Assembly: GCA_022750205.1 (NCBI GenBank)
Contig: JAKIWD010000007.1
Coordinates: 1 to 38,391, forward strand
Origin: Thermoplasmata archaeon
GTDB taxonomy: Archaea; Thermoplasmatota; Thermoplasmata; Lutacidiplasmatales; UBA184
Length of the DNA: 38,391 bases
Reading direction: 5' to 3'
Positions 1 to 38,391 of the stretch are shown here, piece by piece. The stretch's first letter is position 1, and each line of letters begins with the position of its first letter. The notes beneath the pieces are model-generated. The model was not told where the DNA came from, made no database searches, and was given only the letters and a program-made list of their open reading frames with translations. The position numbers were made by a program, and so were the translations under genes.

Positions 1-561
1 CGCGCTGACGGACCAGATGTCGTTGTAGATGTCGGAAATGTCCTTGGAGCCGCCGAACATCAGCGTGCTCTCGGTGTCCGGGTCGTACGCGAGCCCCTCG
101 CCAGAACGCGGGTTGGGGTAGACCGCGGGGTACGGGTTCGGTGTCAGGTTCAGCCACGACGAGGGCCCGGACGCCGCGGGCACCGCCGGCCGCATCGCCG
201 AGCCCGAGGGTCGCGAGCAGTCGAAAAGTGCGAACGCGAGGCACACAGAAGGGGACGGAGACCGGGTCACAGTGGGGGGAGCGATCGTCGGGCCCGCGAG
301 CGGTTGCACTGGAGTGCTGCCCGCGATGGGGGAGTGAACTTGGGCTACCACCGGCGGGCGAACCAGCTGAGGCGGGGAGGCCGCGCGGGCCGAGGCCGGG
401 AACGCGACCAGATTGGACAGGAGCATCAGGACAACGGCCCCGAGCACCCAGGCGGTGGCTCGCCCCGATCGTACGCTCGCGCGCGTCCCGGGTCGCCACT
501 GCCTCAACTTCAGCGACCGCCCAATGGCCGGCTGCCGTGCGGGGACTTGGAACGCGCCCAC
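1..561 (-). CDS. Secreted kelch-repeat protein, N-terminal part only (C-terminus outside window)
   Basis: Manual minus-strand translation gives a TM/signal segment ATAWVLGAVVLMLLSNLVAFPASA, then ...SSWLNLTPNPYPAVYPNPRSGEGLAYDPDTESTLMFGGSKDISDIYNDIWSVSA, a kelch signature. Open to the window edge; GTG start at 561 is tentative. Confidence 0.8.
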   Translation of the reverse strand, partial: MGAFQVPARQPAIGRSLKLRQWRPGTRASVRSGRATAWVLGAVVLMLLSNLVAFPASARAASPPQLVRPPVVAQVHSPIAGSTPVQPLAGPTIAPPTVTRSPSPSVCLAFALFDCSRPSGSAMRPAVPAASGPSSWLNLTPNPYPAVYPNPRSGEGLAYDPDTESTLMFGGSKDISDIYNDIWSVSA

Positions 562-760
562 CGTATCTCGTCCTGTGAGGGGGTCTCGGGAGGTGCGCCC
601 ATTGGACTCCTTGGGTATAGACGTTGTTAGACGGTGTGGAGCAGTACGCAGGGGTTGACACCGCACGCCTACGCGAGGGGTGGTGGTCGCTCGGGGGACG
701 GCGCGGTGCACCCATGCGCCCGCGGCCCCTCCGTTTAGCCCAGCGGAACTGTCGAGGCCC

Positions 761-1315
761 ATGGAGCCGCGGAGCCGTCGCTGGGCCCGATTCGGTCCGT
801 CGGACCGTCGGCTGAACATCCACGTCCCGAACGGTGGCGTCTGCCTGTCCGCGTTCGTCAAAGTCCGGAATAGGGACGGAGACGTTCTGCTCGGGCGCCC
901 CCGCTCGAACCCGATCTGGACCGAACGAGGCTGCCTCCCTCCGTGGCGCGTCCGCGAGATCCAACGGGCCGGCGAGTGGATCCTCCCCGCGTCCCATCTG
1001 ATGATGGGCGAGCACCCGGACCGGGCGGCCGAGAGGATCGCACGAGATTTCCTCGGACTGCCGCATGCCTCCCTGCGGTTCCTCGGGATCGATTCCGGAA
1101 AGATGCTCCCGCGCCGGCAGCGTGGGCGGTCGTCTCCCCGTCCGGGCCGGTTCCATTGGACGCTCGGTTTCGTCTACGAGACCACGCCCGCCGAGCTTCC
1201 CCCACCTCTTCCGAGCTGGACGGAACTGAAGTTCCTGCCGACCTCCCGACGCGGCGCAGTCCGCATCGGTCGCGCCCATCGGGACATCATCGCCGCGGCG
1301 GGCAGCTTTGGGTGA
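761..1315 (+). CDS. NUDIX-like domain protein with degenerate Nudix box
   Basis: LNIHVPNGGVCLSAFVKVRNRDGDVLLGRP...GEWILPASHLMMGEHPDRAAERIARDFLGL aligns by eye to the NUDIX box region; ATG at 761 chosen within the 680..1315 ORF. Confidence 0.65.
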   Translation: MEPRSRRWARFGPSDRRLNIHVPNGGVCLSAFVKVRNRDGDVLLGRPRSNPIWTERGCLPPWRVREIQRAGEWILPASHLMMGEHPDRAAERIARDFLGLPHASLRFLGIDSGKMLPRRQRGRSSPRPGRFHWTLGFVYETTPAELPPPLPSWTELKFLPTSRRGAVRIGRAHRDIIAAAGSFG

Positions 1316-1368
1316 GCCCGCCTCCCGCCACCCGCGCGACGAGGCAGGGGGCCCAGCCGTTTGACTCA

Positions 1369-1384
1369 TTTTTTCACTTTTTTT
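1369..1384 (+). terminator. Oligo-T archaeal-type terminator
   Basis: cattttttcacttttttt: T6 and T7 runs just downstream of the NUDIX-like gene in a very GC-rich background. Confidence 0.55.
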
Positions 1385-1547
1385 GAGACGACTCGCAATA
1401 CGAGGAGACGCCCGCGCCGGACCGGAACTCGGGGCGGTGGTCCCGGTCCGGGCGGGGAGCGTACCGAACGAGCCTAGGATCGTTCGGGGCCGTTTTTCAC
1501 CTAGCGGGGGAATGGGTCTAAGAACCCCTTTCTCGCATGGAAACCGC

Positions 1548-2333
1548 ATGCCTTCACGCCCGGGAAAAGCGGAAGAGACGGCGACGTGGACGACCCTCCC
1601 CGACAGTGCAGAGCGGTTCTCGACCGGCACCGCGGAATTCGACCGGATCGTGGGCGGAGGTTTCCCCCGGGGTAGCATGGCCCTCTTCGACCTCGACGAG
1701 ACCGTCGGACCGGCCGACTGGAAGATGCTGTTGGCTCCTACGTTCATCAATTTCCTCAGTAACTCGAACGGTGTCCTCGCCGTGCTGCCCGCCCGCGAGT
1801 CGCCGCACGAGTTCCGCGCCGGGCTCACCCGTTCCGTGAGCCGACGTCTATTCGATACCCGGGTACGGGTCGTCGACTATGTGGGCGAGGACGATGAGGC
1901 GCCGTACGTCGTCAGCCTCAGTCACGCCGGCGGTCGCAATGATTCGCCCAAGCAGAAACGCGCCACCGCCCTGCGGGACATGGCCAAGATGCAGGTCGCC
2001 GAGAGCGCGATACGCGGAGCCCGCGGACGGATGTTCCTCGAGCTCGTCGCGTTCGAGATCATGGAGATGGTGGTCGGGCCCGAGGTGGCCGCGCGGATGT
2101 TCTTTCACGGGATCAAACGTGTGCGGACCGTCGGGAACCTGTGTCTGGGCCTGCTGCGCCCGGGTCTGGGATGCACGGACGCCGTCCGCGGGATGGCCGA
2201 CATCGAACTCGCCCTTCATCGCAACGAGCTCGGATTGACGCTGCGGGGCGTCCGGCCGGTGTTCCCGGCCCATCTCGTGGTCCCCGACACGCTCCTCGGG
2301 GCGCCCCACATCTCCTTCGTGCCGGCCCCGTAG
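1548..2333 (+). CDS. KaiC/RecA-superfamily-like protein lacking a canonical Walker A
   Basis: ERFSTGTAEFDRIVGGGFPRGSMALFDLDETVGPADW resembles the KaiC N-terminus (STGxxxLDxxLGGGxPxGS), but the P-loop GxxGxGK[ST] is replaced by DETVGPADW. Confidence 0.7.
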   Translation: MPSRPGKAEETATWTTLPDSAERFSTGTAEFDRIVGGGFPRGSMALFDLDETVGPADWKMLLAPTFINFLSNSNGVLAVLPARESPHEFRAGLTRSVSRRLFDTRVRVVDYVGEDDEAPYVVSLSHAGGRNDSPKQKRATALRDMAKMQVAESAIRGARGRMFLELVAFEIMEMVVGPEVAARMFFHGIKRVRTVGNLCLGLLRPGLGCTDAVRGMADIELALHRNELGLTLRGVRPVFPAHLVVPDTLLGAPHISFVPAP

Positions 2334-2416
2334 CGGTTCGGTAACGCGCGCCCCCCACTGGGGCAGGGCGTCGAAGTCACCGACGGGATAATCTCTCGGC
2401 CAGGCGTCGGTGCGCC

Positions 2417-2695
2417 GTGGGTGCCGCACCGTCGCCGCCAGGGTCGCCTCCCCGGATCCAGGGCATTCCCCCGGGGATGGTCGATGCGGTCCTGGCCATC
2501 CTCGCAAGCTCGGCCGGCCCCACGAAGCGGCGCAGCCTTCTCCAGGAGCTGGAGCGCCGGGGTCGTCGTATCTCCCTGGCGGGGCTCAACCGTGTGCTGC
2601 AGTACTGCGCGGAAGCGGGCCTCACGACCGATGGCCCGGACGGGGTTCGGCTCGCGCACCGGACGGTCCGAGGCCGCGCCGACGCAACGGAGTAA
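2417..2695 (+). CDS. Small winged-helix-like protein
   Basis: MVDAVLAILASSAGPTKRRSLLQELERRGRRISLAGLNRVLQYCAEAGLTTDGPDGVRLAHRT: wHTH-like pattern; sits upstream of the AIM24 cluster in the same orientation. Confidence 0.6.
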   Translation: MGAAPSPPGSPPRIQGIPPGMVDAVLAILASSAGPTKRRSLLQELERRGRRISLAGLNRVLQYCAEAGLTTDGPDGVRLAHRTVRGRADATE

Positions 2696-2728
2696 TACCC
2701 CCTCCGCCGCTATCCGGACAGGACGACC

Positions 2729-3376
2729 GTGGAACTCGAAACGCTCAAGGGAATGGTGCCCGCGGTCCTCGCGACGCTGGCGCCCCAGGAGTCGATCTAC
2801 TGCGAGCACGGCATCATGCTCTACAAGGACCCGAGCATCGGTGTCGGTCGCAAGACGATCCAGAGCGGCGGGCTCCTCTCGACCATGAAACGGACCGCCG
2901 TCGGAGGGGTCCCGTTCTTCATGGCCGAGTTCACCGGCCCCGGCAGCGTCGCCTTCTCCCGCGACGGGATCGGGGAGATCCGGGACATCGAGCTCGCCCC
3001 GAACGAGGTCCTCGACGTCGCCGAAGGGTCGCTGTTGTGCGCCGAGAACCGGATCCCCTACGACATGATCTATGTCAAGGGGACCAACCGGATCGGCCGG
3101 ATGATGGGGTTCTGGATGGACCGGCTCACCGGCCCGGGCAAGATCGCGCTCCACGGTTACGGGAACATCATCTCGATGACGCTCGCCGCGCACGAGCTCG
3201 TCACGTGCGACTACGGCGCGGTCCTGTTCAAGAGCGCGAGCGTCGAGGCCAGGGCCAAGAACCTGCCCTTTGGCAGCGGCTTGATCGGCAAGCTCGAGTC
3301 GTACGAGGTGCTCGAGCTCGTCGGCCCGGGCAAGGTCGCGCTCCAGAGCATCGACCCCAAGCAGCAACACAGTTAG
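2729..3376 (+). CDS. AIM24 family protein (copy 1)
   Basis: AIM24/TIGR00266-like pattern: FMAEFTGPGSVAFSRDGIGEIRDIEL...GFWMDRLTGPGKIALHGYGNIISMTL...LVGPGKVALQS. Confidence 0.85.
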   Translation: MELETLKGMVPAVLATLAPQESIYCEHGIMLYKDPSIGVGRKTIQSGGLLSTMKRTAVGGVPFFMAEFTGPGSVAFSRDGIGEIRDIELAPNEVLDVAEGSLLCAENRIPYDMIYVKGTNRIGRMMGFWMDRLTGPGKIALHGYGNIISMTLAAHELVTCDYGAVLFKSASVEARAKNLPFGSGLIGKLESYEVLELVGPGKVALQSIDPKQQHS

Positions 3377-3380
3377 GAGG
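3374..3380 (+). promoter_or_regulatory. Shine-Dalgarno for the internal operon gene
   Basis: taggagg overlapping the stop of AIM24 copy 1, about 9 nt before ATG 3389. Confidence 0.65.
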
Positions 3381-3388
3381 CCCAGGCA

Positions 3389-3580
3389 ATGTCACCAGTA
3401 CCCGAAGAGTTCGTCAAGAAGCGGACCGAGGTCACGATCAGCCGGGCGAGCCTCAAGGAGCTCAGCTGCAAGGGTTGTGGTGCGCGCATCGGGGCCCAGA
3501 ATATTTCCGGCGGATTTGCCAAGTGCGAGTACTGCGGGGGCGTCTACGCCCTCGACGCCCCGGGCGGAGCGCCCGGATAG
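3389..3580 (+). CDS. Small zinc-ribbon protein embedded between AIM24 genes
   Basis: ELSCKGCGARIGAQNISGGFAKCEYCGGVYALD: two CxxC knuckles; SD upstream. Confidence 0.8.
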   Translation: MSPVPEEFVKKRTEVTISRASLKELSCKGCGARIGAQNISGGFAKCEYCGGVYALDAPGGAPG

Positions 3581-3583
3581 ATC

Positions 3584-4330
3584 GTGAAGGCCGATACGGT
3601 CGGGGGCATCACCCCCGCGGTGCTGGTCCAACTGCGGCCGGGCGAGAAGATCCTCGCCGCGCACGAGATCATGCTCCACATGGACAACGGCGTCAAGATC
3701 GCGCGCAAGACGATGAAGCAGCTCGGCGTCAGCCGCGCCCACCTCATGGGGATGCACTCGCGCGGTGATGCCGAGGAGAACTACTTCTTCGCCGAGTTCG
3801 AAGGCCCGGGGAGCGTCACGTTCTCCCGCGACAAGGCCGGCGAGGTCCGCGTCATGGAGCTCGCTCCGGGGCAGACGGTGCGCTTGCGGGCCGGCCACCT
3901 GATCTGCTTTGACCCCACCGTCCGCTACTACCCGATGGTCCTCGCCCGGTGGGTCGTCCGGTCCGGCAACGACCAGACCACCGAGTACCTCTTCGTCGAC
4001 GAGCTGACCGGGCCGGGAACGATCGTGCTCCAATCGTACGGGAACATCCTGTCGTTCACGCTGCAACCCGGTGAATCCCTTCGCACCTCGACGGAGGGAC
4101 TGTTATTGGCCAGCCCGACGAACCCGGTCCAGGTCAACTGGCTCGCCGGCGGTCTCGGCACCGCCGTTCGGCAGCCACCCGCGTTGAGCGCCATGAACCT
4201 CCTCAGCCAGGGTCTCAATGTCAACCTCAACCTCGGCGGCGGGTCGGCGGGGGGCTCCTCGGGCGGCGGCCCGCGGCCGGTCCTCGATGTCTTCGGACCC
4301 GGGCTGGTCATGGTCCACAGCGGGGTCTGA
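3584..4330 (+). CDS. AIM24 family protein (copy 2, divergent, Gly/Ser-rich linker near C-terminus)
   Basis: FFAEFEGPGSVTFSRDKAGEVRVMELAPGQTV...DELTGPGTIVLQSYGNILSFTL...GGGSAGGSSGGGPRPVLDVFGPGLVMVHSGV; GTG start 3 nt after the zinc-ribbon stop. Confidence 0.8.
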   Translation: MKADTVGGITPAVLVQLRPGEKILAAHEIMLHMDNGVKIARKTMKQLGVSRAHLMGMHSRGDAEENYFFAEFEGPGSVTFSRDKAGEVRVMELAPGQTVRLRAGHLICFDPTVRYYPMVLARWVVRSGNDQTTEYLFVDELTGPGTIVLQSYGNILSFTLQPGESLRTSTEGLLLASPTNPVQVNWLAGGLGTAVRQPPALSAMNLLSQGLNVNLNLGGGSAGGSSGGGPRPVLDVFGPGLVMVHSGV

Positions 4331-4335
4331 ACGGG

Positions 4336-4989
4336 ATGCAGATCACCGTCCAGGGCGAGTTCGTCCCCGTCGCGCTCGTCCAGCTCCTCCCCTCCGAGGA
4401 GATCTATTGCGAAGGGGGGCTCATGGTCTACTGCGACCCGACGATCCGCGTCGGGATCCGGGCGATGACCCAGGGGGGGTTGGGCCAGGTCATGCGCCGC
4501 TCGCTCGTCGCCGGTATCCCGTTCTTTCAGCACGCCTACATGGGACCGGGGTACGTCGCCTTCAGTCGGTCCCGGCCGGGCGAGGTGCGCACGCTCGAGC
4601 TCCAACCCGGCCAGACCGTCGACATCGCCGAGCACTCGCTCCTGGTCGCCACGACGAGCGTCCAGTTCTCCACCTTCTACGTCCAAGGCACCGGCCGCAT
4701 CGGTCGGATGCTGGGATTCTGGATGGACCGGCTCACCGGCCCGGGGACCGTCGCCTACCACGGCTACGGCAACATCCTCGGATTCGACCTGAAACCCGGG
4801 GAGGCGATGGACATCGACCACGGTGCGCTGCTGCGCAAGGACGCGACGGTCAACCTCAAGGCGTTCAACCAGCCGCTCGGCGGCGGGATGGTCGGGCACG
4901 CGCTCAGCTTCGAAGCGCTCCACGTGGAGGGCCCCGGACGCCTCGAGATGCAGACCGTGGACCCGACCCGCGGCGCGAGCTCCAGCTGA
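4336..4989 (+). CDS. AIM24 family protein (copy 3)
   Basis: GPGYVAFSRSRPGEVRTLELQPGQTVDIAEHSLL...GFWMDRLTGPGTVAYHGYGNILGFDLKPGE; closely resembles copy 1. Confidence 0.85.
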   Translation: MQITVQGEFVPVALVQLLPSEEIYCEGGLMVYCDPTIRVGIRAMTQGGLGQVMRRSLVAGIPFFQHAYMGPGYVAFSRSRPGEVRTLELQPGQTVDIAEHSLLVATTSVQFSTFYVQGTGRIGRMLGFWMDRLTGPGTVAYHGYGNILGFDLKPGEAMDIDHGALLRKDATVNLKAFNQPLGGGMVGHALSFEALHVEGPGRLEMQTVDPTRGASSS

Positions 4990-5059
4990 TCTCGCGAGCA
5001 CGCCCGGATGCCGGGCCGGCGCGCCCCCGTAGCGGAGTGCGGACCGGCGGGGATCGGGA

Positions 5060-7810
5060 TCAGCCGCGCGACATGCGCGCGAGGATGTACGGCAGCAGGC
5101 CGCCCGCCCGGAAGTACTCGATCTCCGCGGCGTTGTCGATCCGGGAGCGCACGCGGAACGACGTGGTCGCGGAGCCCTCTCCGGTCGCCGTCACAGCGAT
5201 CTCCGTCCCGGGACCCCACGTCTGGCCGGGCGCGAGGTGGAGCGAATAGCTCTCTCGGCCCGTGAGCCCGAGCTTCGTCGCGTTCTCTCCGCGGGCGAAC
5301 TCGAGCGGGAGCACGCCCATCCCGACGAGGTTCGACCGGTGGATCCGTTCGAAGCTCTCCACGAGGACGGCACGGACCCCGAGGAGGCGGGGCCCTTTCG
5401 CGGCCCAGTCGCGCGAACTCCCCTGACCGTAGCTGGCGCCGGCAAGGACGATCGTCGGGACGCCCTCGGCCCGGTAGCGGTTCGCGGCGTCGAAGATCGT
5501 GAGGGAGGTCCCGCTCGGCACGTGGACGGTCCACCCGCCCTCCGTCGGCGTCGCGAGGCGATTCTTGAGCCGGACGTTGGCGAACGTCCCTCGGATCATG
5601 ACCTCGTGATTGCCTCGGCGGGTTCCGTAGGTGTTGAAATCGTGGGGCGCGACCCCCTGCTCGATCAGATACCGCCCCGCCGGCGTCGATTCGGGGATCT
5701 CTCCCGCCGGGGAGATGTGGTCGGTCGAGACCCGGTCGCCGAGCCACGCGAGGACCCGGGCCCCCTCGATCAGCCGCCCGTTGACGGGCACGGGGGGTGC
5801 GGGGAGGTCGAAGTAGGGGGGGTCCCGCGCGTACGTCGAACGGGGGTCCCAGGGATAGACCGCCGACGACGGGACGGTCAGCGCATTCCAGAGGGGCCCC
5901 CCGTCGAGGATCGCGGCGTACTCCTTCCGGTACAGGGACGCGTCGAGGCACCGCTCGACGACCTGACGGATCTCCTCCGCGGACGGCCACAGGTCGGCGA
6001 GCCGGACCGCGGCTCCGCTCGCGTCGTGGCCGAGCGGGTCGCGGGTGAGGTCCACATCCATCCGGCCGGCCAACGCATACGCGACGACGAGCATCGGCGA
6101 CATGAGGTAGTTCGCCCGCACGAGGTTGTGGATGCGGGCCTCGAAGTTGCGGTTGCCGCTCAACACCGCCGCGACGAACAGGTCGTCGGAATTCACCGCC
6201 TCCTCGACGGCGGTCGGGAGCGGGCCACTGTTGCCGATGCACGTGGTGCACCCGTAGCCCACGATATCGAACCCGAGCGCCTCCAACGGCTCGATCAATC
6301 CCGCCCGGCCGAGGTAGTCGGTCACGACCTTGGAACCCGGTGCGAGGGAGGTTTTCACGTAGGTTGGCGGCTTGAGGCCCCGCGCGAGCGCCCGTTGGGC
6401 GAGCAGCCCGGCACCGACCATCACCGAGGGGTTCGAGGTGTTCGTGCAACTGGTGATCGCCGCGAACACCACGGCGCCGTCGTCGACGCGGTGGCGTCCG
6501 CCTCGGTGAGCGGGCGGAGTCGACGAACCCGTGGGACCCGGGATCGCCTGCAGCGGGTCGTCGGAGGGGTACGTGTGGCCTCCGTTCGGGGGGCGCGACG
6601 GAGGGTGGCTCTTGCGGTACGATTCCAGGGACCGCCGGAAGGACGCGGGCGCGTCGGCGAGCCGGGTGCCTTCCTCCGGGTTGCCCGGGCCCGCGACGGT
6701 GGGCGAGATCTCGGCCAGATCGATCGTCACCGATTCGTTGAAGTCCAGCGGCCGATCGTCGTTCCAGAGACCGGTACGGCGCGCGTACGCCTCGACGAGC
6801 GCGATCTGCGTTTCGTCGCGTCCCGTCCCCCGCAGGTAGGCGATCGTCGCCTCATCGATGGGAAACAACGCCGAGGTCGCGCCGTACTCCGGGCACATGT
6901 TGGAGAGCGTCGCGCGGTCCGGCGCCGATAGGGACGCGAGGCCCGGGCCGTGGAACTCGACGAACTTGTCGACGACGCCATGCTGCCGAAGTCGCCGGGT
7001 CGTCGTCAGCACCAGATCGGTCGCCGTGACCCCTTCCGGTAGCCGACCGCTCAGTCGGACGCCGACGACCGTCGGGGTGGAAAGGAAGTACGGCTCGCCG
7101 AGCATCGATGCCTCGGCCTCGATGCCTCCGACGCCCCAACCCAGCACGCCGAGCCCGTTGATCATCGTCGTGTGGGAGTCCGTCCCTACCAGCGTGTCCG
7201 GGAACGCCACGGTCTCCCCCCGGTCGGGACGCACGGCCACGACCGGGGCGATGTACTCGAGGTTGACCTGGTGGACGATCCCGTTCCCCGGGGGGATCAC
7301 CCGCACCTGCTGGAAGGCGCTCTGGGCCCACCGCAAGAGCGTGTAGCGCTCGCCGTTACGCTCGTACTCGCGTTGGAGGTTGATCGCCAGCGACTGCCGC
7401 GTCCCGAAACTGTCGACCTGCACGGAGTGGTCGACGACGAGGTCGACCGGCACCCGCGGGTTGATCCGTTGCACGTCGAGCTTCTCGCGCTCGGCCTGGG
7501 ATCGGAGCGCGGCGAGGTCGACGAGGGTCGGGACCCCGGTGAAGTCCTGGAGCAGGATCCGCTCGGGGTGGAACGGGAGCTCGGCGCCGGCCGGCGCGTC
7601 CCCGTGGCAGAGCTGGCGGATCAGGTCGACGGCGACGTGGTCCGCCGCCCCGTGGCGCAGGAGGTTCTCGATGAGTATCCGCGTGGTGCGCGGTCGGCGG
7701 GCGAGGCGAGCCGCGTCCACGCCGGCGAGGCGTTCCGGAGTGTAGATCGAGTACTTCCGGTCGCCGACGGTGAGGGACTCTTTCACCCCATACGCGTCGT
7801 TCTCGTCCAT
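5060..7810 (-). CDS. acnA: Aconitate hydratase (AcnA type)
   Basis: 916 aa; PDLVVDHSVQ-type segment, VGTDSHTTMINGLGVLGWGVGGIEAE, FAAITSCTNTSNPSVMVGAGLLA and GYGCTTCIGNSGPL (Fe-S cysteines), GASYGQGSSRDWAAKGPRLLG. Confidence 0.97.
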   Translation of the reverse strand: MDENDAYGVKESLTVGDRKYSIYTPERLAGVDAARLARRPRTTRILIENLLRHGAADHVAVDLIRQLCHGDAPAGAELPFHPERILLQDFTGVPTLVDLAALRSQAEREKLDVQRINPRVPVDLVVDHSVQVDSFGTRQSLAINLQREYERNGERYTLLRWAQSAFQQVRVIPPGNGIVHQVNLEYIAPVVAVRPDRGETVAFPDTLVGTDSHTTMINGLGVLGWGVGGIEAEASMLGEPYFLSTPTVVGVRLSGRLPEGVTATDLVLTTTRRLRQHGVVDKFVEFHGPGLASLSAPDRATLSNMCPEYGATSALFPIDEATIAYLRGTGRDETQIALVEAYARRTGLWNDDRPLDFNESVTIDLAEISPTVAGPGNPEEGTRLADAPASFRRSLESYRKSHPPSRPPNGGHTYPSDDPLQAIPGPTGSSTPPAHRGGRHRVDDGAVVFAAITSCTNTSNPSVMVGAGLLAQRALARGLKPPTYVKTSLAPGSKVVTDYLGRAGLIEPLEALGFDIVGYGCTTCIGNSGPLPTAVEEAVNSDDLFVAAVLSGNRNFEARIHNLVRANYLMSPMLVVAYALAGRMDVDLTRDPLGHDASGAAVRLADLWPSAEEIRQVVERCLDASLYRKEYAAILDGGPLWNALTVPSSAVYPWDPRSTYARDPPYFDLPAPPVPVNGRLIEGARVLAWLGDRVSTDHISPAGEIPESTPAGRYLIEQGVAPHDFNTYGTRRGNHEVMIRGTFANVRLKNRLATPTEGGWTVHVPSGTSLTIFDAANRYRAEGVPTIVLAGASYGQGSSRDWAAKGPRLLGVRAVLVESFERIHRSNLVGMGVLPLEFARGENATKLGLTGRESYSLHLAPGQTWGPGTEIAVTATGEGSATTSFRVRSRIDNAAEIEYFRAGGLLPYILARMSRG

Positions 7811-7932
7811 CGCGTCCGGTCCCCTCCGACGGGAGGGCGGTGCGAGAACCCACCGCTTTATGGCGCTTGGCTACTGCCGTTCGATAGGCTCGCCGGGGCG
7901 GCCACGCCCCCGACCGAGCAACCGCAGGAAAG

Positions 7933-8436
7933 ATGACCGCGTCCCCGAAGAAACGGACCGTCCGACCCGCCCAACGCCCGTCCGCCGACCCCAAGCCGGG
8001 CTCCGCCTCGTCCCGGCGGAACGCGTTGACCGACGCGACCGAGGACATCGGCGACCTCTTCGAAGAAACGCTGCTCGAGGTCCTCGCCCCCCAGGACGGA
8101 TTGGGGTGGAAGGCCGGCCCGGTGGTCGCGATCCCGATGAGCCGACTGGCCGCGGGCCATCTCGGATGGACCGCGACGCTCTCGGCCCCCGGAGCCACGA
8201 CGGCGGGCACGATCCAGCTCCTCGTCGTGCCGGGGAGCTCGTCCCGGCCGCCCAAGGATCTCCCGCTGAGCGACGCGACCTGGTCCGAGTTCGACTCCGT
8301 CGACCACTTCCCGGGCCCGCCGCGGCTGCTGCTATTGGCCCGCGCACGGACCCCGGCGACGCGGTCGGGGATCCGGCAACTTACGCACACGCTGTTCGCC
8401 CACCTGCGCACGGAGCTCGGCTCGTCGCGTTCGTGA
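7933..8436 (+). CDS. Conserved hypothetical protein
   Basis: 167-aa ORF with plausible composition (ATEDIGDLFEETLLEVLAPQDGLGWKAGPVVAIPMSRLAAGHLGWTATL...); no family recognised. Confidence 0.55.
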   Translation: MTASPKKRTVRPAQRPSADPKPGSASSRRNALTDATEDIGDLFEETLLEVLAPQDGLGWKAGPVVAIPMSRLAAGHLGWTATLSAPGATTAGTIQLLVVPGSSSRPPKDLPLSDATWSEFDSVDHFPGPPRLLLLARARTPATRSGIRQLTHTLFAHLRTELGSSRS

Positions 8437-8455
8437 CGCCCCCGCGGTCGCAGGG

Positions 8456-10030
8456 TTGATTTCCCCCGCCCCTGTGCGTTCGACCGTGCAAGGCGGTTCA
8501 CCCGCGGCCGCCGATCCCATCGCGCCCGTCCTGGAGGCGCTGGCGGAAACGGGAGCGATCGGGTCGACCATCCGACAGCTCGCCGGGCGCATCGACCGGC
8601 CGGTGGACGCGGTCTCGCGCAGTCTGGCGGGCCTCTCCCGAGATGGGCGCGTGCTCCGGATCGGACGTGGCCTGTGGATCCTGTCGGATTTCGAACAACT
8701 CGATACCCGCGACGATTTCGTGCATCCCGGCGAGTACGTCGAACGCTTCGCCCGGGAAGGCGGGGTTCCGCTCACGCAATACCAGGGTCCCATCACGTTC
8801 ACCGCCAACGAATCGCTCCCGGTCCACCGCTGGTGGCCGTACGTCCAGGGCTTCTCGGCGGAATTCGTGTCGGGGCTGCTCTCCCGGAACCCGCTCCCGG
8901 AGGGCGCAAGCGTGCTCGACCCGTTCGCCGGCAGCGGAACGACGCTGGTCGAGGCCCGCCGCGCGGGATATCGCGCCATCGGAACCGAGCTGCTCGAACC
9001 CGCCGCCCTCGCGGCCCGGGTGAAGACGGATTTCGAACTCGACCCGGACGCGCTGCGGGTCGTGGCCCGGCGCACGGCGGCCGCGGCACGTCGACGGTCG
9101 CCCGGCACTCCCCCCTTCCTTCGTGAGACACCCCGCCATTTCGCCGTGAGCACCCTCGCCGACCTGACCCGCTTACGCGACGCGCTGCCGACCCGGGCGT
9201 CGTCGACCACCGAGGCGCTCCGGGTGGCGTTCGGCCGGATCCTCGTGCCGGTCAGCAACCTGCGGCGCTCGCCCTGCCTCGGATATGACATCACGCCCAA
9301 GTCCGGGACGATCGACGTGTTCGACGCCTTCCTCGCCGCCACCGATGCGATGGTCGAGGATCTCCGGACCCTGAAGGCGGAACAAGCGGGCTGGGGCCCG
9401 CGGGCCAGCGTCCGCGTCGCGGACGCTCGGCACCTCGACCTACCGGCCAGCTCGATCGCCCGAGCGATCACGAGCCCGCCGTACGTCAACGGGATGGACT
9501 ACGTGATGAACTACAAACTCGACCTGGCGTGGTTGGGCTACGCGCACTCGTACGCCGACCTCGCCCGCTTGAGGAGTGCGCTCGTGGCCTGCGACAACCT
9601 CCCGCGAGAGGCGGTCGGGGCCTACCTCGGGACCGAGCATACCCCGGACGGTTGGCTTCCCCCGATCCTCCGCGAGATCCGGGGCAACGTTCGCCGGAAG
9701 GGTTCGTACCGGCGCAACGACATGCACGGCGTCGTCCACCGCTACTTCACGGATCTGGTCCCCGTGCTGCAGGGGGTGTTGAGGGCCCTGGTCCCCGGCG
9801 GTCAGTTCGTGGTCGTGGTCGGGGATTCGCTCCTCGCGGGTACGTACGTACCGGGCGATCTGATCCTCGCACGACTCGGGGTGTCGGCCGGTTTCTCGGT
9901 GAAGTCGGTCGAGGTGGCCCGCATACGCCGCTCCGGACAACGGCGAAGCTTCCGATTGCGCGAGACGATCGTCACGCTCGAAAAACCGGGGCGTGCGCGC
10001 CGGTCGAAGGCTCGCCCTCACGACGCATAG
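8456..10030 (+). CDS. DNA N4-cytosine/N6-adenine methyltransferase with N-terminal winged-helix segment
   Basis: SAM motif VLDPFAGSGTTLVEARRAGYRAIGTEL and catalytic AITSPPYVNGMDYVMNYKLDLAWLGY; N-term SPAP...TGAIGSTIRQLAGRIDRPVDAVSRSLAGLSRDGRVLRIGRGLWIL is wHTH-like. Start is TTG 8456 or GTG 8474. Confidence 0.85.
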   Translation: MISPAPVRSTVQGGSPAAADPIAPVLEALAETGAIGSTIRQLAGRIDRPVDAVSRSLAGLSRDGRVLRIGRGLWILSDFEQLDTRDDFVHPGEYVERFAREGGVPLTQYQGPITFTANESLPVHRWWPYVQGFSAEFVSGLLSRNPLPEGASVLDPFAGSGTTLVEARRAGYRAIGTELLEPAALAARVKTDFELDPDALRVVARRTAAAARRRSPGTPPFLRETPRHFAVSTLADLTRLRDALPTRASSTTEALRVAFGRILVPVSNLRRSPCLGYDITPKSGTIDVFDAFLAATDAMVEDLRTLKAEQAGWGPRASVRVADARHLDLPASSIARAITSPPYVNGMDYVMNYKLDLAWLGYAHSYADLARLRSALVACDNLPREAVGAYLGTEHTPDGWLPPILREIRGNVRRKGSYRRNDMHGVVHRYFTDLVPVLQGVLRALVPGGQFVVVVGDSLLAGTYVPGDLILARLGVSAGFSVKSVEVARIRRSGQRRSFRLRETIVTLEKPGRARRSKARPHDA

Positions 10031-10063
10031 CTTCAAGCTCGCGACCGCCGCTTCCCCCGGACC

Positions 10064-10360
10064 ATGTTCTGTCCGGCGTGCGGGAGGGGCTTGACCTCTC
10101 CGTCGCGGACCCCGGTTCCCTATCCGATGCACGTGTGCGCCACCGACGGGATCGTGTACGATCAGCAGCGGGGCCAGTGGTACGGGCTGCCGGAGATCAA
10201 GGAGCGGCTCTGCTGCCCGGCCTGCGGCAGCGCCATGGAGTTCGAGCCCAAGGGCGGCACCCCGCGCGTGTTCTTCTGTTACCAGTGCGGCACGACGTAC
10301 GACAAGAATCGCGGGTCGTGGTACGGCATCGCGTTCCACGTGCCGGGTTCCGCGCCGTAG
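10064..10360 (+). CDS. Duplicated zinc-ribbon protein
   Basis: CPACG...CATDGIVYDQQRGQWYG followed by CPACGSAMEFEPKGGTPRVFFCYQCGTTYDKNRGSWYG: internal repeat. Confidence 0.75.
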   Translation: MFCPACGRGLTSPSRTPVPYPMHVCATDGIVYDQQRGQWYGLPEIKERLCCPACGSAMEFEPKGGTPRVFFCYQCGTTYDKNRGSWYGIAFHVPGSAP

Positions 10361-10429
10361 CGCGCGTGCCCTTGGACGCAAACGCTTACGTGCCGGAGGT
10401 GGCGTCATTGACTTTCCCGAGGCGTATTC

Positions 10430-11173
10430 ATGCCGGACGCAGACGTTTCGCCCTTCCCCGAACCGCTCGTCGCCATCGTCTTTGACCTTGACGGCACGCT
10501 GGTGCTGAGCCACCACGACTTCGGTCGTATGTGGGGCGAGGCGATCCGGGTCGCCGAGAAGCATGGGGTCTTTCCCGGACGACTTTCCGCCACGCAGCCG
10601 ATCGCGCGCATCATGGACCAGGCCCGCACGGAGCTCGAGGCACAGAACGTGCCCGAGGGGACCATCTTCCGCATGGAGGCCGAGGTCCACGCGCTCGTCG
10701 ATCGGATCGAGCTCGAGGCGCTTCCGGGGACGATCTCCCGCCCGCATGCGGCGCGCCTGCTGGCCGCGCTCGCGGGGCGAGGGTACCGGCTCGCCATCCT
10801 GACCCGCAGTTGCGAGGCGTTCTGTCGCGGCGCGCTGTTCCAGACCGGCCTGCTCGACTACTTCCCGAACCTTAGGTCCCGGAGCGCGCCGGGTCCGGCC
10901 AAGCCCTCCCCCGAGGCCCTGCTGCTCCTCCTCACCGAGATGGAAGTGCCCGCGGCGCGGGCGCTGTTCGTGGGGGACCACGCGCTCGATGCCGAATGTG
11001 CTACGCGCGCACGGGTGACGTTTGCCGGGGTTCTCCCGGACCCGACCGAACCCTCGGACATGACCGCCGAAAAGTTCCGCGCTGCCGGCGCCGTCGCCAC
11101 CGCGACCGACCTGGCGGATCTGGGTCGCCTGCTCCGGGTCCTGCCCGAGCCGGCGATGGCCCGACCCGCGTAG
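10430..11173 (+). CDS. HAD-superfamily hydrolase (phosphoglycolate phosphatase-like)
   Basis: VAIVFDLDGTLVLSHHDF (motif I), LAILTRSCEAF (motif II), PGPAKPSPEALLLLL and LFVGDHALDAECATRARV (motifs III/IV). Confidence 0.9.
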   Translation: MPDADVSPFPEPLVAIVFDLDGTLVLSHHDFGRMWGEAIRVAEKHGVFPGRLSATQPIARIMDQARTELEAQNVPEGTIFRMEAEVHALVDRIELEALPGTISRPHAARLLAALAGRGYRLAILTRSCEAFCRGALFQTGLLDYFPNLRSRSAPGPAKPSPEALLLLLTEMEVPAARALFVGDHALDAECATRARVTFAGVLPDPTEPSDMTAEKFRAAGAVATATDLADLGRLLRVLPEPAMARPA

Positions 11174-11179
11174 GAACGC

Positions 11180-12175
11180 TCAGAGGAAATCCGCGTACGC
11201 GTGGATCACCGCGCGCTCGGCCGAGGCCCACGCTTCGGGGATCTGGTTCCAGCCGCTCTTGAGGTCCCCGACGACGTAGAGGTGCGGGATCGACGTGCCG
11301 GTCTCGGCCGACAGGGCCTGCGAGTCGTCGTCCACGGCGACGTAGCCTTCGGGGTCGAGCCGGGCGCCCAAGGCGAGGGGGAGCCGGGTGTTCCGCTCGT
11401 ACCAGCCGAGGCCCGAGAATCCGCGATCGTACTGCCGCGACGACCCGTCGGCGAAGCGGACGACGAACGTTCTCTCCTTGATCCCGTCGTAGGCGGTGAT
11501 CGCCGGTTCGAACGACGAGATGTGATGCGTCGCGAGTTCCGCGGTCAGGGCGGTCCGCCGGTCCGGGTCCGAGCCTGCGAGCAGCGGGTGACCGGAGGTG
11601 AGGATCTCGACGGATTTCGGTTCGTAGTGCAGGATCTCGAGGGCGAGCTCCGCGGCGTACGCGTCGTGCCCGAGGACCGCGACCGACTTTCCGGTCAGGT
11701 CGTGGCCGTCGCACAGGATGCAGAAATCGACAAGGGCGAAGTTCGCCCAGGGGAAGATCGCGTCGATGGCCCCGCCGATCTCCGGCATTCGGTCCACGAC
11801 CCCCATCGCGAGGATCAGCGCGCGGCCGCGGACCGACTTCGGCTGCTTGAGCCAATCAAAGTCGATACGGAACCCTCCGTCGACGCGCTCGGCCTTCGTG
11901 ACCTCCGAGGGGGTGACGTAGGTGATCCGGTCGTCGTGCGCCCGCACCTGCGTGATCTGGAGATCGAGCAGCTTGTGGCCCGAGATCCCGTCGGGAAAGC
12001 CCGGGATGTTGTCCATGCGCGGCGAGTAATACGAACGGCTGAACTTCGGTCCGCGATCGACCAGAAGGGCGGTGTGGTGGAGCAGGGCGGCCTTCAGGGC
12101 CGCCTGCAATCCGGCGTGACCGCCCCCGACGATCACGAAGTCGTACTGCTCGGCGATCCGCGGAAAGCCGACCAC
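11180..12175 (-). CDS. Thioredoxin-reductase-like FAD/NAD(P)-dependent oxidoreductase
   Basis: YDFVIVGGGHAGLQAALKAALL; ALVDFCILCDGHDLTGKSVAVLGHDAYAAELAL (CxxC plus second dinucleotide fold); GTSIPHLYVVGDLKSGWNQIPEAWASAERAV. GTG start 12175 inferred. Confidence 0.85.
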   Translation of the reverse strand: MVGFPRIAEQYDFVIVGGGHAGLQAALKAALLHHTALLVDRGPKFSRSYYSPRMDNIPGFPDGISGHKLLDLQITQVRAHDDRITYVTPSEVTKAERVDGGFRIDFDWLKQPKSVRGRALILAMGVVDRMPEIGGAIDAIFPWANFALVDFCILCDGHDLTGKSVAVLGHDAYAAELALEILHYEPKSVEILTSGHPLLAGSDPDRRTALTAELATHHISSFEPAITAYDGIKERTFVVRFADGSSRQYDRGFSGLGWYERNTRLPLALGARLDPEGYVAVDDDSQALSAETGTSIPHLYVVGDLKSGWNQIPEAWASAERAVIHAYADFL

Positions 12176-12329
12176 ACCGCCCCTAGTACCCTCGGGATTT
12201 GAGGCCTCGGCCGTCGAGGAGTCGGCGTCGAAAGGTCCGATTTCCGACACGCCGCGCGCCAATCGACTCCGCGCTGTCGTAAAGGTTAAGGGCCTCGCGC
12301 TGGGTCCTTGACCTTGGGTTCTTAGCCAG

Positions 12330-13475
12330 GTGCCGCGCGACCCAGTTCGGCCCGAACTGGCAGGGACGCTGCTGCTCGAGGACGGCACCCGTTTCGACGG
12401 CGCGGGGTTCGGCGCGCCCAGTTCCAAAGTGGGGGAGGTCGTCTTCACCACGGGGATGGTCGGCTACCCCGAATCGCTCACCGATCCGTCGTACCGGGGT
12501 CAGGTGCTGACCTTCACGTACCCGCTGCTGGGCAACTACGGCATCCCGCCCCAGAAGGCGCGCGACGAATTCGGCCTGCCGGCGTTCCTGGAGTCGGACG
12601 AGGTGCAAGTGCGCGGCGTCGTGGTACGGGGATTGACCCGCCCCAACCACTGGCACTCCGAGCGGACGCTCGACCGATGGCTCGCGGACGCCGGGGTGCC
12701 GGGGATCGTCGGGATCGACACGCGACGGCTGACCGAGCATCTCCGAAGCCGGGGCGTGGTGCGCGGGGTCCTCGAGGTGGGTCCGACCGACGATCGGCCG
12801 TCGACCGAAGAGCTCGCGGCCCGGATGCGTCGCGCCCCGCAGTACGGGGGCGAGAACTTCATGCCGGAGGTCGCGCCGCGTACGCCCACGCTCTACCCGG
12901 CCGGCCGCGGCCCCCTCGTCGCCGTGCTGGACTGCGGGATCAAGGCGAGCATCCTGCGGGCACTGCTGTCCCGGCAGCTCTCGGTCCTTCGCCTCCCGTT
13001 CGACCACGAGGTCCCCGATCGGTGGGAGGGACGCAAGGTCGCCGGATTGCTCGTGGGCAACGGACCCGGCGACCCGGAGATCCTCCAACCGACGGTCGAG
13101 GAACTGCGTCGGCCCTCGACGCGCGCCCTCCCCACCCTGGGGATCTGTCTCGGCCACCAGCTCGTGAGTCTGGCACGGGGCGCGACGACGTTCAAGCTGA
13201 AGTACGGCCACCGCGGACAGAACAAGACCGTCTGCTTCCCCGACGGGCGGGCCCTCATCGTCAGCGAGAACCACGGCTACGCGGTGGACCCGACGTCGCT
13301 CAAGTCGACCGGCCTCAAGCCGTGGGCGACGAACCCGGACGACGGGACGCTCGAAGGCGTGCGCGATACGCGCGGTCGGCTGCTCGCCCTCCAAGGCCAC
13401 CCCGAGGGCCACCCCGGTCCCCAGGAGGCCGGGTTCGTCTTCGACCTGTTCGCCCGCAAGGTGAGGAAGGCCTAG
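12330..13475 (+). CDS. carA: Carbamoyl-phosphate synthase small subunit
   Basis: LLLEDGTRFDGAGFGAPSSKVGEVVFTTGMVGYPESLTDPSYRGQVLTFTYPLLGNYG; glutaminase LGICLGHQLVSLARGATTFKLKYGHRGQN. Confidence 0.97.
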   Translation: MPRDPVRPELAGTLLLEDGTRFDGAGFGAPSSKVGEVVFTTGMVGYPESLTDPSYRGQVLTFTYPLLGNYGIPPQKARDEFGLPAFLESDEVQVRGVVVRGLTRPNHWHSERTLDRWLADAGVPGIVGIDTRRLTEHLRSRGVVRGVLEVGPTDDRPSTEELAARMRRAPQYGGENFMPEVAPRTPTLYPAGRGPLVAVLDCGIKASILRALLSRQLSVLRLPFDHEVPDRWEGRKVAGLLVGNGPGDPEILQPTVEELRRPSTRALPTLGICLGHQLVSLARGATTFKLKYGHRGQNKTVCFPDGRALIVSENHGYAVDPTSLKSTGLKPWATNPDDGTLEGVRDTRGRLLALQGHPEGHPGPQEAGFVFDLFARKVRKA

Positions 13476-13476
13476 G

Positions 13477-16400
13477 ATGGTGGCCGACCACTTCGACAAG
13501 ATCGTCGTCCTCGGTTCCGGGGCGCTGAAGATCGGCGAGGCCGGCGAGTTCGACTACTCCGGCAGCCAGTGCCTCAAGGCGCTCGCCGAGGAGGGCATCT
13601 ACGCCGTCGTCGTCAATCCCAACATCGCGACGCTCCAGACCGACCCGCTGGCGCACGGCCGGGTGTACTTCCAGCCCCTGACCCCGGAGTTCGTCCTCCC
13701 GATCCTCGAGGCGGAGCGTCCGGACGGAGTGCTGCTCTCCTTCGGCGGCCAGACCGCGCTCAACTGCGGCATCGGGCTCGCCGACCGGGGCGCGTTCCGA
13801 AAAGTGGGGGCCAAGGTGCTCGGCACCCCGCTGTGGGGGATCCGCGCGACCGAGGACCGGGCGAAGTTCGTCGCGGCGATGGCCCGGGCCAAGGTGCCGA
13901 CGCTACCGAGCCACGCCGTCTATTCGATCGACGAAGCCCAAGAGGCCGCCCAGGAGCTCGGCTTCCCGGTGATGGTGCGGGTGGCGTTCACCCTCGGGGG
14001 CAAGGGCGGCGGCGTCGCCCACTGCGCCGCCCAGTTGAACGAGGTCGCCGCCCACGGGCTGCGCCAGAGTCCGGTCGGCCAGATCCTGCTGGAACGGTAC
14101 GTCGGATCGTTCAAGCAGCTGGAGTACGAGGTCGTCCGCGACCGCAAGGCGAACGCGCTGACCGTCTGCAACATGGAGAACGTGCTCTCGATGCGCGTCC
14201 ACACCGGCGACAACATCGTCATCGCGCCGAGCCAAACGCTCACCGACGCCGAGTACCAGATGCTCCGCCAGGCCGCGCTGCGCGCGGTCGACGCCGTCGG
14301 CGTCGTCGGGGAGTGCAACATCCAGTTCTGCCTCAACCCGGAGAACGACGAGTACTACGCGATCGAGATCAACGCACGGCTGTCCCGTTCGAGCGCCCTC
14401 GCGAGCAAGGCGACGGGCTACCCGCTCGCGTACGTGGCGACGAAGCTCGCGCTGGGCTATACGCTTCCCGAGCTCAAGAATCGGATCACGGGCGTCACCA
14501 CCGCCTGCTTCGAGCCGGCGATGGACTACGTCGTCGTCAAGCTCCCCCGCTGGGACCTCGACAAGTTCGAACACGCCGACCGGCGGCTGGGCCCGTCGAT
14601 GAAGAGCGTCGGCGAGGTCATGGGGGTCGGCGCGTCGTTCCCCGAGGCGCTGCTCAAGGCCGTGCGGATGAGCGACCCGCGTGCGGAGCTCGTCCCCCCG
14701 ACCGACTGCCGTCCGCTCTCCGAGCTGCTGCCGCTGCTCGCCCGCCCGGAACCCGACATCCTCTACCGGGTCCTCGAGGCGTTGCGCTCGGGCGGGGACC
14801 CGGCCGAGATCGCCCGGATCACGTACATCGACCGGTGGTTCGTCGACGCCCTCGGGGAGGTCGAAGCCCTCCACCGCGCGCTGGGGGCGGTGACCGGCGG
14901 GACCCTGCCCCTGCCCCTCCTGCGTCAGGCCAAGGAGGTCGGTCTCTCCGACCGCGCGATCGCGCGGGCCGTTCGGCTCGACGAGGAGGAGGTCCGCCGC
15001 ACGCGCATCGAGGCGGACATCCGCCCGCGGATCCGGATGATCGACACGCTGGCCGGCGAATGGCCCTCCACGACGAACTACCTCTACCTCACCTACCGCG
15101 CCGACGCCGACGACGTCCAGCCCTGCCCGCCGGGGAGCGTCCTGGTGCTCGGGGCCGGACCGTACCGCATCGGCTCGAGCGTCGAGTTCGACTGGTCAAC
15201 GATGAACCTGGTCGACGGACTGCGTGCCGAGGGGATTCCCACCGTCGCGCTGCTCAACTCCAACCCCGAGACGGTCTCGACGGACTATGACCGGTCCGAC
15301 CGGCTCTACTTCGAGGAGATCACGCTCGAGCGGGTCCGGGACCTCTTCGAGTTCGAACAGTTCCGCGGCGTGGTCACCTGCGTCGGGAGCCAGCTCGCGC
15401 AGAACCTGACCCCGCTGCTCGCGATGTGCGGGATCCCCGTCCTCGGGACGGCCCCGGAGTCGATCCAGACCGCGGAGGACCGCGCCCGCTTCGCCCGCCT
15501 GCTGGAGAAGCTGTCGATCCCCCAACCGGCCTGGCGAGCCTTCACGACCGTCGAGGAGGCCGGCTCCTTCGCCGACGAGGTCGGTTATCCCGTGCTCGTC
15601 CGACCCTCGTTCGTCCTGAGCGGGCAGGCGATGCGGGTGATCCACGGGCAGCACGACCTCGCCCGGTTCCTCACCAACGCCGCCCGACTCTCCCCGGAGT
15701 ACCCCGTCGTCCTCACCAAGTTCATCGAAGGGGCCGACGAGGTCGAGCTCGATGCGATCTCCGATGGCCAGCAGGTGCTCGTCGGGGGCATCCTCGAGCA
15801 CGTCGAGCGGGCCGGCGTCCACTCCGGCGACGCGATCTTCTGCCTGCCGCCCCGTCACACGTCGCTGGCGGTCCAGGCGCAGCTGATCGCCGCCGCCGAG
15901 AAATTGGCGCGGTCGCTCCAGATCCGCGGCCCGTTCAACGTCCAGTTCCTGGTCAAGGACCAGGCGTACCAGATCATCGAGCTCAACCTGCGCGCCAGCC
16001 GTTCGCTGCCGTTCCTGACCAAGGCGACGGGCGTCCCGCTCCTGCGGGAGGCCGCCCGGGCGATGGTGGGCCGACCGCTGACCCGCTCGGGTCTGGCGCC
16101 GCTGCCCCCGCACCGCTGGGGCGTCAAGGTACCGCAGTTCTCCTTCCTCCAGCTCACCGGTGCGGACCCCATGCTCGGGGTCGAGATGCAATCGACCGGG
16201 GAGGTCGCCTGCTTCGGGCCGACGTTCTCCGACGCGTTCATCAAGGCCCTCGTCGCCACCGGAGTGCGTCTCGCGCCCGAGGGGGGCGTCGCCTTCCTTT
16301 CCGTGGGCGGGAGCGCCAACAAGGAAGCGCTGTTGCCGGTCGCGCAACGGCTCGCCGAGCTCGGTTACGGGCTCGCCGCCACGGAGGACACGGCCGCCTT

Positions 16401-16791
16401 CCTGGGCGCGCGGGGACTTCGGGGCGTGCAGGTCCTCCACAAGGTCAGCGAGCCGGACCGCCACCCGAACGTGCTCGAGACGCTGGATCGGGGCGGGATC
16501 GACCTGATGCTGAACATCCCGTCGTCCCTGACCCAAGAGAAGCTCGAACGCATGCTCGAGGACGAGTACATCCTGCGGCGGCGAGCGATCGAGCTCGGGT
16601 TGCCCCTGTTCACCAGCCTGGAGACGTTCCAAGCCTACCTGGAAGGGCTCGCGTGGCTGCGCGACCATCCGCTCACCGTCGATGCCCTCTACGGAAGTCC
16701 GGAGACGGCGTCGACCGATCCGGGGGCACCGGTCGCTCGCCCCGCTTCCGTGGTCCCCCGCCCCGCGCGACGTGGCCGTCGCCGCCGGTAA
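13477..16791 (+). CDS. carB: Carbamoyl-phosphate synthase large subunit
   Basis: 1104 aa; KIVVLGSGALKIGEAGEFDYSGSQCLKAL; LVLGAGPYRIGSSVEFDWSTMNLVDGLR; two ATP-grasp halves plus MGS-like C-term. Confidence 0.97.
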   Translation: MVADHFDKIVVLGSGALKIGEAGEFDYSGSQCLKALAEEGIYAVVVNPNIATLQTDPLAHGRVYFQPLTPEFVLPILEAERPDGVLLSFGGQTALNCGIGLADRGAFRKVGAKVLGTPLWGIRATEDRAKFVAAMARAKVPTLPSHAVYSIDEAQEAAQELGFPVMVRVAFTLGGKGGGVAHCAAQLNEVAAHGLRQSPVGQILLERYVGSFKQLEYEVVRDRKANALTVCNMENVLSMRVHTGDNIVIAPSQTLTDAEYQMLRQAALRAVDAVGVVGECNIQFCLNPENDEYYAIEINARLSRSSALASKATGYPLAYVATKLALGYTLPELKNRITGVTTACFEPAMDYVVVKLPRWDLDKFEHADRRLGPSMKSVGEVMGVGASFPEALLKAVRMSDPRAELVPPTDCRPLSELLPLLARPEPDILYRVLEALRSGGDPAEIARITYIDRWFVDALGEVEALHRALGAVTGGTLPLPLLRQAKEVGLSDRAIARAVRLDEEEVRRTRIEADIRPRIRMIDTLAGEWPSTTNYLYLTYRADADDVQPCPPGSVLVLGAGPYRIGSSVEFDWSTMNLVDGLRAEGIPTVALLNSNPETVSTDYDRSDRLYFEEITLERVRDLFEFEQFRGVVTCVGSQLAQNLTPLLAMCGIPVLGTAPESIQTAEDRARFARLLEKLSIPQPAWRAFTTVEEAGSFADEVGYPVLVRPSFVLSGQAMRVIHGQHDLARFLTNAARLSPEYPVVLTKFIEGADEVELDAISDGQQVLVGGILEHVERAGVHSGDAIFCLPPRHTSLAVQAQLIAAAEKLARSLQIRGPFNVQFLVKDQAYQIIELNLRASRSLPFLTKATGVPLLREAARAMVGRPLTRSGLAPLPPHRWGVKVPQFSFLQLTGADPMLGVEMQSTGEVACFGPTFSDAFIKALVATGVRLAPEGGVAFLSVGGSANKEALLPVAQRLAELGYGLAATEDTAAFLGARGLRGVQVLHKVSEPDRHPNVLETLDRGGIDLMLNIPSSLTQEKLERMLEDEYILRRRAIELGLPLFTSLETFQAYLEGLAWLRDHPLTVDALYGSPETASTDPGAPVARPASVVPRPARRGRRRR

Positions 16792-16934
16792 GCCCGCAGC
16801 GTTCCCCCGGCGCCGCCCGGCCCCGCTGCCCACGAGATGAGGGGCTCGACGAGGGCGGTGGTCGTCCACCCTATCACGGGTCGGTCCGAGAGGTTCTCGG
16901 CCCCACGTTGTCGAGTCGGGGGCCTCGCCGCCCG

Positions 16935-16952
16935 GGTGCCGTGGCGGGCACC
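16935..16952. other. Small perfect hairpin in the carB/AsnC convergent intergenic region
   Basis: GGTGCC-GTGGCG-GGCACC, 6-bp stem, 6-nt loop; no T-tract follows. Confidence 0.3.
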
Positions 16953-16959
16953 GTCGGGC

Positions 16960-17634
16960 TCAGAAGGGGAACTTGGTGGCCGAGTACTCCGGCACGAGCG
17001 TGCTGGTGTCGAGGACCTCGGGAACCCCGCGGATCCGCCCGGTGACGAAGTCGAGTATCTGGCGCTTGCCTCCCGACTTCTCGGAGAATTCGAGCACGAC
17101 GAACACATCCCAGTCGCCGGTCAGCAGGTGAAGCTCCTTGACCTCGGGCAGCCCGAGGAGCACGTCGCGGATCCGGTCCAGGTCGCCGCCGCGGACCTTG
17201 ATGTACGTGAAGGCGCGCTGGCCGACCATGTCGGCCGGCATCATCTCGCACAACCGCTCGTCGGTGAACGCCTCGGGTCCTTCCAGGCGGCGCTCAGCGG
17301 CGCCGACGAGCACGGGGAAGGCGGTCACGTTCCGCAGCCGTTCGGAGACGATCCGCTCGATCCGGCCGATCTTCGCGACGTCCACGACGCGTAGGGTGTA
17401 ACCTCGCCGGGAGGCGCACTCCTCGGCCATCGCGACGCAACGGGCCTGGTCGTCGGAGAGAAAATGGGCCTCCTCGCCGGCCCGCGAGGCGTCCGGGTCG
17501 GCGTGCGGCGGGTTCCCGACGTCGGCCGCGGGGTTGCCGCTGGAAGCGGTGGGGGCGGCGGGGCGATAGAAGCTGGTGACGACCTTCTTGCTCTGGACGA
17601 AGAGCGTGAGCTCTTTGGCAGCGGTGTCGGACAT
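16960..17634 (-). CDS. Thioredoxin/glutaredoxin-fold-like domain fused to Lrp/AsnC effector (RAM) domain
   Basis: N-term KELTLFVQSKKVV...RCVAMAEECASRRGYTLRVVDVAKIGRIERIVSERLRNVTAFPVLVGAAERRLEGPEAFTDERL; C-term VGQRAFTYIKVRGGDLDRIRDVLLGLPEVKELHLLTGDWDVFVVLEFSEKSGGKRQILDFVTGRIRGVPEVLDTSTLVPEY. Confidence 0.75.
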   Translation of the reverse strand: MSDTAAKELTLFVQSKKVVTSFYRPAAPTASSGNPAADVGNPPHADPDASRAGEEAHFLSDDQARCVAMAEECASRRGYTLRVVDVAKIGRIERIVSERLRNVTAFPVLVGAAERRLEGPEAFTDERLCEMMPADMVGQRAFTYIKVRGGDLDRIRDVLLGLPEVKELHLLTGDWDVFVVLEFSEKSGGKRQILDFVTGRIRGVPEVLDTSTLVPEYSATKFPF

Positions 17635-17660
17635 GAACGAGGCTCCGAAACGGGGGCCTT

Positions 17661-17668
17661 TATTTAAA
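17661..17668 (-). promoter_or_regulatory. TATA-like box for the 17634 minus gene
   Basis: TTTAAATA on the minus strand, about 30 nt upstream of the ATG. Confidence 0.6.
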
Positions 17669-17777
17669 CCGTGACCGGCGAACCGATCGGAAGCCGCCCC
17701 GGCCGCCCTATCGGGGGCCGGGGAGGCGGGAAGGAGTTGTACCTCGTGGAGCGGACGAGCCGCTCGCGCAACGGGGC

Positions 17778-18305
17778 CTAGTAGCGCTTGTAGGTGTCGG
17801 AGCGCTCGCGCCCTCCGCCGCCACCACCGCCACCGCCGCCGCCACCGCCGCCACCGCCGCCGCCACCGCCGTAGGAACGGCCGCCGCCGCCGTAGCCGCC
17901 GCCCTGGCGGTCACGGTAGCCGCCGCCGCCAAACGAGCGGCGCTCGGACTCGAACTCTTGCTGGCTCATGTCGAGCGTCGAGTTGACCTCGCCGATCGGC
18001 TGGTCGGACTTCGTCAGGTTGCCGTACCGGCCCACGTTCAAGCGCATGTGGCCGCGAACGAGGGAGACGTATCCGTTGTCGACCAGGATCACGTCGTCCT
18101 TGGCGATCGAACCGATCTGCTCGTTCCAGAGCGAAAGGGTGATCGTCGCCGTGTCATCGCCGATGACGGCCTCCGCTACCTTGCGGGGGTCGCCATACTT
18201 GCCCATGACCTCCTTGGCGTCGCCCACGCTGGTTACCTTCGCGTGGACGTTCACTTGCTTCGAGCTCGGTGTCAGGTCTCTCACTTTTGTCAGGGTCTTC
18301 TCCAT
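17778..18305 (-). CDS. Single-stranded DNA-binding OB-fold protein (RPA/SSB-like) with Gly-rich tail
   Basis: KVRDLTPSSKQVNVHAKVTSVGDAKEV...AEAVIGDDTATITLSLWNEQIGSIAKDDVILVDNGYVSLVRGHMRLNVGRYGNL; Gly-rich tail to RERSDTYKRY. Confidence 0.88.
   Translation of the reverse strand: MEKTLTKVRDLTPSSKQVNVHAKVTSVGDAKEVMGKYGDPRKVAEAVIGDDTATITLSLWNEQIGSIAKDDVILVDNGYVSLVRGHMRLNVGRYGNLTKSDQPIGEVNSTLDMSQQEFESERRSFGGGGYRDRQGGGYGGGGRSYGGGGGGGGGGGGGGGGGGGGRERSDTYKRY
17811..17870 (-). repeat. (GGC/GGT)20 polyglycine codon tract
   Basis: 60 nt of gcc/acc triplets on + encode 20 consecutive Gly. Confidence 0.9.
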
Positions 18306-18569
18306 GGGGTTTCCTCTCTCGCGTTTCGCGTTGTCGTTTCTGAATTGACCCGTGACCCAAGTCGGATGTAAGCTGCCGTCAAAAACGAGTCTGACGCCGG
18401 GCGCACACCGCGATGGGGTCTTGGTCTCTTCGAGGGGAGCGAATTAGGCCCGGTATTTAAGGGCTCGGAACGCCGCGTCGCGCCGTCCCTCGGCGCGGGG
18501 TGTGCGGACTTTCCGGTCGGGCGGCAGCCTTTTGGCGCACACGGCGTTGGCCGGTCGATTCCGGGGTCC

Positions 18570-19334
18570 GTGAGCCAGCGTTTCGACATCGGTGTACACT
18601 ACTTCCTGAAAGGGGAGTACGACCGCGCGGCGCGCGCGTTCCAGGACGTGCTCCTGGACGAGCCGCAGCACCCACGGGCCTGGTCGTACCTGGGCATCTG
18701 CACCGCGCACCTCGGTCGCGCGGCCGAGGCCGAACGGGCTCTAAGCAAGGCCCTGGAGCTCGCCCCCCAGAACGGCGAAGCGTGGTTCCACCTGGGCGTC
18801 GCCCGCTCCCTCCGATCCGAGTGGCCGGAGGCTGCGTCGGCCTACCGGCACGCGGTCGCCCTCGCTCCCGAGGACATGGTCGCCTGGCACCGCCTGGGCG
18901 TGGCGCTGGCCGAGTCCGGCGACGCGGACGCCGCCGGCGCGGCGTTCGAACGGGCGCTGGTCCTGTCGCGCGAGACGAGCACGGCGCCCCTGGAGGAGCC
19001 CGCGCGCTCGGGGCCGGACCGGGACCACTTGAGCGAGGTCGGCGAGAAGGAAGGCGCGCGGGAGGCCCAGAGCTGGATCGACCTCGCCCTCTCCCTCCTC
19101 AGCCTTGGGGAGGAGGAAGAAGCCATGGCCGCCTACGATCGCGCCTTCACGCTCGACCCGGACCGGGCCGGACGATCGCTGTTCCGCCCGATGCTCCGGC
19201 TCGTGACCGCGGCCGCGGGCAACCCGCTCGAGGACGAAGGGCCGGGGGATGAAGGCCCGACCCCTCCCCGGCGGCCCCCGCGTCGCACCCCCGAGCCGCC
19301 GCAAGAGCGGCCGCCGCGGCCCGAGGTCGGTTAG
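18570..19334 (+). CDS. TPR-repeat protein
   Basis: Repeated AxxxFxxxLxxxPxxxxAWxxLGxxxxxxGRxxEAxxxxxxALxLxP units. Confidence 0.9.
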   Translation: MSQRFDIGVHYFLKGEYDRAARAFQDVLLDEPQHPRAWSYLGICTAHLGRAAEAERALSKALELAPQNGEAWFHLGVARSLRSEWPEAASAYRHAVALAPEDMVAWHRLGVALAESGDADAAGAAFERALVLSRETSTAPLEEPARSGPDRDHLSEVGEKEGAREAQSWIDLALSLLSLGEEEEAMAAYDRAFTLDPDRAGRSLFRPMLRLVTAAAGNPLEDEGPGDEGPTPPRRPPRRTPEPPQERPPRPEVG

Positions 19335-20506
19335 CTCGGCGGGGCCGGGGTCGCCCCGGCGGTGGCCGGCGGCCGGTCGATGATGACCGACTCGGCCCAC
19401 TCCTTGGCCTTCTCCCGTCGTTCCTGGTGCTCGCCGAGGAACGTGTGCACCCGTCCGATCAGGTTCTCCTTGCAGTCGCCGCACAGCAGCGCGCCGGAGC
19501 GGCAGTCATCGGTGATCTGGCCAAACTCCTTGGCGTCGGGGGCGAACTTGGAGCGCCACGCGGCCCAGATCGAGCAGATCTCGGGCGTCGCACCGAGTCG
19601 ACGCTGCTCTTCGACGGTGGCCCGGCCGCCGGTGAACGCCTTGCGGATCTTCCGCTCGACCTCCTTCGGTGGGTCGTTGAGGAAGAGCGCATTGTCCGCG
19701 ACGTCGCCCGTCGTGGACATGACCCGGTCGACACCGAGCAACCCCGGTAACATCTGACTGTGGAGGAGCCCGGGCTTGGGGTACCCCAGGCCCTCGGCGA
19801 TGTCGCGGGTGACCCGGAAGTGCGGGTCCTGATCGATCCCGCACGGGATCAGGCATGGCACGGGGCGGCCCGTGACCCAGCTCGGGTAGAAGCTCGGCGC
19901 CGTCTGCAATGCGGTGTAGAAGATCAGCCCGATGTTGGTGCTCGGGGGAAAGCCGAATACCGCCTTGGCCGTCGAGTAGGTGATCTTCTTGGCCGCGTCG
20001 GCGGCGAGCGGGTACAGGGCGGCGATCGAGCGGGTATCGAAGAAGACGTGGGTCTTGTTCGGGTCGAACCCAACGGCCAAAAGGTCGTAGAGGTTCTCCA
20101 TCCCCCACCGGCGGGTCTCGGCCCGCGTGAGGTTCGGGCGGAACCAGAACTTCTCGTCGTCCGTGATCTGGATGTACATCGGTACGTCGAAGACGCGCTG
20201 GAGCCACGCGCACAGGTCGAACGGCACGAGGTGGGAGGTGTGGAGCGGCCCCGAGGGGCCCCGGCCCGAGTACAGGAAGAACGGGTTCCCCTGGGCGTAC
20301 TGGTCGAGTATCCCGCCGAGGTCGCGATGGGAGTAGTAGATCCCCCGCTCGAGCAACGGGTGGAGCGCGCCCTCCGCTTTGGCGCGGACGCGGTCGAGAA
20401 GCTCCGGGGTGAGCTCCTGGGTGCCGAACAGCTCGCGCAGGCGCGCGTAGTCGATCCGTCCCTTGACCTCGTAGGGCGTGACCACGAAGTCGGGGGGATC
20501 GGGCAT
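19331..20506 (-). CDS. trpS: Tryptophanyl-tRNA synthetase (archaeal/eukaryotic type)
   Basis: PFFLYSGRGPSGPLHTSHLVPFDLCAWLQRVFDVPMYIQITDDEKFW; IPCGIDQDPHFRVTRDIAEGLGYPKPGLLHSQMLPGLLG; CSIWAAWRSKFAP...GDCKENLIGRVHTFLGEHQERRE. Confidence 0.93.
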   Translation of the reverse strand: MPDPPDFVVTPYEVKGRIDYARLRELFGTQELTPELLDRVRAKAEGALHPLLERGIYYSHRDLGGILDQYAQGNPFFLYSGRGPSGPLHTSHLVPFDLCAWLQRVFDVPMYIQITDDEKFWFRPNLTRAETRRWGMENLYDLLAVGFDPNKTHVFFDTRSIAALYPLAADAAKKITYSTAKAVFGFPPSTNIGLIFYTALQTAPSFYPSWVTGRPVPCLIPCGIDQDPHFRVTRDIAEGLGYPKPGLLHSQMLPGLLGVDRVMSTTGDVADNALFLNDPPKEVERKIRKAFTGGRATVEEQRRLGATPEICSIWAAWRSKFAPDAKEFGQITDDCRSGALLCGDCKENLIGRVHTFLGEHQERREKAKEWAESVIIDRPPATAGATPAPPS

Positions 20507-20515
20507 GTCCGCGCC

Positions 20516-20824
20516 CTAGCCTTCGGGGAAGGTGATCTTCGCCAGGATCTGCTCTCGTTCGGAGAGCGGGACCCCCGCCTCCGCCAGCGCCTCGGCCACG
20601 CACGACCGGCTGTGGTTGTGGAAGACGGTATTGCCGCACCCCGGGCAGGCCGCGTATCCCTGGATCAGGCGCCGCAGACCGTCCCGGCTCGCGGAAGAGT
20701 CCCTCCGGGCGAACCGGTCCACGAGGATCGCCGCCCCGCTCGCGCTTTCCAGGTTCGTCAGCGGGACCCGGACCGGTGTATTACACACCGGACACCGCGC
20801 GGGGGCCCGGCAGGAGCATCGCAT
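20516..20824 (-). CDS. Small zinc-ribbon protein upstream of trpS
   Basis: MRCSCRAPARCPVCNTPV...YAACPGCGNTVFHNHSRSCVAEALAEAGVPLSEREQILAKITF; ends 9 nt before the trpS start. Confidence 0.75.
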   Translation of the reverse strand: MRCSCRAPARCPVCNTPVRVPLTNLESASGAAILVDRFARRDSSASRDGLRRLIQGYAACPGCGNTVFHNHSRSCVAEALAEAGVPLSEREQILAKITFPEG

Positions 20825-20850
20825 GAACGCGGCCGGACGGGTGTCCGCGA

Positions 20851-20855
20851 TAAAA
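20851..20855 (-). promoter_or_regulatory. TATA-like box for zinc ribbon-trpS
   Basis: minus-strand CTTTTATC, about 30 nt upstream of ATG 20824. Confidence 0.55.
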
Positions 20856-20874
20856 GCCCTCGCGGAAGCTCGGA

Positions 20875-20880
20875 TTTAAG
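20875..20880 (+). promoter_or_regulatory. TATA-like box for the 20904 gene
   Basis: atttaag, 29 nt upstream of GTG 20904. Confidence 0.55.
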
Positions 20881-20903
20881 CCCCGCCGCCCCTCTCGCCG
20901 AAT

Positions 20904-21245
20904 GTGAACTCCCCGACGCCGGAAGACCAGGCGTTCAACCTCCATGAGACGTTCCTGGAGATCCTGCGCCGCCTCAACCAGGCCGAGGAGGAGGGGATCG
21001 AGCTCTCCGGGATGGAGGAGCGCGAGATCCAGCGGACGATGTCCCGGCACTGGACGAGCTACGCCCGGGGGATCCCGTTGGACCGGGCCGTCGCGTTGCT
21101 GATGGAGAACGGGCTGGTCGGCAGCGTCGATGATCCGGCGTACTCCTGGGTCCGTTCGCGGACGATCGGCACGCGGTTCGTCATCACCGCGCTGGGCAAG
21201 GCCTACCTGCTCCGCCAGCTCGAAGAGACGGGGCGCATCCGGTAA
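20904..21245 (+). CDS. wHTH-like small protein (paralog A)
   Basis: FLEILRRLNQAEEEGIELSGMEEREIQRTMSRHW...GIPLDRAVALLMENGLVGSV...TRFVITALGKAYLLRQL. Confidence 0.75.
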   Translation: MNSPTPEDQAFNLHETFLEILRRLNQAEEEGIELSGMEEREIQRTMSRHWTSYARGIPLDRAVALLMENGLVGSVDDPAYSWVRSRTIGTRFVITALGKAYLLRQLEETGRIR

Positions 21246-21314
21246 AACCCGGCGACGAGGCCGTGCGCCGTTCGACTCCATTTAAGTACCGGAGGCTTCC
21301 GTGTACTCGCCGCA

Positions 21315-21665
21315 ATGGCCACGCCGAGCGGCCCCCCGGCCAACGACCCGATCCGCGCGACCCTTTTGGCCATCCTCAAGCAGCTCAACCACGTCGAATC
21401 GATGCACGAGGGGAAGGCCAGCGACCAGGCGCTCGAGCTCACCGAGATCGAGCGGCAGCTGAGCGACTTCTGGGCCGTGGAGGAAGGCAAGGTCAAGATC
21501 GCCCTGGCGGTGGGCCTCCTGCTGCGCAACGGGCTGGTCGCCGCGCGCGCTCCCGGCGACTTTTCCTGGCAGCGGCAGCGCTCGGCCCGCCAGCTCTACC
21601 AGATCACGGCCGACGGCAAGAAGTTCCTCGTCGAAGTGCTCCGCACGAGCGACCGGATCAGCTGA
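21315..21665 (+). CDS. wHTH-like small protein (paralog B)
   Basis: LLAILKQLNHVESMHEGKASDQALELTEIERQLSDFWAVEEGKVKIALAVGLLLRNGLVAARAPGDFSW...LYQITADGKKFLVEVL; same architecture as 20904..21245. Confidence 0.75.
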   Translation: MATPSGPPANDPIRATLLAILKQLNHVESMHEGKASDQALELTEIERQLSDFWAVEEGKVKIALAVGLLLRNGLVAARAPGDFSWQRQRSARQLYQITADGKKFLVEVLRTSDRIS

Positions 21666-21707
21666 TTCCTCCGCGCGCTCCCCCGAGAATCCACCGCCGC
21701 GCCAAGC

Positions 21708-21713
21708 GTTAAG
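21708..21713 (+). promoter_or_regulatory. TATA-like box for rps15 operon
   Basis: gttaagtaccg, 29 nt upstream of GTG 21737; nearly the same string (tttaagtaccg) precedes the 21315 gene. Confidence 0.6.
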
Positions 21714-21736
21714 TACCGAACCGAGGTGGTCGCGCC

Positions 21737-22192
21737 GTGTCCCGCATCCACTCCGGTCGCAAGGGCCGTTCCGGCTCGCACCGGCCCTACCCCGCGACGG
21801 CGCCGCCGTGGGCGACGCTGAGCCGCGAGGAGGTCGTGGAGGAGGCGGTCAAGCTCGCCAAGAGCGGGCTGAGCGCCGCCCAGGTCGGGATCACGCTCCG
21901 CGACACCCAGGGCATCCCTTCCGTTCGGCTCGCCACGGGCCGGCGCCTGACGCCGCTCCTCGCCGATCACGGGATCAAGCCCGAGCTGCCCGAGGACATC
22001 CAAGCGCTGTTGAAGCGCGTCGTGCACCTCCAGCGCCATCTGGGGACCCACCCCCGCGACCTTTCGAATCAGCGCGGTCTATCGCTCATGGAGTCCCGGA
22101 TCCGCCGCCTGGCCCGTTACTACCGCCAGCAGAAGCTCCTTCCCGAGAACTGGAGCTACACCTCGGCGACGGCGGTGCTCCAGGTGGAGTGA
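21737..22192 (+). CDS. rps15: 30S ribosomal protein S15 (archaeal S15p/S13e)
   Basis: MSRIHSGRKGRSGSHRP...AQVGITLRDTQGIPSVRLATGRRLTPLLADHGIKPELPEDIQALLKRVVHLQRHLGTHPRDLSNQRGLSLMESRIRRLARYYRQQKLLPENWSY. Confidence 0.97.
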   Translation: MSRIHSGRKGRSGSHRPYPATAPPWATLSREEVVEEAVKLAKSGLSAAQVGITLRDTQGIPSVRLATGRRLTPLLADHGIKPELPEDIQALLKRVVHLQRHLGTHPRDLSNQRGLSLMESRIRRLARYYRQQKLLPENWSYTSATAVLQVE

Positions 22193-23582
22193 TGCCTTCG
22201 GGCCCCGAACGCTTCGTCTCCGATCCGTCGTACACCACCGAATTCGCCAAGGCGCGCGAGCTCCTGCTCGGTCACCCCGGGCGCTGGCGCATCATCTACC
22301 ATTACGACGGGGACGGGATCGCGTCGGCCTCGTGCCTGGTCCGGGCGCTCCTCCGGTTGGGCTACAAGGTCCAGGCGACCCCCCTCGTCGGCGTGGAGCG
22401 CAGCCGCATGGTCGAGCTGCTGAGCACCCATCGGGGCCCCACGCTGGTGGTCGACACGGGGGCGAGCTGGCTCGATCTCTACCCGCCCCACCCGGCACCG
22501 GTGATCGTGCTGGACCATCACAAGTACCCCGGCGCCCCGACCCCCCCGTCGCTTCCGGCGCACGTCGCCCTCGTCAACCCGCTGGACTGGGGGGTCGACG
22601 GGATGGTCGACCTGTGTGCGGCGACGCTGAGCTGGCTCTACACCATCTTCCTCGACCCGAGGAACTGGGACAACGCCCCGTGGGGGCTGTCGGGCGCGAT
22701 CTCGGACCGCCAGCACCAGGAGGGGTTCAAAGGGCTCAACGCGACGCTCGTCAAGGAAGCGGTGGAGCGTTCGCTGCTCGTCGCGGCACCCGGTCCGCCC
22801 CTCTTCGGGCGGAACCTGGGGGAGGCGGTCACGCAGAGCGTCGACCCGTACCTGCGGGGCCTTTCGGGCCGGCCGGACGCGACGCGCGGGTTCCTCTCGA
22901 TGATGGGCCTCGACGCCGCCCGGCCGCTGAAGGACCTGACGAGCGGCGACATCCAGCGGCTCACGGCGGCGTTGCACGCGCGCCTGACGGCGCAGGGCAC
23001 CCGGCCGGAGTTCTGTGACATCCTGACGCACACCAGCTACACCGCCCCGTCCCTCGGCGTTTCCACGCTCGAACTGTCGACGCTGCAGAACGCCACCGGC
23101 CGCATCGGAGAGCCGGGCGTCGGGATCGCGCTGGCCCTCGGCGACCGCCGCGCGAGCGCGCGGGCGCACGAGGCCGAGGATCAGTGGCGGACGGGCGTGA
23201 TGGCCGGTCTCCGTCGCATCGAGGACGGCGGCGTCCAGTCTCTCAGCGCGATCCAATGGTTCGATAGTCCCGACACGACGCTCGCGGGTACCCAGGCCGG
23301 GCTCGCGATGAACTACCTCCTGGACCCACTGCGGCCGGTGTTCGCCGGCTCGCATCTGGAGCACGCAACGAAGGTCTCCGGTCGGGGCACCCTTCACCTC
23401 GTCGGCCAGGGCCTGGACCTGGCCATCGCCTGCCGCTCCGCCGCGGAGCGGGTCGGCGGCGAGGGCGGCGGTCACCGCGTGGCCGCCGGCGCGACGTTGC
23501 CGGCCGGAAAGTGGGACGACTTTCTCGCCGAGGCGAACCGACTTATCAGCGCACAGTTACCCGGGTCGGAGGCTCCCGGCGC

Positions 23583-23586
<4 letters not shown>
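22192..23586 (+). CDS. DHH-family phosphoesterase (archaeal RecJ-like)
   Basis: [53 protein letters not shown]-terminal [16 protein letters not shown] (DHHA1-type). ATGA overlap with rps15. Confidence 0.9.
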
Positions 23587-26190
<2,604 letters not shown>

Positions 26191-26216
<26 letters not shown>

Positions 26217-26370
26217 GCGCGTCCTGCGCTGCCCGCAGTGCGAGTCCACGCACCTGATCTTCGAGACGGCCGGGATCGTCGGCCAGGTCTACCATTGTCT
26301 GGACTGCGACTACGTCGGGTCGCTGGTCCTGGAGACCGAGGAGCCGTCGACCTCGAAGCCGTCGGAGTGA
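26191..26370 (+). CDS. 59-aa zinc-ribbon protein overlapping the gyrA 3' end
   Basis: [59 protein letters not shown]; absent from the supplied ORF track because of length. Confidence 0.75.
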
Positions 26371-27656
26371 CCGTCCGGACCTTCCCCGGAGCGGTGCGCG
26401 CCGACGTGCCCGGCCTCCCGGCGGACCGCGTCCACGACGGCGAGGGCGCGCACCGTCGGGCGGACATCGTGCGTCCGGACGATGCTGGCGCCCTGCTGCG
26501 CGGCGATCACCGCCGCGGCGAGGCCGGCCTCGACGCGATCGTCGGCCGCGGTACCACCCGTCAGCCGGCCGAGGAACGATTTGCGGGAAGCCCCGACCAC
26601 GACCGGGTGACCGAGCGAGCGGAACTCGCCGAGATGCGCGAGCAGCTCCAGGCTCTGTTCGGCGGACTTACCGAACCCAAGGCCGGGGTCGACCAGGAGT
26701 TGTCCCGGGGTGGCCCCGTCCCGAACGGCCTGTACGAGCGATCCGGAGAGCGCGGCGTAGACGTCGCCGCGCAGGTCGGCGTACGTCGTGTCGACCTGCA
26801 TGGTCGGCGGTTCCCCGCGCATGTGCAGGACGATCACCGGCGCGCCGGTCCGGGCGACGAGCCCCCGCATGGCCGCCAAGCGTAGCCCCCCGACGTCGTT
26901 GATCAGGTCGGCTCCGCTCTCGAGCGCGCGTCCGGCGACCTCGGGAGACCGGGTGTCGATCGAGATCGGAACCGGAAAGTTGGCACCCAGCCGCTCGAGG
27001 ACCGGGCCGATCCGGGACCACTCGGTCTCGGACGAGATCGGCGTGGCGCCGGGGCGGGTCGACTCGCCGCCGAGGTCGATCAGGTCCGCCCCCTCGGCGA
27101 CCAGCTCCCGGGCGCGGTCCGCGGCGACGGCGGGATCGAGGAAGCGGCCCCCGTCGCTGAACGAATCCGGCGTCACGTTGAGCACGCCCATCACCAAGGT
27201 CTTCTCCCCCGTCCGAAAGCTGCGATGGAGCCCGCGGACCGTCCGCGGGGCGCGGGAAGTGTACCGGTGCAAGGCGAGGTCGATCGCGCGCCCGATCGGG
27301 GCGAGCTGGAACGGCTGACGGGTCAGTTTGGGGATGAGACGCCGGTATTGCGTCCAGGTACCCAACAGCACGACCGTGGACGATTCGACCGACAGATCCG
27401 CCACCCCTCGGGCGTGGGCCGAGTCGGCCCCCACCGCGAGCATCTCCTGCTTGAGCAGCGGGGCCGCTTTCAACGGGACGGAGTCGAGCCGCACGGGATA
27501 GATCCGGGCCTTACCCGTCATGATGCCGGAGCCTTCGGGGTCGCTGTCGGTGCGTGCGATCTCCCGGAGCAGCTCGGCCGGCGTGGACGCCTCGAGCACG
27601 CGGGCGTGGAACCGCTCGGGGTCGGTGCGGCGGGGGGCCGTCGGCACCTCGCTCAC
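26310..27656 (-). CDS. folP: Dihydropteroate synthase with N-terminal extension
   Basis: LVMGVLNVTPDSFSDGGRFLDP; IDLGGESTRPGATPIS; ISIDTRSPEVA; LINDVGG; VIVLHMRGEP; LLVDPGLGFGKS; VVGASRKSFLGRL; IVRTHDV. Confidence 0.95.
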   Translation of the reverse strand: MSEVPTAPRRTDPERFHARVLEASTPAELLREIARTDSDPEGSGIMTGKARIYPVRLDSVPLKAAPLLKQEMLAVGADSAHARGVADLSVESSTVVLLGTWTQYRRLIPKLTRQPFQLAPIGRAIDLALHRYTSRAPRTVRGLHRSFRTGEKTLVMGVLNVTPDSFSDGGRFLDPAVAADRARELVAEGADLIDLGGESTRPGATPISSETEWSRIGPVLERLGANFPVPISIDTRSPEVAGRALESGADLINDVGGLRLAAMRGLVARTGAPVIVLHMRGEPPTMQVDTTYADLRGDVYAALSGSLVQAVRDGATPGQLLVDPGLGFGKSAEQSLELLAHLGEFRSLGHPVVVGASRKSFLGRLTGGTAADDRVEAGLAAAVIAAQQGASIVRTHDVRPTVRALAVVDAVRREAGHVGAHRSGEGPDGHSDGFEVDGSSVSRTSDPT

Positions 27657-27799
27657 GCGGGGACCAAGGGAGCAATTCGGAAAAGCGTCACCCTCAGTCC
27701 GGCCGGCATGCCCGCATCCTCAGCGGGCCTGGGCGTGTGCCCGAGCGCCTCGATCTTCCCCGTCGCGACGACCTCGCGGCTGCGATACCACGCGACCAC
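27653..27799 (-). CDS. Possible short ORF between aquaporin and folP
   Basis: VVAWYRSREVVATGKIEALGHTPRPAEDAGMPAGLRVTLFRIAPLVPA*; GTGA overlap with folP; in frame with, and after, the aquaporin TAG. Confidence 0.35.
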   Translation of the reverse strand: MVAWYRSREVVATGKIEALGHTPRPAEDAGMPAGLRVTLFRIAPLVPA

Positions 27800-27901
27800 G
27801 CCCCCCTGCGTCGAGGCCCCCGAAAGCTCTGGGCACGGGCGGGGCCCACCGGCAGCACTGGTGAACGAGCCGCCGACGGCTTCGGAGAGTTCGGCCGAAG
27901 G

Positions 27902-28588
27902 CTAGCCGGGCGGTGCCGAGGGAGCTGGATTCCGACCTAGCTTCCAGCGATTCCAACTCACGGCACCGACCAGGGCACCGAGCGGGACCGCGAGCAGGTA
28001 CACCCAGAGATCGGTGTACGTGCCCGAAAACACGGCCGGAGCGATCGTCCGCGCCGGGTTGAGCGAGCTCCCGCTCACGGGGCCGATCAAGTAAGTTGCC
28101 AGGCCGACGACCGTCGGCGGGAGGAGGAGGCGCCAGCGACGGGCGCCCGCTCCATGGTCTGCGATCGCGAACACGGCGATTACGAGCGCCACCGTCCCGA
28201 CCACCTCCACGCCGAACGCCGCGATGACGCCACCCTGGCCCGGGAGGGTAGCGCCAAGGTGCGCCCGGTCCCCGAACGCGGCCCAGACGATGGCGCTCGC
28301 GAGGAACGCGCCTCCGAGCTGGCCGAGGACGTACGCGGGCACGTCGCGCCAGCCCATCCGTCCGCTGGCGGCCAGCGCGAGCGTCACGGCCGGGTTCAGG
28401 TGGGCGCCCGAGAGCTCGAAGAAAAGTAGCATGGGGACCAGGACGGCGGCGAACCAGGCGATTGCGAGCGCCCATTGGGCCACGCCACCTAGCCGAGCGC
28501 CTTCGACAATGGCGGCGGTCCCGATGCCGACGAGCAGGGCCGTCCCGGCCGCTTCGGCCAAGAGCGTGCGGAGGACCGGGGACCTCAC
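27902..28588 (-). CDS. MIP-family channel (aquaporin/glycerol facilitator-like)
   Basis: Two NPA motifs: SGAHLNPAVTLAL and SGSSLNPARTIAPAV, with multiple hydrophobic spans. Confidence 0.95.
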   Translation of the reverse strand: MRSPVLRTLLAEAAGTALLVGIGTAAIVEGARLGGVAQWALAIAWFAAVLVPMLLFFELSGAHLNPAVTLALAASGRMGWRDVPAYVLGQLGGAFLASAIVWAAFGDRAHLGATLPGQGGVIAAFGVEVVGTVALVIAVFAIADHGAGARRWRLLLPPTVVGLATYLIGPVSGSSLNPARTIAPAVFSGTYTDLWVYLLAVPLGALVGAVSWNRWKLGRNPAPSAPPG

Positions 28589-29133
28589 CGGGACGAGGGC
28601 TCCTGCGGGCCGGTGAGGTTGGCCCGGGAGACCAGCTCCGCGCGCAATGCATCCACGCGGTCTCGTAGGGTGTCACGAACCCGCCTCGCCCCGGCGTCGT
28701 CGAGCCGGGAGGGGTCGGGCAAGGCCCAATCAACGGGCTGCAGCTGCTTGAGGTTCGCCGGACAGCTCGCGTCGTCGAGACAGCCCATCGTGATCCGTAG
28801 CTCGGCCCCGTCGATCGATTCCTGCGTGAGGAGGCGGGGCGGGTGGGGCGGGAGCGTGAGCCCGAGCTCTTCCAACATGCGAGTCGTCCTCGGGTTCGCC
28901 TCGGTCGCCGGTCTCGTCCCCGCGGACTCCGCGCGCCAGCCCGGTGGCGGGTCGGCGTTGAACATCGCTTCCGCCATCAGGGAGCGGCCGGCGTTCTCGA
29001 CGCAGATGAAGAGGACCCGGCGTTCGCGCGTTAGCAGCACGCGTCGCAGCAGCCCGGTGCGCAGGCCGACGGGTCGCAGCAACACCAACCGCGGCAGCAG
29101 CAGTTGCGCGAGGCGTTCCGCGTATCGCAGCAC
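28585..29133 (-). CDS. arsC: LMW-PTP-fold arsenate reductase-like protein
   Basis: RRVLFICVENAGRSLMAEAMFN (CX5RS loop); ITMGCLDDASCP cysteine pair; ALPDPSRLDDAGARRVRDTLRDRV. Overlaps the aquaporin start. Confidence 0.85.
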   Translation of the reverse strand: MLRYAERLAQLLLPRLVLLRPVGLRTGLLRRVLLTRERRVLFICVENAGRSLMAEAMFNADPPPGWRAESAGTRPATEANPRTTRMLEELGLTLPPHPPRLLTQESIDGAELRITMGCLDDASCPANLKQLQPVDWALPDPSRLDDAGARRVRDTLRDRVDALRAELVSRANLTGPQEPSSR

Positions 29134-29171
29134 GGCATGGGGCCACTATTTTCGGGCATGGGGACCTCGTT

Positions 29172-29190
29172 CACTTCAATAGCTGAAGTG
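29172..29190. promoter_or_regulatory. Candidate regulator operator (inverted repeat)
   Basis: CACTTCA-ATAGC-TGAAGTG: perfect 7-bp arms, 5-bp spacer, between divergent arsC-like and HxlR genes, abutting a cttaag TATA-like box (29193-29198). Confidence 0.65.
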
Positions 29191-29219
29191 CTCTTAAGGC
29201 GCCGCTACGTACGGACAGA

Positions 29220-29549
29220 GTGTCGCAGTGCTGTGAGGGCGAGCTCGAGTGCCCCTGCCCGCCCATCGGGCTGATCGACGTCGTCGGGAAGAAGTGGGCG
29301 GTGTGCGTCGTCGCGCTGCTCGGCCGCTACGAGATCGTGCGCTTCGGCCCGATCCAGCGCTGCCTGTCCGGAGTGAGTCCGGCCACGCTGACCTCGACCC
29401 TGCGCTCCTTGGAGCGCGCCAAGCTCATCCGGCGCGTGACCGCGGACGGGCCGCGCGGACCGGTCAAGGCCTACGGCCTGACGGCTACCGGTAGCGCACT
29501 GTACCGAAGCCTCCTCCCGCTGGCCAGCTTTCTCCGATCCAAGGGTTAG
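29220..29549 (+). CDS. HxlR-family transcriptional regulator with Cys-rich N-terminus
   Basis: MSQCCEGELECPCPPIGLIDVVGKKWAVCVVALLGRYEIVRFGPIQRCLSGVSPATLTSTLRSLERAKLIRRVTADGPRGPVKAYGLTATGSAL. Confidence 0.87.
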   Translation: MSQCCEGELECPCPPIGLIDVVGKKWAVCVVALLGRYEIVRFGPIQRCLSGVSPATLTSTLRSLERAKLIRRVTADGPRGPVKAYGLTATGSALYRSLLPLASFLRSKG

Positions 29550-29732
29550 CGCCGGTGCTCCGAGCCGCCGTCGTGGATTCAGGCGCCTACCGCTCCGGCG
29601 ACGGTTGGCCCCGCCGTGCGGGCCGCCCCCACCCCTGCCAGCTCGGACGGTGCAACTCACGCTGAAGGGCGCGGGCCGCACGACGGTGTTCGCCCGGGAA
29701 CGAGATAGCGGACGGCGACCTGCGCGGCGTCG

Positions 29733-30467
29733 ATGCGGGCGGGCCCGAACCACCGGGGGCGGATCATCTCGCTCGAAGGTCCGTCGGGCGTCGGAAAGAC
29801 GAGCGTCGGACGCGAGCTGGCCGCTCGACTGGATGCGGCGTTCCTGCCCGAAGCCGTGGACGCGATGGCGCCCACCCTCTCCCTGGACTTTCGTACGCTG
29901 CCGCAACTGCGACGACTCGAGCGGGCGCTCATCGACGAGGAAGCCCGGAGATACCGGGTCGCACGGCGAACGATCGCGCGGGGCCGCGATGTCGTGGCGG
30001 ATACCGGCTTCTTCGGACCGTTGACGTACAGTGTCGCCCTCGCCCAGTGGGACCGGCGCTGGGACGTCGTCCGGTCGGTCCTGCTCCGTACCGTCGGCCA
30101 CATTTCGACGGGATCCCTCGGACTTCCGCAGCTCTGCCTCTACCTGGATGCCGACGGACGGACCCTCCAGCGGCGCACCGCGGCCGATCCGATCGGGCAC
30201 CCTGCAGCCCTGACCCTCCGGCACCAGATCCTTGCGCCACTGGAACGACGGTACTGGGAGACCTCGGGAACGCGGCGATGGTCGCGCGTGGACGCACGCG
30301 GGCCGCGAGCCCGGGTCTTGGACGTGGTGGAGAGTCGTTGCCGGAACTTTCGCGAGCCGACCCCCGTCGGTCGGGAGGTCCGGTTCACCGAAGCCCTCTC
30401 ATTCGTCTCGGGCGCGCTCGCGATCGATCGGCACCCGCGGCGCGCCCTCCAACGCCCGCGGAGGTAG
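29733..30467 (+). CDS. P-loop (deoxy)nucleoside/thymidylate kinase-like protein
   Basis: GRIISLEGPSGVGKTSVGRELAARL (Walker A); RGRDVVADTGFFGPLTYSVA; LCLYLDADGRTLQRRTAAD. Confidence 0.75.
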   Translation: MRAGPNHRGRIISLEGPSGVGKTSVGRELAARLDAAFLPEAVDAMAPTLSLDFRTLPQLRRLERALIDEEARRYRVARRTIARGRDVVADTGFFGPLTYSVALAQWDRRWDVVRSVLLRTVGHISTGSLGLPQLCLYLDADGRTLQRRTAADPIGHPAALTLRHQILAPLERRYWETSGTRRWSRVDARGPRARVLDVVESRCRNFREPTPVGREVRFTEALSFVSGALAIDRHPRRALQRPRR

Positions 30468-30618
30468 TCCATTCGAGTCCGTGCCGGACCTCGGGCCGAT
30501 GCGGGGGCGCACGGCGCCTTCCCCTCCATCCGGCCGGTCCCCACGTGAGCCGGGCCCGGTCGCAACCTCCCCGTCGGTAACCGTTAAAAGGTGCACCCGG
30601 CGTGCCCGACGCCCACCC

Positions 30619-30831
30619 ATGAAGCCGATGGACCTCCTCCAGCAGAGCCTGCACAAGCGGGTCCTGGTCGAGATGAAGGGCGGGCGGTCCTACCGCGGCG
30701 TCCTGGACGGCTTCGACCAGCATCTGAACCTGATCCTGTCGGCGGCCGAGGAGGTCGTTCAGGACGAAGTGACCCCCCACACCGGGCTCACTCTCTTGCG
30801 CGGGGACAGCATCGTCTACATCTCGCCGTAG
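30619..30831 (+). CDS. Archaeal Sm-like (LSm) RNA-binding protein
   Basis: [47 protein letters not shown]...[13 protein letters not shown]: Sm1 and Sm2 motifs. Confidence 0.95.
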
Positions 30832-30847
30832 TCAGAGGTCGATCTCC

Positions 30848-31009
30848 ATGAGTAAGGGCACACCATCTCGCCGCGGCGGCAAGATCGTCCACATCCGCTG
30901 CCGCCGGTGCGGTCGCCACTCCTACCACCGCCAGAAGAAGGTCTGTTCCTCGTGCGGGTTCGGGGACACGGCCCGTCGGCGTGGCTACGACTGGGCCAAG
31001 CTCAAGTAG
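30848..31009 (+). CDS. rpl37e: 50S ribosomal protein L37e
   Basis: [53 protein letters not shown] (53 aa, below ORF-track cut-off); follows LSm. Confidence 0.96.
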
Positions 31010-31614
31010 GTCGGCTTCCCCCGCGGACCCCGCCAACGGGGCGGGCGGGGCCGGGAGACCCACGGGCTGTCGCCGGACGCAAATCTCCACGGGACGGCCA
31101 CGGCGCGACGGATGCCGATGCGCGGCCCCCGAACGCGTTTTCCGTTCCACGGGGAAGCCACGACCCGAACCTCGCCCTGGACGAGGTCGGTCCCGTCCTG
31201 CGCGCGCGTGAGGGCGAGATCGCGGCACAGCCGGCCCGGCCCGCTGGGGTTGACCCACGGGCCTGCCAGAGGTTCGACCGCCCGCAGGAGCACCGCCTCC
31301 CCGGGCCGGGTCACGGCGTTGGCACAATGGACCTGGTGGATGCGGTAGACGTACAGCGTGCCGGGCCCGGCGAACATCGAGCGGTTGCGCGCGGTCGGGC
31401 CGCCGCGGGAGTGGCTCGCCGGGTCGTGGGCGCCGTACGCCTCGGTCTCGACGATCCGTCCCGCCCGCCACCCGGCCAACGTGCGGCGCACGATTACCTG
31501 ACCGAGGAGTTCGAGGGCCACTCGCGCGACCGGCCGATCGTAGAACGACCGAGGGAGCGGGGCCCGGAAACGGGCCGACCAATCCGGATCCGGCGGATCA
31601 GAGGAGCTTGCCAC
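30985..31614 (-). CDS. 3-methyladenine (alkyladenine) DNA glycosylase, AAG/MPG family
   Basis: [113 protein letters not shown]. Confidence 0.93.
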
Positions 31615-32707
31615 GATCGACGAGGGGCTTGCCGTCGATCGCGACCGTCGCTTCACCGAGCACGATCCAGGAGACGAACGGGCACCGGTTCGACCCTCCG
31701 TAGTACTGATTGCCGCCGATCCCGAGCGCGACGGCGCCGCCCTCCTGGTCCTCCACTTGCGCCACTCCCGGCGCAAGCGCCGCGTTCAGGCCGAGGGAGA
31801 AGAACGAGAGCACGTCCTTGCCCTTCGGAGCCTGCTGGTACGTGGTCTCGAACGACGATTGACCCTCGGTGTACCACGCGTTGGCGAGATGGCCGGCCTT
31901 GACCTCCCATTGACCTCCCTCCAGGCGTCCATCGGGGACGAAGCTGGGTCGGTTGGCGACGGCGAGCCCTTCGGCGCTGCGCTCGTCCACGGCGACGACG
32001 ACGGACCCCGGTGGTGCGTTGGTCATGTTGCGCCCGGCCTTGAGATCGTCCGGCCCGACGACGCCGTCGTCGCTCCAGGGTTCCCGTCCGCGCAACTTCA
32101 TCGTGAGATCGCTTCCGTTGGCGCCGGTGACGCGGAGCTGCTTGCCGGCGCGGAGCTTTCCCGAGATGCGGGCGGCGTCGTGCTGGATCTGCTTGAGGTC
32201 CGCTTCGGCCGTGGCGGTGACCAGTTGCTCTCGCCACGTCGTGCCCGGCACTCCCCATAGCGCGGCCTGGGCGTCGGAGGCATACCCGACGATGCTCCGC
32301 ACGCCGCGCAGTCCGCTCGCCCGGGCGCGGCGGTACCACTCGTCGTTGTACCCGACGAGCGCGCCGCGCGTCGAGTTCGGCAGGCTCCGGAAGCGGCCGC
32401 GATCCGCGGGCCCCGGGAAAAAGACGTAGCCGTCGGTCTCGGCCAGGGCCTTCCACTCGTGCCGCCCCACGCCGCCCCATTTGGAGACCGACGGAGCGAC
32501 GTCCAGGCTACGCCAGTACGCGGCCTCGTCTTCGACCCAGAGGATCGGGTGGGCACCGATCCGCCGGGCCTCCACGACGCAGGCGGTCGCGTACGGAAGC
32601 GTGTGATTCCACGTCTCGATGATGACGTCCTCGCCCCGCTTCAGGCGGAGCGCGCCCCCGAGCAAGGCTCCGGCGAACTGCGCGCCGGTCGCCTCGTCGG
32701 GGCTCAC
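31598..32707 (-). CDS. M29-like aminopeptidase (AmpT family)
   Basis: LKRGEDVIIETWNHTLPYATACVVEARRIGAHPILWVEDEAAYW...LRVTGANGSDLTMKLRGREPWSDDG...GRNMTNAPPGSVVVAVDERSAEG...LSFFSLGLNAAL. GTG 32707 lies about 25-30 nt after a TATA-like box. Confidence 0.8.
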   Translation of the reverse strand: MSPDEATGAQFAGALLGGALRLKRGEDVIIETWNHTLPYATACVVEARRIGAHPILWVEDEAAYWRSLDVAPSVSKWGGVGRHEWKALAETDGYVFFPGPADRGRFRSLPNSTRGALVGYNDEWYRRARASGLRGVRSIVGYASDAQAALWGVPGTTWREQLVTATAEADLKQIQHDAARISGKLRAGKQLRVTGANGSDLTMKLRGREPWSDDGVVGPDDLKAGRNMTNAPPGSVVVAVDERSAEGLAVANRPSFVPDGRLEGGQWEVKAGHLANAWYTEGQSSFETTYQQAPKGKDVLSFFSLGLNAALAPGVAQVEDQEGGAVALGIGGNQYYGGSNRCPFVSWIVLGEATVAIDGKPLVDRGKLL

Positions 32708-32730
32708 GGGGGCGGGATGGTCTGCCGGTC

Positions 32731-32736
32731 CATAAA
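32731..32736 (-). promoter_or_regulatory. TATA-like box for aminopeptidase gene
   Basis: minus-strand GGTTTATGG; distance to GTG 32707 matches other starts in this window. Confidence 0.5.
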
Positions 32737-32769
32737 CCTTCGAGCCGCCCCGAGCAGCGCTGCGCCGGG

Positions 32770-34092
32770 TCACCGCTCCGTCGATCGGTAGAACGCGACG
32801 AGGGCCGGCCCCGGCGCGGACGACGCGGCGAACTTCCGGGCGAATTCTACGAGCACCGTTCCGGCATCGCGCGGCGTAGCTCGCCGGATCGCTCCCGCAC
32901 GGGGAAAGCCCCGACGCCAGGCGTCATCCGTCATCGCGCGCGCCGCGATCTCCGCGACGCGCTGGCCGCGGGAGAAGGCATCGAGGTCGCGCACGATGGT
33001 CGGGGAAACCCGCAGCCGGCGGAACAGACGCAGCAAGGCGGCGATCTTCTCCGGGCGATGACGACGTAGACGACGACCGCTCCCCACCACCCCGTTGAAG
33101 TACAGGAACGGCCCGCCCACCTCGATCGCCTCGAGGAGCGTGCGACTGCCGGTCGCGATCCGCAGGTCGGCGCGCTCCCACGTTCGCTGCCACCGCCGGG
33201 GGGGGAGCGGCGGCGCCTCGCGAACGGTGACGTTCGGAGAGCCGCCCAGGGCAAGGTGACGCGCCGAACGAACGATGAGGGTGACACCTTGTTCCACGTT
33301 CTCCAGACCCCGGAGCACTGCCTGGCCGATCCGCACGCTACTGGCGGGACTGGCGTACCAGACGACCGACGCGCGGCGGGAACTTCGGGGCCGGGGGCGA
33401 CCCCCGGGCGATCCGGACCAGAGCGGTCCCACCTGCACCGCCTCCGGGAACTCGCGGCGGAACCGGGGGGACGGCGCGAAGGTCGCGAACAGGTGGAGGA
33501 CGTTGGGGCGATCGAACGCACGGAAGCGCCGAAAGGCCGTCCGCCAGACCTCGGTGTCCCGTCGGCCGCTGGCTCCCCGTAGACGCGAGTCGGCGGTGGC
33601 GCGGGGAACGCCGCCCTCTCGGTACCGTTCGGCATTCTCCCGGCGCGCGGGATAGGTGCGGGCGAACTCTTCGAGGCTGATGTGGACCGTGTTGTCGGCG
33701 CCGTATGCCGACTCGATCGCCCCCGCCTCTTCTGACCACGCGCCGCCACGACCGAACGGCTCGTCCCGCGACGGCGCCGCCGAAACCCCCCAGCACGGGC
33801 TGACGGTGAGCGCACGACGCTGACGGTTCCGTAAGGACCGGCGCGGACGATGGGGGGGCCACGCCCAGGGTCCGTGGACCCCCGGGGGCAGGGCGCGGGA
33901 GACCGGCCGGTAGAGGAAGAGGCGGGCCCCGGCGCGCGCCAGATGCCGACCGGCGGCGAGCACCTCCTCGATGTCGCCCAATCCGCCGCCGACGACGGCA
34001 GGGAAGAGGTAGACGTCGAGGCCGGCGAGGGCCCCGCGCCCGGGTCCCGACCTAGAGCTTGCGGACGAGCGTGTCCAACGCGAACGCGACAT
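32770..34092 (-). CDS. GT-B glycosyltransferase-like (UDP-glycosyltransferase/MurG-like) protein
   Basis: LDVYLFPAVVGGGLGDIEEVLAAGRHLARAGARLFLYRP...ADLRIATGSRTLLEAIEVGGPFLYFNGVV...RPEKIAALLRLFRRLRVS. Family is an inference. Confidence 0.5.
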   Translation of the reverse strand: MSRSRWTRSSASSRSGPGRGALAGLDVYLFPAVVGGGLGDIEEVLAAGRHLARAGARLFLYRPVSRALPPGVHGPWAWPPHRPRRSLRNRQRRALTVSPCWGVSAAPSRDEPFGRGGAWSEEAGAIESAYGADNTVHISLEEFARTYPARRENAERYREGGVPRATADSRLRGASGRRDTEVWRTAFRRFRAFDRPNVLHLFATFAPSPRFRREFPEAVQVGPLWSGSPGGRPRPRSSRRASVVWYASPASSVRIGQAVLRGLENVEQGVTLIVRSARHLALGGSPNVTVREAPPLPPRRWQRTWERADLRIATGSRTLLEAIEVGGPFLYFNGVVGSGRRLRRHRPEKIAALLRLFRRLRVSPTIVRDLDAFSRGQRVAEIAARAMTDDAWRRGFPRAGAIRRATPRDAGTVLVEFARKFAASSAPGPALVAFYRSTER

Positions 34093-34990
34093 GGAACCCG
34101 GCACGGGTCAGCACCTCCCGCGCGCGCAGGTTGTCCACCGCCACCTCGGTCAGGATGCGGCGCGGTCCCTGGTTCGAGACCCACGCGATCGCCGCGGCGA
34201 CGAGCTGGTCGGCCGCCGCGTCCGCCAGGCGTGGGGCGAGGAGGGGGCACGTCAGGTGGGCCGACTCCATGGCCTCACTGATGGTTGCCCGCACGAAGCC
34301 GCCCGCGAGGCCGTCCCGGGGGGCGACCCACGTCTCGGAGGCGGAGCCGAGGCCGGCCACGATCGATCGCGAGACGAACATCTCGGAAGGATCGATGGGC
34401 AGCACCTCGCGCACGGGCTCGGGGACGATCCGCTCCGCGAGCGCTACCAACACGCCCTGATCCGACCGGCGGAGCGGCCGGACTTCTGAGGGGCTCGCGG
34501 GAACGGTCCGACCGACGACGGCGTTCGGCTCGCGGACCCAGAACTCGTGTCGGGCGAGCGGCTCGAATCCGGTTTCGTCGTAGAGGTGGCGCGCGGGCGT
34601 GTTCGTCACCAGCACGTCCAGCGCCAGGTACGGGCGATGCCGGCGACGGGTCTCCCTCGCGGCGGCTTCCAGGAGGGCGCGGGCGTAGCCGCGTCGTCGG
34701 AAGGGCGTGTCGACCATGACCGCGGAGACGAACCCCGCGCGGCGACGGTAGGTGAGCAGGGTCGTGGCCGCGAGCCGTCCGTCCACTTCCATCACGAAGC
34801 AGCGGTACACCGGCTTTCCCACGAGGGCAAGGAACCCGATCACGAACCGGACAGGCCATCGATAGAGCCCGCCTACGACACGATCGAACACCTCGGGGCG
34901 CCAACCAAGCAGACGCTGCTCGTCCGGAAAGTGCTGCTCGAGCAGCGGGAGCAGCTGCGGGATGTCGCGCGCTTGGAAGTCCCTCAGCAT
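34052..34990 (-). CDS. GNAT acetyltransferase with two GNAT-like halves
   Basis: VMEVDGRLAATTLLTYRRRAGFVSAVMVDTPFRRRGYARALLEAAARETRRR...YDETGFEPLARHEF, then a second half ending NLRAREVLTRAGFHVAFALDTLVRKL. Confidence 0.85.
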   Translation of the reverse strand: MLRDFQARDIPQLLPLLEQHFPDEQRLLGWRPEVFDRVVGGLYRWPVRFVIGFLALVGKPVYRCFVMEVDGRLAATTLLTYRRRAGFVSAVMVDTPFRRRGYARALLEAAARETRRRHRPYLALDVLVTNTPARHLYDETGFEPLARHEFWVREPNAVVGRTVPASPSEVRPLRRSDQGVLVALAERIVPEPVREVLPIDPSEMFVSRSIVAGLGSASETWVAPRDGLAGGFVRATISEAMESAHLTCPLLAPRLADAAADQLVAAAIAWVSNQGPRRILTEVAVDNLRAREVLTRAGFHVAFALDTLVRKL

Positions 34991-36477
34991 CCGAGCTCGT
35001 CGTCGTCGACCGCGGCGAGCGCCACGTCGAAAAGGCCCCGCAGCGTCGGACAGCGGACGCCGTCCGTCGCCTCCGTCGGGGGCAGGCGGGCCGGACGGTC
35101 GAGCTCGTCGTCCTCCACCCGGCCGCGCGCCTCGGTGAGCGCGCGCCGGACGAACAGGTCGCCGTCCCCTTGCGCCAGACGACCCAATGCTTGGATCGCG
35201 GTGTCGAACAGGCGGGCCTCGGCATCGCTGATCAACCGCACGGCACCATCCCCGGTCGCCATCGGCGGTTCTCCGGAAGCGCTCCCCAGTCGGGCCGGGG
35301 CGAGCTGGCGGAGCAATGCGACCATCGGCTCCCGGGCCCCGTCGTCCCGCAGCCGTCCGAGCGCCCAGAGGGCCGCCAGGCGAACCTCGGGAGCGGGATT
35401 GCGGAGTTCTTCCCGGATCCGCGGGCCGGCTTCGCTCAGACCGAGGGCACCGAGCGCGAGGATCGCCCCCCGGCGGGGCCAAGGATGGGCGTCCTCGAGC
35501 ACTCCCAGCAGCGCGGCCAGGTCCTCGGGCGTACCGACGGCCCCGAGCGCCTCGGCCGCCGCCCCTCGGACGGACCACAACGGATCTAGGATCGCCGCAC
35601 GCGCGACCGCGCGCGCGGCGGGAGCGCGCATCTCGGCGAGGGCGTGGACCGCGCAAACACGGATCCACCCGGCGCGGTCGGAGGCCGCCCCGACGAGGGC
35701 GTCGACGGCCCGGGCATCGCCGATGCGTCCGAGTGCGACCAGGACGGCTGGCTTGACCCAGCTCTCGTCGCGCTCCAATCGATCGAGGAGCAGCGTGAAG
35801 GCCTCCGTGTCGCGGTACCGACCGAGGACGACGGCCGCCGCCACGCGCACCCGTCGTGCCGGGTCCTCGAGCATGGGCCGGATCGTGGCCGGGACCGACG
35901 AATCATGGCTCTCGCCGAGGCCGTAGATCGCCTGGCGGCGCACTCGATCGTTCGGGTCACGCAGCATCCCGGAGAGGATGGGCACGGTCTCCAGTCGCCC
36001 CGGTCGCCCGATCGCGGCCGTGGCGCTCCAGCGGACGTTCGGTTCGGTGTCGCCGAGAAGCGGAAGCAGGGCGGGGATCGCAGCCCCGTCGCCGATCGCC
36101 CACAACGCCCAGGCCGCCTGTTCCCGGACGCGGGGGACGGGATCGGTCAGCGCGCTTTCGAGGGACGGCCGGCTTTCCGCACGACCGATGGCCCCGAGCG
36201 CCTCGGCGGCGGAGGCGCGCACGCCCGGGTGCGGGTCCGTCAACGACGCTTCGAGCGCGGTCCGCCCGCGGCCGTCTCGGCGCTGCCCGAGCCCCCAGGC
36301 CGCGGCGCGCCGTAGGACCGGTTCGGTCTCGGCGAGCGCGCGCAGCAGGGGTTCGGGGTCGATGGGGTCCGTGGACTCGGCCAGCGCGCGGATCTCCTCC
36401 AGTCGACCGGCGAGATCGCGGTCCTCCCGAGCCGGTCGGCCCACCGGTTCCTTCGGGCGGCGCACCCGGCTCGCCAC
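34984..36477 (-). CDS. HEAT-repeat (PBS-lyase-like) protein
   Basis: Many about 31-aa units: DPHPGVRASAAEALGAIGRAESRPSLESALTDPVPRVREQAAWALWAIGDGAAIPALLPLLGDTEPNVRWSATAAIGR... Confidence 0.93.
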   Translation of the reverse strand: MASRVRRPKEPVGRPAREDRDLAGRLEEIRALAESTDPIDPEPLLRALAETEPVLRRAAAWGLGQRRDGRGRTALEASLTDPHPGVRASAAEALGAIGRAESRPSLESALTDPVPRVREQAAWALWAIGDGAAIPALLPLLGDTEPNVRWSATAAIGRPGRLETVPILSGMLRDPNDRVRRQAIYGLGESHDSSVPATIRPMLEDPARRVRVAAAVVLGRYRDTEAFTLLLDRLERDESWVKPAVLVALGRIGDARAVDALVGAASDRAGWIRVCAVHALAEMRAPAARAVARAAILDPLWSVRGAAAEALGAVGTPEDLAALLGVLEDAHPWPRRGAILALGALGLSEAGPRIREELRNPAPEVRLAALWALGRLRDDGAREPMVALLRQLAPARLGSASGEPPMATGDGAVRLISDAEARLFDTAIQALGRLAQGDGDLFVRRALTEARGRVEDDELDRPARLPPTEATDGVRCPTLRGLFDVALAAVDDDELGC

Positions 36478-36500
36478 GGGGGCCCTACGCGGCGAACGCG

Positions 36501-36505
36501 ATAAA
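36501..36505 (-). promoter_or_regulatory. TATA-like box for HEAT operon
   Basis: minus-strand CCCTTTATCG, 28 nt upstream of the 36477 start. Confidence 0.5.
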
Positions 36506-36659
36506 GGGGTTGCCGACCGGCGTCGTGACGCCCCGTGCTCTGCCGGCAGCCGTCCCGTTCGGGCGGATCGGTTCCCGCCCGGAACTCCCGGCGAGGGACG
36601 GGTGGCGGAAACTATATCGCACCTCGGGACGAATGGAGCGTGTCTGGTGATTTTTTTCC

Positions 36660-36863
36660 GTGCCGAACTGCCCGACGTGTTCCAAGCCGATGTCGCCGGG
36701 GTTCCTCGGGTCCGAGAGCTTCATCGGCGGGTCGAAGTGGTTCTTGGAGCGCACGCGCCTGGCGTTCGGCGGCGAGGAGATCGCCAAACCGAACACCTTC
36801 GGGATGGTCTACATCGCCGGCTTCCGCTGCCGGGAGTGTAAGGCCCTCGTCCTGCAGTACTAG
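36660..36863 (+). CDS. Small zinc-binding protein (PF20097/DUF6487-like)
   Basis: VPNCPTCSKPMSPGFLGSESFIGGSKWFLERTRLAFGGEEIAKPNTFGMVYIAGFRCRECKALVLQY. Confidence 0.75.
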   Translation: MPNCPTCSKPMSPGFLGSESFIGGSKWFLERTRLAFGGEEIAKPNTFGMVYIAGFRCRECKALVLQY

Positions 36864-36872
36864 GCGAGCGCC

Positions 36873-37640
36873 CTACGCGTCGATGCGACGCGACCAGGAC
36901 GGGGCCGACATCCCGGCGGATTCCCGCAAGCGTTCGCAGTTGACCGCGGCGTCGCCGCGGAAATGGTTGTTGAAGAACCCGTAGACCGTGTCGACCTGGG
37001 CCGACAACTGGGCGAGGCGAGGCACCCACGAGGCCAGCTCGGCGGTCGAGTACGTGTAGTCGTACCAGGTCGGGTGGCCGTGCCCGTGCCAGCGAACGTA
37101 CGCGAAGGGGGCCGTCACCTCCACGCGGACCGGCAGGACCGGTTCGTCGATGATCACGTAGGCGAGGTGGAACTCCCGCAGCAGATCGAACGATGCGGGA
37201 TCGAGCCAGCTCTCCTCCCGGAACTCCACCGCGACGGGGAGGTCCACGGGAAGGCTCTCGTAGAACGCGCGGGTGCGCCGCGGCTCGAACGTCAGCGACG
37301 GCGGCAGTTGGACCAACGCCGCCGCGAACTTCCCGGCGTCCCGCAGCGGTTGAATCGCGGCGAGGAAGCGCGCCAGCTCCTCCCCGGTGCGCTCGAGCCG
37401 GCGCTCGTGGGTGATCGTCTGGGGAAACTTCGCCGCGAATCGGAACCCCTTCGGCGTCCTCCGCGCCCACGAGGCCACGACATCGACCCGGGGCAGGCGG
37501 TAGAACGAGGAGTTGACCTCCACGATGGCGAATCGCTGGGCGTAGAACCCCAGACGGTCGGACACGTCCCGCGGCGGGTAGACGCGCCCGACCCACTCCG
37601 GGTAGTCCCACCCGCTGGTGCCGAGCCAGATGGTCCCCAC
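36873..37640 (-). CDS. DUF72 (YecE-like) family protein
   Basis: IWLGTSGWDYPEWVGRVYPPRDVSDRLGFYAQRFAIVEVNSSFYRLPRVDVVASWARRTPKGFRFAAKFPQTITHERRL...YVRWHGHGHPTWYDYTYSTAELASWVPRL...VYGFFNNHFRGDAAVN. Confidence 0.95.
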   Translation of the reverse strand: MGTIWLGTSGWDYPEWVGRVYPPRDVSDRLGFYAQRFAIVEVNSSFYRLPRVDVVASWARRTPKGFRFAAKFPQTITHERRLERTGEELARFLAAIQPLRDAGKFAAALVQLPPSLTFEPRRTRAFYESLPVDLPVAVEFREESWLDPASFDLLREFHLAYVIIDEPVLPVRVEVTAPFAYVRWHGHGHPTWYDYTYSTAELASWVPRLAQLSAQVDTVYGFFNNHFRGDAAVNCERLRESAGMSAPSWSRRIDA

Positions 37641-37803
37641 GCTGGGGTGAGAGGCTCCGCCGCTACAAATCCGCTCGTCACGTCGGACCGGCGCTTCGCG
37701 GATATCTCCGAGGAAAGCGAGTCCGCGCGCCCGCCTCTCAGTCGCCGCGACCGAAACCCTAAATACAAATCCTCGGTCGAAACTCCCGTTTCAGGATCGG
37801 ACG

Positions 37804-38082
37804 ATGGTTCAGGTCGATATTGATCTCGGGAAATGCACCGGCTGCGCCCACTGCCGCGATGTGTGCCCGGTCAATGTCTTCGAGCTCAAACCGCGCGATC
37901 AGTTCCCCGAAGTGCTGGACGACGCGGCGGTCGGGGCGAAGTTCCAGTTCCGCGGCGAAAAGTCCATCGCGGTCAACGGCCCCGAGTGCATCGTCTGCGA
38001 GGCGTGCCTGTTCGAGTGCGAAGGCGAATGCATCCTCATCACCGACGATGAGGGCCACGTGCACCACTCGACGTACAAGTAG
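37804..38082 (+). CDS. 4Fe-4S ferredoxin-like protein
   Basis: DIDLGKCTGCAHCRDVCPVNVFEL...VNGPECIVCEACLFECEGECILITDDEG: two Cys clusters. Confidence 0.92.
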   Translation: MVQVDIDLGKCTGCAHCRDVCPVNVFELKPRDQFPEVLDDAAVGAKFQFRGEKSIAVNGPECIVCEACLFECEGECILITDDEGHVHHSTYK

Positions 38083-38088
38083 GCCGAA

Positions 38089-38391
38089 GTGCGCGACCGT
38101 TTCGGTCGCTTTCGTAGCCACCGGTCCTGCGGTCGGATCGCCCGGTTCGGGCTGCTCGCCCTCGCGGCGTGCTTGCTGCTCGGTCCGCTCCCTCCCTCGT
38201 GGGGACCGTACCACGGGCCGGGCGCACCGGCGGCGTCCGTCGCAGTCCAGATCGCGGCGAGCGGGCTCCCTTCGCTGCGTTCGTCCCCCCCGAGCGGAGC
38301 CGGTCCGATCCCCGGGAACTGGACCCGCCTGGTCAACTCGACGCTCTCGCCTCCCAGCCGCGAGGGCGGAGCGATGGTCTACGACCCGCCG
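38089..38391 (+). CDS. Secreted kelch-like protein, N-terminal part (C-terminus outside window)
   Basis: VRDRFGRFRSHRSCGRIARFGLLALAACLLLGPLPPSWG... signal peptide, then GNWTRLVNSTLSPPSREGGAMVYDPP (start of a kelch repeat); open to the window edge. Confidence 0.75.
   Translation, partial: MRDRFGRFRSHRSCGRIARFGLLALAACLLLGPLPPSWGPYHGPGAPAASVAVQIAASGLPSLRSSPPSGAGPIPGNWTRLVNSTLSPPSREGGAMVYDPP

Follow-up and report, generated by a model that had tools for sequence, protein, structure and literature searches.

How an archaeon comes to keep three related genes side by side, and what a very small protein encoded between them may be doing there, are the questions raised by a locus on contig JAKIWD010000007.1 of a Thermoplasmata archaeon. 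The stretch analysed, 38,391 nucleotides long and referred to here as the window, carries three genes of the AIM24 type. The AIM24 family spans all three domains of life, with two structures available since 2003-2005. Function of the mitochondrial kind would entail firm attachment to the membrane, residence in a large complex and an effect on respiratory complexes; we know of no molecular role assigned to the family. An earlier note made from the sequence alone had singled out these genes, a zinc ribbon of 63 residues lying between copies 1 and 2 and a wHTH gene just upstream as a candidate for an undescribed module.

The four open reading frames that we call A, Z, B and C are packed on one strand, and their coordinates are those originally reported (Table 1). 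Both the reading frames and the Pfam scores agree with three tandem AIM24-type genes interrupted by a zinc ribbon. The intergenic gaps, 12 nt between A and Z, 3 nt between Z and B and 5 nt between B and C, likewise fall in the range of 3-12 nt given before, and the Shine-Dalgarno (SD) sequence described at the first junction is the GGAGG ahead of Z. In the window A, Z and B are in frame; translational read-through or fusion of the three was ruled out, since their frames relative to one another vary at random from locus to locus.

Table 1. Coordinates of the AIM24 module and its upstream neighbour in the window
Feature	Position	Strand	Evidence and remarks
wHTH ORF	2417-2695	+	33 nt upstream of A
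TATA-like element of the module (GGAGTAATACC)	2690..2705	+	overlaps wHTH stop codon; AT-rich 6-mer in 23/23 loci
A: AIM24-family, 215 aa, GTG start	2729..3376	+	PF01987 123.9 bits; AlphaFold model resembles 1pg6 and 1yox; clade with A' copies
A-Z junction, Shine-Dalgarno GGAGG overlapping the A stop codon TAG	3377..3388	+	sequence; SD-like site in 27/27 A-Z junctions
Z: 63-aa zinc-ribbon protein, CxxC...CxxC, conserved N-terminal tail (PVPEEFVKKRTEVTISRASLK)	3389..3580	+	alignment; 37 loci; single intact copy per triplet-bearing genome
B: divergent AIM24-family, Gly/Ser-rich loop, 248 aa, GTG start	3584..4330	+	PF01987 82.4 bits; AIM24 fold in model; clade with B' copies
C: AIM24-family, 217 aa	4336..4989	+	PF01987 109.4 bits; clade with C' copies

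All three AIM24-type proteins align to the Pfam AIM24 profile (PF01987) over about positions 2-204 of its 205, with scores (Table 1) above the gathering cut-off of 25.7 bits. Against TIGR00266, for which the cut-off is 96.6 bits, A, B and C reach only 35.4, 29.1 and 36.9 bits. They are therefore AIM24-family proteins but not members of TIGR00266, and of the label proposed earlier the family name stands while the TIGR00266 assignment falls. The observation that copies 1 and 3 are alike and copy 2 is divergent with a Gly/Ser linker is borne out by the motif GFWMDRLTGPG...GYGNI common to A and C and by pairwise identities of 47 % for A-C versus 38 % for A-B and 35 % for B-C. Glycine-rich GPG motifs are kept in A, B and C.

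Structures were predicted with AlphaFold from artificial single read-through chains, A-Z and Z-B, which serve as a modelling device only (the frames differ in other species). The A domain is modelled at a pLDDT mostly above 90 with the ribbon of Z folded, and the Z-B chain gives an AIM24 fold for B with the Gly/Ser loop disordered. Foldseek returned E values of 4.5e-11 for A and 3.3e-10 for B with TM scores of 0.66-0.78 depending on the target, 1PG6 and 1YOX being the only significant matches of A; a sequence search of solved structures with A and B gave nothing useful. A, B and C have PF01987, and A and B also the modelled fold, in common with canonical AIM24 (TIGR00266, arCOG01907; 1PG6, 1YOX). 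They differ from it in scoring far below the TIGR00266 cut-off, in forming a separate clade, in travelling with Z and in numbering three per genome, whereas most other Thermoplasmata with canonical AIM24 have a single gene for it.

The arrangement extends well beyond the window. Searching about 85,000 species genomes with a profile of Z gave 37 loci, nearly all of them in metagenome-assembled genomes (MAGs) of Thermoplasmata or Thermoplasmatota that include Candidatus Lutacidiplasma and other acid-soil genomes, the exceptions being one genome labelled 'bacterium' and one labelled 'Euryarchaeota archaeon'. Per-gene HMMs resolve two layouts at these loci, A-Z-B-C (layout I) and Z-A'-B'-C' (layout II); one module is cut by a contig end (L100) and another consists of Z-B-C without A (L099). 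This neighbourhood search across archaeal genomes upholds the expectation that the triplet and its ribbon are conserved in relatives, and an arrangement that recurs in dozens of genomes is not due to chance.

About a third of the Lutacidiplasmatales-type family to which the window belongs (103 genomes) has the module, and AIM24 genes are nearly always present there in three copies or not at all: 63 genomes have none, 31 have exactly three, five have four to seven and four have one, with no intact subset of two found. Two of the four single-copy cases are at contig edges (G400, G462) and two are of a different, bacterial-like AIM24 type (G016, G465). The A-Z-B-C unit is also present in a relative with 33 % GC that belongs to the same order but to a different family. 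The rest of the class holds a single, sometimes double, canonical AIM24 gene scoring up to 260 bits, and no three-copy genome appears there among the genomes listed.

The lone genes of G016 (L067, 7775-8458) and G465 (G465:C48:10488-11081; L148/L181) group with bacterial AIM24 from Chloroflexota, Nostoc and Caballeronia and were probably acquired separately. Our bacterial survey comprised plasmids and one scan with Z; the plasmid AIM24 neighbourhoods examined contain neither the triplet nor Z, and A has no match in the phage collection. Within this survey, transport of the module by phages or plasmids was accordingly rejected. On a megaplasmid of Acidithiobacillus caldus (L147, 3920-4615) an AIM24 gene directly follows a CusA/CzcA heavy-metal efflux operon and precedes a cytochrome b gene, a context in which a link between AIM24 and metal stress is possible.

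In a maximum-likelihood tree (quick search, SH-aLRT support only), A, B and C form a clade separate from canonical AIM24. Within it the copies sort by position in the module and not by layout, A with A' (support 96), B with B' (100) and C with C' (97); the B and C groups include the low-GC relative, whose A is nearby with a placement that is not settled. Since each of these groups spans both layouts, the triplication predates the split between layouts I and II. The pairwise distances of A, B and C within layout I correlate with r=0.84-0.87, as would be consistent with their inheritance as a unit, and the module borders are fixed while the flanking genes differ between unrelated loci.

The upstream border bears on the wHTH gene, which the earlier note counted as part of the cluster and which, being on the same strand and close to A in the window, could be read as regulating the operon in cis. 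However, 54 of the 103 genomes of the family have homologues, and the strong ones, the window aside, are on contigs other than that of the module; many of the homologues are in genomes that lack the triplet and several in genomes with no AIM24 at all, and no module locus apart from the window has the gene in this place. Moreover, every one of the 23 non-redundant loci of layout I has an AT-rich, TATA-like hexamer (a 6-mer containing TA) 29-46 nt ahead of the A start, and the same definition fits 2.5 % of random windows in those loci. By its sequence the A-Z-B-C module has a private promoter, whose TATA box in the window overlaps the stop codon of the wHTH gene. With homologues placed elsewhere and a TATA box belonging to the module itself, the wHTH gene is a chance neighbour; we dropped it as a module member and consider its regulation of the operon in cis the least probable of the readings discussed here.

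Weak Pfam matches are all that the wHTH protein yields (HTH_12, 0.048), and its homologues, roughly 50-68 % identical, sit at other locations in many genomes of the family. The gene at positions 1383-2333, upstream of it, has a product that matches PF20440 (GvpD basic region 2) with 51 bits and is a degenerate relative of KaiC/RadA-like ATPases. Two genomes, G400 and G311, have ABC-transporter (permease) genes between A and Z-B-C; both halves are intact and each has a TATA-like element, the halves in G311 being on separate contigs so that the intervening distance there is taken from G400.

Z is bound to the triplet by its copy number. All 38 triplet-bearing genomes have one intact Z, and exactly one is present in 38 of the 41 AIM24-bearing genomes, the other three being the two genomes with a lone gene and one fragment at a contig edge; intact copies are found only together with an AIM24 module. 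The genome G271, 94 % complete and without a detected AIM24 gene, retains a Z pseudogene that has lost its first cysteine and acquired an early stop (L180, 6838-6942; G271:C20:31837-31941), a remnant that is the footprint of module loss. In the four genomes that carry both layouts the layout-II triplet never has an intact Z next to it, and in the other eight genomes with layout II it always does (Fisher p=0.002, of less weight than it appears because the common flanks of G010 and G460 leave the four Z-less triplets only partly independent). One of the second triplets, in G433, has a frameshifted Z beside it and an A' without a normal start codon, and may be decaying. Z thus decays where the triplet has been lost or where a second Z-bearing triplet is present. 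The single intact Z per genome and this pattern of decay tie Z to the triplets, two of which seem to be served by one copy.

Within Z, conservation is concentrated in the N-terminal tail. The tail (about residues 1-23; 22-23 residues) has a mean column identity of 91 % and a pN/pS of 0.19, versus 68 % and 0.52 for the ribbon. Two CxxC knuckles and a ribbon fold modelled at a pLDDT of 75-90 identify Z as a zinc ribbon with predicted zinc binding, and all four cysteines are invariant in 11 aligned rows and kept in 36. Its nearest relatives are the ribbons of membrane-anchored proteins from other Thermoplasmata (L044, L203, L204), which share LKCxxCG...CxYCGxxYxL and have two hydrophobic segments before the ribbon where Z has its conserved soluble tail instead. 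These small membrane proteins, with a C-terminal ribbon ending in LEEEPKW, are present in several Thermoplasmatota and are apparently unnamed; G037 and G039 contain no AIM24 gene.

The tail of Z has a pLDDT below 50 in both single-chain models, A-Z and Z-B, and is not seen to dock on A or B as monomers. No interface was observed in these two chains, which probe contacts between the proteins only weakly. The segment of Z that is conserved best thus looks unfolded on its own, which would fit a linear binding motif whose partner is absent from the models: the oligomer surface, C or another protein. The earlier suggestion that the zinc ribbon is a structural adaptor is, accordingly, unproven, given a variable ribbon beside a conserved tail, no docking on A or B and one Z that appears to suffice for two triplets.

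We lean, by a little, towards the A-Z-B-C operon encoding one obligate hetero-oligomeric AIM24 assembly with Z as a trans-acting partner. That three ancient paralogues have been kept together favours a hetero-oligomer, in which A, B and C would contact one another directly and fill the places taken by identical subunits in homo-oligomeric AIM24 proteins, B being the specialised and faster-changing subunit. Alternatively, A, B and C might form three separate homo-oligomers for different ligands or places, the operon serving co-expression only and Z belonging to one of them. Each of the three keeps the AIM24 fold or profile together with the GPG motifs, the bacterial plasmid genes examined stand alone, and a division of labour would also fit the co-retention of paralogues; yet near-complete all-or-none copy number and parallel divergence are unusual for independent proteins, and the missing subset of two speaks against them as well, which leaves this alternative unlikely. 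Somewhat less probable again is that Z, with a ribbon of, for example, the TFIIB or ribosomal-protein kind, regulates expression, either of the module itself or of its targets, and is not a partner in the complex. One copy per genome would be enough for two triplets, as for any regulator acting in trans, and the ribbon does resemble those of TFIIB, eL43/L37Ae and ubiquitin-fusion ribosomal proteins. However, these resemblances are weak and typical of any zinc ribbon (the window Z scores 14.5 bits against Zn_Ribbon_TF, below the cut-off of 29 bits, and the best E value among members is 2.6e-4), and Z shares a transcript with the very genes it would control and is preceded by an SD-like site at every one of 27 A-Z junctions, as for an abundant protein.

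A last reading would make the locus a stress island in which AIM24 acts alongside proteins of the TerD type, as it does in the tellurite-resistance operons of bacteria. PMC5822837, citing Anantharaman et al. 2012, places bacterial AIM24 genes next to terD and an AIM24 gene in group I ter operons, so that Pfam family and multi-gene context are shared with our module, whose patchy distribution would also suit an island. The operons described there contain an AIM24 gene and not a triplet with Z, however, and TerD is absent from all 23 module-bearing genomes, which rules out membership in a Ter system; with no PADLOC hit of note besides, the island is very improbable. PADLOC gave no support for a defence system either.

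For the hetero-oligomeric assembly, Z acting in trans would be a non-stoichiometric partner or a client-recruiting factor, its probably unfolded tail providing the binding peptide and its ribbon a small folded knob. Yeast Aim24 belongs to the same Pfam family and is an inner-membrane mitochondrial protein found in a complex of about 400 kDa (PMC3975624); it is a single gene, and the excerpted text of that paper reports no zinc-ribbon partner. By analogy with it, the aerobic acid-soil archaea that carry the module would probably use the assembly as a scaffold on the inside of their cell membrane. The wider proposition, to which we give slightly less than an even chance, is that a homo-oligomeric AIM24 scaffold became an obligate three-paralogue hetero-oligomer, an undescribed archaeal complex whose dedicated, tail-bearing cofactor Z serves two diverged forms of the assembly in one cell by acting in trans.

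We found no publication joining AIM24 with a zinc ribbon in a search that covered little subscription literature, and AIM24 goes unmentioned in the main text of the paper on Lutacidiplasmatales genomes. As a conserved unit for which no published description was found, the module lives up to its first designation as undescribed, and the triplet-plus-ribbon arrangement suggests that these uncultured acid-soil archaea possess a hitherto undescribed protein assembly of several parts. This minimal four-gene operon offers a clean, reconstitutable system for the architecture and binding partners of AIM24 assemblies, with the near-invariant tail of Z as a ready-made bait.
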